DNA from: Candidatus Nanopelagicales bacterium
Lineage (GTDB): Bacteria; Actinomycetota; Actinomycetes; S36-B12; CAIYMF01
DNA: 64,000 bases
Assembly: GCA_017848795.1 (NCBI GenBank)
Contig: JAFIHG010000027.1
Span: forward strand, 1-64,000
Reading direction: 5' to 3'
Within the stretch, counting starts at the first letter, position 1, and each line of letters begins with the position of its first letter. A model generated the notes under the pieces. It searched no databases and was not told where the DNA came from. It worked only from the letters and a program-made list of their open reading frames with translations. Below are positions 1-64,000 of the stretch, piece after piece. The translations under genes were made by a program, and so were the position numbers.

Positions 1-115
1 CAGCCCGGACCAGGGCGCGACCAAGGACCTGCAGTGGAAGAGCCGGACAGACCGGCGGCTCCCACCCGCCCCACCACCCGCGGCAGCCATCAGAGATCAA
101 AATTGAGGCGCGCCA
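1..115. other. Left edge, no gene assigned
   Basis: No gene is assigned to these bases. The frame that later encodes CrtI is open from the edge but closes at TGA 104-106, and its 34-residue translation is Pro/Ala-rich with no family resemblance. It could be the tail of a gene starting left of the window. The other two forward frames also show nothing like the missing N-terminus of CrtI. Confidence 0.4.
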
Positions 116-1315
116 ATGTTGGTCGGTGGATCAGGGCTCAGCGGACCCGCGGACGCTGCTGGGTTCGACCTCTTCCTGAAATGGCTCGACTCATTGCACA
201 GTAGCGTCTTCTCGGCCTTCATCGATCGCAACTTCGACAGCGTCCTTGACCTTGTCGCGGACCCAGCCACGGCTAGCCGTCTGGTCCGAAGCGGCGCCCT
301 TCGGAGCCTGGATCACAAGCTCAGGACCTTCTTCCGGGACGAACGACTGCGGCGTGTTTTCGGCTTCCAGGCGCTGTACGCCGGTGTACCTCCGACCGTG
401 GCTCGGGCGCTGTTCGCCGTCATCACGTATATGGACACCGTTCGAGGGGTCTTTTACCCCGCTGGTGGTATGCACTCCGTACCGCGGGCTCTGGCGAGTA
501 CCTTGCGCACTGCGGGAGTTCCGATTCACCTGGGGACCGAAGTGCGCGAGATTGTCCGCAGCAGCGATGGCACGGTCCGCGGCGTAAGACTCACCGACGG
601 GACCCTGGAAGTAGCGGACGCAATCGCGTGTACGTTGGACTTGCCGGTCGCCTACGAGCGGTTGTTCCCCGAGCTCGCCCCTCCACGTTCGATTCAACGC
701 GGTAGGTTCTCACCGTCCGCTGTCGTGTGGCACCTGGGAGTCGAAGGACCATTACCTGCTCACATCAAGCACCACAACATCCATTTTGGTCGAGCCTGGC
801 ACTCGGCCTTTCGGGAGTTGGTTGACGAGGGCAGCCTCATGCGAGACCCGTCGCGGCTGGTGACAGTCCCGAGCGTGACCGATTCCTATGCTGCACCGAG
901 CGGCTGCGCCACTATGTATGTACTGGAACCGGTCCCGCACAATGGTTCCTCGATTAGCTGGTCGGAAGAGCGCGTGCCCATGCGTGAACGACTGCTCTCC
1001 TTCCTCGAGTCGCACAACTACCCGACCCGGATCATGCATGAGCAATTCGTGACACCGGACGAGTGGGCTGCGCAAGGGATGCATCTCGGAACCCCATTCG
1101 CGTTGGCGCACACCTTCAGGCAGTCCGGGCCGATGCGCCCGCCGAACGTCGACCGGCGCGTTCCCGGACTGGTGTTTGCTGGTTCAGGCACTACACCGGG
1201 TGTCGGGATCCCGATGGTCCTCCTGAGTGGTCGACTGGCTGCGGAACGGGTGCGACAGTATGAAGCAGCTGTGCATCGTGGGCCGCGTCGGCGAGTGCTG
1301 GAGGCTCGGGGGTGA
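116..1315 (+). pseudogene. crtI: 5'-truncated phytoene desaturase
   Basis: Related to CrtI, the FAD-dependent desaturase that converts phytoene to lycopene-type carotenoids. The 399-residue frame matches the family from about residue 10 on: GPADAAGF, FIDRNFDS (residues 35-42), YPAGGMHSVPRAL (114-126) and the C-terminal block PGLVFAGSGTTPGVGIP (about 349-365). A normal CrtI has about 500 residues. The first ~130, including the N-terminal GxGxxG FAD/NAD fold, are missing, because an in-frame TGA lies at 104-106 and homology stops there. The end overlaps the start of crtB (GTGACAATG), as in an intact crt operon. Base composition is lower in GC than the genes after 2.4 kb. Without the dinucleotide fold the product should be inactive. 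A frameshifted N-terminus left of the window is less likely, since no frame of bases 1-115 looks like CrtI. Confidence 0.8.
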
Positions 1316-2229
1316 CAATGTCGGCTGAGGTCGTGCGGCGCGGGTACGCCCGATGTGCTCAGATCACCCGGGAGCGGGGCACGACGTACTACTGGGGAGC
1401 GCTGCTCCTGCCGCGTACTGAACGCCGCCATGTGTTCGCGCTGTATACGCTGGCGCGGATCGCGGACGACATAGTCGACAACCACCCGTCTGCGTCAGCC
1501 GAACTGACGGGACGGCGCCTGAACACGTTCAGGGTGGCCGTCTTCGACGCCCTCGGTGCCGGCGAGTCGGTGGTACCGATCCTCGCGGCGATCGTCGCTA
1601 CTGTACGGGATCTCCCGATCCCCAGCGAACAAATTCGTCGATTCTTCGCGGCTATGGAAGCCGACCTTGTGCGCAACACCTACGAGACCTGGCAGGACCT
1701 GCTCGGCTACATGGACGGAAGCGCCGCGGTGATCGGTGAGATGATGCTGCCGATCCTCAAGCCGCATGCTGACGCGATGGCCCCGGCCCGATCGCTCGGC
1801 CTGGCCTTCCAACTGACCAACTTCCTGCGAGACGTCGGAGAGGACCTCGATCGGGGCAGGGTGTACTTGCCGCAGGAAGACCTGCGCGAGTTTGGCGCTG
1901 ATCCTTGGCGCCGGGCAGTAACTCAGCAGTGGCGGGAACTGATTGCCTTCGAGATCGACCGCAACCGACGCCTTTACCGAGAGGCCGACGACGGCTTGGC
2001 CGCGTTGCCTCCATCATCCCGGCGATGTGTGGTGGCCGCCCGACTGCTGTACGCCCGGATTCTCGACCGCATCGAAGACGCCGATTACGACGTCTTCATG
2101 ACCCGCCGCCGCGTGTCTACTCTCGCGAAGTCCACCCTCGCAGCGCGGACTTTGATGCATCGCGACCCGCGCGCTCTGCTGACCGGCGAGCGGTCAACGG
2201 AGCGGGCCCACATCGGGTTGGGTGTTTGA
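1312..2229 (+). CDS. crtB: Phytoene synthase
   Basis: Condenses two geranylgeranyl diphosphates into phytoene, the first committed step of C40 carotenoid synthesis. The 305-residue length is typical of the squalene/phytoene synthase family. Both Mg-diphosphate binding motifs are visible: DDIVD at residues 52-56 and the LTNFLRDVGEDLDRGRVYLP block around residue 170-185. The start is GTG at 1312, overlapping the crtI stop; ATG at 1318 is an alternative. The gene looks intact, although both neighbours (crtI upstream, idi downstream) are truncated, so the pathway cannot run from this locus alone. GC is visibly lower than in the rest of the window, consistent with transfer or a different history. 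Confidence 0.9.
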   Translation: MTMSAEVVRRGYARCAQITRERGTTYYWGALLLPRTERRHVFALYTLARIADDIVDNHPSASAELTGRRLNTFRVAVFDALGAGESVVPILAAIVATVRDLPIPSEQIRRFFAAMEADLVRNTYETWQDLLGYMDGSAAVIGEMMLPILKPHADAMAPARSLGLAFQLTNFLRDVGEDLDRGRVYLPQEDLREFGADPWRRAVTQQWRELIAFEIDRNRRLYREADDGLAALPPSSRRCVVAARLLYARILDRIEDADYDVFMTRRRVSTLAKSTLAARTLMHRDPRALLTGERSTERAHIGLGV

Positions 2230-2434
2230 CCAACTGGTCGTGTTCCTCGACCAGTCTGGACGCGTCACGGGAAGCGCACTCAAGTCTCAGGTGCATCACG
2301 ACGACTCACCACTTCATCTTGCGTTCTCCTGTTGTATCTTCGATGCGTCCGGGCGACTGGCGGTCACTAAGCGGGCCACGAGTAAGCCCAGCTTTCCCGG
2401 AGTCGTGACCAACTCGGTATGCGGTCTGGCTAGG
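2222..2434 (+). pseudogene. idi: 3'-truncated isopentenyl-diphosphate isomerase fragment
   Basis: The first ~70 residues resemble the N-terminus of type 1 IPP isomerase, a Nudix-fold enzyme interconverting IPP and DMAPP: DQLVVFLDQSGRVTG, HHDDSPLHLAFSCCIFD and PGVVTNSVCG, where the family has LHLAFSxxxFD and a TNSxCGHP active-site block. Similarity ends right after the active-site Cys-Gly, at about 2430. The frame then runs on as Arg-rich sequence antisense to the next gene. The rest of the ~180-residue protein, including the catalytic Glu region, is not present in any frame. The start overlaps the crtB stop by 8 nt, so this was an operon member before truncation. Confidence 0.75.
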
Positions 2435-2888
2435 CACGGACGCGGACGAGCTCACCGCCGACGGTACGCACGACGGTGCCGAGAACTGGTACGTGGTTCT
2501 TGGCGGCGGCGGCGAGCAGCGCCGAGTGCCACCGCTCGTCCACCACTGTCTGCCGCTCCGGGCCGTGTCGGTGCAGGATCAGACCGAGCTGCATGTCGTG
2601 TTGCGCGGCTGCGTCGGCGAATCCGGCGACCGCGGCGTAACAGTCGTCCGGACCCGGGTTGGTCGGCGGTGACTCGATGATGTTGACGACGCCGAATCCG
2701 CAGTCGCGGTCCACCATCAGCATGATCGCGCTGAGTCGGCGGCGGTCGTGGGACGGGATGTGATCGGCAGCGAACCGCAACGGGTCCCGCCGTTTCCAGT
2801 CCTCCAGCAGTGCGGGCGTGGCGTTGTCGTAACGGTCGAGCTCGTCGTGCTTCTCGAAGGGCCGGTCCGACCGGCGTCTGGTTGTCAT
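2430..2888 (-). CDS. Hypothetical protein
   Basis: A 152-residue protein of unknown function. The sequence looks like real coding DNA: it has mixed residue use, hydrophobic strands (LSAIMLMVDRDCGFGVVNII) and a helical segment (CYAAVAGFADAAAQHDMQLGL, about residues 83-103), and it is not Arg-rich as shadow frames here are. It has no signal peptide or membrane segment. Its TAG stop lies exactly at the point where the truncated idi homology ends on the other strand, so its C-terminus sits on the junction. It lies 76 bp downstream of the MFS gene on the same strand and may share its transcript. No family was recognised. Confidence 0.55.
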   Translation of the reverse strand: MTTRRRSDRPFEKHDELDRYDNATPALLEDWKRRDPLRFAADHIPSHDRRRLSAIMLMVDRDCGFGVVNIIESPPTNPGPDDCYAAVAGFADAAAQHDMQLGLILHRHGPERQTVVDERWHSALLAAAAKNHVPVLGTVVRTVGGELVRVRA

Positions 2889-2964
2889 GCGAGGACGATC
2901 CGCTCGTCGGCGTGTGGATCGTGCACGCCATCCACACCGCGGCTGTGCTACCGGCGGGGGCGGG

Positions 2965-4479
2965 TCACCGTCTTTTCAAGAGCGCCAGCGCGAGGAGCGC
3001 GGTGGCGAAAAGCAGGACGGCCGTGACCCCGGCGGTGATCTGCGAGCCTGTCACGAAGGCGTGGTGCGCCGATTCGACGAGCCGGGAACCGGCCGCCGCG
3101 GGCAGCTGCTCGGCAGTGACGATCGCGCCGCCGAGCGTGTCGCGGGCCGCGTGCGCTGCCTCCGGCGGTAGCCCGGTCGTGTCGAGCTGGCGGCGGTAGA
3201 CCGCGAGCAGGACGCTGCCGAGTACGGCGACCCCCAGCGCCCCGCCCAGCTCGTACGACGTCTCGGACACGGCCGACGCCGCGCCGGCCCGCTCGGGCTC
3301 TGCAGACTCCACGACCATCGCCGAGGTCAGCGTGAAGGCCACACCGACGCCGATGCCGATGAGGACGAACCCGACGACATAGAGGCCGGGGCCGCCGGTC
3401 GCCGACAGCGCCACCATGACGCCCGCGCCGAGCGCGGCGACGGCGAGCGGTATCCCGAGGGCGAGCCGGGAGCCCCACCAGCGCTGCAGCGGCGCCGCGA
3501 CGAGGGAGCCGACGACGGTCGCGAGCGTGCCGGGAAGCATGAGCAGCCCCGCCGGGAGCGGTCGGTAGTCCAGCACCAGCTGGATGAACTGGGAGCCGAA
3601 GAAGAGCACGCCAGCCAGCGCGAACATCGACAGCGCGTTGGCGATGACCGCCGTCGAGAACGCGCGGACTCGGAACAGGCGTACCTCGATCAGCGGGTGG
3701 GCGAGCGCGAGCTGGCGCCGTACGAAGACCCACCCGGCGGCCACCCCGCAGGCGCCGACCAGCAGCAGCGGAGCGGTGGCGCCGTGGGCCGCCGACTCCT
3801 TGATCGCGTACACGATCGCGAGCATCCCGCCCGCGGACAGCCCGACGCTGACCAGGTCGAAACGCCCCGCCTGCGGGTCGCGCGACTCGGGAACGACCCA
3901 CGGTGCGAAAACGACGAGCACCAGCATGATCGGTACGTTCACGAGGAACACCGACCCCCACCAGAAGTGCTCGAGCAGCCAGCCGCCCAGGAGCGGACCG
4001 ACCGCGGCGCCGCCGCCCCACATGGCCGCCCAGATCCCGATCGCGGTGGCGCGTTGTCGCCCGTCGACGAACATCACGCGGATCGACGCCAGCGTCGCGG
4101 GCATCAGGGTGGCGCCGGCCACGCCTTGCAGGACGCGCGCGGCGATGAGCAGCTCAGCGCTCGTCGAGAACGCCGCCAGCACGGAGGCGATCCCGAACCC
4201 GGCGGCGCCGAGCAACAGCACCCGGCGCCGGCCGATGCGGTCGCCCAGCGCGCCCATCGTCAGCAGCAGCGCGGCCAGCACGAACGAGTACGCGTCGATG
4301 ATCCACAGCAGTTGGGTGCTCGTCGGTGCGAGCGCCTCGCTGATGAAGGGGACGGCCAGGTCGAGCACGGTCGCGTCCACCGCGACGAGCAGAACGGCGA
4401 ACGCGAGCACACCGAGACCGGTCCACTCGCGCGCGCCGGCCCGCGCCGGGGCCGGCGCGGTGTCCTGCTCGGCCGTCAT
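2965..4479 (-). CDS. MFS drug efflux transporter, DHA2 (14-TM) family
   Basis: A proton-driven multidrug/antiseptic exporter of the EmrB/QacA type in the cytoplasmic membrane. The 504-residue protein has about 14 hydrophobic segments. Family motifs include the loop 2-3 signature GALGDRIGRRRVLL (about residues 75-90) and the antiporter-type motif GPLLGGWLLEHFWW around residue 140. TM1 carries VDATVLDLAVPF, typical of DHA2 proteins. The start was placed at ATG 4479 because the frame upstream is Arg/Pro-rich and crosses the TetR gene. It is divergent from that TetR gene across a 56-bp spacer containing a perfect 14-bp palindrome, so substrate-inducible repression is likely. The substrate is unknown. 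Confidence 0.9.
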   Translation of the reverse strand: MTAEQDTAPAPARAGAREWTGLGVLAFAVLLVAVDATVLDLAVPFISEALAPTSTQLLWIIDAYSFVLAALLLTMGALGDRIGRRRVLLLGAAGFGIASVLAAFSTSAELLIAARVLQGVAGATLMPATLASIRVMFVDGRQRATAIGIWAAMWGGGAAVGPLLGGWLLEHFWWGSVFLVNVPIMLVLVVFAPWVVPESRDPQAGRFDLVSVGLSAGGMLAIVYAIKESAAHGATAPLLLVGACGVAAGWVFVRRQLALAHPLIEVRLFRVRAFSTAVIANALSMFALAGVLFFGSQFIQLVLDYRPLPAGLLMLPGTLATVVGSLVAAPLQRWWGSRLALGIPLAVAALGAGVMVALSATGGPGLYVVGFVLIGIGVGVAFTLTSAMVVESAEPERAGAASAVSETSYELGGALGVAVLGSVLLAVYRRQLDTTGLPPEAAHAARDTLGGAIVTAEQLPAAAGSRLVESAHHAFVTGSQITAGVTAVLLFATALLALALLKRR

Positions 4480-4521
4480 CGACAGTCCTCCCAGCAACTC
4501 CGGCAGTCGGCGACCGGACCG

Positions 4522-4535
4522 ACCGTCCGGACGGT
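4522..4535. promoter_or_regulatory. Candidate TetR operator
   Basis: ACCGTCCGGACGGT is a perfect 14-bp palindrome. It ends one base before the first ATG of the TetR gene and lies 42 bp upstream of the divergent efflux gene. Position and symmetry fit a TetR dimer site repressing both genes; the assignment is inferred, not shown. Confidence 0.55.
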
Positions 4536-5084
4536 ATGGTGTCACACATGAGACCAGGCGACACGCGCGCCCGCATCCTGGACGCCCTCGAGCTGTTGCT
4601 CTCGCGCGCCGGCTCCTCGCAGCAGGTCTCCCTCGAGGCGGTCGCCGCCGCAGCCGGGGTGTCCAAGGGCGGGCTGCTGCACCACTACCCGAGCAAGGAA
4701 GCGCTCCTCGCCGCTCTCGTACGCCGCCTGGGGGAGCGGGCCGACGCGCAGCTCGCCGATGCGGTGGCCGGCGGCACCAGCGTCGCCGACTTCTACCTGC
4801 AGGCGTACGACGACTCGGACGAGCAGAGCCTCGCCCTGCTGCGGTCGGCCATCGCGGCGCTGCGCTCCGCCGACGGGCAGCACACCGAGGTGCAAGAAGC
4901 GCTGATCGAGGTCCTGCGGTCCTGGGACGACGGGCTGCGGCGCGAGATCGCCGACCCGGTACGCGCCGAGACGGTGCGGCTCGTCGGCGACGGGCTGTTC
5001 CTCGCGGCGCTGCTGGGCCTGCCGCAGCCGGATCCGGCACTGCACAAGGAGGTCGTGCGTCGCCTGCTCGACGGCGCCCGATGA
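4536..5084 (+). CDS. TetR-family transcriptional repressor
   Basis: A 182-residue one-component repressor, likely controlling the divergent DHA2 efflux pump. The N-terminal HTH is clear: TRARILDALELLLSRAG, then SLEAVAAAAGVSKGGLLHHY (about residues 32-51), ending in the typical YPSKEALLAAL. The C-terminal ligand domain is about 120 residues and is not assignable to a ligand class. ATG 4536 and ATG 4548 (MRPGDT) are both possible starts. The second would leave more room for a palindrome at 4522-4535 to act as operator. No membrane segment or other domain is seen. Confidence 0.88.
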   Translation: MVSHMRPGDTRARILDALELLLSRAGSSQQVSLEAVAAAAGVSKGGLLHHYPSKEALLAALVRRLGERADAQLADAVAGGTSVADFYLQAYDDSDEQSLALLRSAIAALRSADGQHTEVQEALIEVLRSWDDGLRREIADPVRAETVRLVGDGLFLAALLGLPQPDPALHKEVVRRLLDGAR

Positions 5085-5140
5085 ACCGGGCTGAGTCGCG
5101 ACCGCTGCTCACGGCCACGACCTGCTCCGCCAGAACGCGA

Positions 5141-5277
5141 CGCAACCATCCGTTGGTCGAGCGTAGTCGAGACCATGATCACCGATGTGGTCCGCTCCGA
5201 AAGAGCGGACGCACCCATCCGCCGGTCGAGCGTAGTCGAGACCATGATCACCGCCGTGGTCTCGACTACGCTCGACC
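5141..5277. repeat. GGTCGAGCGTAGTCGAGACC repeat cluster
   Basis: Two direct copies at 5141-5184 and 5210-5253 (44 bp, 3 mismatches) share the core GGTCGAGCGTAGTCGAGACC followed by ATGATCACCG. An exact reverse complement of the 20-bp core follows at 5258-5277, so copies two and three can form a stem. This core resembles a dispersed repeat I recall as common in some actinobacterial (Nocardioides-like) genomes. It probably is a small non-coding dispersed element; no transposase is present. Confidence 0.8.
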
Positions 5278-5305
5278 ACCGAGTCTCACCCGGTCTTTAA
5301 CGCGT

Positions 5306-5414
5306 CGACGGGCGCGCCACCAGGCCCAAAGTGACTCGATTTCGCTCGACCACCGCGGACCTGGCCGGTTTTTCATGCGCCGCCGGGCGCGCCACGAGGC
5401 GCAAAGTGACTCGA
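5306..5414. repeat. Pair of 34-bp direct repeats
   Basis: Bases 5306-5339 and 5381-5414 agree at 31 of 34 positions (CGMCGGGCGCGCC... AAAGTGACTCGA), with 41 bp between them. They adjoin the preceding repeat cluster and lie outside genes. Function unknown. Confidence 0.7.
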
Positions 5415-5558
5415 CAGCAGCTCGCTCCTGCGTTCCCCGGGGGTTCGTGTCGGGGGTGGGGAAACCGGCCGTTCCGCGGGTACCGGAGCCGCCCCGGCGT
5501 TAGTGTCGGGCCCGCTCGGGGCGTGATCAGCAACGGGGCCGATGGGTGTGGAGGCGAC

Positions 5559-6353
5559 ATGGACGAGGTCCCGGGGACGCGCACCTTCCGTGACTCCGGT
5601 GCCGGGTACGACACGTTCATGGGCCGGTACTCCAAGGAGTTGGCACCGGCGTTCGCCGACGTGTGCGTGCCGGCGGCCCCCGGAAGGTTCCTCGACGTGG
5701 GCTGCGGTCCGGGGGCGCTGACCGGAGTCGCCGTCGCCCGCCTCGGCGCCGCAGCGGTCGCGGCGGTGGATCCCACGCCGGGCTTCGTCCGGACGTGTCA
5801 GCAGCGCTACCCGGGGGTGGACGTGCGCGAGGCCACCGCGGAAGCGCTGCCTTTCGGCGACGACGGGTTCGACGGCGCCGCAGCCCAGTTGGTGCTGCAT
5901 TTCGTCACCGACCCGCAGGTGGCCGTCAGCGAGATGGCGCGGGTGGTACGCCCCGGTGGTGTCCTCGCCGCTGCCGTCTGGGACTTCACCGGTGGCATGC
6001 AGATGCTGCGGGCGTTCTGGGACGCCGCGTTGAGCCTCGACAGCGCGGCTCCGCACGAAGCGCACGAACTGCGGTTCGGTAGCCCGGGTGAGCTCGCCGA
6101 GCTGTTCTCGGGTGGTGGATTGCAGGACGTGGCGGAGTCCACGATCACCGTGGCGTCCCGCTACGACGGGTTCGACGAACTGTGGGAGGGCTTCCTGCGG
6201 GGGATCGGGCCGGCCGGTGCGTACGCAGCCGCCCAACCCCTCGAGAACCAGGCGCGGCTGCGCACGGCGCTCTTCGCCGAGGTCGGACGACCCGAGGGCG
6301 GGTTCTCGCTCGACGCGACCGCCCGGATCGTACGCGCCCGCACTCCGGGCTGA
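5559..6353 (+). CDS. Class I SAM-dependent methyltransferase
   Basis: A 264-residue cytosolic methyltransferase of the UbiE/Methyltransf_11 type. SAM motif I is FLDVGCGPGALTG (residues 44-56), followed by an acidic strand end (AAVDPTPGF), the EALPFGDDGFDGA motif near residue 97, and VRPGGVLAAAVWDF around residue 130. ATG 5559 was chosen because GGAGG lies at 5550-5554 and homology begins soon after (a longer upstream frame is repeat sequence). The substrate cannot be told. It is followed after 34 bp by a hypothetical gene on the same strand. Confidence 0.85.
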   Translation: MDEVPGTRTFRDSGAGYDTFMGRYSKELAPAFADVCVPAAPGRFLDVGCGPGALTGVAVARLGAAAVAAVDPTPGFVRTCQQRYPGVDVREATAEALPFGDDGFDGAAAQLVLHFVTDPQVAVSEMARVVRPGGVLAAAVWDFTGGMQMLRAFWDAALSLDSAAPHEAHELRFGSPGELAELFSGGGLQDVAESTITVASRYDGFDELWEGFLRGIGPAGAYAAAQPLENQARLRTALFAEVGRPEGGFSLDATARIVRARTPG

Positions 6354-6387
6354 CCCGCGTACGCGCGGCCGCTCTGGCATCCGCAGG

Positions 6388-6975
6388 ATGGCGTACGACC
6401 CGCTCGCGGAGAGCGTCGCGTTGATCGCGGCCGGCGAGCCGTTGCCGGTACCTCGACTCAGTCGGCGGCGGCGGTTCGCCGCGATGGCGGTCGACGTCGC
6501 GGGTGATGTCGCGGTCACCGTCTTTGCTCGACGCGGCGTCGGATGCACCTGGCAGGACTACCACGTGCTGGCGCGCCGGGGCGACCGGTGGGTGCTGCTC
6601 GGTGGAGGCGGCGGGACCAGCGAGCCGGACCTGCTCGACGAGCGTCCGGCGGTACTGCCCGCGGCACTCTTCCTGGCTGCCGACGGTTCCCGGACCGGAA
6701 CCCGGGCCATGGCGGTGGGCGGCGCCGGTGGCGTGCGTGACGACCGTGGGCGCATCGGCCGGTGGCCCTGGAGCGGACGGTGGGTCAGCTACGGCGAAGT
6801 CCGGGTCTCGGTGTCGGTCGCGTCCCTCCGGGTGGACGGCGCGTACCCGCGGGCGATCCCGGTGCCGTGGCACGGCCGCGCGGTGGTGGTGTGGACGGGG
6901 CGGCGACCACCTCGGTTGACCGCTCTCGACGCGGGCGGCTTTGCGATCGGTACGGCCGTCCTGCCAGGACGGTGA
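6388..6975 (+). CDS. Hypothetical protein
   Basis: A 195-residue protein with no recognised family. It begins with MAYDPLAESVALI and contains alternating hydrophobic strands and Gly-rich turns (WVLLGGGGGTSEPDLL, AMAVGGAGGVRDD), suggesting a mostly beta structure. No signal peptide, membrane segment or metal motif is visible. ATG 6388 was chosen because upstream sequence in this frame overlaps the methyltransferase gene. The short spacing after the methyltransferase suggests co-transcription. Confidence 0.65.
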   Translation: MAYDPLAESVALIAAGEPLPVPRLSRRRRFAAMAVDVAGDVAVTVFARRGVGCTWQDYHVLARRGDRWVLLGGGGGTSEPDLLDERPAVLPAALFLAADGSRTGTRAMAVGGAGGVRDDRGRIGRWPWSGRWVSYGEVRVSVSVASLRVDGAYPRAIPVPWHGRAVVVWTGRRPPRLTALDAGGFAIGTAVLPGR

Positions 6976-7038
6976 CTGGGAGCGCCGTGTCCGCCGACCG
7001 GTCCGGCTTCCGGATGGTCGACCGTGCGATGGGAATTT

Positions 7039-7055
7039 ATACCCCATAGGGGTAT
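7039..7055. promoter_or_regulatory. CsoR/CstR-type operator upstream of P-type ATPase
   Basis: ATACCCC-ATA-GGGGTAT is a perfect inverted repeat of 7-bp arms around 3 bp, ending 11 bp before the ATPase start. G-tract palindromes of this kind are the known sites of DUF156 (CsoR/CstR) repressors. A related site overlaps the start region of the repressor gene at 9528-9543, supporting control of both by the same protein. Confidence 0.8.
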
Positions 7056-7066
7056 GCTGGGGCGGC

Positions 7067-9238
7067 ATGAGTCGACTGCGCCGCGAAACCTCACCCATCG
7101 AGCCCGCCGAGCATGCCGACCACACGGAGCGACCCGAGCACACCGAGCCTGCCGCTTCCGCGACGTCGCCGCACGGCGATCATGGGGGACACGGCGATCA
7201 CGGTGGCCATGGTCATGGCGGTCACGGCGACCACGCCGCGTCCTTCCGCCGGCTGTTCTGGGTGATGCTGCTGCTCGCCGTGCCGGTCGTGGCGTTCTCC
7301 CCGATGTTCGCCTCGCTGCTCGGGTATTCACTGCCGGACACCGGCTGGACCACCTGGATCGCACCGATGCTCGGCACCGTCATGTACGGGTGGGGCGGAT
7401 GGCCGTTCCTGACCGGAGCGGCCGCAGAACTGCGTGCGCGCAAGCCCGCGATGATGCTGCTGATCGGCCTGGCCCTCACCGTCGCATTCGTAGCGTCGTG
7501 GGGCTCGAGCCTCGGCATCCTCGATCACCACCTGGACTTCTGGTGGGAGCTCGCACTGCTCATCGTGATCATGCTGCTCGGGCACTGGATGGAGATGCGA
7601 TCGCTCGCGCAGACCACCTCAGCGCTCGATTCCTTGGCGGCGCTGCTCCCCGACGAGGCGGAGCGGGTCGAGGGCGAGCAGGTGGTCCGCGTCGACCCCG
7701 CGGAGCTGCAGGTCGGCGATGTGGTGCTGGTCCGGCCGGGTGCCGCGGTACCAGCCGACGGCACCGTCGTCGAGGGGTCGGCGGCGATGGACGAGTCGAT
7801 GCTGACGGGGGAGTCGCGCACCGTACGGCGCGCGAGCGGAGAGCACGTGGTGGCTGGTACGGTCGCGACCGACTCCGGGCTGCGGGTCGAGGTGACTGCG
7901 ACCGGTGAGGACACCGCGCTCGCCGGGATCACGCGCCTCGTCGAGCAGGCGCAGAGCTCCACGTCACGGGCACAGCGCATCGCCGACACCGCAGCCGGAT
8001 GGTTGTTCTGGTTCGCCGTCGGTGCGGCGGCGCTCACGGCGGTCGTGTGGGGGGTGCTGCTCGGGCGCCCTGACGATGCCGTCACCCGGACCATCACCGT
8101 GCTGGTGATCGCCTGCCCGCACGCACTGGGCCTGGCCATCCCACTGGTCGTGTCCATCGCGACCGAGCGAGCCGCACGCGCCGGAGTGCTGGTCAAGGAC
8201 CGCTTGGCGCTGGAGAGCATGCGCACCGTCGACACCGTGCTGTTCGACAAGACTGGCACCCTCACCAAGGGCGAGCCCGCAGTCATCTCGGTGACCGCCG
8301 CGGACGGCACAGCGGTCACCGCCGCGGACGGTACGGACGGCAGAGCCGACGAGGTGCTCGCGCTGGCGGCGGCCGCCGAGGCGGACAGCGAGCACCCGCT
8401 GGCCCGCGCGATCCTACGAGCGGCGCGCGAGCAGGGCCTGCAGGTTCCGGCAGCGACGGACTTCCGCTCCGCACCCGCGGTGGGCGTGACGGCGGTGGTG
8501 GACGGGCGTGAGGTCCGGGTAGGAGGACCGCACCTGCTCGACGAGACCGGCCAGGAACGGTTGGCGCAGACGGAGGAGTGGGTGGCGGACGGTTCGACCG
8601 TCCTGCACGTGCAGCGCGACGGCGCGGTGGTCGGCGCACTCGCTCTCGCCGACGAAGTACGCCCGCAGTCGCGCGCCGCGGTCGACGAGTTGCACCGTCG
8701 GGGACTCGAGATCGTGATGGTGACCGGGGACGCGCAACAGGTGGCCGAATCGGTCGGCCGTTCGCTCGGCATCGACCGCGTCTACGCCGGGGTGCGGCCC
8801 GAGGACAAGGCCACGACCGTGCAGGAGTTGCAGCAGGAAGGCCGCAGGGTCGCCATGGTCGGCGACGGGGTGAACGACGCGCCAGCCCTGGCTCAGGCCG
8901 ACGTCGGGATCGCCATCGGGGCAGGCACCGACGTCGCGATCGCCTCCGCGGGCGTCGTGCTGGCGGGCGACGACCCGCGGGCGGTGACCTCGGTGATCGA
9001 GTTGTCGCGTGCGACGTACCGCAAGATGAAGCAGAACCTGTGGTGGGCGGGCGGCTACAACCTGGTAGCGGTGCCGCTCGCCGCCGGCGTGCTGGCACCC
9101 ATCGGATTCGTGTTGCCGATGTCGGTCGGTGCGATTCTGATGTCGCTGTCCACGATCGTCGTCGCGCTCAACGCCCAGCTGCTGCGCCGGCTCGACCTGC
9201 GCCCGGCCGACCCGGAGGACGCCACCTCATCGGCCTGA
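7067..9238 (+). CDS. copB: Heavy-metal P1B-type ATPase, CPH (CopB-like)
   Basis: A membrane ATPase exporting a soft metal, probably copper or silver. The 723-residue protein begins with a His-rich stretch (repeats of HGDHGG/HGHGG, about residues 35-57) in place of CxxC heavy-metal domains. The P1B core is complete: TGES actuator loop near residue 246, the intramembrane metal motif CPH (ACPHALG, about residue 348), the phosphorylation site DKTGTLT near residue 397, SEHPLARAI, and GDGVNDAPAL near residue 598. CPH rather than CPC marks the P1B-3/CopB subgroup. An ATACCCC/GGGGTAT operator precedes it, and a CsoR/CstR-family gene follows convergently, so metal or thiol-responsive derepression is likely. 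ATG 7067 is the only start that gives the His-rich N-terminus directly after the operator. Confidence 0.92.
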   Translation: MSRLRRETSPIEPAEHADHTERPEHTEPAASATSPHGDHGGHGDHGGHGHGGHGDHAASFRRLFWVMLLLAVPVVAFSPMFASLLGYSLPDTGWTTWIAPMLGTVMYGWGGWPFLTGAAAELRARKPAMMLLIGLALTVAFVASWGSSLGILDHHLDFWWELALLIVIMLLGHWMEMRSLAQTTSALDSLAALLPDEAERVEGEQVVRVDPAELQVGDVVLVRPGAAVPADGTVVEGSAAMDESMLTGESRTVRRASGEHVVAGTVATDSGLRVEVTATGEDTALAGITRLVEQAQSSTSRAQRIADTAAGWLFWFAVGAAALTAVVWGVLLGRPDDAVTRTITVLVIACPHALGLAIPLVVSIATERAARAGVLVKDRLALESMRTVDTVLFDKTGTLTKGEPAVISVTAADGTAVTAADGTDGRADEVLALAAAAEADSEHPLARAILRAAREQGLQVPAATDFRSAPAVGVTAVVDGREVRVGGPHLLDETGQERLAQTEEWVADGSTVLHVQRDGAVVGALALADEVRPQSRAAVDELHRRGLEIVMVTGDAQQVAESVGRSLGIDRVYAGVRPEDKATTVQELQQEGRRVAMVGDGVNDAPALAQADVGIAIGAGTDVAIASAGVVLAGDDPRAVTSVIELSRATYRKMKQNLWWAGGYNLVAVPLAAGVLAPIGFVLPMSVGAILMSLSTIVVALNAQLLRRLDLRPADPEDATSSA

Positions 9239-9262
9239 TCGCAGGTACGCGCGCCGGGGACG

Positions 9263-10136
<874 letters not shown>

Positions 10137-10220
10137 CGCCGAACTTTGCTTCCGCCCCTTGGGCGACGAGGCGATGCTCGGTCGCCGTCGAGCCGCGTCG
10201 AGTGGATCGGTTGCGCCCGA

Positions 10221-11339
10221 TCAGCGCGGGGTCGGGCGCGGCTGGGTGTCCGGGAGCAGCGGAACCGGTACGTCGACACCGCCCTCGCGGGTGAGACGGC
10301 TGCCCATCCGCACCAGGGACGGCTCGGGTACGAACCCGCCGGCCACCAGCGCCTCACCCATGGCGAAGCCGGGGCAGCGGGCCAGCAACTCCGGATCGGC
10401 GTAGCCGAACACCTCGCTGAGCTCGGCCAGATCGCGCGGTGAGCTCATCTTCATCAGCACCAGGTTGTCGCACTGCGACAGCACGTTCGGGTGGATCTTC
10501 GACGGACGCTGCGTGGACAGCAGCAACCACAGACCGTACTTGCGGCCTTCTGCGGCGATCTGCACGATCCGGTCGGTCAGGGCGCGGTCGAGCGGGTTCT
10601 GCGGCTCGGGGGAGCACAGGTTGTGCGCCTCGTCGATGACGATGAGCAGCGGTCGCCGCTGCTCGCGATCCGACCAGAGCTGGTCCAGGACGGCGAGCGC
10701 GGCGACACGCGCCTCTCGGTGGTGGTCGAACCCGCCGAGGTCCATCACCGTCATGCGGGGACGCTTGCGGACCACGTCCTCCGCCGCCTCCGCGCCACGT
10801 GCCCAGAGCTCCCATTCCAGGACACCGAGATTCTCGATGCGTCTGCCGAGCTCGCGCCGGCCCGGCTCGCTGCTGGCGGCCAGCGTCGGGAGCAGCATCG
10901 CCTCCGCGCCGAGCGGCGTGCCCTTCTCGAAGCGCAGGAGCACGTTGTACTCCTCGGGGTCGGCGAGCGGGTCGAGTTCGAGGACTGCCGCCTTGCTCCG
11001 CAGGTCGAGGTCCAGGAACCGGGTGCGCAAGCGCTGGCCCTCCGGCGCGGTGGAATGCAGGACGCGGATGTCCGCCGTGCGGATCGCGTCGGCCTCCGGG
11101 CCGGTGACCCCGTCGCGCAGCTCGGTGACGTGGACGAAGTCGGCGTTCGGGTCGAGCACGAGCATCGGCAACGCGGTACGCACGAGAAGCTGTTCGAGCA
11201 GCACACCGAGCGCGTACGTCTTGCCGGATCCGCTCTGGCCGCACCAGAAGGTGTGCCGGTTGAACTTCTCAGCGCGCAGCAGCGCCGGCTCCGCGTCGTC
11301 CCGCTGGCTCAGGATGCCGATGGGAAGGGCCGTGGACAT
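10221..11339 (-). CDS. HerA-like / DUF87 P-loop ATPase
   Basis: A 372-residue AAA-type ATPase of the HerA/FtsK superfamily (DUF87). Walker A is GQSGSGKTYALG (residues 34-45), Walker B LLIVIDEAHN near residue 235, and an arginine-containing sensor region LLLSTQRPSKIHPNVLSQCDN lies near 280. Members move or unwind DNA, or act as stand-alone ATPases of unknown role. No nuclease (NurA-like) neighbour is seen. The gene sits just downstream of the semialdehyde dehydrogenase gene but is transcribed toward the window's left after its own start, and it is not an obvious part of the phenol operon. Confidence 0.85.
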   Translation of the reverse strand: MSTALPIGILSQRDDAEPALLRAEKFNRHTFWCGQSGSGKTYALGVLLEQLLVRTALPMLVLDPNADFVHVTELRDGVTGPEADAIRTADIRVLHSTAPEGQRLRTRFLDLDLRSKAAVLELDPLADPEEYNVLLRFEKGTPLGAEAMLLPTLAASSEPGRRELGRRIENLGVLEWELWARGAEAAEDVVRKRPRMTVMDLGGFDHHREARVAALAVLDQLWSDREQRRPLLIVIDEAHNLCSPEPQNPLDRALTDRIVQIAAEGRKYGLWLLLSTQRPSKIHPNVLSQCDNLVLMKMSSPRDLAELSEVFGYADPELLARCPGFAMGEALVAGGFVPEPSLVRMGSRLTREGGVDVPVPLLPDTQPRPTPR

Positions 11340-11386
11340 GGCGGTGATCGTACGGCGGCCCGCCAGGGGCGACCCGGCCGGGCAGG

Positions 11387-12853
11387 TCAGCGCGGCTTGC
11401 GCTCGATCTGCATGACGGTCGCCTTCGGCTCGGTGAAGAACTCCCGGCTGAAGTTGCCGCCCTCCCGGCCGACTCCGGAGTCCCCGACCCCGCCGAACGG
11501 TGCGCGCAGGTCACGGATGAAGAAGCAGTTGACCCAGACGGTCCCGGCCCGGAGCCGGTCAGAGACCCGGTGTGCCCGGGAGAGGTTCTCGGTGAACAGC
11601 ATCGCGTTCAGGCCGTACCGGGTGTCGTTGGCGAGATGGACGACCTCGTCCTCGGTCTCGAAGCTGTTCACGACGCAGACCGGGCCGAAGATCTCCTGGC
11701 GGTACTGCTTGGCGTCCAGGGGCAGGTCGGTGAGGATCGTCGGGCGTACCAGCCAGCGGCCGTCCGGGTCGAGCCCGCCGGTGAGGATCTTTCCGCCGTC
11801 CTGCTCGACGCTGTCGATGTACGAGCGCACCTTGGTGAAGTGTTCCTCGGAGGCCAGGCACGAGAACTGGGTCGCCGGGTCGAAGGGGTCGCCGATCACG
11901 AGCGCCTCGGCAGCCTCGCGGAAGCGCGCCAGGAACTCGTCGTAGATCGCCGCCTGGACGAACAGCCGCGATCCGGCGAGGCAGATCTGTCCGGCGTTGC
12001 GGAAGATCGCTTCCACCGCCCAGTAGACCGCGTTGTCGAGGTCCGCGTCGTCGAACACGATGTTCGCGCCCTTGCCGCCGAGCTCCAGGCTCACCGGGAT
12101 GAGCTGCTGGGATGCGGACGACATGACGAGCTTGCCGGTGCCCGACTCACCCGTGAACGTCACGCGGTCCACCCGCGGGTCACCGGTCAGAGCCGCGCCG
12201 GCCGGTACGCCGTACCCGTTGAGGACGTTGATGACTCCGGCGGGCAGGCCGGCCTCGATAGCGAGCCGGCCGAGCTGGGTCACCGACGCGGGCGTGTCCT
12301 CGGCGGGCTTGATGACGCACGTGTTGCCCCATGCGATGGCAGGCGCGATCTTCCAGGTCGCCATCATCAGCGGGAAGTTCCACGGCGAGATGGCGCTCAC
12401 GACCCCGACCGGCGGGTAGCTCGTGTACGAGTGGTGCCCGCTGTCCATCGGCAGCACCTCGCCGACGTGGTCGCGTTGATGGTCGGCGAAGAACCGGAAG
12501 TTCCACACCGAGCGGGCGACATCATGCTTGGCCTGCGCGAGCGGCTTGCCCATGTCGGTGCTGTCGAGCCGCGCGAGAAGCTCGGCGTGCTGCTCCATCG
12601 CGTCGGCGAGGCGATGGATGTGGGCCGCCCGTTCGGCCCGCCCCATCCGCGGCCACGGCCCCTCGTCGAAGGCGCGGCGAGCGGCGGCGATGGCCCGGTC
12701 CGCGTCGGACGCCGAGCCTTCGGCGACCTCGGCCCACTGCTGCTGCGTCCAGGGGTTCACGGTGGCGAAGCGCCGCCCGTCGAGGGATTCGACCTCTTCG
12801 CCGTCGATCACGTGGCCGAAGAACTCCAAGCCCGCGTCCGCCGTGGTGCTCAT
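11387..12853 (-). CDS. dmpC: 2-hydroxymuconic semialdehyde dehydrogenase
   Basis: An NAD-dependent aldehyde dehydrogenase that oxidises the ring-cleavage product 2-hydroxymuconic semialdehyde to 4-oxalocrotonate. The 488-residue protein has the ALDH hallmarks: general base Glu257 in LELGGKGAN, nucleophile Cys291 in GQICLAGSR, and SPWNFPL near residue 156. It is the last gene of the lower meta operon, starting 16 bp after the tautomerase stop, with a GGAAGGAAA ribosome site. The pathway assignment rests on context, since ALDH sequence alone does not give the substrate, but the surrounding decarboxylase and tautomerase make this the clear candidate. Confidence 0.88.
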   Translation of the reverse strand: MSTTADAGLEFFGHVIDGEEVESLDGRRFATVNPWTQQQWAEVAEGSASDADRAIAAARRAFDEGPWPRMGRAERAAHIHRLADAMEQHAELLARLDSTDMGKPLAQAKHDVARSVWNFRFFADHQRDHVGEVLPMDSGHHSYTSYPPVGVVSAISPWNFPLMMATWKIAPAIAWGNTCVIKPAEDTPASVTQLGRLAIEAGLPAGVINVLNGYGVPAGAALTGDPRVDRVTFTGESGTGKLVMSSASQQLIPVSLELGGKGANIVFDDADLDNAVYWAVEAIFRNAGQICLAGSRLFVQAAIYDEFLARFREAAEALVIGDPFDPATQFSCLASEEHFTKVRSYIDSVEQDGGKILTGGLDPDGRWLVRPTILTDLPLDAKQYRQEIFGPVCVVNSFETEDEVVHLANDTRYGLNAMLFTENLSRAHRVSDRLRAGTVWVNCFFIRDLRAPFGGVGDSGVGREGGNFSREFFTEPKATVMQIERKPR

Positions 12854-12869
12854 GGGATTTCCTTCCCGG

Positions 12870-13070
12870 TCAGTCGTTTCGGGTACCGCGTTCGGCGATC
12901 GTGACGTCGCCGGCGGCGAAGTGGGTGGCAGGGACCTCGCGGACGATGACCCGGACGCTGGCCTTCGGCGCGTCGATCGAGCTGACGACCGCGTCGGTGA
13001 GCGCGCTGATCATGGTGCGCAGCTGCTCCGGTGTACGCCCGCTGGTGAGGGTGACCTCGACGAACGGCAT
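12870..13070 (-). CDS. dmpI: 4-oxalocrotonate tautomerase
   Basis: Isomerises the enol form of 4-oxalocrotonate to the keto form in the dehydrogenase branch of the meta pathway. The 66-residue protein starts MPFVEVTLTSGRTPEQ. Removal of Met exposes the catalytic Pro1, and the conserved arginine region (VRVIVREV) follows at residue 39. The ATG start shares one base with the stop of the decarboxylase gene (TGATG), implying translational coupling. Confidence 0.93.
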   Translation of the reverse strand: MPFVEVTLTSGRTPEQLRTMISALTDAVVSSIDAPKASVRVIVREVPATHFAAGDVTIAERGTRND

Positions 13071-13876
13071 CAGCTCGCGCCGTCCGCCGAGCCACCGGAG
13101 AGGAACACCGAGCCGAGGCTGGTGAAGTGGCAGGCAAGTGAGGCACCGGGAGGTGCGAAGACGGCGTCGGTCATGCCGCCGGTCAGCACGATCCAGCCGG
13201 CCTCGATGGCGTGCCCGCGGGTGGCGAGGTCGTTGGCGGCCAGGGCGAGTGCCTCTCCGGGGTGGCCCTGCACGGCGGCGCCGGTCGCCGAGTCGACGAC
13301 CGCGCCGTCGACCTCGACGAGGACCGCTTCCAGGCCCAGGTCCAACTCGGTCGGGTGCAGCCCGACCGGCCCCGTGACGAACGCACCGGAGGAGGCGTTG
13401 TCGGCGACGACGTCGCCGGCGGTGAACCGGAAGTTGCGGTACCGGCTGTCGATGACCTCCGCGCCGCCCCAGACCGTCTCGACGGCCGCCATCGCCTGCG
13501 CGCAGGTGACACCGGGCCCCTCGAGCCGCTCGCCCATGACGAACACGATCTCCGGCTCGACGCGGGGGTGGATCAGCCGCTGCTGCGGGATCGGATCCCC
13601 GGCGGGCAGCACCATCGCGTCGGTGAGCCAGGCGACGAACGGGGTGTCCACCCCCATGCGCTGCTGCTTGGCGCGGCTGGTCAGCCCGAGCTTGACCCCG
13701 ACCAGGTGCTCGCCGCGGTCGAGGCGGCGGCGCAGGTTGTGGTCCTGGATCGCGTACCCGGTGGCCAGGTCCAGCGCCGGCCACTCGTCGCTGAACGGCT
13801 CGCGTTCTCGACGCTCGGCCTCGCAGGCCAGCAGCTCGGCGGCCACCGACTCCACATTCCAGGTGATGGCGGTCAT
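13070..13876 (-). CDS. dmpH: 4-oxalocrotonate decarboxylase
   Basis: Metal-dependent enzyme that decarboxylates 2-oxo-3-hexenedioate to 2-hydroxypenta-2,4-dienoate, normally in complex with the hydratase. The 268-residue protein shares the fumarylacetoacetate-hydrolase-like fold with the hydratase gene of this operon. Visible motifs are KLGLTSRAKQQRMGV, the metal-site pair in VEPEIVFVMG and AEVIDSRYRNF. Assignment as decarboxylase rather than a second hydratase comes from its position directly before the tautomerase, as in dmpH-dmpI, and from its lower resemblance to the mhpD-type hydratase. Start and stop both overlap neighbours as TGATG. Confidence 0.85.
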   Translation of the reverse strand: MTAITWNVESVAAELLACEAERREREPFSDEWPALDLATGYAIQDHNLRRRLDRGEHLVGVKLGLTSRAKQQRMGVDTPFVAWLTDAMVLPAGDPIPQQRLIHPRVEPEIVFVMGERLEGPGVTCAQAMAAVETVWGGAEVIDSRYRNFRFTAGDVVADNASSGAFVTGPVGLHPTELDLGLEAVLVEVDGAVVDSATGAAVQGHPGEALALAANDLATRGHAIEAGWIVLTGGMTDAVFAPPGASLACHFTSLGSVFLSGGSADGAS

Positions 13877-15018
13877 CAGTGGGCTCCGGCGGTTTCGTAG
13901 AGGGCGTCGCTGGCGGCTCGTTCTTCGGCCAGGGCGAGGGCGATGTCGATGATCATGTCTTCCTGGCCGCCGACGTAGCCGTGTTCACCGACGCGTTGCA
14001 GGATGGCGTGGGCGGGCACGCCGTAGCGCTGGCTGGCGCGTTCGGCGTGCAGCAGGAAGCTGGAGTAGACCCCGGCGTAGCCCTGGGTGATCGAGGAGCG
14101 GTCGGTCCAGGGTAGGCGGGGGATGAAGGGGCGTACGACCTCTTCGGCGGCGGCCAGGACCGCGGGCACGTCGACGCCGGTGCGGATGCCCATGCGGTCG
14201 AAGGTGGCGGTCAGCACCTCGGTGGGGGAGTTGCCGGCCCCGGCCCCCAGGGCGCACAGGGCACCGTCGATCTGGGTGGCGCCGGCCTGGTAGGCCAGGA
14301 CCGAGTTGGCCACCCCGAGGGAGAGGTTCTGATGGCCGTGGAAGCCGACCTGGGCGGTGCCGGCGAACTCGTCGAGCAGAGCCTGGACGCGGGCTTGGGC
14401 GTCGGTGAGCACCAGCGCACCGGCGGAGTCGACGACGTAGACGCACTGCGCGCCGGCATCGACCATGATCCGGCCCTGCCGGGCCAGCTCGGCAGGGGAG
14501 GCGCGGTGGGAGAGCATGAGGAACCCGACGGTCTCCATGCCCAGGTCGCGGGCGGCGGCGAAGTGCTGCACGGACACGTCGGCCTCGGTGCAGTGGGTCG
14601 CGATGCGGGCGACCGTCGCGCCCCGCTCGTGCGCCTTGTTCAGGTCGTGGACGGTGCCCAGCCCGGGCAGCAGCAGCACCGCGATCTTGGCCTGGGTGGC
14701 CTCGTCGACCGCGGCGGAGATCAGGTCGAACTCGTCGACCTTGGAGAACCCGTAGTTGAACGAGGACCCGCCCAACCCGTCGCCGTGGGTGACCTCGATG
14801 ACCTCCACTCCCGCGCCATCCAGGGCGTGCACCACCGCGCGCACCTGCTCCTCGGTGAACTGGTGGCTCATCGCGTGCGACCCGTCGCGCAGTGTCGAGT
14901 CGGTGATCCGCAGATCCCGCCCCGCGCGGGCCGTGCCGTCCGCGGCGGGTGTGCCCTCCCGCAGCGACGCGTCGTTGTTGTTGCCGTTGGCGGTGTTGGC
15001 GGTGTTCGTGGTGGTCAT
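13876..15018 (-). CDS. dmpG: 4-hydroxy-2-oxovalerate aldolase
   Basis: A class II pyruvate aldolase cleaving 4-hydroxy-2-oxovalerate to pyruvate and acetaldehyde. It channels acetaldehyde to the partner dehydrogenase encoded just upstream. The 380-residue protein has [13 protein letters not shown] (Arg44-Asp45-His48 in the catalytic/Mn site), and [11 protein letters not shown] with the two metal His residues. The first ~33 residues (TTTNTANTANGNNN...) are low complexity and not part of the fold, so a later start is conceivable. But ATG 15018 overlaps the dehydrogenase stop as ATGA, which supports it. Confidence 0.93.
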
Positions 15019-15986
15019 GCGTTCGCTCCGATCGGGGCGGCGGGTTCGGCGACCCAGCCCGGGTCCTGCCCCAGCTTGTGGGCGACCAGCAGGTCCCCGA
15101 CCCGGGCCGCGGCCGCGGTGATGATGTCCAGGTTGCCGGCGTAGTCCGGCAGGTAGTCCCCGCGGCCCTTGACCTCGATCGGCACCGTCACCCGGGCCAT
15201 GCCGTGCCACAGCTCACGGGCGGTGTCGAACTGCGGCTCGGTCCGCAACCGGTAGCCCGGCACGTACTCCTGCACCCGGGCCACCATCGCGTGGATCGAT
15301 GCCAGTACGGCGTCCTGCACCGGACCGGGCTCTGCCGCCTCGGCCGGGATCGCGCAGAACACCGTGTTGCGCATCATCAGCGGCGGCTCGACCGGGTTCA
15401 AGATGATGATCGCCTTGCCGCGCCGTGCCCCGCCCACCACCTGCAACGCGGTGGCGGTCGTCTCGGTGAACTCGTCGATGTTCGCCCGCGTGCCCGGCCC
15501 GGCCGACCGGCTCGAGATCGAGGCGACGATCTCGGCGTACTCGACCGGCACCACCGAGGACACCGCATGCACGATCGGGGTCGTGGCCTGGCCTCCACAG
15601 GTGATCAGGTTCACGTTCGGCGCCGCGAGGTTGAACTCCAGGTTCACCGGCGGGCACACGAACGGCCCGACCGCCGCCGGGGTCAGATCGACCGCGATGA
15701 TCCCCGCTTCGGCGTACCGCGGAGCGTTCGCCGCATGCGCCCGCGCCGAGGTCGCCTCGAACACGATGTCGGGCAACACCGGCTGGGACAGCAGCCAGTC
15801 GACCCCCTCCGCCGACGCCTCCAGCCCCAACCGGGACGCCCGCGCCAACCCGTCACTGGCCGGGTCCACCCCGACCATGAACCGCGGCTCGATCAACTCA
15901 CTACGGCGCATCAGCTTGAACATCAGATCACTGCCGATGTTGCCCGACCCCACGATCGCCGCAACACCTCGACGCTGCTCGCTCAC
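15015..15986 (-). CDS. dmpF: Acetaldehyde dehydrogenase (acylating)
   Basis: Converts acetaldehyde plus CoA and NAD to acetyl-CoA, in a channelling complex with the aldolase. The 323-residue protein shows the Rossmann motif GSGNIGSD (13-20), nucleophile Cys130 in [11 protein letters not shown], and [17 protein letters not shown] 15986 is the start and overlaps the hydratase stop (GTGA), so the two genes are coupled; the end overlaps the aldolase start in the same way. Confidence 0.94.
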
Positions 15987-16777
15987 GACCCCTCCTTGCC
16001 GAACACCGCGGTCACACTGCCCATACCGGCGAACCGCGCCGTCACGGTGTCGCCCGCCCCTACCGTGACCATCGGGGTCGCTGCCCCCGGAAGGATCACG
16101 TGCCCCGGTTCGAGCGTCACCCCGAGCGCACCGACCGTGTCGGCGAGCCATACCAACGAGTTCAGCGGCGACCCGAGCACCGCGCCACCGGCCCCGGTCG
16201 CCACCAACCGGCCGTTCTGGTGCAGCGTGCAACCGGTCAGCCGCAGGTCGATGTCCCCGATATGCGTCGGTGTACTGCCCAGCACGACCGCCCCGGAGGA
16301 GGCGTTGTCGGCGATCGTGTCGATGATCCCGATCCGCCAGTCCTCGATCCGGCTGTCGACGATCTCCAAGGCCGGCAGCACGTAGTCGACCGCGTCCAGC
16401 GCCTGCGCGACGGTGACGCCGGGGCCGCGCAACGGGCTGCGCAGCACGAACGCGATCTCCGGCTCGATCTTCGGCGCGATGAACCGGCCCGGCGGGATCG
16501 GCGCATGCTCGAGGTAGAAGAAGTCGTCGAGCAGGTGACCGTAGTCCGGCTGGTCCACCCCCAGCTGCGCCTGCACCCGCGCATTGGTCAGCCCCACCTT
16601 GTGGCCGCGCACCGTGCGCCCGCGGGCCTGCAACGCCTCGACCTGCAGCAGCTGGATCGCGTACGCGTCCTGCAGCGTGATGTCCTCGTACGTCTCCGAC
16701 AACGGCGCCACCGGCTTGCCCGACGCGTACGCCTCCAACAACCGGTGCGCCGCTTCGGCGCGGGTCAGCGGGTCCAC
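15983..16777 (-). CDS. dmpE: 2-hydroxypenta-2,4-dienoate hydratase
   Basis: First gene of the lower meta operon. It adds water to 2-hydroxypenta-2,4-dienoate, giving 4-hydroxy-2-oxovalerate. The 264-residue protein has [23 protein letters not shown], the metal-binding [10 protein letters not shown] (about residues 104-113) and ALEIVDSRI. It is a paralogue of the decarboxylase three genes downstream. It starts at GTG 16777. The upstream region carries a GTTCC-N7-GGAAC palindrome 80-96 bp before the start, a candidate IclR site. Confidence 0.92.
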
Positions 16778-16856
16778 CCGTCCTCCTCACTCCACCGGAC
16801 GCCGGTCGCGGCGGTGTCGTTCACGTTAGGTGTTGCCCTGCGCAGAGCAGCGCCGG

Positions 16857-16873
16857 GTTCCGAGCAGCGGAAC
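16857..16873. promoter_or_regulatory. Candidate IclR operator, lower meta operon
   Basis: GTTCC-GAGCAGC-GGAAC, followed by GGTCG. The same GTTCC-N7-GGAAC plus GGTCG occurs at 24073-24094, at nearly the same distance (about 80 bp) from the first gene of the upper operon. The IclR-family gene between the two operons is the natural ligand. The distance fits an activator site upstream of -35. Confidence 0.65.
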
Positions 16874-16910
16874 GGTCGTGGCCGTCCCCGGCCGGGTTCC
16901 GCGGGGAGGG

Positions 16911-17720
16911 TCAGAGCTGTTTGGAGATCCGGCGCGCGGCGCCGATCAGCAGCGGCACCAGGCGTTCGATCTCGGGCCGCACGTCCTGGCTCGGGCCGAA
17001 CACCGAGACCGCGGCGATCGCCGCGCCCCGCCCGTCGAGCACCGGTACCGCAACCGAGCTGACCCCGTCGAAGGACTCGTCGTGCGACTCGGCGTAGCCC
17101 TTGCGCCTCACGTGATCGATCGCCGTCCGCCAGTCGGCGGCGGAGCGCACGGTGCCGCTCGCGCGGGGAGGGAAGCCGGCGGCGAGCCGGGCCTCGGCAA
17201 GCGCCGGGTCGAATGCCGCAATCGCCTTGCCCGAGCTGGTGCAGTGCGCCGGGTATCGGTAGCCGGAGTGGCTGAGTACCGGGCTGCTGCGCGCGGTCAA
17301 CAGCCGCTCCACGAAGACGATGTCCGCTCCGTCGGCGACGGAGAAGTTCACCGTGAACCGGGTGGTGCGCCGCAAGTCCTGCAGGATCGGCATCGCAGCG
17401 TGCCGCAGCGTGTGCCGGGCGAGTGCGAGCTGACCGAGCTCGTACAGGTGAAGGCCGAGCCGGTACTGGCCGTTCTCCGGGTTCTGCGACACCATCCCCC
17501 GGCTGGCGAGCGTGGTGAGCAGCCGGTGCGCTGTGGACTTGGCGATGTCCAGGCGCCGCGCGATGTCCGAGACGCCGAGTTCGCCATCCACGGCGAAGCA
17601 CTCCAGGACGTCCAGGGCGGTCCCCACCGAGCGCAGCGCCTCGCTCTGCCGACCACCGCCGGCGGCACCTCGCCGCATCGGGGTGGTGGTCACCCAGGGT
17701 CCGTCCGTCGCGGAGACCAT
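16911..17720 (-). CDS. IclR-family transcriptional regulator
   Basis: A 269-residue regulator sitting between the upper (phenol hydroxylase) and lower (meta-cleavage) operons. The winged HTH spans about residues 29-90 (ALDVLECFAVDGELGVSDIARRLDIAKSTAHRLLTTLASRG), followed by the IclR effector domain, including the GKAIAAF and SVAVPVLDGRGAAIAAVSVFG motifs. IclR-type proteins such as PcaR/PobR control aromatic catabolism as activators or repressors. No DmpR/XylR-type sigma54 activator is encoded here, so this is the probable phenol-pathway switch. Residues 1-25 are poorly structured, and a later start such as the Met at 15 is possible. Confidence 0.88.
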   Translation of the reverse strand: MVSATDGPWVTTTPMRRGAAGGGRQSEALRSVGTALDVLECFAVDGELGVSDIARRLDIAKSTAHRLLTTLASRGMVSQNPENGQYRLGLHLYELGQLALARHTLRHAAMPILQDLRRTTRFTVNFSVADGADIVFVERLLTARSSPVLSHSGYRYPAHCTSSGKAIAAFDPALAEARLAAGFPPRASGTVRSAADWRTAIDHVRRKGYAESHDESFDGVSSVAVPVLDGRGAAIAAVSVFGPSQDVRPEIERLVPLLIGAARRISKQL

Positions 17721-17793
17721 GCCCCTCCCGCTCGTCGCCCGAGCTAGAAGGTATCCCGAAGCCGGTGCCGAAGGCCATGGTTCGCAGGTCTCG

Positions 17794-18864
17794 TCAGCGC
17801 TTGATGAGTGGCGAGCGCAGCCCGCCGCCGGCCTTGTCGGACTCGTCGAAGAACTCCTCGCGGTAGATGTCCCGCGGGAAGAGTCGCTTGCTCATCATCG
17901 TCTTCAGCGCGGCCTCGACCATCGGGGGCGGGCCGCAGAGGTAGCCGCTCTTGCCCTGCAGGGTCGGGTGGTCGGCAGCGAGTACGTCGGTCACCATGCC
18001 GATGCCGTACCCTTCACCCGCCTGCTCGGCGGTCTCCTCCGACAAGCACGGTCGGTAGGTGAACCGGTCCGGGTAGGCCCGCTCGAGCTCGCGGAAGAGC
18101 TCGACGTCGTAGAGCCACTCGCGGGTACGGGCGCCCTGGTAGAGGGTGAGGTGACCGTCGTACGCGTCGTTCTCCAGCGCGTGCCGGATCATCGACTTGA
18201 TGGGCGCGAGCCCCGTCCCGCCGGCGACGAGGACGGCGTCGCGGTCGCCGCCGACCTTCAGGACGAACCGGCCGTACGGACCCGAGAGGGCCACCTGCTC
18301 GCCGACGCTCATGGAGCTGAAGACCCAGCCGTCGCTCGCCAGCCCGCCCGGGGTGCGACGGACGTGGAACTCCAACCGGCGCGTCTCGGTCGGCGGGGTG
18401 GCGATCGAGTACGTGCGGTCGACGCCCTTGCCCGGGACGACGAACTTCAGGTACTGCCCGGCGTTGTGCCGGATGTCCCGGTCGAGCTCGACCACCAGCC
18501 GGCGCGTCTCGTGGGCGATGTCGTCGAGCGCGACGACGACCCCGGTGTAGTCCTGCACCGGGTGGACCTCGATGTCGTCGTCGACGTCGATGTCGGCCTC
18601 GAGGACGACGTCGGACCGTGGCGTCGCGCAGCACGGCAGACACATGCCCTCGTCGCGTTCGAAGTCCATCAGGGCGAACGCGCTCGCCGCACCGTGCTCG
18701 ATGTCACCGTCGAGCACCTCGCTCTTGCAGGTCGCACAGGTGCCGTGCGTGCACGAGTGGGGGAGCCAGACACCGTTGCGCAGGCAGGCGTCGAGGATCG
18801 TCTGGTCCTCCCTGCACTCGATCTCACGGCCGAGCGGCTCGACGGTGATGCGGTACGTGCTCAT
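17794..18864 (-). CDS. dmpP: Phenol hydroxylase reductase component
   Basis: Electron-transfer subunit passing electrons from NADH through FAD and a 2Fe-2S centre to the diiron oxygenase. The 356 residues divide into an N-terminal plant-type ferredoxin domain (Cys38-x4-Cys43-x2-Cys46, then Cys75/Cys78), an FAD domain with RTYSIATPP and a NAD domain with VLVAGGTGLAPIKSM and GYLCGPPPMVEAAL. It is the last gene of the upper operon. An 84-bp gap with a strong GC hairpin separates it from the O subunit, the largest internal gap near the oxygenase genes. Confidence 0.94.
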   Translation of the reverse strand: MSTYRITVEPLGREIECREDQTILDACLRNGVWLPHSCTHGTCATCKSEVLDGDIEHGAASAFALMDFERDEGMCLPCCATPRSDVVLEADIDVDDDIEVHPVQDYTGVVVALDDIAHETRRLVVELDRDIRHNAGQYLKFVVPGKGVDRTYSIATPPTETRRLEFHVRRTPGGLASDGWVFSSMSVGEQVALSGPYGRFVLKVGGDRDAVLVAGGTGLAPIKSMIRHALENDAYDGHLTLYQGARTREWLYDVELFRELERAYPDRFTYRPCLSEETAEQAGEGYGIGMVTDVLAADHPTLQGKSGYLCGPPPMVEAALKTMMSKRLFPRDIYREEFFDESDKAGGGLRSPLIKR

Positions 18865-18912
18865 GGCCCTCCTCCCGAGGACGCCGTGGTGCAGGTGGTA
18901 CGAGATGTGACA

Positions 18913-18944
18913 GGTGCCGGCCCGCCGTCCCGCGGGCCGGCACC
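18913..18944. terminator. GC-rich hairpin inside the phenol hydroxylase operon
   Basis: Perfect 13-bp arms (18913-18925 and 18932-18944, core GTGCCGGCCCGC) around a 6-nt loop, in the gap between the O subunit and the reductase gene. There is no T tract, so it is either a partial terminator or an RNA-stability element lowering reductase level. Role inferred. Confidence 0.55.
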
Positions 18945-18948
18945 CGCG

Positions 18949-19272
18949 TCACGCCGCGCGCAGGGCGATGACGTCCTTGTGCTCGATGCCGAGCTCGGCG
19001 AGCGTCTGGTCCGGGCGCGGGGTTAGCGGCACCCCCCACAGCGAGAAGCTGTAGGCCGCGTCCGCCTTCCAGTCCGGGTCCTCCTCCGCGTACGGCACGA
19101 CCATCTGGGTCCAGAAGTCGCCCCATGTCATCGCCTGCGGCGCCCGGAACATCGCGGCGGCGCACCACCACGGGTTGTCGGCGAACCACACGCTGACCAA
19201 CTGGTCGTCGCCGTACAGCTCCTGCCGGGAACGCGAGGGGAAGCGGTACTCGCCGATCGCCTTCACAGCCAT
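18949..19272 (-). CDS. dmpO: Phenol hydroxylase subunit DmpO (P4)
   Basis: Small gamma-type subunit of the (alpha-beta-gamma)2 phenol hydroxylase. The 107 residues include the family pattern LVSVWFADNPWWCAAAMFRAP and a C-terminal ubiquitin-like end (LAELGIEHKDVIALR). It starts one base after the N subunit stop and is therefore tightly coupled to it. Identity follows from both sequence and the conserved L-M-N-O-P order. Confidence 0.92.
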   Translation of the reverse strand: MAVKAIGEYRFPSRSRQELYGDDQLVSVWFADNPWWCAAAMFRAPQAMTWGDFWTQMVVPYAEEDPDWKADAAYSFSLWGVPLTPRPDQTLAELGIEHKDVIALRAA

Positions 19273-19273
19273 C

Positions 19274-20839
19274 TCACTGCTCTCCTTCCGCGCCCAGGCC
19301 GGTCGGCGTCTGGGCGTGCCAGCGCTGCCAGTTCAGGTCGTCGCGGGAGCCCTTGTGCTCGCCGCTGTCGCCGTCCTGCAGGCCGTACCAGGCCAGCACG
19401 TCCGGCAGGGTGGGCCCGCCGCAGTTGCCCTGGTAGATCTGGTGCACCGGCAACCAGGCCTGCACATACTTCTCCGGCTCCCGCTCGAAGATCCACTGAC
19501 AGCCGTCGGAGCAGGTGTTGAACTTCTCGCCCTCGTAGACGCTGACCCGCTGGGCGATCGTGGTGGGATCGCCGGGCTCGGTGAAGGTCATCGGGATCTG
19601 GCACACCTGGCACAGCTGCGGCAGCCCGCGCACGAAGTGCCGACCGCCGGCCGCGATGTTGCGCCGCTCCTTCTCCCACAACGGGCGGAAGTACTTGTCG
19701 AAGGTGTCGGGGTAGGTCGCGCTGAGCCAGGCCATGTGCTCGTCGTCCGGCACGCTCGTCGTGAACGCGGCGGCGTGCGAGAACTGGTACAGCACCCAGT
19801 ACACCTGGTGGGAGAGGATCTCCTTCTCCGACAGTGCCTGCTCGACGTGCCGCGGCGGCGTGATCCCGTAGAAGGCGAGGTCCTGGAACAGGCCCTGCAT
19901 CATCTGCTGCTCGAAGTACAACTCGAAGGCCTCCTTCCAGCTCATCACCTTGCGCGGCAGCATGTAGTCGAGCATCTGAGCGACCAGGCCGGTCACCCGG
20001 TAGCCGCGCCAGAACCACTTGTCGATCCATTCCTGCACGATGGGGACGTTGTCCTCGTCCTGCTCGAGCAGGAACTTGATCGCCTCGAGCCCGAGAGTCA
20101 TGTGGCGGGACTCGTCGGACTGCGCCGAGAACCCGAACGTCATCGTGGGCAGGTCGCCGTTGAACGATGCGCCGGACATGAACGGTACGAACAGCAGGTT
20201 GGTGAGCAGGTACTCGAACGAGAACCCGATCGCGATCAGGAACTCGAACGGGCCGGCCGACAGCGCGTCGTCGAAGAACGACTTCGGTACGGACAGGTAC
20301 CACACGCGGTCGTGCTGCTGCAGGTAGTTGTGCAAGCCGCTGTAGTACTTGTTGTAGTTCGACAGCGTGTGGATCTCGGTCTGGGCGTGTCGGATCTCGT
20401 CGATCGACTGGCAGAGCGCCGCGAAGCGCGGGCCCGGTCCGGCGAGGTGACGCGCCAGGTAGGCGAAGTTGCGGTGCGCCTGGTACTCGAGCGGCGTGAC
20501 ACCTTGCAGGAACAGCTTCATGGTGTTCAGGTACGAGGCGTCGGTGAGCGACAGGTGGCCCTGTCCCTGGGCGAACCCGTCGAGGACGGCGTAGAGGCGC
20601 TTGTCCTTCTCCGCCTGGTACTTCGCGTACGCGTCGACGGTCAGGCGGAAGGGGTCCTCCCACTTGCTCCAGTCGTGGATCTTGATCCCCTCGAACTCGG
20701 TGTAGGGGAACATGTCCTTGGGGTCGACGTAGCTGGGCTCCCAGTCCAGGTCCCGGGTGAGGGCCTGGTACCGCTGCTTCATCGGCAGCTTGCGGGTCTT
20801 CTTCGACGCGCTGCGGGAGGCGTCAGGGGCGATCGTCAT
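19274..20839 (-). CDS. dmpN: Phenol hydroxylase large oxygenase subunit DmpN
   Basis: Catalytic diiron subunit that hydroxylates phenol to catechol. The 521-residue protein has both iron-binding motifs: EIRH at 148-151 (with Glu118 upstream) and ESRH at 243-246, with Glu209 in FEYLLTN between them. The C-terminal part has CQVCQIPM and CSDGCQWIF, a zinc-site-like cluster usual in this family. ATG 20839 was chosen, 16 bp after the M subunit stop; the longer frame upstream overlaps that gene. Soluble diiron monooxygenase of the phenol/toluene group; substrate range beyond phenol cannot be read from sequence. Confidence 0.95.
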   Translation of the reverse strand: MTIAPDASRSASKKTRKLPMKQRYQALTRDLDWEPSYVDPKDMFPYTEFEGIKIHDWSKWEDPFRLTVDAYAKYQAEKDKRLYAVLDGFAQGQGHLSLTDASYLNTMKLFLQGVTPLEYQAHRNFAYLARHLAGPGPRFAALCQSIDEIRHAQTEIHTLSNYNKYYSGLHNYLQQHDRVWYLSVPKSFFDDALSAGPFEFLIAIGFSFEYLLTNLLFVPFMSGASFNGDLPTMTFGFSAQSDESRHMTLGLEAIKFLLEQDEDNVPIVQEWIDKWFWRGYRVTGLVAQMLDYMLPRKVMSWKEAFELYFEQQMMQGLFQDLAFYGITPPRHVEQALSEKEILSHQVYWVLYQFSHAAAFTTSVPDDEHMAWLSATYPDTFDKYFRPLWEKERRNIAAGGRHFVRGLPQLCQVCQIPMTFTEPGDPTTIAQRVSVYEGEKFNTCSDGCQWIFEREPEKYVQAWLPVHQIYQGNCGGPTLPDVLAWYGLQDGDSGEHKGSRDDLNWQRWHAQTPTGLGAEGEQ

Positions 20840-20855
20840 GGGGTGCCGGCCTCTC

Positions 20856-21155
20856 TCAGTGATTCCAGGCGATGACGATCTCGTCGTCATCCCATTCCTT
20901 GATGTGACCGAAGTAGGTCACGATGGCCATCTGGAACTCGTGGGTCTCCCACTCGCGGCCGAGGCGCTCCTCGACGGTCTCGCGGTTGACCACCAGCCGG
21001 CCGGGGCAGGTGATGCGCACCAGTCCGGGCATGTGCTGCACCGAGCAGTCGGGGTTGTCGGCCTCGATCGCCTCGACGACGGCGCGGTTGGTCTCGCTCT
21101 CCTGGATGTCGACGCCGACGAGGCGCTGCGCTGCGGAGAGGGTGGTGTCGGACAT
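20856..21155 (-). CDS. dmpM: Phenol hydroxylase effector protein DmpM
   Basis: A 99-residue cofactor-free effector (MmoB/DmpM family) that binds the oxygenase and speeds turnover. VGVDIQESETNRAVVEAIEADNP and VRITCPGRLVVNRETVEERLG are typical. It lies between the L and N genes, spaced 12 and 16 bp. Confidence 0.94.
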   Translation of the reverse strand: MSDTTLSAAQRLVGVDIQESETNRAVVEAIEADNPDCSVQHMPGLVRITCPGRLVVNRETVEERLGREWETHEFQMAIVTYFGHIKEWDDDEIVIAWNH

Positions 21156-21167
21156 GTCGCTCCTTCG

Positions 21168-22175
21168 CTAGGCGGTGGCCGGCGCCAGGGCGGCGCGGAT
21201 CCGGTCCGAGGCCTCGTCGACGGCGGCGACCGCGGCCGCCCCGGTGACGAGGCCGTCGGCGACGGCGGCGATCGGGGTGACGGCGTCGTTCGCGGCGGAG
21301 AGCGCCTTCTCTGCTGTCTGCGCGAGCAAACGGCTGTTCTCCTCGCCGTGGTCCGGGTCGGCGGCCCACGCCTTGTACAGCGCGTCGACCCAGCGGCGCT
21401 GGTCCTCCAGCCATCCGGTCAGGTGCTGCGCGACGAGGCTGTAGGCCGGCGCACCCCCGGTGAGTGCGAGGTCGTCCAGATGCGTGAACAGCACGTGGTA
21501 GAGGACCTGGTCGACGACGTCGAGGGTCACCAGGCCGACGCCCCAGTCGGGCTCGACGATGGTCTCCTCGACGAGCCGGCGCATCGGCTGCAGCGCCTCG
21601 GACCGCATCCAGCTCTCCTTGGCCTGCCCGAGCAGCACCGCCGTACCGCCGTCGAGCGCGATGCCGGCCCGGCTGATCAGCTGGGCGTTGCCGATGCGGT
21701 CGAACGCGGCGTACGCGGCGCACTGCGTGACCGTCGCGCCGAAGCCGAACCGGGCCGCCTGGGTCGACACCAGCTGCGCGCCGGACTCGTAGTGGCGCAA
21801 CGGGATCACCAGCTCGGCGAGCACCGTGCGCCACTCGTCGGGCAGGCGTACCAGCAGGTTGCGCGATTCCAGGTAGTCGAGGGTCGCCCCGAACGCGTCC
21901 GACATCGCCGCGCGCGACGTCACGTACGGCGCGTAGTAGTACTGCCGCGGGTCGGTGAACGAGTACGGGTCGGTCAGCCGGAAGACGCTGAACGACTCGT
22001 CGTAGATCTCCTTGCTCGGGTCCCACAGCGGGCGGTAGTGGAAGTTCTCCTTGGCCTGCAGGTCGATCGTCCCCTCCTCGTAGCGGGACGCGGGTCGGTC
22101 GCCGTAGCGGGCGACGAGGTGGTCGAACGTCTTGCGCGACGGCTCGATCACCTGGGTCCGCAGTTCGTACTGCAC
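21168..22175 (-). CDS. dmpL: Phenol hydroxylase subunit DmpL (beta)
   Basis: The beta subunit of the diiron hydroxylase, structurally similar to alpha but without iron ligands. The 335-residue protein starts MQYELRTQVIEPSRKTF and contains YYYAPYVTSRAAMSDAFGATLDYLESRNL, typical of DmpL. The last ~50 residues form an Ala-rich helix-prone tail. It follows the unknown 142-residue gene by 14 bp, and precedes the effector. Confidence 0.93.
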   Translation of the reverse strand: MQYELRTQVIEPSRKTFDHLVARYGDRPASRYEEGTIDLQAKENFHYRPLWDPSKEIYDESFSVFRLTDPYSFTDPRQYYYAPYVTSRAAMSDAFGATLDYLESRNLLVRLPDEWRTVLAELVIPLRHYESGAQLVSTQAARFGFGATVTQCAAYAAFDRIGNAQLISRAGIALDGGTAVLLGQAKESWMRSEALQPMRRLVEETIVEPDWGVGLVTLDVVDQVLYHVLFTHLDDLALTGGAPAYSLVAQHLTGWLEDQRRWVDALYKAWAADPDHGEENSRLLAQTAEKALSAANDAVTPIAAVADGLVTGAAAVAAVDEASDRIRAALAPATA

Positions 22176-22189
22176 GATCGTCTCCTTGG

Positions 22190-22618
22190 TTACAGGTGTA
22201 CGGGGTGGTGCCGGACGCCGGACTCGAGCAGCAGCCGCACGAGCAGGTCGGGCAGGGCATCGGGACTGTCGAGCTCGACGGGTGCCTCGCTGTCGAAGCC
22301 GTCGCCGATGAGCCGCCCGATCGCCGTGCCGTCCGCGAACGCGGTGGACACCCGCGCACGCCGGCCGCGGCAGGTCACCGAGAAGGCGAGCTCGCTCGGG
22401 AGCGTCTCGTCGACCAGCGCGAGCTGGTCGTCAGCGGCGCCGAGCACGGCGTTCGCCTCGCAGACCAGCTGCTCGGCGAGCGAACGCAACGCGACCTGCC
22501 GGTCCGCGCCGGTGCCGGTCGCGATCCTCCGGGAGAGCCGCGTGGCGGGCATCGGCAGCGCGTCCGGCTCCACCTGCGCGCCCACGATCTCGGCGACGCG
22601 GAGCATGAACGGGGTCAT
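22190..22618 (-). CDS. Unknown protein in the DmpK position
   Basis: A 142-residue protein lying exactly where dmpK, a ~90-residue assembly factor, sits in Pseudomonas dmp operons. I do not recognise it as DmpK. It begins MTPFMLRVAEIVGAQVEPDAL and has an acidic, helical N-terminal half, then strands SELAFSVTCRGRRARVSTA and a C-terminal helix PDALPDLLVRLLLESGVRHH. It has one Cys in each half (QLVCEAN, VTCRGR) and no metal-binding pattern. Co-transcription with the oxygenase is near certain. A role in iron loading or assembly of the hydroxylase is a guess from position alone. Confidence 0.7.
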   Translation of the reverse strand: MTPFMLRVAEIVGAQVEPDALPMPATRLSRRIATGTGADRQVALRSLAEQLVCEANAVLGAADDQLALVDETLPSELAFSVTCRGRRARVSTAFADGTAIGRLIGDGFDSEAPVELDSPDALPDLLVRLLLESGVRHHPVHL

Positions 22619-22703
22619 CGCTTCTCCTCCAATCGGGGCGTGCTGGGACGCCGCCGCGGTCGGGTCGTCGCCGAGGCGGCAACGGCCCGAGCGGGCGGAC
22701 CCG

Positions 22704-23618
22704 TCAGGTGAGGACCGTCGTGAACCGGTCGTTCAGCTCGCGGGCGTGGTAGAAGATGCCCTTGCCGAGGGCCTCGACGGTCCACACGTTGCACGGCCGG
22801 TCCGGGTAGGCGAGGTAGCCGCCGGCGAAGACCTCGTTGCGGTTGCCCGACGGGTCGAAGAAGTAGACGGTCTGGCCACGCGTGATGCCGTGGCGGGTGG
22901 GGCCGACGTCGATCGGGACGTCGTCCATCGCGAACAGGTCCGCCGCCTTGCCGACGTCCGACCAGTCCGAGAGCTTGAACGCGAAGTGGTGCAGCTTGGC
23001 CTGCGGGCCCTCGATGACGGCGATCTGGTGGATCTGGTTGTTGTTCGTCATCCAGGTGCCGATGAGGTGCGCGTCGTCGTCGAGCGAGGTCTGCACCCGC
23101 TCGGTGGCGAAGAACCCGAAGACGTCACCGAGGAACTGCTGCATCCCCGCCACGTCCTCGGCGGTGATGAGCGTGTGGTCGATGCCGGGGACACCGACGC
23201 CGACGAGGTGTCGCGGGAACGCTTCGGGGTTGTGCGTGCCGACCTCGGTGCCGATGGCGGTCTGACCGTGGTAGACCTCGAACAGGTGCCCGGAGGGGGT
23301 CTCGAAACGGATCCCGTCACTGACCTCGGGGTTCTCGCCGGCCGACATCCGCTGCACTGCCGCGCCGGCGTTCGCCGCGCGCTTCTCGATGTCGTCGATG
23401 TCGGATTCGTACTGCACCTTCCAGCCGAATTTCACGGCGCCGACGCCGCCGTCCTCGAGGACGACCGAGTGGTGGTCCCACTCGTCCCAGCCCTTGTAGT
23501 AGACCCGACCGTCCTGCTCGAGGGTCTGGTACAGGCCCATCGTGTTCGCGTAGTGGTCCTTGGCCTCGGTCATGTCGGTGACCCGAACATGCGCGTAGCC
23601 CAGTCGCATGACGCCCAT
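22704..23618 (-). CDS. dmpB: Catechol 2,3-dioxygenase
   Basis: Extradiol Fe(II) dioxygenase cleaving catechol next to the hydroxyls to give 2-hydroxymuconic semialdehyde. The 304-residue, two-domain VOC protein closely follows XylE/DmpB, including GPTRHGITRGQTVYFFDPSG. The iron ligands are His148 (GIDHTL), His210 or 211 (KLHHFAF) and Glu262 (NRNEVFAGG). The start overlaps the stop of the ferredoxin gene as TGATG. In Pseudomonas the equivalent gene follows the hydroxylase genes; here it leads them. Confidence 0.95.
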   Translation of the reverse strand: MGVMRLGYAHVRVTDMTEAKDHYANTMGLYQTLEQDGRVYYKGWDEWDHHSVVLEDGGVGAVKFGWKVQYESDIDDIEKRAANAGAAVQRMSAGENPEVSDGIRFETPSGHLFEVYHGQTAIGTEVGTHNPEAFPRHLVGVGVPGIDHTLITAEDVAGMQQFLGDVFGFFATERVQTSLDDDAHLIGTWMTNNNQIHQIAVIEGPQAKLHHFAFKLSDWSDVGKAADLFAMDDVPIDVGPTRHGITRGQTVYFFDPSGNRNEVFAGGYLAYPDRPCNVWTVEALGKGIFYHARELNDRFTTVLT

Positions 23619-23989
23619 CAGCTCGCTCCTTCTCGGTCCTGCCGAGCAGCCTCGGCCCGTGCGCGTGCCCGCTCGTTGATCGAGCGGAGCAGGGGGTTGA
23701 TGAGCCGCAGCTCCTCGTCACGCAGCGCGATCGTGACGTCCCCATTCGGTACCGCCCGGCACGTGAGGCAGGTCCCGCCGGCCCGTTCCTCGTCGGTGAG
23801 GACGTTCGCGGCGATCGGGCGGTTGTACGTGACCTCGCCGGCGACGAGGTCGACCTTGCAGACACCGCAGCCGCCCCGTCGGCAGCCGACCGTGTACGCG
23901 AACCCGGCGTTGTAGAGGCCGCCCAGCACCGTCTCGTCGGCGTCGAGGTGGATGACCTCGCCCGTGGGTCGAACGGTGACTGTGACCAA
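23618..23989 (-). CDS. dmpQ: 2Fe-2S ferredoxin, XylT/DmpQ-like
   Basis: First gene of the upper operon. Plant-type [2Fe-2S] ferredoxins of this kind (XylT, DmpQ) reactivate catechol 2,3-dioxygenase by reducing its oxidised iron. The cluster ligands are Cys36-x4-Cys41-x2-Cys44 (GCRRGGCGVCKV) and Cys77 (CLTC). At 123 residues it is longer than XylT, with a basic helical tail (residues 95-123). Coupling by TGATG to the dioxygenase gene supports that role. The start at 23989 is the family-consistent one (MVTVTVRPTG). Confidence 0.88.
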   Translation of the reverse strand: MVTVTVRPTGEVIHLDADETVLGGLYNAGFAYTVGCRRGGCGVCKVDLVAGEVTYNRPIAANVLTDEERAGGTCLTCRAVPNGDVTIALRDEELRLINPLLRSINERARARAEAARQDREGAS

Positions 23990-24072
23990 CGTGCTGCTCC
24001 TGCCCGTCAGCGGCTGCCGGCCGGTTCGGTATGGCGACAGCGTGCGGCTCGTTCCGGCAAGGGTCCAGCGGC

Positions 24073-24089
24073 GTTCCTCGTTACGGAAC
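24073..24089. promoter_or_regulatory. Candidate IclR operator, upper operon
   Basis: GTTCC-TCGTTAC-GGAAC followed by GGTCG, 84-100 bp upstream of the ferredoxin start. It matches the 16857-16873 site in arms, spacing, following bases and distance to the gene. A CATACC-type -10 may lie between site and gene (complement of 24028-24033), but this is weak. Confidence 0.65.
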
Positions 24090-24104
24090 GGTCGAAGGTC
24101 CCGG

Positions 24105-24165
24105 GTTCCGGGTGAATGTGGCAGAAGTCCGCTCTAGACGGACTTCTGCCACATTCACCCGGAAC
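24105..24165. repeat. Palindromic repeat, copy 1
   Basis: Perfect 27-bp arms (24105-24131 and 24139-24165) around a 7-nt loop (CTCTAGA). Arm core TTCCGGGTGAATGTGGCAG. This copy lies in the divergent promoter region between the upper phenol operon and the hydrolase gene, starting 16 bp beyond the candidate IclR site. It is one of four copies in the window and may insulate the two promoters as a two-way terminator. Confidence 0.9.
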
Positions 24166-24193
24166 GCGCGAGGCCAGGCGTTACGGTGCGGGG

Positions 24194-24948
24194 ATGACGA
24201 TTCCGCAGACGGTCGTGGGTTCGGGCCCCACGAAGGTGCTCGCCCTGCACGGCTGGTTCGGCTCCGCGACCGGGTGGGGATGCTGCCCGAGCTGGTCGAC
24301 CCCGAGCGCTACAGCTTCGCGTTCCTCGATTACCGGGGGTACGGACGACGCCGGGACGTCACGGGGGAGTTCACGGTCCCGGAGATCGCTCGTGATGCGG
24401 TCGTTCTCGCCGACGAGCTGGGGTGGGACCGGTTCGCGCTCGTCGGGCACTCCATGGGCGGGGCCGCCGTGCTGCGCGTCTTCGCCGACGTCCCGGACCG
24501 GGTGAGCGCCGTCATCGGCATCAGTCCCGTCCCCGCCTCGGGGGTGCCGTTCGACGAGGAGAGCTGGGCGCTGTTCGACGGCGCCGCGCAGAACGACGAC
24601 AACCGGTACGCGATCATCGACTTCACGACCGGCAACCGCAACAGCGCGACGTGGATCCGGCAGATGGTCGCCGCGTCTGTGGCGTCCTCCACGCGCGAGG
24701 CGTTCGGGGCGTACCTGCCGTCCTGGGCGAAGGGGGACTTCGCCGCCGAGCTGCCGACACCGACGGTTCCGGTGAAGGCGATCGTCGGGGAGCACGACCC
24801 GGCGCTCGGCGCGCCCACGATGGAGGCGACGTGGCTCGCTCAGCTCTCCGGCTGCGCGCTCGACGTCCTGCCCAATGCCGGCCACTATGCGATGTACGAG
24901 ACCCCGGTCGCGCTCGTCACCAGCATCGAGGCCACGCTCGGCGGCTGA
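24194..24948 (+). pseudogene. Alpha/beta hydrolase, frameshifted
   Basis: The N-terminus (MTIPQTVVGSGPTKVLALHG, from ATG 24194) has the strand and HGWFGS oxyanion motif of alpha/beta hydrolases. After GSATGWG, at about 24278, homology continues in another frame as MLPELVDPERYSFAFLDYRG and runs to 24948. The second part holds the nucleophile elbow GHSMGG, an acidic residue (IVGEHDPALG) and the catalytic His (NAGHYAMYE). One base appears missing in the GGTGGGGA run, so the gene is either inactivated or carries a sequencing error. A 2-hydroxymuconic semialdehyde hydrolase (dmpD) role is tempting next to the meta operon, but the sequence does not show it. The P450 gene follows after 11 bp. Confidence 0.75.
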
Positions 24949-24959
24949 GCTCACGCCCC

Positions 24960-26276
24960 ATGACGGTCTCGCTGCACGACCCGCAGACGTACGTCGACGG
25001 TCCGCCGTTCGACGAGCTGGAGCGGCTGCGCGCGATGGGGCCGGTCGCCTGGCTGGACGAACCGGAGCTGCCCGGCCTGGCGGCTGGACCCGGGTACCAC
25101 CTGGTGCTGGAGCACGCGCTGGTGACCGAGGTGCTGCGGGATCCGGACCGCTTCTCCTCGGCGCTGCGCGGCACCCAGGTCAGCGACCCGGCGAGCGCCG
25201 AAGACCTGCGGTACGTGCAGCAGATGATGCTCAACATGGACCCGCCGGAGCACAGCCGGCTGCGGCGCATGGTCGCGCGCTCGTTCACCCCGCGCGCCGT
25301 ACGGTCCTTGGAGGAGCGCATCGCGTGGCACTCCCGGCTGATCGTGGACCGGATGCTCGCCGGTCCGCGGGAGTGCGACTTCGCCAAGGACGTCGCGGCC
25401 GACCTGCCGCTGCTCGCGCTGGCCGACGTCCTCGGCGTACCGGCCGAGGACCGGTGGCTGATGTTCGACTGGTCCAACCGGGTCATCGGCTACCTCGATC
25501 CCGACTACGCCGTCTCGGCGGACTTCGACGCCGCGGCCGGCACCGCGCTGGCCCGGGAGGCGCTGGCGCTGCGACCTGCGCCGGACGCGGATGGCCGGAT
25601 GCCCGACCCGCGCAGCCGTACCGGGATGCCGGACCTCTATCGCTACGCGCATCTGCTCGGTGACGCCAAGCGGCTCGATCCGGGTGCCGACGTCATGTCG
25701 ATCCTGCTGGCCCAGCTCGACGACGAGGGCGGGCTGATATCGGTCGAGGAGTTCGAGAACATGTTCTGGCTGTTCTCGGTCGCCGGGAACGAGACGCTGC
25801 GCAACGGTCTGCCGGGCGGGATGATCGCGCTGCTGTCCGACCCGGAACTGCAGCGCGAGCTGCGTGAACGGCCGACCCTGCTGGAGACGGCGGTGGACGA
25901 GATGCTGCGGTGGTGGACGCCGGTGATGGTGTTCCGGCGCACCGCGACCCGTGACACCGTGCTCGGGCCGGCGCGCGTCGCGGTCGGTGACAAGGTGGTC
26001 GTCTCGTTCCTCGCCGCCGACCGGGACCCGGCAGTGTTCGAGCGGCCCGCTGCGTTCGACGCCCGTCGTACGCCCAACCCGCACCTGTCGTTCGGGCACG
26101 GCCCGCACTTCTGCCTGGGCGCGCACCTGGCGCGGGCGCAGCTGCGGGCGCTGTTCGGCGAGCTGCTCGCCCGTTCGTCCTGGATCGAGGCGGCCGGCGA
26201 CCCGTCGTACCTGCGCTCGAACTTCCAGCGCGGGGTCAAGCGTCTCCCGATCCGCTGGACCCCTGTTTCCGGATGA
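24960..26276 (+). CDS. Cytochrome P450
   Basis: A 438-residue soluble bacterial P450. It has the I-helix AGNETLRN (residues 275-282, acid-alcohol pair altered to Glu-Thr), ExxR in EMLRWW and the haem loop FGHGPHFCLGAHLARA with Cys385 as iron ligand. The AGNET I-helix and the RWWTPVMVFRRTA block resemble actinobacterial CYP families such as CYP124/125/142, which hydroxylate sterol side chains or fatty acyl chains. The substrate here is unknown, and no ferredoxin is adjacent except that of the phenol operon. The stop codon (TCC GGA TGA) lies in the left arm of palindromic repeat copy 2. Confidence 0.9.
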   Translation: MTVSLHDPQTYVDGPPFDELERLRAMGPVAWLDEPELPGLAAGPGYHLVLEHALVTEVLRDPDRFSSALRGTQVSDPASAEDLRYVQQMMLNMDPPEHSRLRRMVARSFTPRAVRSLEERIAWHSRLIVDRMLAGPRECDFAKDVAADLPLLALADVLGVPAEDRWLMFDWSNRVIGYLDPDYAVSADFDAAAGTALAREALALRPAPDADGRMPDPRSRTGMPDLYRYAHLLGDAKRLDPGADVMSILLAQLDDEGGLISVEEFENMFWLFSVAGNETLRNGLPGGMIALLSDPELQRELRERPTLLETAVDEMLRWWTPVMVFRRTATRDTVLGPARVAVGDKVVVSFLAADRDPAVFERPAAFDARRTPNPHLSFGHGPHFCLGAHLARAQLRALFGELLARSSWIEAAGDPSYLRSNFQRGVKRLPIRWTPVSG

Positions 26277-26325
26277 ATGTGGCAGGACGCCGCTAAGAGT
26301 GGAGTCCTGCCACATTCATCCGGAA
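26267..26325. repeat. Palindromic repeat, copy 2
   Basis: Arms 26267-26291 and 26301-26325 (25 bp, one mismatch) around GCTAAGAGT. The arm core is TTCCGGATGAATGTGGCAG. It sits between convergent genes and provides the stop codons of both the P450 (left arm) and the histidine kinase (right arm, complement), each ending Ser-Gly-stop. It probably works as a bidirectional terminator. Confidence 0.9.
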
Positions 26326-27908
26326 CCGGTGGGGAGGTGGACGGTCACGACGGCGCCGGCGTCGTTCGCCACCGCCACGTGCCCACCGTGGGCCTCGGCG
26401 ACCGCGCGGACGATCGCCAGGCCGAGCCCGCTGCCGCCGGTGGTGCGCGAACGTGAGGCGTCGCCGCGGGCGAAGCGTTCGGTGGCCCGCGGCAGCAGGT
26501 CCGCCGGGAAGCCGGGACCGTCGTCGCGCACCTCGAGCTGGATGTGCGGACCGATCCGCAGCGCGCTGACCCGTACCGTCGTTCCGGGCGGGGTGTACGT
26601 GGCGGCGTTCGACAGCAGGTTGGTGACGACCTGGTGCAGCCGCGCCGGGTCACCGGGCACGCTCACGTCCGGACCCACCGGTCCGAGCTGCCAGTCGTGC
26701 TCCGGAGCCACGACGCGGATCTCCGCGATCGCGTCGTCGGCGAGCCGGGCCAGGTCGACCGTACGGTGCTCGAGCGGACGTCCCTCCTCCAGCGAGGCGA
26801 GCAGCAGCAGGTCGTCGACGAGTCCACCCATCCGGGCCGCGGCGGACTCGATACGGGCAGCGGACGCGAGGGCCTGCCCGGGGTGGTCGTCGCCGGCGCG
26901 GCGTACCAGCTCGGCGTAGCCGCGGATCGAGGCGAGCGGGGTACGCAGCTCGTGCCCGGCGTCCGAGACGAACTCCCGCAGCCGTGCCTCGGTGTCCTGC
27001 CGGGCACGCAGCGAGCGTTCGACGTGGTCGAGCATCGCGTTCATCGCGCTCGCCACCTGCCCGATCTCGCTGGCCGGGTCCGCCTCGGGTACCCGATCGG
27101 GGATCGTCACATCGCCGCGGTCGAGGGGGAGGGTCGCCACCTGGCCCGCAGTCTGCGCCACCCGCTGCAACGGTCGCAGCGAGCGCCGGATCCACCAGGA
27201 GGCGGCAAGCGTCACGACGAGCAACGCGACGAGCAGCGCCACGAGCTCGATCACCACGAAGGCCCGGGTCACCGCGCTCACCCGGGAGAGCGGTGTCGCG
27301 GCCACGAGCGTCGCCCGCTCGCCGGTCGAGAGCGTGACTGGTACGGCGACCGCGCGCGCCTCGCCGAGCTCGGAGAGCGAGATCGTGACCGGCGGTGTCG
27401 ACCGCGCCGACGACACCGACTGCAGCGCCCGAAGGTCGGCGGCGCCCACCGGTTCCAGCTGTGCCGGTGCGGGCCCGTACGTCGCGGTCAGCCGCTGAGC
27501 CGACCCCGCGGTGACGAGGAAGACCCCTGCGCCCTGTTGCTGCCACGCCCCGATCGCGTCGGTCGGGCCGTGCAGCGGCGAGGCGCGCAGCGCCTGGTCA
27601 CGTACGGATGTCAGGCCGTCGTCGATCTGACTGACGAGCGAGCGTTGCAGTACGGCGTACGTCGCGACCCCGCAGCCGGCGAGGGCGACCGCCACCACGA
27701 CCAGCAGGCCGAGCACCAGCCGCCATCGCAAGGACAACCCGTGCCACCGCGACCGCTCCTCGGTCGCCGGCTGCGGCGGGGGTACGGCGGGGTGGCCCGT
27801 CGCAGGGCCGGTGGACAACAGTTCGGGCGGCCCGACGGCGACCGCTGGCTCGGGGGGTACGGGCTCGCGCTCCCCGCTCACCGGCGCCCCGGACGCTCGC
27901 TGCACCAT
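26316..27908 (-). CDS. Sensor histidine kinase
   Basis: Membrane sensor of the OmpR-coupled class, 530 residues. A Pro-rich cytoplasmic start (1-57) is followed by TM1 (LVLGLLVVVAVALAGCGVATY), an extracytoplasmic sensor of ~120 residues, TM2 (ELVALLVALLVVTLAASWW), a HAMP domain, the H-box DAGHELRTPLASIRGY with phospho-His319, and N/G boxes (NLLSNAATYTPPG, DDGPGF, GSGLGLAIV). It lies 2 bp downstream of its response regulator. The signal is unknown. Its last two codons and stop come from palindromic repeat copy 2. Confidence 0.92.
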   Translation of the reverse strand: MVQRASGAPVSGEREPVPPEPAVAVGPPELLSTGPATGHPAVPPPQPATEERSRWHGLSLRWRLVLGLLVVVAVALAGCGVATYAVLQRSLVSQIDDGLTSVRDQALRASPLHGPTDAIGAWQQQGAGVFLVTAGSAQRLTATYGPAPAQLEPVGAADLRALQSVSSARSTPPVTISLSELGEARAVAVPVTLSTGERATLVAATPLSRVSAVTRAFVVIELVALLVALLVVTLAASWWIRRSLRPLQRVAQTAGQVATLPLDRGDVTIPDRVPEADPASEIGQVASAMNAMLDHVERSLRARQDTEARLREFVSDAGHELRTPLASIRGYAELVRRAGDDHPGQALASAARIESAAARMGGLVDDLLLLASLEEGRPLEHRTVDLARLADDAIAEIRVVAPEHDWQLGPVGPDVSVPGDPARLHQVVTNLLSNAATYTPPGTTVRVSALRIGPHIQLEVRDDGPGFPADLLPRATERFARGDASRSRTTGGSGLGLAIVRAVAEAHGGHVAVANDAGAVVTVHLPTGSG

Positions 27909-27910
27909 GC

Positions 27911-28678
27911 TCAGGCGTCGCCGGTCCGCGGTGCACGCAGCACGTACCCGACTCCGCGCACGGTGTGGATGAGCGGTTCGCGGTCGGCATCGACCTTGCG
28001 TCGCAGGTAGCCGACGTACTGCTCCACGACGTTGCTGCGGCCGGCGAAGTCGTAGTGCCAGACCCGGTCCAGGATCTGGGACTTGGACACGACGGTGCGG
28101 GCGTTGAGCATCAGGAAGCGCAGCAGGTCGAACTCGGTGGGTGTGAGCTCGATCAGCGCATCGCCGCGGCGCACCTCACGGGAGCGTTCGTCGAGGGTCA
28201 GGTCGCTGACGCGCAGCACGTCGTCGCTCTCGTCGAGCCGGCCCGAGCGCCGCAGCACCGCCTGCAGGCGCGCGAGCAGCTCTTCCAGGCTGAACGGCTT
28301 GGTGACGTAGTCGTCGGCTCCCGCGCGCAGCCCGCTCACCCGGTCGCGGGTCTCGCCCCGCGCGGTCAGCAGCACGACCGGCAGTCCGGGGTGTTCGGTA
28401 CGCAGCCGGGAGAGCAGCGAGATGCCGTCCTGGCCGGGCAGCATGACGTCGAGCACGGCGATGTCGGGGCGCAGCTCGCGGGCGGCCTGCATCGCGCTGT
28501 CGCCGTCGCCGGCCGTCACGGCACGGCAGCCGTCGAACCGCAGCGCCGTGGCCACCATGTCGGCGAGGTCGGGTTCGTCGTCGACGACGAGGACCCGCAC
28601 CGGGTCCTTGTCGTTCGTACGCAGGTAGGACTGCGGGTCCTCAGCTCCGTGGCGTCCGGCCCCGACTGTGCTCGTCAC
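27911..28678 (-). CDS. OmpR-family response regulator
   Basis: A 255-residue DNA-binding response regulator: receiver domain (acidic pocket VVDDEPD at 31-37, phospho-acceptor Asp77 in AVLDVMLPG, TKPF switch Lys) and a winged-helix Trans_reg_C domain ending RRKVDADREPLIHTVRGVGYVLR. Its gene precedes the kinase gene, 2 bp apart. GTG 28678 was chosen as start; a Met/Val further in is possible, because residues 1-25 are not part of the fold. It is related to PrrA/MprA/TcrA-type actinobacterial regulators. Targets are unknown. Confidence 0.92.
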   Translation of the reverse strand: MTSTVGAGRHGAEDPQSYLRTNDKDPVRVLVVDDEPDLADMVATALRFDGCRAVTAGDGDSAMQAARELRPDIAVLDVMLPGQDGISLLSRLRTEHPGLPVVLLTARGETRDRVSGLRAGADDYVTKPFSLEELLARLQAVLRRSGRLDESDDVLRVSDLTLDERSREVRRGDALIELTPTEFDLLRFLMLNARTVVSKSQILDRVWHYDFAGRSNVVEQYVGYLRRKVDADREPLIHTVRGVGYVLRAPRTGDA

Positions 28679-28884
28679 CGCTCGTCCTCCTCGTTCGCGC
28701 GTGCGCCCCGCGATCCCATCATCTGTGACGTCCCTGTGAAAGTGCTGATGGCGGGCGGTGCGGCGGCTGCGAGAACCGTGCGTGCTGGTGGCCAGGCGGC
28801 GTAGCGGGCTAGGGTGGCCCCCGGTACGTCCGTCCTGTGCCGAGGCCACTGGGGAAGGTGACCCTCGAGACAGGAGGCCTCGCC

Positions 28885-29430
28885 ATGGTCGAGCACCGGA
28901 CGCTCACCGCCACCCCCGCGCGCCGGCCCGGCGGCCCGCGCAGCCGAGGGGTGCTCTACGTGCACTCGGTACCGCGCGCCCTGGCGCCGCACGTCGAGTG
29001 GGCGGTCGCCGCCGTGCTCGAGAACGACACCCCGCTGCGTTGGCGTCCCCAGCCCATGGCCCCGGGCCAGGTGCGGGCCGAGCAGGTCTGGACCGGAAAG
29101 CCCGGTACCGCCGCGCGGCTGGTCTCCTCGCTGCGCCGCTGGGAGCGGTTGCGGGTCGAGGTCACCGAGGAACCGAGCGACGGCCATGAGGGCGAGCGGT
29201 ACGCGCTGACGCCGACGCTCGGGATCTTCCGTGCCGCGATCGGAGCGAACGGCGACCTGCAGGTCGGGGAGGAGCGGCTGCGCGGCGCCCTCGCCCGTAC
29301 GGCCGGCCAGCCCGCCGCGCTGCGCGAGGAGCTCGAGCGGCTGCTGGGCGGCCCGTGGGACGCCGAGCTGGAACCGTTCCGCGCCGCTGGCGACGGCACG
29401 CCGGTACGGCTGCTGCACCGCACCGGCTAA
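28885..29430 (+). CDS. DUF3145 family protein
   Basis: A 181-residue actinobacterial protein of unknown function (DUF3145). Diagnostic stretches are TRGVLYVHSVPRALAPHVEWAV-like sequence near residue 20 and WERLRVEVTEEPSDG near 92. Members lie beside fatty-acid synthesis genes in many actinobacteria, as here, convergent with fabF 26 bp away. GGAGG at 28873-28877 supports ATG 28885. No catalytic motif or membrane segment is visible. Confidence 0.82.
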   Translation: MVEHRTLTATPARRPGGPRSRGVLYVHSVPRALAPHVEWAVAAVLENDTPLRWRPQPMAPGQVRAEQVWTGKPGTAARLVSSLRRWERLRVEVTEEPSDGHEGERYALTPTLGIFRAAIGANGDLQVGEERLRGALARTAGQPAALREELERLLGGPWDAELEPFRAAGDGTPVRLLHRTG

Positions 29431-29456
29431 CCGGCCGCGACCAGACGCTGCTCGGG

Positions 29457-30698
29457 TCAGACGCTGGTGAACATGAGCGCGACGTTGTGACCGCCGAACC
29501 CGAAAGAGTTGTTGAGCGCCGCGATGTCTCCCTCGCGCAACGGCCGCGGCGTACCGGACACCACGTCGAGCGGGATCGCATCGTCCGGGTCGTCGAGGTT
29601 GGCGGTGACCGGCGCGAGCCGGTCCCGCAGCGCCAGGACGACCGCGACCGACTCGACAGCGCCGGCGCCGCCGAGCAGGTGACCGGTCATCGACTTGGTA
29701 CCGGACACCGCGACGTGATCCGCCGCGTCACCGAGCGCGCTGCGGATCGCGGTGGCCTCGGCGATGTCGCCGAGCGGCGTGGAGGTCGCGTGGGCGTTCA
29801 GGTGCACGACATCGTCGGGTGCGATCCCGGCGGCCGCCAAGGCGTATCGCATGGCCGCGGCCGCGCCACGGCCCTCGGGCTCGGGCTGCGCGATGTGGTG
29901 CCCGTCCGCCGACAGGCCCGCGCCGGCGAGCTCGGCGTAGACCCGGGCCCCGCGCGCCGCGGCGTGCTCGGCCGACTCCAGTACGAGCATCCCGGCGCCT
30001 TCGCCCATGACGAAGCCGTCGCGCGCCTTGTCGTACGGCCGGCTGGCCCGCTCCGGCTCGTCGTTGCGTGTCGAGAGGGCCCGCATCGCGCCGAAGGAGG
30101 CCACGGTGATCGGGTGGATGCAGGCCTCGGTGCCGCCCGCCATCACGACGTCGGCCCGGCCGCTGCGGATCATCTCGAGCCCGACCGACATCGCCTCGGC
30201 GCCGGAGGCACAGGCGCTCACCGGAGTGTGGATGCCGGCGCGTGCGCCGAGGTCGAGCCCGACCCAGGCGGCGGCGCCGTTCGGCATCAGCTGCGGCACG
30301 GCCATCGGGGACACCCGCGAGGCCCCGCGGGTGTTCAGGATGTCGTAGTTGTCCAACAGGCTGATGATGCCGCCGATGCCGGAGGCGACTACGGCGCCGA
30401 GCCGCTCCGGGTCGACCTCGGGTGCGCCGGCGTCGGCCCACGCCTCGCGCGAGGCGATGAGCGCGAGCTGCTGGTTGCGGTCGAGCTTGCGCGCCTCGAC
30501 CCGTTGCAGGACCTCGCTCGGGTCGACCTCGGCCGTACCGGCGATGCGGACCGGCAGGTCGGCGAATCGCTCACCTGTGAGCGCCCGGACACCCACCCGG
30601 CCGGCGAGCAGTGACTGCCAGGTGGATGCGACGTCGCCACCGACCGGGGTGGTGGCACCCAGGCCGGTGACGACGACGCGGCGGTTCGGGTCGTACAT
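29457..30698 (-). CDS. fabF: Beta-ketoacyl-ACP synthase II
   Basis: Elongating condensing enzyme of type II fatty acid synthesis. It has 413 residues, normal for FabF. The catalytic triad is Cys163 (VSACASGAEAM), His303 (NAHATSTPLGD) and His340 (KSMTGHLLGGAG). It is the last gene of the fabD-fabH-acpP-fabF operon, starting 3 bp after the ACP stop. Confidence 0.95.
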   Translation of the reverse strand: MYDPNRRVVVTGLGATTPVGGDVASTWQSLLAGRVGVRALTGERFADLPVRIAGTAEVDPSEVLQRVEARKLDRNQQLALIASREAWADAGAPEVDPERLGAVVASGIGGIISLLDNYDILNTRGASRVSPMAVPQLMPNGAAAWVGLDLGARAGIHTPVSACASGAEAMSVGLEMIRSGRADVVMAGGTEACIHPITVASFGAMRALSTRNDEPERASRPYDKARDGFVMGEGAGMLVLESAEHAAARGARVYAELAGAGLSADGHHIAQPEPEGRGAAAAMRYALAAAGIAPDDVVHLNAHATSTPLGDIAEATAIRSALGDAADHVAVSGTKSMTGHLLGGAGAVESVAVVLALRDRLAPVTANLDDPDDAIPLDVVSGTPRPLREGDIAALNNSFGFGGHNVALMFTSV

Positions 30699-30701
30699 CG
30701 C

Positions 30702-30950
30702 TCAGGAGCTCGCCTTGGCGATGTAGGAGACCGCGTCGCCGACCGTGCTCAGGTTCTTGACCTCGGTGTCGGGGATCGTGACCCCGAACTTGTCCTCGGC
30801 CGCCATGACGACCTCGACCATGGACAGCGAGTCGATGTCGAGGTCGTCGACGAACGACTTCTCGCTCGTGACGTCCTCCACCGGGGTGCCTGCCACCTCG
30901 TTGACGATTCCGGCGAGACCCTCCAGGATCTCCTGCTCGGACTGGGCCAC
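30702..30950 (-). CDS. acpP: Acyl carrier protein
   Basis: An 82-residue acidic ACP. Ser41 in DIDSLSMVEVVM is the phosphopantetheine site. GTG 30950 is the start. It sits between fabH (73-bp gap) and fabF, as in actinobacterial FAS II operons. Confidence 0.95.
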   Translation of the reverse strand: MAQSEQEILEGLAGIVNEVAGTPVEDVTSEKSFVDDLDIDSLSMVEVVMAAEDKFGVTIPDTEVKNLSTVGDAVSYIAKASS

Positions 30951-31023
30951 GGTGCTCTCCTTGCGGTCGGTTTGGCTTGCCTGCTGGATGGTTCACCCGC
31001 GAGCGCGGGAGCGGGGGCGCCCG

Positions 31024-32022
31024 TCAGGGCAGCGTCACCACCTGGGCGGCGTACGCGAGTCCGGCGCCGAAGCCGATGAACAGTGCGGTCTGCCCGGTGT
31101 GCACCGAGCCGTCCGCTATCAACCGGTCGAGCGCCAGCGGTATCGACGCCGCCGACGTGTTGCCGGCCGTGACGATGTCACGCGCGACGAGCACCGAGCC
31201 GGGCAGCCCGAGCTCCTTGATCATCGCGTCGGTGATGCGCATGTTGGCCTGGTGCGGCACGAAGACGTCGAGGTCCGCGGCGGTGAGCCCGGTGGCCTCG
31301 AGCGCCTTGCGTGCGACGGCCGCCATGTCGCGCACCGCCCACCGGAACACCGCCTGGCCCTTCATGGTGAGGGAGGGCCAGCCGTGGGGATCGTCGCGGT
31401 ACTCGGTCCACGACTGGGTCATCGTTATCGCGTCGAGCTGCGCGCCGTCCGAGCCCCATACGACGGGGCCGATCTGCGGTGTCTGCGACGGTCCGACGAC
31501 CACCGCGCCGGCGCCGTCGGCGAACAGGAAGGCGATGGTGCGGTCGGTGCGGTCGACGATGTCGGTGAGCTTCTCGACCCCGACGACGAGGACGTGTTCG
31601 GCGGTGCTCGCGCGGACGAGCGCATCGGCCTGGGCCAGGCCGTAGCAGAACCCGGCGCAGGCCGCGCTCACGTCCATCGCCGCGGCACCGCCCGTACCGA
31701 GACGGTCGGCGACCGCGGCCGCGGCGGACGGCGTCTGGTACGGGTGCGTGACGGTGGCGACGAGGACCACGTCGACGGCGTCGGCGGTGATGCCCGCGTG
31801 GGCGAGCGCCTTGCCGGCGGCGTCGGTCGCCATGTCGACGACGCTCTCGTCCGGCGCGGCGTACCGCCGTTCGACGATCCCCGACCGTTCCCGGATCCAC
31901 TCGTCCGAGGAGTCGATGTGCTGGCAGACCTCGTCGTTGGTCACGACGCGTTCCGGTCGGTACGCGCCCACTCCGAGGATGCGGCTCCCCGCCCGGGTGC
32001 TCGGCATGCGCAGCGCGGTCAT
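31024..32022 (-). CDS. fabH: Beta-ketoacyl-ACP synthase III
   Basis: Initiates fatty acid synthesis by condensing a short acyl-CoA with malonyl-ACP; in actinobacteria often branched primers. The 332-residue protein has Cys122 (SAACAGFCYGL), His257 (VPHQANMRI) and Asn288 (AGNTSAAS). ATG 32022 overlaps the fabD stop as ATGA, which fixes the start despite an open frame upstream. Confidence 0.95.
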   Translation of the reverse strand: MTALRMPSTRAGSRILGVGAYRPERVVTNDEVCQHIDSSDEWIRERSGIVERRYAAPDESVVDMATDAAGKALAHAGITADAVDVVLVATVTHPYQTPSAAAAVADRLGTGGAAAMDVSAACAGFCYGLAQADALVRASTAEHVLVVGVEKLTDIVDRTDRTIAFLFADGAGAVVVGPSQTPQIGPVVWGSDGAQLDAITMTQSWTEYRDDPHGWPSLTMKGQAVFRWAVRDMAAVARKALEATGLTAADLDVFVPHQANMRITDAMIKELGLPGSVLVARDIVTAGNTSAASIPLALDRLIADGSVHTGQTALFIGFGAGLAYAAQVVTLP

Positions 32023-33185
32023 GCGTGGCCTCCTTCCGGCTGCAGGCGCACCAGTGGCTGACCCGCCGACACCTGGTCGCCGTCGGCCACCAGCCATTCG
32101 ATGACAGTACCGCCGTGGGAGGCGACGAGCGGGAGTTCGCCGTCCGCCGCCATGATCGCCCCGAGCCGGGTGCCGGCCGCCACGTCCGTGCCGACCGGTG
32201 CGTCGGCTCCGCGCCGGACGGTCCCGGCCTTCGCGGCTGCGAGCAATCGCCACTGCGGTGCGAGGTCCGCGGCCGGGCCGAGCAGCTCGCGCGCCGCGGC
32301 GAGGTCGTCGGGGGACTTGAGGGCGAGAGTCTCGACCCCGGGCATGGCACGCCGCGCCAGGCCGGTCAGGGTGCCGGCAGGAGGCAGCTCGATCAGCGTC
32401 GTCACGCCGAGGTCCACGAGCGTCGCCATCACCAGGTCCCACCGCACCGGGGAACTCACCTGGGCGACGAGGCGCGCCACCGTGTCGGCGCCTCCGTTGA
32501 CCGCTGCTCCCTCCGCGTTCGACAGCAGCCGTACCCGCGGCTCGCCCACGGTGAGCGCGGCGACATGGGCGGCGAGGGCCTCGACGGCCGGCGCCATGTG
32601 CGTGGTGTGGAAGGCGCCGGCCACCTGCAGCGGGCGCAGCCGGGCGCGGGCGGGCGGGTCGGCGGCGAACGCGTCGAGCTGCTCCAGGGTGCCCGCCGCC
32701 ACCAGCTGTCCGGCGCCGTTGTCGTTGGCGGGGGTCAGCCCGTGCTTCGCGATCGCCGCCAGTACCTCGTCGCGGTCACCACCCAGCACCGCAGTCATCC
32801 CGGTGGGGACGCGTGCGGCGGCGGCCGCCATGCCGTCGGCGCGCACCCGCACCAGCGCCATCGCCTGCTGCGGGCTGAGCACACCCGCCACGACGGCGGC
32901 GGTGATCTCCCCGACGCTGTGTCCGGCGGTCGCGTCGACGCCGGCGGGCGTCCCGTCCGGGAAGAGCAGCGGCAGGACCAGCAGCCCCGCGGCGACGATG
33001 AGCGGCTGGGCCACCGCGGTGTCGCGGATCGTGTCGGCGTCGCTGGTGGTGCCGTGCGCGACGAGATCGAGCCCCGCTGCGTCCGAGAGCTGCTCCAGAT
33101 ACGTACGGGTGCCGGGCAGCTCGAGCCACGGCGCGAGGAACCCGGGGGTCTGCGAGCCCTGTCCCGGGGCGACGACAGCGAGCAC
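32019..33185 (-). CDS. fabD: Malonyl-CoA:ACP transacylase with C-terminal lipoyl/biotinyl-like domain
   Basis: Loads malonyl groups onto ACP. The N-terminal ~305 residues are a normal FabD: GQGSQ (9-13), nucleophile Ser90 in GHSVG and the His of AFHTTHM near residue 196. The protein continues for about 80 further residues (309-388), where LVASHGGTVIEWLVADGDQV and SAGQPLVRLQPEGG look like half of a lipoyl/biotinyl barrel. No MKM lysine is present, so the domain is probably not modified. It starts at GTG 33185 and is the first gene of the FAS II operon, divergent from the pirin gene. Confidence 0.9.
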   Translation of the reverse strand: MLAVVAPGQGSQTPGFLAPWLELPGTRTYLEQLSDAAGLDLVAHGTTSDADTIRDTAVAQPLIVAAGLLVLPLLFPDGTPAGVDATAGHSVGEITAAVVAGVLSPQQAMALVRVRADGMAAAAARVPTGMTAVLGGDRDEVLAAIAKHGLTPANDNGAGQLVAAGTLEQLDAFAADPPARARLRPLQVAGAFHTTHMAPAVEALAAHVAALTVGEPRVRLLSNAEGAAVNGGADTVARLVAQVSSPVRWDLVMATLVDLGVTTLIELPPAGTLTGLARRAMPGVETLALKSPDDLAAARELLGPAADLAPQWRLLAAAKAGTVRRGADAPVGTDVAAGTRLGAIMAADGELPLVASHGGTVIEWLVADGDQVSAGQPLVRLQPEGGHA

Positions 33186-33269
33186 CTTCGACAGCCTCCC
33201 GTACGTGTTCCCCGTGGTCGGTCCCCCGCTGCTTGCCGCGAGCCGGTTCCTGCCCCGCAGACTAGCGGG

Positions 33270-34001
33270 ATGGACCGCGTCGACCTCCGCCGTGCCGGTG
33301 ATCGTTTCCTGACCCGTACCGACTGGCTCGAGTCCTGGCACTCGTTCTCCTTCGGCCCGCACTACGACCCGGCCAACACCGGGTTCGGCGCGCTCGTCGT
33401 CAACAACGACGACCGTGTCGTTGCGGGCGCCGGGTTCGACCTGCACCCGCACCGCGACATGGAGATCGTCACCTGGGTCCTGGCCGGGTCGCTGACCCAC
33501 CGCGACTCGGCCGGGAACGCGGGCGTGATCGTCCCCGGGCTCGCGCAGCGGATGAGCGCCGGTCGCGGGATCCGGCACAGCGAGCGCAACGACGCCTGGA
33601 CCCTCACCGGGAACGAGCCGCACACCGACCCCGCCCACTTCGTGCAGATGTGGGTACGTCCCGACGAGCCCGGCGGTGAGCCCGGCTACGCGCAGCTCGA
33701 CGTCACGACCGCCCTGGCCCGGCCCGACTGGGTGCCGGTCGCGAGTGGCCGCGCCGGGCAGCAGGCGGCCGTACGGATCGCTGCGAGCGGCGCCACGCTG
33801 CACGCCGTACGCCTGCCGGCCGATGCCCACGTCGCGCTGCCGGCGGCGCCCCGGGTCCACCTCTTCGTCGCGCTCGGCACGGCGGAACTGGAGGGCGCCG
33901 GCCCGCTGGCAGCGGGGGACGCCGTACGCCTCACCGGCTCCGAGGGCCGGCGGATCACAGCGACAACCGACAGCGAGCTGCTCGCCTGGGAGCTGCACTG
34001 A
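33270..34001 (+). CDS. Pirin family protein
   Basis: A 243-residue bicupin. The N-terminal cupin carries the metal site: HPHRDMEIVTWVLAG (two His and Glu) and RGIRHSERN further on. Some pirins are quercetin 2,3-dioxygenases, others redox-linked regulators; which applies here is unknown. The start is ATG 33270. It is divergent from fabD, with an 84-bp shared promoter region. Confidence 0.88.
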   Translation: MDRVDLRRAGDRFLTRTDWLESWHSFSFGPHYDPANTGFGALVVNNDDRVVAGAGFDLHPHRDMEIVTWVLAGSLTHRDSAGNAGVIVPGLAQRMSAGRGIRHSERNDAWTLTGNEPHTDPAHFVQMWVRPDEPGGEPGYAQLDVTTALARPDWVPVASGRAGQQAAVRIAASGATLHAVRLPADAHVALPAAPRVHLFVALGTAELEGAGPLAAGDAVRLTGSEGRRITATTDSELLAWELH

Positions 34002-34037
34002 TCCGCGGCACTGCGCGATCGGCGTGCCCGACGCCGC

Positions 34038-34093
34038 CGATCATGACGTCGGTGGGATCGGCAGCGCTGCTGGGCCCACCAACGTCATGATCG
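34038..34093. repeat. GATCATGACGTYGGTGGG palindrome, copy a
   Basis: Arms 34038-34056 and 34075-34093 (19 bp, one mismatch) around an 18-nt loop. A second copy lies at 35168-35223, at the other side of the single gene between them. Likely a hairpin terminator or small dispersed element. Confidence 0.8.
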
Positions 34094-34183
34094 ACGCCGG
34101 TCCGATGTCGTCCACAGCGCTCGAGCCCGGCGCGCTGTTCACAGCAGCCGCCGCCATCGGGGCGTACGCCGTGGCGTGCGGCT

Positions 34184-35176
34184 TTGCTGGGCGACGTGCG
34201 ACCCGTCACCGAGCTGCCCGCCGGCCTGCTCGCCCGAGCCGCGGGACAGTGCGGGCTGGTGAGCGCCGGCGACTGCCACGAGTTCGCCATCAGCACGGCC
34301 CGCCGCCGTGTCCTGTGCGAGCGCCGCACCTGGCGACGCCTCACTACGCGGGTGTACGACACGCGTCCGGGGCGCTTGCGGGCGTTGTCCTTCGAGGAGC
34401 GTGCGCGACGGGGCGCCTGGCTGGGAATGCTCGCGTACGGACCGGACGCGCGGGCAGTGGGCACCTCGGCACTGGCACTGCTCGGGGTCCAAGGACTGCC
34501 GGCCGTACCCACCCCCGAGGTCGCCCTCGCGGACGGCCGCTCGGTGCGCAGCCGCGACGGCATCACGGTCCGACAGCTCGACGCCGACATGCGGCTGGTA
34601 CGGGCGTGCGGTCGGTGGGTCGCGGCACCGGAATGGGCGCTCGCGCAGGCCGTGCCCTTGCTGGACCGCGACCATGCGGTGGCGGTGATGGACTCGATCC
34701 AGCACCTCGGGCGCCTCGACCCGGACGGCTTCGCGTGCGCCCGAGAACTGACCCGCGGTCGTCGGGGAGCCGCGCGCACCCACGGCTGGTGGGCGCTCTC
34801 CGACGGACGGGCCGAGTCACCGTTGGAGACGTTCGGGCGTCTGGACTGCCACGACGTCGGCGTCCCGCCCGACGACCTGCAGGTGGAGATCTTCAGTGAG
34901 CTCGGCGTGCTGCTGGGTCGGGGTGACACCGGATGGCGTCAAGCGAACGGCCGCTGGCTGATCGGCGAACTGGACGGGCGTGGCGTACATGAGTTGCCGG
35001 CGGCGCTGCTGCACGACCGCAGCCGCCAGAACGACTTCCTGCTCGACGGCGATGCCGACGTACTTCGCTTCACCTGGCGCGACATCGGCCCTCACCACCG
35101 GATGGGTCGTACGGTGCAGCGCTTTCTGGCGCGATCCGGCCGGTGGCCGGATCGCGGTGGGTCGCATCGATCATGA
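34184..35176 (+). CDS. AbiEi/DUF559-like hypothetical protein
   Basis: A 330-residue protein. The first part (GLVSAGDCHEFAISTARRRVLCERRTWRRLTTRVYD) resembles the winged-helix start of AbiEi-type antitoxin-like proteins. The end (WLIGELDGRGVHE ... RSRQNDFLLDGDADVLRFTWRDI) resembles the Vsr/DUF559 endonuclease-like fold with its E-x-D and Gln-Asn residues. Such orphan proteins are common in actinobacteria, and no toxin (AbiEii) gene is next to it. The frame opens at TTG 34184; GTG 34196 may be the real start. Its stop TGA lies in the left arm of the palindrome at 35168. Function unknown. Confidence 0.65.
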   Translation: MLGDVRPVTELPAGLLARAAGQCGLVSAGDCHEFAISTARRRVLCERRTWRRLTTRVYDTRPGRLRALSFEERARRGAWLGMLAYGPDARAVGTSALALLGVQGLPAVPTPEVALADGRSVRSRDGITVRQLDADMRLVRACGRWVAAPEWALAQAVPLLDRDHAVAVMDSIQHLGRLDPDGFACARELTRGRRGAARTHGWWALSDGRAESPLETFGRLDCHDVGVPPDDLQVEIFSELGVLLGRGDTGWRQANGRWLIGELDGRGVHELPAALLHDRSRQNDFLLDGDADVLRFTWRDIGPHHRMGRTVQRFLARSGRWPDRGGSHRS

Positions 35177-35223
35177 TGTCAGTGGGATCTGCGGCGTACG
35201 AGGGCCCACCAACGTCATGATCG
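35168..35223. repeat. GATCATGACGTYGGTGGG palindrome, copy b
   Basis: Arms 35168-35186 and 35205-35223 (19 bp, three mismatches, mostly wobble-compatible) around 18 nt. The right arm is identical to that of copy a. The arm gives the stop codon (TCA TGA) of the preceding gene, and the copy lies between convergent genes. Confidence 0.8.
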
Positions 35224-35256
35224 GCGCTGCGCCGGGACCCTGCGGCGGGTGGCGCC

Positions 35257-35940
35257 TCACCAGGGGAGGGGCTTGCCGTCCCGGAAGAAGCCGCCCTGCG
35301 GGCCGCCGGTCGGCAGGGTCGCCGCCCAGACGATGCTCTCGACGCCCTGGTCGATGCTGCGCGGCGCCCGCGGGCCGCCCATGTCGGTTCGCACCCAGCC
35401 CGGGTCGACCGAGTTGACCAGTACGTCGATGCCGCGCGGGATCTCGGCGGCGACCGTGACGGTGAGCGCGTTCAGCGCCGCCTTGGACAGCCCGTACGCC
35501 CCGCCGAACGGGCCGCCGAGGCCGAACGAACCGTTCTCGCTGCTCACATTGACGACGCGTCCGGTGCCGCGCGCCAGCATCCCGGGGAGCAGTGCCCGCA
35601 GCAGCAGCCACGGGCCGTACAGGTTCGTCGCCATGAGCTCGCTCATCCGCGGCTCGGAGATCTCGAGCGGGGACTCCTCGTAGTCGAGCCCGGCGTTGTT
35701 GACGAGTACGTCGGGCACCACCTGCGAGCGTGTCAGGGCGCGCGCGAGGCGTGTGATGTCAGCCGGGTCCGACACGTCGAGCGGCATCGCGGCCGCCCCG
35801 ATCGCGGCGGCTGCCGTCCGGGTGGCGTCGAGATCCCGGCCGGTGAGCAGCACCCGGTGGCCGAGCGTCGCGAGCCGCTCGGCCACCGCGCGGCCCAAGC
35901 CGCGATTCCCCCCGGTTATCAGCGCTGTGGGTCCGCTCAC
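35257..35940 (-). CDS. Short-chain dehydrogenase/reductase
   Basis: A 227-residue classical SDR. The NAD(P) motif TGGNRGLG is at residues 9-16, NNAG near 80, the catalytic Ser in [12 protein letters not shown] and YGLSK (Tyr-x3-Lys) near 150, followed by [15 protein letters not shown] 35940 overlaps the aceE stop (GTGA), so it is translated with pyruvate dehydrogenase. Substrate unknown; it resembles small carbonyl reductases. Confidence 0.88.
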
Positions 35941-38672
35941 CCCGAACCCTCGGTCGACCCCGCCTCGGCCGCCGCAGGGTCGTGCAGCTGGTAGACGTCG
36001 ATCGCCTTCGCCGTCGACCCCGGCGCGACTTCTCCCTGGCGCTCCAAGCACATCAGCGTCTGGGTCGTGATGCTCTGCGCGTCCACGAGGAAGTGCCGAC
36101 GCAACGCGCCGCGCGTGTCGGACATCCCCCACCCGTCGGTGCCCAGCGAGGCGTACGTCCCGGGCGCCCACGGCCGGATCTGGTCCTGGACCTGCCGCAT
36201 GTAGTCCGACACCGCCACGACCGGGCCGGGCATCGGCGCCAGCCGCTTGGTGATGTATGCGGTGCGCGGCGGCTCGTTGGGGTTGAGCAGGTTGTGCCGA
36301 TCGACCTCGAGCCCGTCACGGCGCAACTCGTTCCAGCTCGTGACCGACCAGACGTCGGCCTGCACGCCCCACTCCTCGCGCAGCAGCCGCTGCGCCTCGA
36401 GCGCCCAGTTGACCGCGACCCCGGACGCGAGCAGCTGGGCGCGCGGCCCGGGCTCCTCGCCGGCCGGGGCGTACAGGTACATGCCGCGCAGCACGCCCTC
36501 GACGTCCAGGTTCTCCGGCTCGGCCGGCTGCGGGTACGGCTCGTTGTAGACCGTCAGGTAGTAGTAGATCGGCTCGGGGTCCTCGCCGAACATCCGGCGC
36601 AGCCCGTCCTTGACGATGTGGCCGAGCTCGTACCCGAACGCCGGGTCGTACGCCACCACACCGGGGTTGGTGGCCGCCAGCAGCGGCGACTGCCCGTCCT
36701 CGTGCTGCAGCCCCTCGCCGTTGAGCGTGGTACGACCGGCGGTGGCGCCGAGCACGAACCCGTGGACCATCTGGTCCATCGCGGCCCAGAAGCCGTCGCC
36801 GGTGCGCTGGAACCCGAACATCGAGTAGAAGATGTAGACCGGGATCATCGGTTCGCCGTGGGTGGCGTACGAGGAGCCGACGGCGGTCAGCGAGGCGACC
36901 GACCCGGCCTCGCTGATGCCCTCGTGCAGGATCACGCCCTTCTTGGACTCCTTGTACGCCAGCATCAGGTCCCGGTCCACCGACTGGTACGTCTGGCCGT
37001 GCGGGGAGTAGATCTTCGCGGTCGGGAACAGCGAGTCCATCCCGAACGTACGCGCCTCGTCCGGGATGATCGGCACGATGCGGTGACCGATGTCCGGGTC
37101 ACGCATCAGGTCCTTGAGCAGCCGGACGAACGCCATCGTCGTGGCGATGGGCTGCTTGCCCGACCCGCGCCGTACCGCGTCGAACGCCTGGTCCGGCGGC
37201 ACCGGGAGCGGGCGGGAGGGGACGCGCCGCTCGGGGACCGAGCCGCCGAGGACCCGGCGTCGTTCGAGCATGTAGCGGATGTGTTCGTGCTCCATGCCGG
37301 GGTGGTAGTACGGCGGCAGCTTGGGGTCCAGGTCGCTGTCCGGGATCGGGATCTGCAGCCGGTCGCGGAACGCCTTGAGGTCCTCGAGCGTGAGCTTCTT
37401 CATCTGGTGCGTCGCGTTGCGCGCCTCGAAGTGGCTGCCGAGCGTCCAGCCCTTGATGGTCTTGGCGAGGATCACGGTCGGCTGACCGGTGTGCTCGGTC
37501 GCAGCCCGGTACGCGGCATACATCTTGCGGTAGTCGTGGCCACCGCGCTGCAGCTTCCAGACCTCGTCGTCGGTCAGGTGCTCGACCATCCGCAGCGCCC
37601 GGGGGTCCCGCGCGAAGAAGTGCTCGCGTACGAACGCCCCGGACTCGGCCTTGTAGGTCTGGTAGTCGCCGTCGACGGTGTTGTTCATCAGGTTCACCAG
37701 AGCCCCGTCGCGGTCCTGGGCGAGCAGCTCGTCCCAGGCGCGTCCCCAGATCACCTTGATGACGTTCCAGCCGGCGCCGCGGAAGAACGACTCCAGCTCC
37801 TGGATGATCTTCCCGTTGCCGCGGACCGGGCCGTCGAGCCGCTGCAGGTTGCAGTTGATGACGAACGTCAGGTTGTCGAGCTCCTCCCGGGCCGCGACCC
37901 CGATCGCGCCGAGGCTCTCGACCTCGTCCATCTCGCCGTCGCCGAGGAACGCCCACACCCGTTGCTGGCTGGTGTCCTTGATGCCGCGATCGTGCAGGTA
38001 CTTGTTGAACCGCGCCTGGTAGATCGCGTTGAGCGGGCCGAGCCCCATCGAGACGGTCGGGAACTCCCAGAAGTCCGGCATCAGCCGCGGGTGAGGGTAC
38101 GACGGCAGCCCGCCACCCGGGTGCGAGAGCTCCTGCCGGAAGCCGTCGAGCTGCGACTCCGAGAGCCGGCCCTCGAGGAAGGCGCGGGCGTAGATGCCGG
38201 GCGATCCGTGGCCCTGGAAGAAGACCTGGTCACCGCCCCCCATGTGCTCCTTGCCGCGGAAGAAGTGGTTGAACCCGACCTCGTAGATCGACGCCGTCGA
38301 CGCGTACGTCGAGATGTGGCCGCCGACCCCGATCCCGGGCCGCTGCGCGCGGTGCACCATGATCGCCGCGTTCCAGCGGCAGTACTCCCGGATCCGCCGT
38401 TCGACCGCCTCGTCGCCGGGGAACCACGGCTCGCGCTCCGGGGGGATGGTGTTGATGTAGTCGGTGCTGCGCAGGCTCGGCACGCCGACCTTCTGTTCGG
38501 CTGCGCGTCGCAGCAGCGACAGCATGATGTAGCGCGCCCGGTACGCGCCGGCGTGCGCCACCAGCGCGTCGAAGGACTCCAGCCACTCGGAGGTCTCGTC
38601 CGGGTCGACGTCGACGTACTGGGTGGGAAGCCCACCCGCCAGCAGGGGTTCGCGATCGCGTCCTGATGCCAC
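35937..38672 (-). CDS. aceE: Pyruvate dehydrogenase E1 component, homodimeric
   Basis: Thiamine-diphosphate enzyme that decarboxylates pyruvate and acetylates the lipoyl domain of E2 in the pyruvate dehydrogenase complex. The 911 residues match the AceE family in length. [20 protein letters not shown] lies near residue 118, and the TPP/Mg motif [14 protein letters not shown] runs from about residue 241 to [18 protein letters not shown] 38672 is the start. No E2/E3 gene is adjacent, as usual in actinobacteria. The short-chain dehydrogenase gene downstream is translationally coupled. Confidence 0.96.
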
Positions 38673-38885
38673 GCCTCAAGCTCTTTTCTTCTCGCCTCCC
38701 GGGCCGGGTCGCGGCCCGTACCTCCCATCCTGCCCCGTATCGCCGGCAGCCACCCGTGTAGGTCACCAGTCGGACGGTTCGGGTCGACTCGCCGCGATGT
38801 GCTTGCGCACCCGTACGCGGGTCGGATGGACTACTGGCGCACACCCCGCCGGGCAACGGCGGACCGGCAACGAGCGGAGGATGGC

Positions 38886-39341
38886 GTGGTGCCGACCGCG
38901 GAGGACGCGGACCCCACTGATGCGGACGTACGCACGGTCGGCGGCGGGGGCGCGGCCGCGAAGTTCGGGCTGCGCCCCGGGCAGACGGTGCAGGAGCTGG
39001 GCTGGGACGAGGACAGCGACGAGGAGCTGCGCGACTCCATCGAGTCGATCACCGGCAGTGCACTCCTCGACGAGGACTACGACGGCGTCGTCGACGTGGT
39101 GCTGCTCTGGTACCGCGACGGTGACGGCGACCTCGTCGACACGCTCGTCGACGCGATCGGCCCGCTCGCCGACTCCGGGCTGGTCTGGCTGCTCACCCCC
39201 AAGCTCGGCCGGGACGGTCACGTCGAGTCGGCCGACATCTCCGACGCCGCCCCGACCGCCGGACTGTCGGCCACCTCGACGGTGTCGGCCTCGCGCGACT
39301 GGCAGGGGACCCGGCTCGTCGCGCCTCGCGCCCGGCGCTGA
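38886..39341 (+). CDS. DUF3052 family protein
   Basis: A 151-residue acidic actinobacterial protein (DUF3052) of unknown function. KFGLRPGQTVQELGWDEDSDEELRD, ALLDEDYDGVVDVVLLWYRDGDGDLVD and VWLLTPKLGRDGHVE are the family core. GTG 38886 was chosen since GCGGAGG lies 5 bp upstream and homology begins soon after; a longer start at 38826 is possible. Members usually lie divergent from aceE, as here. Confidence 0.83.
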   Translation: MVPTAEDADPTDADVRTVGGGGAAAKFGLRPGQTVQELGWDEDSDEELRDSIESITGSALLDEDYDGVVDVVLLWYRDGDGDLVDTLVDAIGPLADSGLVWLLTPKLGRDGHVESADISDAAPTAGLSATSTVSASRDWQGTRLVAPRARR

Positions 39342-39455
39342 GCGCGGCCGCCGGGCGACCGGCGGCACGACCTCGTCGGGTACGGGACCGCCCGTGAAAG
39401 GATCGGGGCTTCGCGGCGCAGCTGCCGCCCCCGTCCCAACCCGAGAGGTCGCCAG

Positions 39456-39914
39456 ATGTCGCTCGAGATCGGCCAGCCAGCCCCCGACTTCACCCTCAAC
39501 AACCAGTACGGCGCACCGGTGACGCTGTCGTCGTACCGCGGGGAGAAGAACGTCGTCGTGGTCTTCTACCCGAAGGCGTTCACGGGGACGTGCACCGGCG
39601 AGCTGTGCGCGATCCGCGACGAGAAGGAGCACTTCGAGACCGACGACACCGTCGTGCTCGCAGTCTCCACCGACACCGACGCGACCCTCAAGGCGTTCGC
39701 CGCCTCGGAGGGGCTGGAGTACCAGCTGCTCAGCGACCACTGGCCGCACGGCGCCGTCGCGCAGGAGTACGGCGTGTTCCTGCCCGAACGGGGCTTCGCC
39801 ACCCGCGGCACCTTCATCATCGACAAGGACGGCATCCTGCGCTGGTCGGTCGTGAACGCGCCCGGCGACGCGCGCGACACCGCCGACTACCGCGAGGCGC
39901 TCGCCGCTCTCTAG
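39456..39914 (+). CDS. ahpE: Peroxiredoxin, AhpE type
   Basis: A 152-residue thiol peroxidase. The peroxidatic Cys46 lies in FTGTCTGELC, with Cys51 five residues on, as in AhpE (1-Cys, reduced by mycoredoxin/mycothiol in actinobacteria). RGTFIIDKDGILRW near residue 117 is typical. It is followed after 7 bp by a zinc-ribbon gene. Confidence 0.92.
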   Translation: MSLEIGQPAPDFTLNNQYGAPVTLSSYRGEKNVVVVFYPKAFTGTCTGELCAIRDEKEHFETDDTVVLAVSTDTDATLKAFAASEGLEYQLLSDHWPHGAVAQEYGVFLPERGFATRGTFIIDKDGILRWSVVNAPGDARDTADYREALAAL

Positions 39915-39921
39915 GACCGCC

Positions 39922-40263
39922 ATGGGCTGCCTGCTGTGCGGTCGGCGCCAGGAGGACCCGGTCAGGGTGCCTTCGCCGTGGCGCAGAGGTGTGGTGCTCG
40001 CTCCTACCGCGCGGCAGGTGCTCGTGTGCCCGCAGTGCCAGGACGACGCCGATTGGACCGAGGTCCTCGCCCGCTGCGAACGCTGCGACGGGACCAGCCT
40101 GATGGTCCGCTTCGGCGAGATCAGCTGCCGGCGGTGTGGTGTCGTCGCAGCGCGTGCCGGGCGTACGACCCCGCCCGATCCGGACGACGCAGCCCGGCTG
40201 GCACTGCGCGACGACGTCGCGGCGGCCATCGAGCGGGTGCTGGGGCGTACGCCCGGCGGGTGA
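39922..40263 (+). CDS. Small zinc-ribbon protein
   Basis: A 113-residue protein with four CxxC pairs: CLLC (3-6), CPQC, CERC and CRRC, enough for two zinc ribbons (rubredoxin-like knuckles). The C-terminus is a helix (DDVAAAIERVLG). I do not recognise a family. It starts 7 bp after ahpE and is surely co-transcribed with it. A redox-linked zinc role is possible but unproven. Confidence 0.7.
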   Translation: MGCLLCGRRQEDPVRVPSPWRRGVVLAPTARQVLVCPQCQDDADWTEVLARCERCDGTSLMVRFGEISCRRCGVVAARAGRTTPPDPDDAARLALRDDVAAAIERVLGRTPGG

Positions 40264-40308
40264 AGGGCGGGTACCCTCGTCACTCCCCGCGTTGCGTACG
40301 CACGCGCC

Positions 40309-40382
40309 GGGCGCATAGCTCAGTTGGTCAGAGCACCGGTCTTACACACCGGGGGTCGGCGGTTCGAGCCCGTCTGCGCCCA
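40309..40382 (+). tRNA. tRNA-Val (anticodon TAC)
   Basis: A complete cloverleaf: acceptor GGGCGCA/TGCGCCC, D arm AGCTCAGTTGGTCAGAGCA, anticodon stem CCGGT/ACCGG with loop CTTACAC (TAC, reading GTA), T arm with TTCGAGC and discriminator A. CCA is not encoded. A strong hairpin follows 20 bp downstream. Confidence 0.95.
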
Positions 40383-40402
40383 CCCGTCCGTCCCGTGACT
40401 TT

Positions 40403-40474
40403 GTTGATCAAGGAGAAGGTGACGTTTCCGATCAAGAAACCAAGATCGAAGACGTCACCTTCTCCTTGATCAAC
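40403..40474. terminator. Bidirectional hairpin between tRNA-Val and metalloprotease
   Basis: Perfect 23-bp arms (40403-40425 and 40452-40474, containing TTGATCAAGGAGAAGG) around a 26-nt loop that holds a smaller CGATC/GATCG stem. It lies between convergent transcripts and probably ends both. The right arm supplies the metalloprotease stop codon (TGA in TTGATCAA). Confidence 0.75.
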
Positions 40475-43253
40475 GACGCGTGGTCTTGAGCGGCGAGAAG
40501 GTGATCGACCACGAGCGGCGGACGTTGCTCCAGGTGATGGTCTCGTTCGAGTCCGAGCCGCTGTAGCTGTACGGGCCTTGCCGCACGGTCACAGTGAACG
40601 GTTTGCCCCCCGCGATGGTCGACCAGGGCACGGTCGCCTGCATGTTCGGCTCGTCCCAGAGCGCAGCCGGTGCGCCGTCACCGAACCATTCGGGGCACTT
40701 CCCGGCCAGCATCCTGCGGGGAGTGAGCAACGGGAGCGTGACCGTCGCGTTCTTCGCGCCATCCGGCCGGTAGAAGGAGGCCCACCAGAGGGGCTGCTGG
40801 ATGTCCACCTTGGAAATACATGGCTCGGCGGCATGGCCGGCGCTGTAGTCGCAGTCGGAACCGTAGTTCTGCTCGACGTGGACCAACGCGGGGATGTCGA
40901 CGAGACTGACCTTGTCGCTCTCGATGGCACCGTCGCCGGTGGGTCCCGACGGAGGAGCCGGGTCGAGCGAGATCCGTTGGAATTCACGGCCCTGGACATG
41001 ACACGGGGGACGCGTCCGGCCCAGCTCGTACGTCAGGTCGAAGCTGCCGTTGATGGCTGTGACCTGGTAGTGCGGTGAGCAGTCGGCGTCCGCGGTCACC
41101 AGCGGTCGTCGGTCGGTCGTCTTGCTGTTGGCCGAGTTCTTCACGTCGGCGCGTGCGGTGATCAGTACGACACGCTGGAGTTCGTCCTCCTTGCGGTCCG
41201 GGCAGAACCGGATCTGGTCCTGGGTGCTGTAGTCCTCGTACTTCCAGTGTCCGTCCCGGTACTGCAGGAACGCCTGCAGGCTGGCGGTCTTGTCGGCGTG
41301 GCCGGGGTTGTCGATCTGGAGGGTCCTCACCTTGGGGTCGACCGCGATGTCGATGTAGGCGCGGCCGCGCCAGAACAGCTTGTATCCGACCCGGTGCTTG
41401 GCGCCCTTCCTCAGGGTGCGCTCATCGACCTCGTCGCGCGAGTACGGGTTCTCCGGCCAGCGGTCCCACAGCACGAAGGGATTGGCGCGGGCCGGGCGAG
41501 CGGTGTTCCAGGCCGCGCGTGCGAAGCCCGGCCATTGCTTCACCAGTCCGCCGGGGACGCCCTTGTCCACCGCATGCCATTGGTCGTTCTTCTCACGCTG
41601 GGCGTAGATCTTCCCGATCACGCTGTTGCCGTTGATCTTGGCCAGGTACATCCAGAGCGGCCAGTACGCGTACGCGCGCGAGATCAAGCGCGAGGAGTAC
41701 AGCTCGTGGAACGTGGTCGCCAGCAGACCGACGTGTCCGGAGTCGGTGTGGTGGTACGTGTCGCCCGGGACACCCATCGTGGCGGCCCAGCTCGCCGAGC
41801 CCTCGTCGAGCTCTGCGTAGGTGTCGCAGTTCGTGCCCTTCTGCAGGAAGGCGTTCTGGAACGCGTGGAACAATTCGTGTGCGACCGCCCACTTCGTCGG
41901 GCTCGCAACGAGTGTGATCCAGCTCGGACCCTGGCAGGACGGCTTGTCGAACCACACATGCACGGTCTCATGTGCCATGTACTTCCGTTCCAGGCTGACG
42001 CCGGGGTAGAGGTAGATGTCGAGCCGGCCGTCCCCGCCGTCGAAACACGGGTGTCCAGCGTCGCTGACAGGCTCGCGTCCCATCGCCTGGTGGAACTTCT
42101 TCCACAGTCCCGGCAGGTAAGCGGCGATCTGCCGGGCGAGCCGGGCATCGCCCGCATCGCTTTCATAGCCGACCTCGCCGTCGCGAGGTGCCCGATGCCA
42201 GATCCGCGCCTTGCCGTCCGCTGTATCTACCGCCTGGTATGACGGCGTTCCCGCATAGCTCCGATCCCAGAACTCGTCGATACTCGCCTGGCGGTCCATC
42301 GGGTTCTTGTCGCTGCATATTTCGGGCTTGGCCGCGGTGGCGTGACGAGACATCGACGACGCCGTGAGGACACCGCGGCCTGGCGGCGCAACGCGCAGCG
42401 CGCCGCCAGGCCGTTCGGCTGCAGCAGGCTCCGTGACCTTCCCCGACTTTCTTGGAGTCCGCTTGTAGCCTCCCGCCAGCCCGTACGCACTGCCTTCGAG
42501 GGTGGGCGGGAGCAAGAAGGGCAGGATCTTCTTGCGCATCTTCGCGCTCATCGACTCCCACCGGGTGACCGCGTCGCGGCCGATGCCGGTGTCCGCGTAC
42601 CCGGTCGGTTTCGCGCCACGGTACTTCTTGGGCAACCGCTTGTCGCCGTACAGTGCGTAGTAACGGAACAGGATCGCCTTGTCCGCCTTGAGCTTCTTCG
42701 TCTTGTCGGCTTTGGCGATCTTGGTTGCGCTTGTCGGCTTCGGCTTGATGACCTTCAGCGGCTTCTTGCCCGCCGTGCACGTCTTGCCCACGCACGCCAG
42801 CAACCGGTACGTGCCGGGCTTGGTCCTCCTCGGAACCCTCACCACGGCCCGCGCGGTGACCTTCTTGCCCAAACCGGTCGCCACACCAAGCCGCTTGTCG
42901 CCCTTACGCTTCTTGGCGCTCGTGGCCAGCACGTACGTGACAGTCGTCATCGCCTTCTTGCCGCGCTTGTTCCAGACCACCTTCGCCGAGACCAGCGCGC
43001 CCTCCCCGCGGCCCACCCGAGCGGTCACAGCACGGACCTTGGCGATCCGCGGCGTCTTCTTGTTCTTGGCCTTCGGCTTGCTGGCGCGCTTCTTGGCAGG
43101 CAGTGCGCTGGCCGGGGTAGCGGCGGAGGCCGGACGCGCGATGCTCCCGATCGGTGAGGCGGGCGCAGCGCCGAGAGCCGCCGCCGGCACGGGCGCCAGC
43201 CCCAACACGAGGGCGAGGGTCCCCAAGGTGGCCAGTGCGGCGCGTGGCTTCAT
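40470..43253 (-). CDS. Large secreted zinc metalloprotease (HELFH)
   Basis: A 927-residue exported protein. It has a Sec signal (MKPRAALATLGTLALVLGLAPVPAAALG), a very Lys-rich linker (about residues 50-185) and a core with the zinc motif HELFH at 459-463. A candidate third ligand is Glu484 in ELDEGSASW, a gluzincin-like spacing. The C-terminal ~350 residues are beta-rich, with several Cys pairs (CPDR, CSPH, CHVQ, CDYS, CISK), likely accessory domains. Peptidase family is not recognised with certainty. The gene is AT-richer than its neighbours and lies between 17-bp near-identical sequences. The longer frame upstream of ATG 43253 is unlikely to be used. Confidence 0.8.
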   Translation of the reverse strand: MKPRAALATLGTLALVLGLAPVPAAALGAAPASPIGSIARPASAATPASALPAKKRASKPKAKNKKTPRIAKVRAVTARVGRGEGALVSAKVVWNKRGKKAMTTVTYVLATSAKKRKGDKRLGVATGLGKKVTARAVVRVPRRTKPGTYRLLACVGKTCTAGKKPLKVIKPKPTSATKIAKADKTKKLKADKAILFRYYALYGDKRLPKKYRGAKPTGYADTGIGRDAVTRWESMSAKMRKKILPFLLPPTLEGSAYGLAGGYKRTPRKSGKVTEPAAAERPGGALRVAPPGRGVLTASSMSRHATAAKPEICSDKNPMDRQASIDEFWDRSYAGTPSYQAVDTADGKARIWHRAPRDGEVGYESDAGDARLARQIAAYLPGLWKKFHQAMGREPVSDAGHPCFDGGDGRLDIYLYPGVSLERKYMAHETVHVWFDKPSCQGPSWITLVASPTKWAVAHELFHAFQNAFLQKGTNCDTYAELDEGSASWAATMGVPGDTYHHTDSGHVGLLATTFHELYSSRLISRAYAYWPLWMYLAKINGNSVIGKIYAQREKNDQWHAVDKGVPGGLVKQWPGFARAAWNTARPARANPFVLWDRWPENPYSRDEVDERTLRKGAKHRVGYKLFWRGRAYIDIAVDPKVRTLQIDNPGHADKTASLQAFLQYRDGHWKYEDYSTQDQIRFCPDRKEDELQRVVLITARADVKNSANSKTTDRRPLVTADADCSPHYQVTAINGSFDLTYELGRTRPPCHVQGREFQRISLDPAPPSGPTGDGAIESDKVSLVDIPALVHVEQNYGSDCDYSAGHAAEPCISKVDIQQPLWWASFYRPDGAKNATVTLPLLTPRRMLAGKCPEWFGDGAPAALWDEPNMQATVPWSTIAGGKPFTVTVRQGPYSYSGSDSNETITWSNVRRSWSITFSPLKTTRR

Positions 43254-43347
43254 GTGGACGTCCTCTGTCACTGACCCGTGTAGTGCACGGAACAGTAGGG
43301 GTACCGCAGCCCGGCCGCAAGAGCAGGAGGCCACCGAGCCCCCGCCT

Positions 43348-43359
43348 CGTTGATCAACG
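43348..43359. promoter_or_regulatory. 12-bp palindrome upstream of PadR gene
   Basis: CGTTGATCAACG is a perfect palindrome 31 bp before the PadR start, in the divergent region with the metalloprotease. It could be a regulator site. The same TTGATCAACG occurs in the hairpin at the far end of the metalloprotease gene. Confidence 0.4.
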
Positions 43360-43389
43360 TCGCGTGAGGTCAGCGAGTACGCTCCGCTC

Positions 43390-44022
43390 GTGGCGCCCCT
43401 GACGTCGACGTCGTACGCGTTGCTGGGTCTGCTCTCGAGCCGCTCGGCGACCTCGTACGAACTCGCCAAACAAGTCCGCCGAAGCCTGCGCTACTTCTGG
43501 CCGCGCGCTGAACGGAATATCTACGAGGAACCCAAACGACTCGTGGACGCAGGATTCGTGACAGCGACCGTCGAACCCCTGGGACGACGCACGCGCACCG
43601 TGTACGCGATCACCGCGAAGGGCCGCCGTGCGCTTTCCAGGTGGCTCGCCGAGCCGTCGGCCGACCTGACCGTCGAGTCGGAGGGCCTGCTGAAGTCGTT
43701 CTTCGCCGTCGACGGCGACATCGCCTCGCTGCGCGCCACTCTCGAGACGTTCGAAACGCAGGCGACGCAGCGACTCGGGGCGCTCGCCGCCATGTGCTTG
43801 GAGACCGTGAACGGTGAGGCGCGGTACCCGGAACGGGTCCACATCAACGCGCTGACGATGCGCCTGGCGATCGACATGGAGCGGCTGCAGGCGGCGTGGG
43901 CGCGCTGGGCGCTCGAACAGGTAGGCGGTTGGGAGGACACCCGCAGTCCGGCACTGACCTGGCGAGCCGAGGCGATGGAGGTGTTCCGGGACGGCGCTGG
44001 CCTGACGGCGCTGGAGCCCTGA
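43390..44022 (+). CDS. PadR-family transcriptional regulator
   Basis: A 210-residue regulator: N-terminal PadR winged helix (ALLGLLSSRSATSYELAKQV ... YEEPKRLVDAGFVTATVEPLGRRTRTVYAITAKGRRALSRWL, split by the linker YFWPRAERNI), and a C-terminal helical dimer domain (Vir_act_alpha_C). GTG 43390 is the start. It is divergent from the metalloprotease, which it may control. Ligand unknown. Confidence 0.86.
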   Translation: MAPLTSTSYALLGLLSSRSATSYELAKQVRRSLRYFWPRAERNIYEEPKRLVDAGFVTATVEPLGRRTRTVYAITAKGRRALSRWLAEPSADLTVESEGLLKSFFAVDGDIASLRATLETFETQATQRLGALAAMCLETVNGEARYPERVHINALTMRLAIDMERLQAAWARWALEQVGGWEDTRSPALTWRAEAMEVFRDGAGLTALEP

Positions 44023-44063
44023 CGGGTACGGTGGCGGTCCGAACCACCCAGCCGAGGAGACCG

Positions 44064-44810
44064 GTGAACGTCGATCCCGAGGTGCAGCTGCGGCTGCTCG
44101 ACCTGCAGGCGGTGGACAGCCGTCTCGACCAGCTCGCGCACCGGCGTCGTACGTTGCCGGAGATCGCCGTCGCCACCGATCTCGCGGCGCGGATCGCCGC
44201 GCTGGACGCGCGGATCGTGGCGGGCCAGACCGAGGTCTCGGACCTGCAGCGCGCGCAGACCAAGGCCGAGAACGACGTCGAGCAGGTACGGCGTCGCGCC
44301 GAGCGGGACACCGAGCTCCTCGAGTCGGGGCGGGTCGGGTCGGCCAAGGAACTGGAGAACCTGCAGCGGGAGGTCGCCTCGCTGGCCCGGCGGCAGGCCG
44401 AGCTCGAGGACGTCGAGCTCGAGGTGATGGAGCGCCACGAGGACGCCCGCATGTCCGTGGAGGCGCTGACCGCGGAGCGCGCCTCGCTCCAGGAGCAGCT
44501 CGACGACGTGAGCCGGACACGCGACGCTGCCTTCGGGGAGATCGACGGCGAGCGCGAGACGGCCGCCGCCGAGCGCGCGCGGCTCGCGACGGGGATACCC
44601 GCCGAACTCTCAGGGCTGTACGAGAAGCTGCGCGCCGACAACGGCGGGATCGGTGCCGCGCGCCTGTTCCAGGGCCGGTGCGAGGGGTGCCGGATGCAGC
44701 TCACCCCGGTCGACCTCGGACGGATCCGCGACGCCGCCCCAGACGCGCTGCTGCGCTGCGAGGAGTGCCGCCGGATCCTGGTCCGTACGCCCGAGTCCGG
44801 CGTCGCATGA
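44064..44810 (+). CDS. Zinc-ribbon coiled-coil protein (C4-type)
   Basis: A 248-residue protein with a long antiparallel coiled coil (residues 1-180, rich in Glu/Arg/Leu heptads) and a C-terminal zinc ribbon CEGC ... CEEC (residues 211-236). This family (similar to Rv2229c of M. tuberculosis) is conserved beside the RNase H/phosphatase gene; suggested roles are RNA or DNA binding, unproven. GTG 44064 has GAGGAGA upstream. Its stop overlaps the next start as ATGA. Confidence 0.87.
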   Translation: MNVDPEVQLRLLDLQAVDSRLDQLAHRRRTLPEIAVATDLAARIAALDARIVAGQTEVSDLQRAQTKAENDVEQVRRRAERDTELLESGRVGSAKELENLQREVASLARRQAELEDVELEVMERHEDARMSVEALTAERASLQEQLDDVSRTRDAAFGEIDGERETAAAERARLATGIPAELSGLYEKLRADNGGIGAARLFQGRCEGCRMQLTPVDLGRIRDAAPDALLRCEECRRILVRTPESGVA

Positions 44811-45970
44811 CCCGGCGGCTGCTCGTCGAGGCCGACGGCGGGTCGCGGGGCAACCCGGGACCGGCCGCGTACGGCGCGCTCGTACGCGATGCGGTGACCG
44901 GCGAGACGCTCGTCGAGGTCGCCGACCACCTCGGCCGTACGACGAACAACGTCGCGGAGTACACGGGGCTCGTCGCCGGCCTCACCGCCGCCCGCGAGCT
45001 CGACGCGGACGCCCAGGTCGAGGTCCGGATGGACTCCAAGCTCGTCGTGGAGCAGATGAGCGGGCGCTGGAAGATCAAGCACGAGGACATGCGCCGGCTG
45101 GCGCTGCAGGCGAGGGACGCGTTCCCGGCCGAACGGGTCGTCTACACCTGGGTTCCTCGGGAGGAGAACAAGGCGGCCGACGCGCTGGTGAACGAGTCGC
45201 TCGACGCCGTCGCGCGCCACGGCTCCGGCCGGATCGCACGCGGCGTGGACGACTCACCGGCGGCAGTGCCGACCGGGACGGCCACCACACCCGTACCGCC
45301 CGAGGCGCCCACGCCGGCCGTCGTCGGATGGGGCCCGGACATCGGCTCGCCGATGATCGTGACCGTCGTGCGCCACGGTGTGACCGCGGCGACCGTCGCC
45401 AAGCGCTTCTCCGGCTCGGGCGGCGAGGACCCGCCGCTCTCCGAGCTGGGATGCGCGCAGGCGGAGGCCGCCGCAGCCGAGGTGGTGGCGCGCGGCGGCG
45501 CGGATGTCCTGGTGTGCTCGCCGATGCTGCGTACCCGGCAGACCGCTGTGTACGTCGGCGCGGCGACCGGGCTGACGCCACAGGTCGTCGACGGTCTGCA
45601 GGAGGGTGCGTTCGGCGAGTGGGAGGGGCTCACATTCGCCCAGGTGATGGGACGCTGGCCGGACCTGATGGCGCGCTGGCTGTCCGACCCGGACGTCGCG
45701 CCCCCCGGCGGGGAGTCGCTGCGCCAGCTCTACGACCGCGTCGGGGCGGCCCTCGCCGAGCTGCGCGCGTCGTACGCCGGCGCCCGGGTCGTCGCCGTCG
45801 GGCACGTCGGCTCCATCCGCGCGCTGACCATACGGGCGCTTGGTGCACCACTGCTCGCGATGAACCGGCTCGAGCTGCTGCCGGCCTCGCTCACCACCCT
45901 CACCTGGTACCCCGACGGCAACGCCTCGTTGCGCGGGTACGGCGAGGCGACGCACCTGCGCCACCTGTAG
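44807..45970 (+). CDS. Bifunctional RNase HI / acid phosphatase
   Basis: A fusion as in M. tuberculosis Rv2228c. The N-terminal RNase H fold (1-135) has Asp10 in VEADGGSRGNPG, Glu in NNVAEYTGL, Asp in RMDSKLVVEQ and Asp in NKAADALVNE, and removes RNA from RNA/DNA hybrids. After a linker (140-180) the histidine phosphatase domain starts VVRHGVTAAT and ends with GHVGSIRAL; in related proteins it acts on alpha-ribazole phosphate or general phosphates. 387 residues; coupled to the zinc-ribbon gene. Confidence 0.93.
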   Translation: MTRRLLVEADGGSRGNPGPAAYGALVRDAVTGETLVEVADHLGRTTNNVAEYTGLVAGLTAARELDADAQVEVRMDSKLVVEQMSGRWKIKHEDMRRLALQARDAFPAERVVYTWVPREENKAADALVNESLDAVARHGSGRIARGVDDSPAAVPTGTATTPVPPEAPTPAVVGWGPDIGSPMIVTVVRHGVTAATVAKRFSGSGGEDPPLSELGCAQAEAAAAEVVARGGADVLVCSPMLRTRQTAVYVGAATGLTPQVVDGLQEGAFGEWEGLTFAQVMGRWPDLMARWLSDPDVAPPGGESLRQLYDRVGAALAELRASYAGARVVAVGHVGSIRALTIRALGAPLLAMNRLELLPASLTTLTWYPDGNASLRGYGEATHLRHL

Positions 45971-46066
45971 GACCGCGCGAGCACCAGCGGGATGCAGGCC
46001 CCGAGTTCGGCGTGCTACCCCTCCACGGCTGGCATCCGTCGCGTGTAGAGCTTGCGAGGAGGACGG

Positions 46067-46594
46067 GTGGACTTCGGGGAGTGGGTCGCGACGCGCCGTG
46101 GCGCGCTGCTGCGCACTGCCTACCTGCTCACGGGTGACACCCACGCGGCGGAGGACCTGGTGCAAGGGGCGTTGGAGCGCGTGGCATTGCGCTGGGGGCG
46201 GATCGTCGCGGCCGGGCCGCCGGAGGCGTACGTGCGCCAGGTGCTCTACCGCCAGCACGTGTCCAGCTGGCGACGGCACCGCAATCGGGAGCAGCTGGGA
46301 CCCGCGCCCGAGCGTGCCGCTGCCGAGCCCGCCCTGGCTGCCGACCTGCGCGTCACGCTCGACGACGCGCTGCGGCGCCTGACCGCCAAGCAGCGGGCCG
46401 TGCTGGTGCTGCGCTTCTACGACGACCTCTCGGAGTCGCAGACCGCGGACGCGCTCGGGATCGCGCTGGGCACGGTGAAGTCGCAGACCCGCGATGCGTT
46501 GGCGCGGCTGCGGTCGCTGGCCCCCGAGCTGCGCGATCTCGTCGATGGAGTGGAGGAGGGCCGGATGGTCCGCGAAGGGGAGTCGCAGCCATGA
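46067..46594 (+). CDS. ECF RNA polymerase sigma factor, SigE-like group
   Basis: A 175-residue extracytoplasmic-function sigma factor of the short 'SigE family' frequent in actinobacteria. Region 2 is LLRTAYLLTGDTHAAEDLVQGALERVALRW, and region 4 is LTAKQRAVLVLRFYDDLSESQTADALGIALGTVKSQTRDALARLR. GTG 46067 has GAGGAGG 4-5 bp upstream. The stop overlaps the start of a membrane protein gene (ATGA), whose product probably senses or anchors the signal. Confidence 0.9.
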   Translation: MDFGEWVATRRGALLRTAYLLTGDTHAAEDLVQGALERVALRWGRIVAAGPPEAYVRQVLYRQHVSSWRRHRNREQLGPAPERAAAEPALAADLRVTLDDALRRLTAKQRAVLVLRFYDDLSESQTADALGIALGTVKSQTRDALARLRSLAPELRDLVDGVEEGRMVREGESQP

Positions 46595-47958
46595 ACGGCC
46601 TCGGCGACCTGATGCACGAGGTGGCCCGGCAGGCGACCGCGCCGCTCGCAGATCGGGTCGACGCCGCCGAGCGCGCACTGGGGCGGGCCCGCCGCCGGCG
46701 CCGGGCACGGGTGGTCGAGATGCTCGCGTTCACTGCGTGCATCGTGGTCGCCACGTTCGCGCTGCTCCCGGCGCACGTCGTCGCTCCACCGACGGTGCGC
46801 GAGCCGCTGTCGGGCGCGCAAGGTCCGGACCGGTTGCCGGCCCACCTGTCGGTACCCCCGCCGTGGACGCCGGATCTGGACACGCAGCCCATCGGGCGCG
46901 TCGGGATGGTCGCGAGCGACGGTACGGGAGTGTTCGCGGTGTCTGCGGACGGCGGGATGCAGGCGCGCATCCCGCACGCCGGCGCCCGTCCCGACGGCAT
47001 CTCGCTCTCTGCCGACGGGTCCGTCCTCGCATGGCGTACCGGGTCGGATGACATGTGCGGCGGTGAGCAGGCGGCGTTGTCGTGGTACGTCGCCCGTACG
47101 GGCGCGGTCCGTTCGGCGCAGCTCACCCCCGACGGTTCGCTCGGCGGCAGCATCGACCGGGTGCTGACCGCGCCGGACGGCGCACACGTGCTGGCGGCGG
47201 TGGCTGCGAGGACCGCAGTCCCCGACGGCTGTGTCGCGACGAGCCGGCTGGTGCTCCTGGATACGGCGACGGGTGACGTCGTCGAGTACCGGGCGCACAG
47301 CGCCGCTGCCGCGGGCGACCTGGTCGCCTGGGACGCCGACTCGGCGACCGTCGTGTTCTCGCGGGGGGACGGGCCGAACGTCGGTGCGCCGATCAGAACC
47401 ACCCGCTGCGACCTGGCCGGTCAGGTCGTGGACCGCTTCACGACCACGCGAGTTCCGGACGTCACGCCGGTGTCGGTGCGGCGCGCCGGTGGCTCGACGC
47501 TGCGGTGGATCCCGAATTACCAGGACGGGAAGCTGTGGAGCGTCCCGCTGGAGCCGGACCGGCCCAACAAGGCGCGCTCGTACGACCTGCCGCTGCGTGG
47601 CATCGCGGACGCGACCGCCGTCGGGCTGCGCGATGCCGCCGACGTCATCGCGACGGTCCCGGTGAACTACGACCAGAGTGGGGACCGGCGCGTCCTGGTT
47701 GCGACTCGTCCGGGCGCGGATCCGGTGACCCTCACGACGGCGGACCCGTCGGTCTACGTGCGCGTCGCCGCGGCCGGAGTTGTCGCGAATGCCCAACTCG
47801 GTGGACCGGGACCCGCCGCACCGTCGGGGTGGTCCGTGCAAGGCGTCCACTGGTGGCTGCGCTCGTACGGCGGCTGGCTCGCGGGCGGCCTGGTCCTAGC
47901 AGTGTCGGCCATCGGGCTCGTCAGGAGAGTACGGAGATCGATGACAGGAGCGGGCTGA
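46591..47958 (+). CDS. Membrane-anchored beta-propeller-like partner of the sigma factor
   Basis: A 455-residue protein. A cytoplasmic N-terminus (1-40, basic before the membrane) is followed by a TM segment (VEMLAFTACIVVATFALLPAHVV) and then an extracytoplasmic region with repeated strand blocks (RVGMVASDGTGVFAVSADG, GISLSADGSVLAWRT, RVLTAPDGAHVLAAVA), reminiscent of a WD40/PD40-type propeller. A C-terminal TM (GGWLAGGLVLAVSAIGLV) and basic tail follow. Coupling to the sigma gene by ATGA suggests an anti-sigma or sensor role, but no ZAS zinc motif is present. Function not established. Confidence 0.7.
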   Translation: MNGLGDLMHEVARQATAPLADRVDAAERALGRARRRRRARVVEMLAFTACIVVATFALLPAHVVAPPTVREPLSGAQGPDRLPAHLSVPPPWTPDLDTQPIGRVGMVASDGTGVFAVSADGGMQARIPHAGARPDGISLSADGSVLAWRTGSDDMCGGEQAALSWYVARTGAVRSAQLTPDGSLGGSIDRVLTAPDGAHVLAAVAARTAVPDGCVATSRLVLLDTATGDVVEYRAHSAAAAGDLVAWDADSATVVFSRGDGPNVGAPIRTTRCDLAGQVVDRFTTTRVPDVTPVSVRRAGGSTLRWIPNYQDGKLWSVPLEPDRPNKARSYDLPLRGIADATAVGLRDAADVIATVPVNYDQSGDRRVLVATRPGADPVTLTTADPSVYVRVAAAGVVANAQLGGPGPAAPSGWSVQGVHWWLRSYGGWLAGGLVLAVSAIGLVRRVRRSMTGAG

Positions 47959-48064
47959 GCCCTCCGCTCTCATCATTTCCCGCGATCCCGGCCCGGTTGT
48001 GGGTGGAGGATCCCGGCGTCGGCCGGACTTGGCACGCGCGGAGATGCCCGTACGGGGACACACC

Positions 48065-48481
48065 TCAGGAAAGACGACGGACCACCTCGCCAAGGATGCT
48101 CTCGATCTGGTCGAAGCGCGGGGTGTGTTCGTCGAGGTTGGTCTCGATCTGGTCGAAGCGGCGGGTGTGCTCGCCAAGGATGCTCTCGATCTGGTCGAGG
48201 TGGCGGGTGTGCTCGTCGAGGTTGGTCTCGATCCGGTCGAGGTGGCGGGTGTGCTCGTCGAGGTTGGTCTCGATCCGGTCGAGGTGGCGGGTGTGTTCGT
48301 CGAGGTTGGTGTCGATCCGGTCGAGGTGGCGGGTGTGTTCGTCGAGGTTGGTCTCGATCCGGTCGAAGCGGCGGGTGTGCTCGTCCTGTGTGGACCTGAG
48401 CTCCGTGATGAGCTCGTAGATCGACTCCGTGTCGTTCTCGAGCCGAGTCACACGGTGACCCATGCTGGGTTCGGTCGCCAT
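48065..48481 (-). CDS. Repetitive coiled-coil protein
   Basis: A 138-residue protein built mainly of seven copies of a 14-residue unit (consensus DEHTRHLDRIETNL), residues about 33-130, after MATEPSMGHRVTRLENDTES. Fourteen residues equal two heptads, with hydrophobic residues at L/I/L positions, so a continuous charged coiled coil is expected. Units vary by H/R, F/L and N/S changes. No membrane segment or enzyme motif is seen. ATG 48481 is the start; ATG 48463 (MGHR) is also possible. Function unknown. Confidence 0.7.
   Translation of the reverse strand: MATEPSMGHRVTRLENDTESIYELITELRSTQDEHTRRFDRIETNLDEHTRHLDRIDTNLDEHTRHLDRIETNLDEHTRHLDRIETNLDEHTRHLDQIESILGEHTRRFDQIETNLDEHTPRFDQIESILGEVVRRLS
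48092..48385. repeat. 42-bp tandem repeats (7 units) within the coiled-coil gene
   Basis: Seven tandem 42-bp units, in frame with the coiled-coil gene, containing (plus strand) GGTGTGCTCGTCGAGGTTGG. Some units are nearly identical at DNA level, which implies recent copy-number change. They are coding repeats, not a CRISPR array. Confidence 0.85.
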
Positions 48482-48564
48482 GGCCACCACTGTATTTTCC
48501 AGGCCGCGTGAGCCGCCAGCCTCGGTCGTGAGGCCTGTGGACAGCGCGGCGAGCCGCCGCGGCG

Positions 48565-49239
48565 TCAGAACAAGCGGGCCGTGGGGTCGTCGAGGCCGCG
48601 CATCGCGTCGTAGTCGAGCACGACGCACTCGATGCCGCGGTCCTGGGCCAGCACGCGGGCCTGCGGCTTGATCTCCTGGGCGGCGAAGATGCCGCGTACG
48701 GGAGCGAGGAGCGGGTCGCGACCGAGCAGCTCGAGGTAGCGGGTGAGCTGCTCGACCCCGTCGATCTCGCCGCGCCGCTTGATCTCCACCGCGACCGCCA
48801 GCCCGTCGGCGTCCCGACACATCAGGTCGACCGGGCCGATGGCGGTGGGGTACTCGCGGCGTACGAGACGCCAGCCTTCGCCGAGGCGGTGTACCTGCTC
48901 CGCGAGCAGCGCTTGCAGGTGCGCCTCCACGCCGTCCTTGACCAGGCCCGGGTCGACGCCGAGCTCGTACGACGCGTCGTGCAGCACCTCCTCGACGGTG
49001 ATGAGCAGCTGCTCACCGGCCTTGTTGGTCACCGTCCAGGTCCCGGCGCCCGCCTCGTCCGCGTCGATCCGCAGCGTGGCCGGCGGCGCCATCCAGTTCA
49101 GCGGCTTGTACGACCCGCCGTCGGCGTGGACCAGCACCGAGCCGTCGGCCTTGACCAGCAGCAGGCGTACCGCCGAGGGCAGGTGGGAGGTGAGCCGTCC
49201 GGCGTAGTCGACCGAGCACCGCGCCACCACCAACCGCAC
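48565..49239 (-). CDS. nucS: Mismatch-specific endonuclease NucS/EndoMS
   Basis: Performs non-canonical mismatch repair in actinobacteria, which lack MutS/MutL: cuts both strands at mismatches, guided by the sliding clamp. The 224-residue protein starts [16 protein letters not shown]. The nuclease site comprises Asp138 (GPVDLM) and Glu152-x-Lys154 ([20 protein letters not shown]). GTG 49239 matches the family start. A DNA-binding N-terminal domain includes LNWMAPP. The C-terminal clamp-binding peptide is DDPTARLF. Confidence 0.95.
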
Positions 49240-49304
49240 GCCGGCGAGTTTCGCACAACGAGGTCGGCCGCCCGGCCCGGAGGCCGGGTCACCCACCCGT
49301 TGCG

Positions 49305-50228
49305 TCAGAGGTGTGGCATGACCTCGGCGGCGACGAGCGCGAGATGGTCGAGGTCGTCGAGGTCGAGCACCTGCAGGTAGAGGCGGGTGGCGCCGAGCTC
49401 CGCGAAGCGTCCGATGCCGGCGAGGACCTCGGACGGGGTGCCGGCGAGCCCGTTCTCGCGCAGCTCGGCCGGCTCCCGGCCGATCGCGGCGGCGCGCCGG
49501 GTGAACTCCGCTTCGTCCGCCCCGCAGCAGAGCACCTGCGCCGCCGAATAGACCAGTGGGTCGGTACGGCCGGCCTCCTCGCAGACCCGCCGTACCCGGT
49601 CGAACTGGCGACGCGTCTCGTCGACGGAGCGGAACGCGAGATTGAACTCGGCCGCGTAGCGAGCCGCGAGCGCGGGGGTGCGCCGCGGCCCGCCGCCGCC
49701 GACGATCACCGGCGGCCGGGCGGCCGGTTTCGGCAGCGCGGGGGAGTCGACGAGCCGGTAGTGCGTGCCCTCGTACGAGAACCGCTCGCCGACCGGCGTG
49801 TCCCACAACCCGGTCACGATGGCCAGTTGCTCCTCGAGCCGGTCGAAGCGCTCCGGTACGTCGGGGAACGGCACGCCGTACGCCTCGTGCTCGCGTTCGA
49901 ACCAGCCGGCACCCAGACCCAGCTCGACGCGGCCGCCGCTCATCGCGTCGACCTGCGCGACCGACACCGCCAGCATCCCGGGCAGCCGGAAGGTCGCGGA
50001 GGTCACCAGGGTGCCGAGCCGGATCGTCGAGGTCTCTCGCGCGATCCCGCCGAGCGTGACCCACGAGTCGGTCGGTCCGGGCAGCCCGTCGACGTGATCG
50101 CCCATCACGACGAAGTGGTCGGAGCGGAAGAACGCCCCGTAGCCCAGCTGTTCGGCGCTACGCGCCACCGCGAGCTGCTGCTCGTACGTCGCGCCCTGCT
50201 GCGGTTCGGTGAAGATGCGAAGTTCCAT
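49305..50228 (-). CDS. LLM-class F420-dependent oxidoreductase
   Basis: A 307-residue luciferase-like TIM barrel of the F420-dependent type. [36 protein letters not shown] (residues 4-39) and [20 protein letters not shown] near residue 100 are typical, as is the cofactor region [21 protein letters not shown]. Substrate unknown; this family reduces or oxidises diverse small molecules. Ends close to nucS, 65 bp away, and shares strand; divergent from the 3-hydroxyacyl-CoA dehydrogenase. Confidence 0.88.
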
Positions 50229-50317
50229 GGCGCAACGCTATCGACCGGCCCGGGGCCGCGCCGGGGGCGCGATTTGCGAGACTCTGGGGCGGTCGTCCGC
50301 ACCGCCCGAGGAGTCAC

Positions 50318-52099
50318 ATGTCTGCGCAGGTCAGCAAGGTCGGTGTCGTCGGTCTCGGCACCATGGGGGCGGGTATCGCGGAGGTCTTCGCCCGCAGCGG
50401 GTACGACGTGGTCGGCGTCGACGCGGGCGACGAGGCGGTGGCCCGCGGGCGCGGCCACATCGAGCAGTCGACCGCGCGCGCCGTCAAGCGCGGCAAGGCG
50501 ACCGAGGAGGAGCGCCAGACGATCCTGGGACGGATCCGCTTCACCTCGGCGCTGGCCGACCTGGCCGACCGGGACCTGATCGTCGAGGCGGTCCCCGAAC
50601 GGCTCGAGCTCAAGCGGGCCGTCTTCGAGCAGCTCGACGCGATCGCCGGCCCCGACGCGGTGCTCGCGACCAACACCTCCTCGCTCTCGGTCACCGACAT
50701 TGCCGTCGCCACCAGCCGGCCCGCGCGGGTCGTCGGGATGCACTTCTTCAATCCCGCCCCGGTGCTGCGCTTCCTCGAGGTCGTACGCACCGTGGTGACC
50801 GACGACGACGTCGTCGACACCGCGCAGGCGGTGGCCACCCGGCTCGGCAAGCTCCCCGTCGTGGTCGGCGACAAGGCCGGCTTCATCGCGAACGCGCTGC
50901 TGTTCGGCTACCTCAATCACGCCGCCTCGATGTTCGAGACCCGGTACGCCACCCGCGAGGACATCGACGACGCGATGCGGCTGGGGTGCGGCCTGCCGAT
51001 GGGCCCGCTCGCGCTGCTCGATCTGATCGGCCTCGACACCGCGTACGAGATCCTCGACACGATGTACAAGCAGGGCCGCGACCGGCTGCACGCGCCCTCC
51101 CCGATCCTCAAGCAGATGGTCACGGCGGGCCTGCGCGGCCGCAAGACCGGCAAGGGCTTCTACACCTACGAGGCGCCGAACAGCCCGGTGGTGGTCCCCG
51201 ACGCGCTCACGCCCGTACCGAACGGTGACGAGTCGCCGACCCGGCCGATCGAACGGGTCGCGGTCGTCGGCTCCGGCACGATGGCTGTCGGCATCGTCGA
51301 GGTGCTCGCCAAGGCCGGCTACGACGTGCTCTACCTGACCCGTGGGGTGGAGAAGGTGGCAGCGGTACGGGCGAGCCTGCAGCGCTCACTCGACAAGGCG
51401 GTGCTGCGCGGCAAGCTCGACGAGGCCGCCCGCGAGGCGGCGCTCGGCCGGGTCCAGGGCACCACCGACTTCGACGACCTCGCCGACCGCGACCTGGTGA
51501 TCGAGGCGGTCGTCGAGGAGCTGTCGGTCAAGGCAGCGCTGTTCGAGACGTTCGACGAGATCTGCAAGCCCGGCACCATCCTCGCGACGACCACCTCGAG
51601 CCTGCCGGTCGTCGAGCTCGCCGCCGCGACGCGCCGGCCCGCGGACGTCGTCGGGCTGCACTTCTTCAACCCGGCGCCGGTGATGAAGCTGGTCGAGGTC
51701 GTCTCCACGGTGTCGACCTCACCCGAGGTCGCGGCCACCATGGTCGAGCTGTGCGAACGCCTGGACAAGCACCCGGTGCAGTGCGCCGACCGCGCCGGGT
51801 TCATCGTGAACGCGCTGCTGTTCCCGTACCTGAACGACGCGGTGAAGATGCTCGCGATCCGGTACGCCTCCGAGGACGACATCGACACCGCGATGAAGAC
51901 CGGTTGCGGTTACCCGATGGGACCCTTCGAGCTGCTCGACGTCGTAGGACTCGACGTCGCGCTGGCCATACAGCGCACGCTGTACCTGGAGTACCGCGAA
52001 CCGGGTTTCGCCCCCGCCCCGCTGCTCGAACACCTCACGCGGGCCGGGTTCCTCGGGCGCAAGACCGGCCGCGGCTTCCGCAACCACGAGTCGGTGTGA
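50318..52099 (+). CDS. Duplicated 3-hydroxyacyl-CoA dehydrogenase
   Basis: A 593-residue protein with two complete 3-hydroxyacyl-CoA dehydrogenase copies in tandem. Each has a Rossmann motif (GLGTMG at 12-17, GSGTMA at 318-323), HFFNPAPV, and the C-terminal NALLF and CGxPMGPxxLLD blocks. The second copy has Ala in place of the last Gly of GxGxxG. Catalyses NAD-linked oxidation of 3-hydroxyacyl-CoA (or 3-hydroxybutyryl-CoA) in beta-oxidation or related routes. Similar double enzymes occur in actinobacteria. Confidence 0.92.
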   Translation: MSAQVSKVGVVGLGTMGAGIAEVFARSGYDVVGVDAGDEAVARGRGHIEQSTARAVKRGKATEEERQTILGRIRFTSALADLADRDLIVEAVPERLELKRAVFEQLDAIAGPDAVLATNTSSLSVTDIAVATSRPARVVGMHFFNPAPVLRFLEVVRTVVTDDDVVDTAQAVATRLGKLPVVVGDKAGFIANALLFGYLNHAASMFETRYATREDIDDAMRLGCGLPMGPLALLDLIGLDTAYEILDTMYKQGRDRLHAPSPILKQMVTAGLRGRKTGKGFYTYEAPNSPVVVPDALTPVPNGDESPTRPIERVAVVGSGTMAVGIVEVLAKAGYDVLYLTRGVEKVAAVRASLQRSLDKAVLRGKLDEAAREAALGRVQGTTDFDDLADRDLVIEAVVEELSVKAALFETFDEICKPGTILATTTSSLPVVELAAATRRPADVVGLHFFNPAPVMKLVEVVSTVSTSPEVAATMVELCERLDKHPVQCADRAGFIVNALLFPYLNDAVKMLAIRYASEDDIDTAMKTGCGYPMGPFELLDVVGLDVALAIQRTLYLEYREPGFAPAPLLEHLTRAGFLGRKTGRGFRNHESV

Positions 52100-52102
52100 A
52101 GG

Positions 52103-52390
52103 GTGTCACGGGGCGGTAAGCGGCGGCGCGAGCCGCCCGAACCGCTGCGGGTCGGGAGTATCCGCCGGGTGGAGGAGCACCCGGACGGTGACTGGGTGGT
52201 GCAACGGCTGAGTGGGCAGAGCTCGACGAAGGCGTACCGCTGCCCGGGCTGCGAGCAGCTCGTCACGCCGGGGACGCCGCACGTCGTCGCCTGGCCGTTC
52301 GACACCCCCGCAGGCGAGTCGCACCGCCGGCACTGGCACTCGCCGTGCTGGGCGGCGCGCGACCGCCGCGGGCCGGCGCGGCGCGGCTGA
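52103..52390 (+). CDS. Conserved small zinc-finger-like protein
   Basis: A 95-residue basic protein with CPGC (residues 47-50) and HRRHWHSPCW (74-83), a possible zinc site. It resembles conserved actinobacterial proteins often named 'ATP/GTP-binding protein' without evidence; I see no P-loop. It starts at GTG 52103, 3 bp after the dehydrogenase stop, and ends 12 bp before the hydrolase gene, so all three are likely one transcript. Function unknown. Confidence 0.75.
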   Translation: MSRGGKRRREPPEPLRVGSIRRVEEHPDGDWVVQRLSGQSSTKAYRCPGCEQLVTPGTPHVVAWPFDTPAGESHRRHWHSPCWAARDRRGPARRG

Positions 52391-52402
52391 GAGGATCGGG
52401 TC

Positions 52403-53179
52403 GTGCCGAGGATCGTCGCCAACAGCGTGCTGCCCGCGCGCCGGGAACCGCTGACGCTGCGGACCGCGGACGGACTGCGCCTGGTCGGCGAGCTCGCCTC
52501 GCCGCTGGACGGCCCCGCGCGGGCCACCCTCGTCTGCCTGCACCCGCTGCCGACCGCCGAAGGCATGATGGACAGTCATGTGCTGCGCAAGGCGGCGTGG
52601 CGCCTGCCGGCGCTCGCGGGCGTCGCGGTGCTGCGCTTCAACACCCGCGGGACCTCGAGCGCCGCCGGGACCAGCGAGGGTGCCTTCGACGAGGGACGCG
52701 GGGAGGGCATGGACCTGCGCGCGGCGGTGGACGAGGTCGTACGCCGCGGGCTGCCCGACCCCTGGCTGCTCGGCTGGTCGTTCGGCACCGACGTCGCGCT
52801 GCGCCACGGTGATGTCGACCCGGTGCGCGGCGCGATCCTGCTCTCACCGCCGCTGCGGTTCGCGACGGACGCGGACCTCGACCGGTGGGCGGGCTCGGGC
52901 CGCCCGCTCGTCGCGCTCGTACCGGAGCTCGACGACTACCTACGTCCCGACGCCGCGCGCGTCCGCTTTGCGCGCGCGCCGCACGCCGAGATCATCGCCG
53001 TGCCCGGCGCGCGTCACCTGTGGGTGGGGGAGAAGTACGTCCGGGTGGTCCTCGACGAGGTGGTGCGCCGTGTCGTACCGCAGGCCCACCCGCTCCCGGA
53101 GGAGTACGCCGGGCCGATGACCCGCTGGAGTGATCTGCCCCACCGCAAGGTGCACGGAACCGATCGCGCGAACAGTTAG
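52403..53179 (+). CDS. Alpha/beta hydrolase
   Basis: A 258-residue alpha/beta hydrolase. The nucleophile elbow is GWSFGT (about 124-129), preceded by TLVCLHPLPTAEGMMDSHV (oxyanion region) and followed by an Asp (VPELDDYLRP) and the His of GARHLWVG. It resembles the YcjY/CapO-type 'dienelactone hydrolase-like' actinobacterial proteins; substrate unknown. The last ~30 residues (PLPEEYAGPMTRW) form a tail beyond the fold. Confidence 0.85.
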   Translation: MPRIVANSVLPARREPLTLRTADGLRLVGELASPLDGPARATLVCLHPLPTAEGMMDSHVLRKAAWRLPALAGVAVLRFNTRGTSSAAGTSEGAFDEGRGEGMDLRAAVDEVVRRGLPDPWLLGWSFGTDVALRHGDVDPVRGAILLSPPLRFATDADLDRWAGSGRPLVALVPELDDYLRPDAARVRFARAPHAEIIAVPGARHLWVGEKYVRVVLDEVVRRVVPQAHPLPEEYAGPMTRWSDLPHRKVHGTDRANS

Positions 53180-53222
53180 TCTTAGCGCCGGCAAGGGCGG
53201 ATCAAGGCAGGGAAGTGGCGCG

Positions 53223-55187
53223 ATGACAGTTGTCGCCGACCGGCCGCACACCGCGGCCGGAGGCGGCTCCCGGACCCTGCGTTACGCCGCCGGGCTGGAC
53301 GGGTTGCGCGCCATCGCGGTGCTGGCCGTCCTGTTCTTCCACGCCGAACTCGACTGGTTCCAGGGCGGGTTCCTCGGCGTCGACGTCTTCTTCGTCCTCT
53401 CCGGTTACCTGATCACCTCGCTGATCCTCAAGGAACTGCGACTCACCGACCGGATCGACTTCGGCCGCTTCTACCTGCACCGCGCGCGCCGGCTGCTGCC
53501 GGCCCTGTTCGTCGCACTGTTCGGCGCCGCGATGCTCGCGCTCACCGTGGCACCCGACGCGGCCGAGCGACTGCGCGGCGACATCGTGGCGTCGCTGTTC
53601 TACGTCACCAACTGGTGGTACGTCGCGCACGACCTGAGCTACTTCGAGGCGATCGGGCGCGCGCCGCTGCTCCAGCACCTGTGGACCCTCGCGATCGAGG
53701 AGCAGTTCTACCTGCTGTGGCCGCTCGTCGTGTTCGGGCTGTACCGGTGGGGCGGCCGGATGCGCGTCGGCACGGTGGCGTTCGCGCTGTCGCTGCTGTC
53801 CACCGCGTGGATGGCGTACCTCTCGATCAGCATGGACGCGCCCGGATCGACGGACCCGAGCCAGATCTACTTCCGCACCGACGCGCACGCCATGGGACTG
53901 CTGCTCGGCGCCGCCTTCGCCGTCGTGTGGCGGATGGGGGAGCTGCCCGAGCGCGTGGCAACGGCCAGCCGCCGGACGCTGACGGCGGTCGGCGTGTTCG
54001 GCCTGGTCGGGATCTGCTGGTTCGTCGTCGCCACGCCGTACGACTCCGTCCTGCTGTACCGCGGCGGCTACCTGCTGCTCTCGGCACTGGTGGTCCTGGT
54101 CATCGCGGCCGCCGTGCACCCCGCGCTGCGCTTCGGGTCCCTGCTCGGGTGGGGGCCGCTGCGCTACCTGGGCACCCGCTCGTACGGCCTCTACCTCTAC
54201 CACTGGCCGATCTTCCTGGTGCTGCGCCCGGAGATCGACGTGCCCTGGTCGGGCTTGCCGGTGCTCGTGCTGCGTCTCGGTACGACCATCGCCGTCGCCG
54301 AGCTGTCGTACCGGCTCGTGGAGATGCCGATCCGCCGCGGGGTGCTGGGGCGCGCCTGGACGGTGGCCCGCGAGCAGTGGGGCGCCCGCGTGTGGGCCGT
54401 CGGCGGTGCCGGGGTGCTCACGCTCGGGCTGGTCGTCGGGTCGATCTCCTCCGGGCTGGCGTCCGCCCCCAGCGCGGCCGCGATGGAGGGCCTGGACAAG
54501 ACGGCGACGGCCGGTGCCGGGGACCTGCTCGACGAGCCGGAGCAGCCCCAGCCCGTCGTGCATCCCAGCAGTGGGGCGAGCCGCGACCCGGGCGACCACC
54601 GCCCGAAGCCGGGCTCGTCGCCCAACCCGAGCGGGTCGCCGTCCCAGAGTCCCGCTCCGCCGCCCGCGGTGACCGACCTCACGCTGGGCCCGATCACCGC
54701 TGTCGGCGACTCGGTCATGCTCGGGGACAGCGCCCTGCTCGAGGCGGTGTTCCCGAAGATCACCGTCGACGCCGCTGTCGCGCGGCAGTCCGGCGCCGTC
54801 TTCGCGCGCATCCGCCAGCGGATCAGCGCCGACCGGCTCGCGCCGACCGTCATCATCCACACTGGTACCAACGGCGTCATCGTGCCCGAGGACCTGGAGC
54901 AGACGCTCAAGGCAATCGGTCCGGAACGCGTCGTGGTGCTGGTGAACACCCATGTCCCGCGCAGCTGGCAGGACGACAGCAACCGGGTGCTGGCGGCGGC
55001 CGCCGCGCGTCACCCCAACGTGCGGCTCGTCGACTGGAACGCGCTCTCGGACGGCAAGCGGCAGTACTTCGCGAGCGACTACGTCCATCTGAACAAGACC
55101 GGCGGCCGGGTGTACACGTCGGCGATCGCCGACGCGCTCGGCGGCGACCCGAAGCGCGTGGCGAAGGCCCTCGCGCCGTTCCGCTGA
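53223..55187 (+). CDS. Membrane acyltransferase with SGNH domain (OafA/YrhL-like)
   Basis: A 654-residue two-domain protein that O-acetylates an extracellular polymer (peptidoglycan, teichoic or polysaccharide). The N-terminal acyltransferase-3 domain (about 15-380) has ten or more TM helices, the motif YAAGLDGLRAIAVLAVLFFH with catalytic His, and RARRLLPALF. A Pro/Ser-rich linker (about 430-485) leads to an extracytoplasmic SGNH hydrolase domain (from ITAVGDSVMLGD, IIHTGTNG and DYVHLNKTGG) that completes transfer. The next gene encodes a lone SGNH lipoprotein. Confidence 0.92.
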   Translation: MTVVADRPHTAAGGGSRTLRYAAGLDGLRAIAVLAVLFFHAELDWFQGGFLGVDVFFVLSGYLITSLILKELRLTDRIDFGRFYLHRARRLLPALFVALFGAAMLALTVAPDAAERLRGDIVASLFYVTNWWYVAHDLSYFEAIGRAPLLQHLWTLAIEEQFYLLWPLVVFGLYRWGGRMRVGTVAFALSLLSTAWMAYLSISMDAPGSTDPSQIYFRTDAHAMGLLLGAAFAVVWRMGELPERVATASRRTLTAVGVFGLVGICWFVVATPYDSVLLYRGGYLLLSALVVLVIAAAVHPALRFGSLLGWGPLRYLGTRSYGLYLYHWPIFLVLRPEIDVPWSGLPVLVLRLGTTIAVAELSYRLVEMPIRRGVLGRAWTVAREQWGARVWAVGGAGVLTLGLVVGSISSGLASAPSAAAMEGLDKTATAGAGDLLDEPEQPQPVVHPSSGASRDPGDHRPKPGSSPNPSGSPSQSPAPPPAVTDLTLGPITAVGDSVMLGDSALLEAVFPKITVDAAVARQSGAVFARIRQRISADRLAPTVIIHTGTNGVIVPEDLEQTLKAIGPERVVVLVNTHVPRSWQDDSNRVLAAAAARHPNVRLVDWNALSDGKRQYFASDYVHLNKTGGRVYTSAIADALGGDPKRVAKALAPFR

Positions 55188-55227
55188 GGTTTGGGGCTGG
55201 GCGGATCCCGGGTTAGCGTGGTCGACC

Positions 55228-55929
55228 GTGACTCCAGGCACCGCTACCACCCGTACCGCTCGCTCCGTCCGCTCGGCCGGGCTGGCGGCCGTCGCCGCCA
55301 CCGTGGTGCTGCTGGCCGGCTGCAGCGCGGCAGCGGCACCCGCGAGCAGCCAGGCGCAGCCGCCGATGCGGCCGGCGGTGCACGCCGCGGCGGCTCCTGC
55401 CGCAGCCGCTCCTGCCGCTGCCGTACCCGCCGCGAAGAAGGAGAACAAGAAAAGGAAGAAGCGCGGCATCTGGTCGGGCAAGGTCCGCGCCTACGGCGAC
55501 TCGGTCATGCTGGGCGCGAAAACCGCGCTGAAGAAGCGGCTCAAGGCCAAGGTGAGCGCGGCAATCTCGCGCCAGTCCTGGACGGTGCTCGGCAAGGTGA
55601 ACAAGGCCGCCAAGCGCGGCACGATCCGTGGGCCGGTTGTGATCCACACCGGCACCAACGGCACCGTCGAGCGGTCGCTGCTGCTGAAGACGGCGCGGAA
55701 GGTCAAGACGATCATCGTGCTGGTCACCGCCAAGGCCAACCGTTCCTGGGTGGCCGGAGTGAACAGCACGCTGCGCTCGGTCGCCGGGCAGCGCGGTGAC
55801 GTCGTGCTGTTCGACTGGGCGGGCCACTCGCGCGGCCACGGCTCCTGGTTCGGCCCCGACGGGATCCACCTGACGTCGTCCGGTGCGAAGGCGTACGCCA
55901 ACGGGATCGCGAAGACGCTCCGCAGGTAA
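55228..55929 (+). CDS. SGNH-family lipoprotein
   Basis: A 233-residue putative lipoprotein: signal peptide with lipobox LLAGC (about 28-32), an Ala/Pro-rich spacer, a Lys-rich stretch and an SGNH fold (RAYGDSVMLGAK, VIHTGTNGT, FGPDGIHLTSSG) retaining Ser, Gly, Asn and the Asp-x2-His pair. The fold copies the C-terminal domain of the preceding acyltransferase, so the two probably act on the same surface polymer, one with and one without the membrane channel. Starts GTG 55228. Confidence 0.85.
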   Translation: MTPGTATTRTARSVRSAGLAAVAATVVLLAGCSAAAAPASSQAQPPMRPAVHAAAAPAAAAPAAAVPAAKKENKKRKKRGIWSGKVRAYGDSVMLGAKTALKKRLKAKVSAAISRQSWTVLGKVNKAAKRGTIRGPVVIHTGTNGTVERSLLLKTARKVKTIIVLVTAKANRSWVAGVNSTLRSVAGQRGDVVLFDWAGHSRGHGSWFGPDGIHLTSSGAKAYANGIAKTLRR

Positions 55930-55974
55930 TGCGTAAGGCGCGCGGCCGCAGCGGTGATCGGGCTGAGGGGCGCG

Positions 55975-57309
55975 CTAGATGTTGCGGAAGCGGTTGATCG
56001 CGTCCTCGTGGCGCGCGCGCAGCTCGGGATCGCGTACGCCGAGCCCCTCCTCCGGCGCCAGACAGAGCACCCCGACCTTGCCCTGGTGCAGATTGCGGTG
56101 CACGTCGTACGCCGCCTGCCCGGTGTCGTCCATCCGGTAGGTGCGCGACAGCGTGGGGTGCACCCGGCCGCGGCGGATCAGTCGGTTGGCCTCCCACGCC
56201 TCGCGGTAGTTCGCGAAGTGCGAGCCGATGATCCGCTTGAGGTTCATCCAGAGGTAGCGGTTGTCGTACTCGTGCAGGAAGCCGCTCGTCGAGGCGCAGG
56301 TGACGATGGTGCCGCCCTTGCGGGCGACGTACACCGACGCCCCGAAGGTCTCCCGGCCCGGGTGCTCGAACACGATGTCGACGTCGTCGCCGCCGGTGAG
56401 CTCGCGGATCTTCTTGCCGAAGCGCTGCCATTCCGTCGGGTCCTGGACGCCGTCCTTCCAGAACCGGTAGTCCTCGACGTTCCGGTCGATGATCAGCTCG
56501 GCGCCCATCCGCCGGCAGATCTCGGCCTTCTCCGGGCTGGAGACCACGCAGATCGGCGTCGCCCCGCCGCCGAGGGCGAGCTGGGTGGCGTACGACCCGA
56601 GCCCGCCGGACGCGCCCCAGATCAGTACGGTGTCGCCCTGCTTCATCGCCGCGCCGTGGTGGGACACGAGCTGGCGGTACGCCGTCGAGTTCACCAGGCC
56701 GGGGACGGCCGCCTCCTCCCAGGACAGGTGCTCGGACTTGGGCAGCAGCTGGTTCGCCTTCACCAACGCGAGCTGGGCCAGCCCGCCGAAGTTCGTCTCG
56801 AAGCCCCAGATCCGCTGCTCCGGGTCGAGCATCGTGTCGTCGTGCCCGAGCGGACTCTCGAGCTCGACCGACAGGCAGTGGGCGACGACCTCGTCGCCCG
56901 GGTGCCAGGAGTGCACGCCGGGGCCGACCCGCAGCACGACACCGGACAGGTCCGAGCCGAGTACGTGGTAGGGCAGGTCGTGCCGGGCGGCGAGCGGGTT
57001 GAGCCGGCCGTACCGTCGCAGGAACGCGAACGTCGACACCGGCTCGAAGATCGAGGACCACACGGTGTTGTAGTTGACCGAGCTGGCCATGACGGCGATC
57101 AGCGCCTCGCCCGGCCCGAGCTCCGGGACCGGTACGTCCTCGAGGTGCAGGGACTCGCGCGGGTCCTTGTCCCTGCTCTCGCGACCCTCGAACATCGCCT
57201 CGTCGTCGCGGTGGACCGTGACGGCGCGGTAGTGGTCGGGGATCGGGAGCGCGGCGAAGTCCGCGGCAGTCGTGTCGTCGGCGAGGATCGCCTCGAGGAT
57301 GTCCTTCAC
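55975..57309 (-). CDS. ccr: Crotonyl-CoA carboxylase/reductase
   Basis: NADPH-dependent reductive carboxylation of crotonyl-CoA to ethylmalonyl-CoA, key step of the ethylmalonyl-CoA pathway and a source of C4/C5 extender units. The 444-residue MDR-family protein is close to Streptomyces Ccr: DLPYHVLGSDLSGVVLRVGPG, WGFETNFGGLAQ, NSTAYRQLVS, WGASGGLGSYATQ (NADPH) and the IVFEHPGRETFGASVY block. GTG 57309 gives the usual MKDILEAI start. A palindromic repeat (copy 3) lies 97 bp upstream. Confidence 0.95.
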   Translation of the reverse strand: MKDILEAILADDTTAADFAALPIPDHYRAVTVHRDDEAMFEGRESRDKDPRESLHLEDVPVPELGPGEALIAVMASSVNYNTVWSSIFEPVSTFAFLRRYGRLNPLAARHDLPYHVLGSDLSGVVLRVGPGVHSWHPGDEVVAHCLSVELESPLGHDDTMLDPEQRIWGFETNFGGLAQLALVKANQLLPKSEHLSWEEAAVPGLVNSTAYRQLVSHHGAAMKQGDTVLIWGASGGLGSYATQLALGGGATPICVVSSPEKAEICRRMGAELIIDRNVEDYRFWKDGVQDPTEWQRFGKKIRELTGGDDVDIVFEHPGRETFGASVYVARKGGTIVTCASTSGFLHEYDNRYLWMNLKRIIGSHFANYREAWEANRLIRRGRVHPTLSRTYRMDDTGQAAYDVHRNLHQGKVGVLCLAPEEGLGVRDPELRARHEDAINRFRNI

Positions 57310-57405
57310 GTGGAGCCTCCGGCGGCGGCGCGGCGTTGGTACCGCGGACGCTACTGCCCGGTAACCCCGTCCGCGAGGTAGGGGGTCACCCCGCGCCGCG
57401 TCGCC

Positions 57406-57468
57406 CGTTCCGGATGAATGTGGCAGGAGTCCGTCAAGAGCGGACTCCTGCCACATTCATCCGGAACG
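57406..57468. repeat. Palindromic repeat, copy 3
   Basis: Perfect 28-bp arms (57406-57433 and 57441-57468) around TCAAGAG; the longest arms of the family. It lies between two minus-strand genes: its right arm gives the Ser-Gly-stop of the epimerase gene, and its other side is the ccr upstream region, where it could terminate read-through into ccr. Confidence 0.9.
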
Positions 57469-57915
57469 TTCTGGGTGAGGCTCGACGAGTTCGACGAGGA
57501 CGCCGCCGCAGTCCTTGGGGTGCACGAAGTTGATGCGCGACCCGGCGGTGCCGGTACGGGGAGCGTCGTACAACAGCCGCAGCCCGGCGCCGCGCAGCCG
57601 CTCGGCGGCCGCCTCGACGTCGCTCACCCGGAACGCCAGCTGCTGGATGCCCGGACCGCTGCGCTCCAGGAACTTCCCGATCGCCGAGTCCGGGCGCAGC
57701 GGGGCCAGCAGCTGCAGCCGGGTGTCCCCGTCACCGGCGACCAGCATCGCCTCCCGTACGCCCTGGTCCTCGTTGGTCTCCTCGTGCTCGTTGACCAGCC
57801 CGAAGTGCCGGCCGTAGAACGCGACCGCGTCGTCGAGGTCGGGTACGGCGATCCCGACGTGGTCGATCGCGGTCACCAGAGCGCCGAGAACCTCGGCCGG
57901 GGAGGAGGGGCTCAC
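57457..57915 (-). CDS. mce: Methylmalonyl-CoA epimerase
   Basis: Interconverts (R)- and (S)-methylmalonyl-CoA. The 152-residue VOC-fold protein has [19 protein letters not shown] (metal His), the Gln of [40 protein letters not shown] (His and Glu metal ligands). GTG 57915 is the start. Divergent from the thiolase gene and followed by ccr on the same strand, so it belongs to the same acyl-CoA route. Its stop is in the palindromic repeat. Confidence 0.9.
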
Positions 57916-57963
57916 CCGGGTATCGTGGCACGTGGAAGCCCAGGTGCCAGCAGGAGGTTCGTC

Positions 57964-59151
57964 ATGTCCGACCCGACCGTCATCGTCGCCGGTGCCCGTA
58001 CGCCGATGGGCCGCCTGCTGGGGGCGCTGAAGGACTTCTCCGGCGCCGACCTCGGCGCGGTCGCCATCAAGGGTGCACTGGAACGGTCCGGGGTGGCGCC
58101 CGAACAGGTCGACTACGTGATCATGGGCCAGGTGCTGCTCGCCGGCGCGGGCCAGTGCCCGGCCCGGCAGGCCGCCGCCAAGGCCGGCATCCCGCTGTCG
58201 ACGCCGTCGCTCACCGTCAACAAGGTGTGCCTGTCCGGTCTCGATGCGATCGCGCTCGCCGACCAGCTGATCCGCGCCGGCGAGTTCGACATCGTCGTGG
58301 CCGGCGGCCAGGAGTCCATGACCCAGGCGCCGGCGCTGCTCGCGAGCAACCGTACGGGCGTGAAGTACGGCGATGCCACGCTCGTCGACTCGATGAACCG
58401 CGACGCGCTGCACGACTCGTTCGACTTCATCTCGATGGGCGAGCTCACCGAGCGGGCGAACGGTAAGCACAAGCTGACCCGTGAGGAGCAGGACGCGTTC
58501 GCCGCCCGCTCCCACCAGCTCGCCGCCGCGGCGCAGAAGAACGGCGTGTTCGAGGACGAGATCGTTCCCGTGGAGATCCCGCAGCGCAAGGGTGACCCGA
58601 TCGTGTTCAAGGACGACGAGGGCATCCGCCCCGACACCACCACCGACACCCTCGCGCGGCTGCGTCCGGCGTTCGCCAAGGACGGCACGATCACGGCGGG
58701 CTCCGCCTCGCAGATCTCCGACGGCGCGTGTGCGGTCGTCGTGATGCGCCGCAGCAAGGCCGAGGAGCTGGGTCTGTCCTGGCTCGCGGAGATCGGTGCG
58801 CACGGCGTGGTCGCCGGGCCGGACAACACGCTGCAGAGCCAGCCGGCGAACGCGATCGTGAAGGCCTGCCAGAAGGAGGGCATCGCGCCGTCCGACCTCG
58901 ACCTCGTCGAGCTCAACGAGGCGTTCGCCGCGGTCGGCCTGGTCTCCGCCCGCGAGCTCGGCATCCCCGAGGACAAGGTGAACGTGAACGGCGGCGCGAT
59001 CGCGCTCGGTCACCCGGTCGGGATGAGCGGGGCGCGGATCGCCCTTTCCCTCGCGCTGGAGCTCAAGCGCCGCGGCGGTGGTGTGGGTGCCGCGTCGCTC
59101 TGCGGCGGCGGGGGACAGGGCGACGCGCTGATCCTTCGCGTGCCGGCCTGA
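57964..59151 (+). CDS. Acetyl-CoA C-acetyltransferase (thiolase)
   Basis: Condenses two acetyl-CoA to acetoacetyl-CoA, or the reverse in beta-oxidation. The 395-residue thiolase has nucleophile Cys89 ([10 protein letters not shown]), His350 ([15 protein letters not shown]) and Cys380 ([11 protein letters not shown]). With ccr and the hydroxyacyl-CoA dehydrogenase it can feed the ethylmalonyl-CoA pathway. The MeaB gene starts 5 bp after its stop. Confidence 0.93.
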
Positions 59152-59156
59152 CCACG

Positions 59157-59918
59157 GTGACCGTCGCGGACCAGCTCGCCCGGGCCCGCGACGGCTCGGT
59201 ACGCACGCTCGCGCGGCTGCTGAGCCAGGTGGAGGACGGCGACGGCGAGGACGTTCTCGCCGCTGCGGCGGCCTACCCCCGCCACGCGCACATCATCGGG
59301 CTCACCGGTGCACCGGGCGTCGGGAAGTCGACGATCACCTCCCGGCTCGTCGCATGCTTTAGGGGGGACGGGGCGCGCGTCGCGGTGCTGGCCGTCGACC
59401 CGTCCTCGCCGTTCAGCGGCGGGGCGTTGCTGGGGGACCGCGTCCGGATGGGCGAGCATGCGCTGGATCCCGGCGTGTTCGTACGGTCGATGGCGACCCG
59501 TGGGCACCTCGGCGGGCTCGCCGCGGCCGCCCGCTCCGCGATCCGCGTGCTCGACGCGGCGGGCTTCGACATCGTGCTGGTCGAGACCGTCGGGGTGGGG
59601 CAGAGCGAGGTCGAGATCGCCGCTGCCGCCGACAGCACCGTCGTGCTCGTGGCCCCCGGGATGGGCGACGGGATCCAGGCGGCGAAAGCGGGCATCCTCG
59701 AGATCGCGGACGTACTCGTCGTGAACAAGGCCGACCGCGACGGCGCCCGCGCCGCGGTCCGGGAATTGCGCGCGTCTGTGCGCCGCAGCGGGGGTGGCGA
59801 CTGGGAACCGCCCGTACTGACGACCGTCGCCGCGACCGGCGAGGGCGTACCGGACCTCGTCGAGGCCCTGCGCCAGCACCGCCTGTTCCGGGTGAATGTG
59901 GCAGGACTCCACTCTTAG
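59157..59918 (+). CDS. meaB: MeaB/ArgK-type G3E GTPase, C-terminally truncated
   Basis: P-loop GTPase that protects and reloads methylmalonyl-CoA mutase with adenosylcobalamin. Walker A is GAPGVGKST (51-59), the switch regions AVDPSSPFSGGALLGDR and VETVGVGQSE, and the base-specific NKAD near 190. The 253-residue product is ~70 residues shorter than the family: after EALRQHR the frame enters palindromic repeat copy 4 (residues 243-253 are repeat-coded, stop in its loop). The C-terminal dimerisation arm is therefore lost. Start GTG 59157. Confidence 0.88.
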   Translation: MTVADQLARARDGSVRTLARLLSQVEDGDGEDVLAAAAAYPRHAHIIGLTGAPGVGKSTITSRLVACFRGDGARVAVLAVDPSSPFSGGALLGDRVRMGEHALDPGVFVRSMATRGHLGGLAAAARSAIRVLDAAGFDIVLVETVGVGQSEVEIAAAADSTVVLVAPGMGDGIQAAKAGILEIADVLVVNKADRDGARAAVRELRASVRRSGGGDWEPPVLTTVAATGEGVPDLVEALRQHRLFRVNVAGLHS

Positions 59919-59945
59919 CGGAGTCCTGCCACATTCATCCGGAAC
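59885..59945. repeat. Palindromic repeat, copy 4
   Basis: Arms 59885-59910 and 59920-59945 (26 bp, one G/T mismatch) around ACTCTTAGC. The loop is the reverse complement of that in copy 2. It lies between convergent genes and includes the last 11 codons and stop of meaB. Confidence 0.9.
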
Positions 59946-59951
59946 GAGGGG

Positions 59952-60413
59952 TCAGTGGGCGAGCCAGGCGTCGGGGTCGGCGGCCAGCGTGCGTACGTGG
60001 GCCGGGAGTTCCCCGGACGCGAGCGCCGCGATCGACACCTCCTCCAGCACCTGGCGTACCGCCGCGCGCAGCGCCACCCACAGGTCGGGCATGGCGGCGG
60101 CGGCGCCCTCGTAGCTCGTGTCCTCCGGGCGCAGTCCGCGTACGCCGGCGAGCGGCCCGTCGACCGAGCGGATCACGTCCGCGATGCTGATCTGCTCGGC
60201 CCCCCGCGCCAGTCGGTAGCCGCCCTCGGCGCCGCGGCGGCTGATCACGATCCCGTCCTTGCGCAGGCCGGTGAGGATGCTCTCGAGGTACTTGGTGGGC
60301 AGGTCCTGCCGTCCGGCGAGTACGTCCACGCTCGTGTAACCGGTGCCGGGCGGCCGCGTGGCGAGCTCGAGCAGCGCCCGGATCGCGTAGTCCGCCTTGG
60401 CCGATACCTGCAT
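59952..60413 (-). CDS. Rrf2-family transcriptional regulator
   Basis: A 153-residue winged-helix regulator: MQVSAKADYAIRALLELATRP then PTKYLESILTGLRKDGIVISRRGAEGGYRLAR, typical of Rrf2. There is no Cys in the protein, so it cannot bind an Fe-S cluster via the three-Cys motif of IscR/NsrR; it is closer to CymR-like members. ATG 60413 is the most family-like start (others at 60422 and 60437). Targets unknown; it is not coupled to neighbours. Confidence 0.87.
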   Translation of the reverse strand: MQVSAKADYAIRALLELATRPPGTGYTSVDVLAGRQDLPTKYLESILTGLRKDGIVISRRGAEGGYRLARGAEQISIADVIRSVDGPLAGVRGLRPEDTSYEGAAAAMPDLWVALRAAVRQVLEEVSIAALASGELPAHVRTLAADPDAWLAH

Positions 60414-60431
60414 GCCGGACATTGTGCCCGC

Positions 60432-60473
60432 CCGCATCGCGCCGCCCGCATCGCGCCGCCCGCATCGCGCCGC
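60432..60473. repeat. Three tandem 14-bp repeats
   Basis: CCGCATCGCGCCGC repeated three times exactly (60432-60445, 60446-60459, 60460-60473), just upstream of the Rrf2 start. Could hold a regulator site array or be simple slippage; no evidence for either. Confidence 0.75.
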
Positions 60474-60515
60474 ACCGAGCGCCGGCTGGTGCCCCTGAGA
60501 ACTCGACGGTGTTCT

Positions 60516-61076
60516 TCAGAACCTGACGGTGGGAGGGGACGCGCTGCCCGCGGGCGCCTGGTAGAACTCACGCCGGTGCACTCCGGCCATGCCGGAGAAG
60601 AACATCCAGGGCAGGGTGCGTACGGCGGTGTTGAGGGTCGCGGCCGCGTCGTTGTAGTACTGCCGCGCGAACGCGAGCTGGTTCTCGGTGTCCGCGAGCT
60701 GGCGCTGCAGGTCCAGGAAGTTCGTCGACGCCTTGAGATCCGGGTAGTTCTCGGCCACCGCCATCACGTCGACGAGCGCCTTGTCGAGCGCCGCGTCGGC
60801 GGCCGCCTTCTGCTCGACGGTCCCCGAGCGGGCGGCCTCGGTGACGCCGGTCCGCGCCGCCGTCACCTGCTCGAGCACGGACTTCTCGTGCGTCGCGTAT
60901 CCCTTCACCGTCTCCACGAGGTTCGGTACGAGGTCGGCGCGCCGGGTGAGCTGGACGTCGATGCCGCCGAGGGCCTCGTCGGCCCGCACGTCCGCGGACC
61001 GCAGCTTGTTGAACCCGACGACGCCGAGGATCACGAGCAGTACGACGACGACGAGGACGATGATCAGTACGGTCAC
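60516..61076 (-). CDS. LemA family protein
   Basis: A 186-residue LemA protein: N-terminal TM (VLIIVLVVVVLLVILGVVGF) with a long helical bundle containing LVPNLVETVKGYATHEKSVLEQVTAAR and NYPDLKASTNFLDLQRQLADTENQ. LemA proteins are membrane-anchored and of unknown function, often encoded beside a DUF2207 gene as here (82 bp after it). Start GTG 61076. The C-terminal tail after WMFFSGMAGVHRREF is family-typical. Confidence 0.9.
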   Translation of the reverse strand: MTVLIIVLVVVVLLVILGVVGFNKLRSADVRADEALGGIDVQLTRRADLVPNLVETVKGYATHEKSVLEQVTAARTGVTEAARSGTVEQKAAADAALDKALVDVMAVAENYPDLKASTNFLDLQRQLADTENQLAFARQYYNDAAATLNTAVRTLPWMFFSGMAGVHRREFYQAPAGSASPPTVRF

Positions 61077-61158
61077 GGGCGGACTCCTTGCCGGTCGCGG
61101 ATCGGCCGTGCATCGACGAGAGAACAGTCTGGCGCGCAGACGCGCGGTCCGGGGCGGG

Positions 61159-62904
61159 TCACCATGATCCCCCGCCGCCTCCGCCGCCCCCACCGCCTCC
61201 ACCGCCACCTCCGCCGGACGAGGAGGACTGCGAGGCGGAGTAGGCGCTGATGGAGGAGCTGAGCGCGTGGTCGAAGCTGTCGAAACCACCGCCGGAGCCC
61301 GACCAGCCGGTGCCGTAGCCGGCGTACGCGGGGTACCAGTCGGGCTGCGGCGGCTCTTCGCCGGTGGCGGTCCGGTACTTCTGGGCCCAGCGGTCGGCGA
61401 CGCCGAACGCGACCGCGTACGGGATGTAGGCGACGTAGAGGTCCTTGCGGGCAGCGAAGTCGAACCGGTCCTCGGCGGACGACGTCGAGAGCAGCCGGCG
61501 GAATCCGCCGGCCTCCGCCCAGGCACGCCGACCGGCCTGCGTGCGGCGGGTGCCGACGCCCACCTTCATCAGGCCGTACCCGCCGATGACGAAGGCGGCG
61601 AACGGCAGGCCGTACATGGTGAGCCCGCCGGGCCATCCGAGGAATCCGGCGATCGCGAGCAGCGCGCAGAGCAGCCAGACGCGCCGCCCCCACCGCTCCC
61701 CGGAGGCTTTGGCGGAGAGACCGGCGCCCTGCGCCCATGGCGCGACGCCCGCCACGAGCTCGCTCGTCGCCTTGCTGAGGGTCTCGCCGGCGTCCTTGCT
61801 GCCGTCGGCTCGGAACTGGTGCCCGGCGAACGTGATGCCGAGACGGCGACCGACCTGTGCCGTGAGCGGGTCGGCGTCCCGCCACTGCTGCGGGGTCCCG
61901 GTGCCGGTGACGACCCAGTCGTCGCTGCCCTGCTGCTCCAGGTCGACCAACCCGCTGGCCGCCATGTGCAGCAGGGTGCTGGTGAGTGCGTGCTTGCCGG
62001 CGGACTCCTGGTCCAGGTAGACCGTCTGGACCGGGCCGAGCCCGGCAGGCGGGGCGTACATCACCGGGAATCCCGGCGGGGACTCGTCCGCGCTGCGCAC
62101 CCAGGCGACTCCGGCGCCGAGCGTGACGAGGCTGAGCAGCCCCACCAGCAGCGCGAGCGGGACGCTCGTGCCGAGCACCCCGTCCAGCGTGACCGGCCAC
62201 GGCAGATGGGCGCGCGCCGGCGGGGCGAGCGCCATCGGCAGGTCGGCGTGCACGCCGCTGATCGGCGGCAGGTTCTTCGCGGTGAGCGTCACCCTCGTGG
62301 TGCCCGACCCCTTCGTGGCGCAGGTGCGCCCGACGACGAGGACGTCACAGTTCACCGCGAGCGCCGCGCTGGGCAGCTCCACGGTGACCACCGCGCGCTG
62401 GATCTGCATGAGCCACGCCCGGGCGACGACGTCCCACCGGAACGAGGCCTGGTCCGGCCGGCCCTCGACCGGTGAGAGCACGCCTGCGACCCGGTAGACG
62501 ATCCGGTACTGGTGCGTGCCGGGCGTCACCGTGCGGTCCGGATCGCCGATCTTGGCGACGTAGAACCGCCGCGAGTTCTCCCACAGCGTCTCGTACGGCT
62601 CGGGCGTGCCGTCCAGAGTCACCGAACGGATCTCGGGCTGGTACCGGACGCCGCTGTCGGCCGAGTCCGCGACGTCCCAGAACTGGAAGATCCCGTGCCG
62701 GCCGTACGGGAACTCAGCCGTGATCGTCTCGGTGGCGACTAGTGTCCCGTCCGCTCCGACGACGTACGCCGCGTCGAACCGGCTGATCGTGACGGGGTCT
62801 GCGGATGCCGACCCGCCGGCCGGCACCTGGGCGGCGACGACCGGCCACAGCAGGCCGGCGAGCGTCAGCACGACGAGCAGGAGCAGGACGACCAGTCGCT
62901 TCAT
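61159..62904 (-). CDS. DUF2207 membrane protein
   Basis: A 581-residue predicted membrane protein: signal sequence MKRLVVLLLLVVLTLAGLL, an extracellular DUF2207 domain (ISRFDAAYVVGADGTLVATETITAEF near residue 43), TM near LGTSVPLALLVGLLSLVTLGAG (about 245-265), a central cytoplasmic region and two further TM segments near 418-450. The C-terminus is Ser/Gly-rich, with a run of about 15 Gly then Ser-Trp. It pairs with LemA. Function unknown. Confidence 0.87.
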   Translation of the reverse strand: MKRLVVLLLLVVLTLAGLLWPVVAAQVPAGGSASADPVTISRFDAAYVVGADGTLVATETITAEFPYGRHGIFQFWDVADSADSGVRYQPEIRSVTLDGTPEPYETLWENSRRFYVAKIGDPDRTVTPGTHQYRIVYRVAGVLSPVEGRPDQASFRWDVVARAWLMQIQRAVVTVELPSAALAVNCDVLVVGRTCATKGSGTTRVTLTAKNLPPISGVHADLPMALAPPARAHLPWPVTLDGVLGTSVPLALLVGLLSLVTLGAGVAWVRSADESPPGFPVMYAPPAGLGPVQTVYLDQESAGKHALTSTLLHMAASGLVDLEQQGSDDWVVTGTGTPQQWRDADPLTAQVGRRLGITFAGHQFRADGSKDAGETLSKATSELVAGVAPWAQGAGLSAKASGERWGRRVWLLCALLAIAGFLGWPGGLTMYGLPFAAFVIGGYGLMKVGVGTRRTQAGRRAWAEAGGFRRLLSTSSAEDRFDFAARKDLYVAYIPYAVAFGVADRWAQKYRTATGEEPPQPDWYPAYAGYGTGWSGSGGGFDSFDHALSSSISAYSASQSSSSGGGGGGGGGGGGGGGGSW

Positions 62905-63056
62905 CCGCCCTCCGCACGCTCAGCACGCCACCCTAGCGATCGCGGGCACGGGTGGATGCGCTCTGCGGAGCCGTTTCGTCCCCTCGCCGCAGCCCGCGGC
63001 CCGGCCGGGCGCAGGGCCGGATGGGGGGAGTGGGGCGGCCGGGGGAGAATGGCCCG

Positions 63057-63995
63057 GTGAGCACACCCACAGGCAGCGGAATGTCCATGCGAGGCGCGGT
63101 CGATCTCGGTGCCCTGGCGGCAGCGCGTGAGGCGCAGGCGAAGGCGGAGCAGCGCCGCGCCGCGAACCCGCCGGGAGCGCCGACCAGTTGGTCCATCGAC
63201 ATCACCGAGGAGTCGTTCCAGGCGGACGTGCTGGACCAGTCGTTCGTCGTTCCGGTCGTCATCGACCTCTGGGCGACGTGGTGCGGCCCCTGCAAGCAGC
63301 TCTCCCCGGTGCTCGAGTCGCTGGCGACCGAGTACGCCGGCAAGTTCGTGCTCGCCAAGATCGACGTTGATGCGAACCCGCGGATCTCCCAAGCGTTCCA
63401 GGTGCAGTCGATCCCGACGGTGATCGCGGTGATCAAGGGCCAGCCCGTGCCGCTGTTCCAGGGGGCGCTGCCCGAGCCGGCGGTCCGGCAGTACCTCGAC
63501 GAGCTGCTCAAGGTGGCAGAGGCGAACGGGCTCACCGGTGCGCCACCGGCCGAGGGAGAACCGGTCGTCGAGGAGCCGGTGGGCGACCCGCGGTTCGACG
63601 CGGCCTTCGAGGCGGTCGAGCGGGGTGACTGGCACGCGGCGGAGCAGGCCTACCGCGCCGTGCTCGCCGAGGCTCCCGCCGACCTCGAGGCACAGGCGGG
63701 CCTGGGCCAGGTGCAGCTGCTGCGGCGCACCGACGGGGTGGACGTGAATGCCGCACTGAGTGCGGCGTCGGCCGAGCCGGAGTCCGTGGCGGCGCAAGCG
63801 CTCGCGGCCGACGTGGAGCTGTTGACCGGACTCGTCGACGAGGCGTTCGCGCGCCTCGTCGCGCTCGTCGCGCGTACCAGCGGCGAGGACCGTACCGCTG
63901 CACGCGAACACCTCGTCGGGCTGTTCCTGCTCGTCGGCGACGACGATCCGCGGGTCGTCAAGGCGCGCACCGCGCTCGCCAACGCCCTGTTCTGA
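63057..63995 (+). CDS. Thioredoxin-TPR protein, CnoX/YbbN-like
   Basis: A 312-residue co-chaperone-type protein: thioredoxin domain (45-155) with active site WCGPC (Cys76, Cys79), then TPR-like helices (from about 180: FDAAFEAVERGDWHAAEQAYRAVLAEAP, and LLTGLVDEAFARLVALV). This domain order defines CnoX/YbbN; the retained CGPC gives it possible reductase activity. GTG 63057 has GGGGGAGA upstream; a longer frame to 62952 is not homologous. It ends 5 bp before the window's right edge. Confidence 0.9.
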   Translation: MSTPTGSGMSMRGAVDLGALAAAREAQAKAEQRRAANPPGAPTSWSIDITEESFQADVLDQSFVVPVVIDLWATWCGPCKQLSPVLESLATEYAGKFVLAKIDVDANPRISQAFQVQSIPTVIAVIKGQPVPLFQGALPEPAVRQYLDELLKVAEANGLTGAPPAEGEPVVEEPVGDPRFDAAFEAVERGDWHAAEQAYRAVLAEAPADLEAQAGLGQVQLLRRTDGVDVNAALSAASAEPESVAAQALAADVELLTGLVDEAFARLVALVARTSGEDRTAAREHLVGLFLLVGDDDPRVVKARTALANALF

Positions 63996-64000
63996 CGCGG

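Follow-up and report, generated by a model that had tools for sequence, protein, structure and literature searches.

Defects in human MMAA cause disease, and the stand-alone chaperones of the MeaB/MMAA group (TIGR00750, PF03308; PDB 2qm7/2qm8, 8dpb and 6cum) are P-loop GTPases. In PMC10356863 and PMC10481361, MeaB and MMAA are described as dimers with the C-terminal arm as the hinge of activation, the former source assigning this hinge role to the arm of MMAA; mutants of meaB are described in PMC12632250. A different arrangement is seen in IcmF (PDB 4xc6), in which a G-domain without a C-terminal arm is fused to mutase domains. According to PMC10481361, the active state of the G-protein arises through oligomerisation in IcmF and through a conformational change in MeaB. 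No report of a stand-alone MeaB lacking the arm was recognised in the literature consulted, which was accessible in part.

The meaB gene described here lies in a 64,000-nt window (the whole stretch of DNA that was analysed) from a Candidatus Nanopelagicales bacterium. Its product shares the P-loop GTPase fold, as predicted, and the invariant residues of the stand-alone chaperones, but it lacks the extension that follows residue 267 of the M. extorquens protein and carries 11 foreign residues instead. In extent it equals the IcmF G-domain, similarly without an arm; in contrast to that domain, to which it is approximately 32% identical, it is not fused to a mutase, and as a stand-alone ORF of 253 aa it falls outside the IcmF proteins. 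The gene sits in a ccr-mce-thiolase cluster with the following features, where G001 denotes the only same-genus genome:

55975..57309, minus strand: crotonyl-CoA carboxylase/reductase-like gene, presumably ccr (named with the help of synteny); ADH_N/ADH_zinc_N, 80-84% identity in family relatives
57457..57876, minus strand: methylmalonyl-CoA epimerase-like gene, which we take to be mce; Glyoxalase_4, synteny
57964..59151, plus strand: thiolase, 5 nt upstream of meaB; Thiolase_N/C, synteny in relatives
59157..59918, plus strand: meaB ORF, 253 aa, GTG start, TAG stop inside the palindrome loop; PF03308 E 1.3e-83, TIGR00750 287.3 bits
59157..59882, plus strand: native part, MeaB G-domain, residues 1-242; invariant columns, structure model, Z 27.0 to 2qm8 residues 6-267
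59883..59918, plus strand: repeat-encoded tail LFRVNVAGLHS and stop, read from the sequence
59885..59945, no strand: palindromic repeat copy 4 (45-nt core 59893-59937 plus outer arms), supplying the end of meaB
59952..60422, minus strand: Rrf2-family regulator (PF02082), stop 5 nt from the repeat; occupies the place of duf253 in G001
60516..61076, minus strand: lemA (PF04011), also downstream of meaB in G001
61159..62904, minus strand: DUF2207 membrane protein (profile match, synteny), neighbour of lemA in G001 too

As the initial annotation had read it, the meaB frame enters the repeat and stops in its loop at 253 residues; the interval up to 59945 given there covers the ORF plus the remainder of repeat copy 4. 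The last native residue is R242 (CGC, 59880-59882), and residues 243-253 together with the TAG codon (59916-59918) are encoded by the repeat and its loop. The protein passes the curated TIGR00750 cut-off (240.75 bits) and, with 280.6 bits, that of PF03308 (23.1 bits), but does not reach the longer model NF006958 (222.8 vs 329 bits). Its profile matches end at position 239 of 300 (TIGR00750) and 237 of 273 (PF03308), indicating that the C-terminal end of MeaB is missing. The lost part had been named as the C-terminal dimerisation arm, and the comparison with relatives proposed at the time bears this out: all 32 full-length orthologues read (from 31 relatives) continue for 56-87 residues beyond the aligned end of the cut MeaB. 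The MeaB of G001 runs on for 69 residues, and the same-genus and same-family orthologues readable to a stop for 61-70, so that a natural end at this position was met in neither genus nor family. Among the closed orthologous frames beyond these 32, those of G045 and G058 stop at the aligned end, and G014 is cut by a contig end.

The extension was absent not only from the profile matches but also from the DNA downstream and from the rest of the genome. A search of the own assembly (a 57-contig draft, 98% complete) with the C-terminal piece from G001 gave no credible match (best E 0.046, 16 bits), and no remnant of the meaB 3' part was found after the repeat, where the best match reached 24 bits without composition correction; in the control, the main printed hits in the G001 locus scored 39-67 bits. 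The truncation to the G-domain is real and is seen in a single genome. In our assessment, meaB probably lost its C-terminal dimerisation extension by local deletion or replacement, a loss presumably tolerated via redundancy.

Sixty of the 61 columns that are invariant in the sequences of 34 relatives are kept in the cut MeaB, including what we take to be the P-loop, switch and base-specificity residues. The names of these G-protein motifs follow PMC9974510 in part. The predicted model of the cut MeaB (pLDDT 80.5, pTM 0.84) is weak at residues 83-93. It superposes on residues 6-267 of M. extorquens MeaB at 2.7 Å with 243 residues aligned, and its residues 1-246 superpose on residues 163-419 of IcmF (4xc6; Z 22.5, 3.0 Å, 234 aligned); thus, the point of truncation coincides with the end of the IcmF G-domain. 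With regard to divergence, the cut MeaB averages 6.2 identity points below the prediction based on thiolase (11 comparisons; the next lowest, G057, lies at -4.1), which hints at relaxed constraint. Divergence as proof of decay was dropped, since the branch of the G001 MeaB, which has kept its C-terminus, is just as long (0.355, versus 0.365 for the cut MeaB).

The cut gene could also be a non-functional pseudogene in early decay, redundant with a mutase-linked MeaB. Domain loss, redundancy within the genus and the faster divergence would fit such a state, but we consider it rather unlikely: there is no frameshift or stop within the 242 native codons, one of 61 invariant columns is changed, and the start codon and the 5-nt spacing to the thiolase are in place. 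With the truncated state present in one genome only, a recent event, slow decay and retained function look alike.

The initial annotation had expected function to be affected unless a second copy existed, and this exception applies, as the search that it advised for a second meaB and for mutase genes yielded both. A full-length MeaB of 324 aa is encoded directly behind the large subunit of a mutase, whose second subunit precedes it, and an IcmF-like frame of 1204 aa occupies a separate locus (C38). Another contig carries a mutase frame of 692 aa, presumably an ethylmalonyl-CoA mutase by context, of a kind that shares contigs with the present meaB in relatives. The mutase-linked MeaB also occurs in G001 (71% over 52 aa up to the contig end); a full second MeaB of this type was found in none of the other 15 family members examined. 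G007 contains a partial match to it at 48%, and the second MeaB encoded in G003 and in G010 belongs to other types. The loss of the C-terminus may be mild because a second full-length MeaB exists and because a related genus has a tail-less MeaB; it is probably tolerated through redundancy.

That related genus, g23 (of another family, f7, in the same order), is represented by three genomes (G045, G058 and G140; loci L034, L035 and L224), all of which encode a MeaB of 236-243 aa that, like the cut MeaB, ends right after the G-domain. This short protein is the only MeaB over the cut-off in each genome, with one mutase each, counts that stem from genomes 86-92% complete in which a second MeaB could be missed. 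The gene lies between the thiolase and a gene that we take from its motif to be thioredoxin-like, the start of which overlaps the meaB stop by 4 nt; the thiolase-meaB order is kept in all three genomes, with mce before it in G045 and G058. In contrast to the cut MeaB, the g23 protein has a natural end common to three genomes, lacks such a repeat and has no second MeaB over the cut-off beside it. The PF03308 match extends slightly beyond the meaB stop in two of the genomes, G045 and G058 (with 1 and 3 stops inside, respectively), and a search with the C-termini of relatives found no C-terminal remnant there. As predicted from these gene sequences, the order includes a genus whose MeaB is arm-less by nature, a finding that sits poorly with the expectation that loss of the arm should affect function.

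By analogy, the arm-less cut MeaB could still work. It might serve as a G-protein chaperone of ethylmalonyl- or methylmalonyl-CoA mutase, its G-domains pairing transiently via switch III as in IcmF and the extension being dispensable. Such a role would agree with the intact G-domain and its invariant columns, with an extent equal to that of the IcmF G-domain, with the short MeaB that accompanies a mutase in 3/3 g23 genomes and with the activation of IcmF by oligomerisation, not conformational change (PMC10481361). It is weakened by the function of the arm as activation hinge of MeaB/MMAA dimers (PMC10356863 and PMC10481361), by the divergence faster than thiolase predicts, by the incompleteness of the g23 genomes, by the PF03308 match past the stop in two of them (though without a C-terminal remnant) and by the 11-residue foreign tail; we entertain it only tentatively. 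A wider proposal, which we regard as doubtful, is that stand-alone MeaB can work without the dimerisation arm, this condition having been fixed in one genus and reached again here by palindrome-associated truncation. If true, a G-domain-only chaperone would represent a second route, beside the IcmF fusion, to a B12-loading G-protein that pairs only on the mutase via switch III. In published work, activation of MMAA/MeaB turns on the C-terminal arm as its hinge; natural G-domain-only MeaBs, in one genus with no second MeaB over the cut-off, would provide material with which to test the need for the arm.

The cut meaB is followed by the repeat, rrf2, lemA and the DUF2207 gene. Behind meaB in some relatives (L033, L040 and L046), there is a convergent gene of approximately 250 aa, duf253, which lies directly beside meaB in G001 and G015, at a distance of about 0.55 kb in G002 and of about 1.5 kb in G009, G011 and G016. 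Of 14 family loci that were read, from 13 genomes, 6 have it near meaB, and several others break off shortly after meaB; it is absent from the window, where rrf2 takes its place. An rrf2 gene convergent with meaB is likewise found in G057, a genome from another family, and of the two neighbours rrf2 may therefore be the older. Loss of duf253 was dropped as a proven step, the gene being seen near meaB in only 6/14 family loci, and is retained as a presumed one. In G001, too, meaB is followed by lemA and DUF2207, which shows that what lies on either side of the junction belongs together and makes misassembly unlikely. Repeats of such kind can cause misjoins of short reads, here at a 35-copy palindrome, and the genome is a draft of 57 contigs; on the other hand, approximately 61 bp is shorter than usual reads and no other part of the assembly yielded the missing C-terminus. 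An assembly artefact is thus very improbable in our view.

By similarity, the palindromic repeat is present in 4 copies in the window and in 35 in the 3.445-Mb genome, 34 of which are recovered by the exact core pattern. Besides copy 4, the window contains:

24105..24170, no strand: repeat copy 1, between divergent ORFs
26267..26329, no strand: repeat copy 2, flanked by a convergent pair of ORFs, each with its Ser-Gly end inside the copy
57402..57468, no strand: repeat copy 3, supplying the last codons (Ser-Gly-stop) of mce

No copy deviates from a core length of 45 nt, the outer arms bringing the total to about 61 nt, and the 61-nt alignment of the 35 copies is ungapped. Folded as RNA, positions 59875-59955 reach -62.3 kcal/mol against a mean of -25.9 in 200 shuffles (z = -12), far beyond chance. 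The repeat covaries: both sides have changed in 13 of 28 pairs, compared with 7.5 in shuffles (0/500 as high), and pairing holds in 92.9% of the cells of the repeat alignment as opposed to 30-43% in slid versions. Positions between called ORFs, or an overlap with the end of one, account for 34/35 copies, the remaining one being inside an ORF, and 7/35, the meaB copy included, are situated between convergent 3' ends. A facing gene 3' end lies within 60 nt for 31/35 copies, compared with 31% for random intergenic placement in the same stretches, figures that depend on a simple codon-usage gene caller and on control stretches chosen around the repeats, which limits the control.

Among the 70 arms (35 copies, both strands), one reading frame hits a stop 8 nt in for 68, which explains why many ORFs end Ser-Gly-stop (12 with the stop inside a copy); a second frame is open in 61, and the third, in which meaB enters, meets the loop stop in 31. 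The ends of 17 ORFs reach into a copy; the overlap is 39 nt for meaB and does not exceed 16 nt for any of the other 16. Nine of these 16 were scanned, and none looks cut: their matches stop 0-12 positions before the end of the Pfam model in eight cases and 27 before it in a P450, as against 36 of 273 for MeaB. By the exact core pattern, none of the 165 other genomes examined from the order and none of 395 others in the phylum sample contained the repeat, nor, by similarity, did any of 20 relatives, among them G001 (72% complete). A search for the Y1 transposase (PF01797) gave no match in the own genome and was positive in 5 of 14 control genomes.

Under the deletion or replacement that we favour, one breakpoint would lie at meaB codon 242, and the segment up to lemA (the meaB 3' end plus duf253 in G001) would have been replaced by the repeat plus rrf2. 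The repeat supplies 11 codons, the loop stop being used because the frame misses the usual TGA, and the product is a G-domain-only MeaB, the loss probably being tolerated owing to the full-length mutase-linked MeaB in the genus and the G-domain that the IcmF-like protein itself carries. We infer this deletion or replacement, the order of events, the tolerance through redundancy and a reduced function. The initial annotation had ascribed the truncation to the repeat: the frame does end there, but a plain insertion is at odds with the missing 3' remainder and with a neighbour that differs from that in G001. A model in which a mobile palindrome simply inserted itself into meaB, the untranslated 3' part being lost afterwards, would draw on the 35 dispersed copies here and their absence from the other genomes searched, which suggest mobility, and on the one other copy that lies in frame inside an ORF. 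We nevertheless judge it improbable, as no meaB remainder follows the repeat, no transposase of the Y1 family (the only one sought) was found, and the rrf2 stop 5 nt away, usual for copies at convergent 3' ends, suits a repeat whose place at a 3' end predates the deletion. From sequence, insertion followed by deletion and deletion up to the repeat are indistinguishable.

Rickettsia palindromic elements can be read in frame, and both they and REP elements are dispersed, mostly extragenic palindromes, as is the repeat described here. One copy of the latter (L173:3959-4024; G000 C22:30658-30723) is read in frame within a P-type ATPase ORF of 805 aa, where it encodes about 20 residues a short way past DKTGTLT, presumably in a manner resembling the Rickettsia elements. 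The repeat differs from both groups in its fixed core and total length, its 35 copies, seen in one genome, and the lack of a detectable Y1 transposase. REP elements with a RAYT transposase are palindromes of 20-40 bp (PMC3733652) that usually exceed 100 copies (PMC2817692); the present repeat is longer (45-nt core, about 61 nt in total), less numerous and without a PF01797 match, while sharing the extragenic position in 34/35 copies. It is a minor result in its own right: a palindrome that was met in no other genome searched and that provides the stop codon of a dozen ORFs. Taken alone, the truncation is of modest interest, and more can be expected from the stop-supplying palindrome and from the MeaBs that naturally lack the arm.

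Other repeated sequences occur in the window. A second repeat pair, another palindrome-like sequence of 67 nt, is found at 34038-34104 and 35168-35234 (81% alike); a 31-nt inverted repeat at 40403-40474 is 94% complementary, with 10 nt between its arms; and direct repeats with a 42-nt period extend over 48044-48427.
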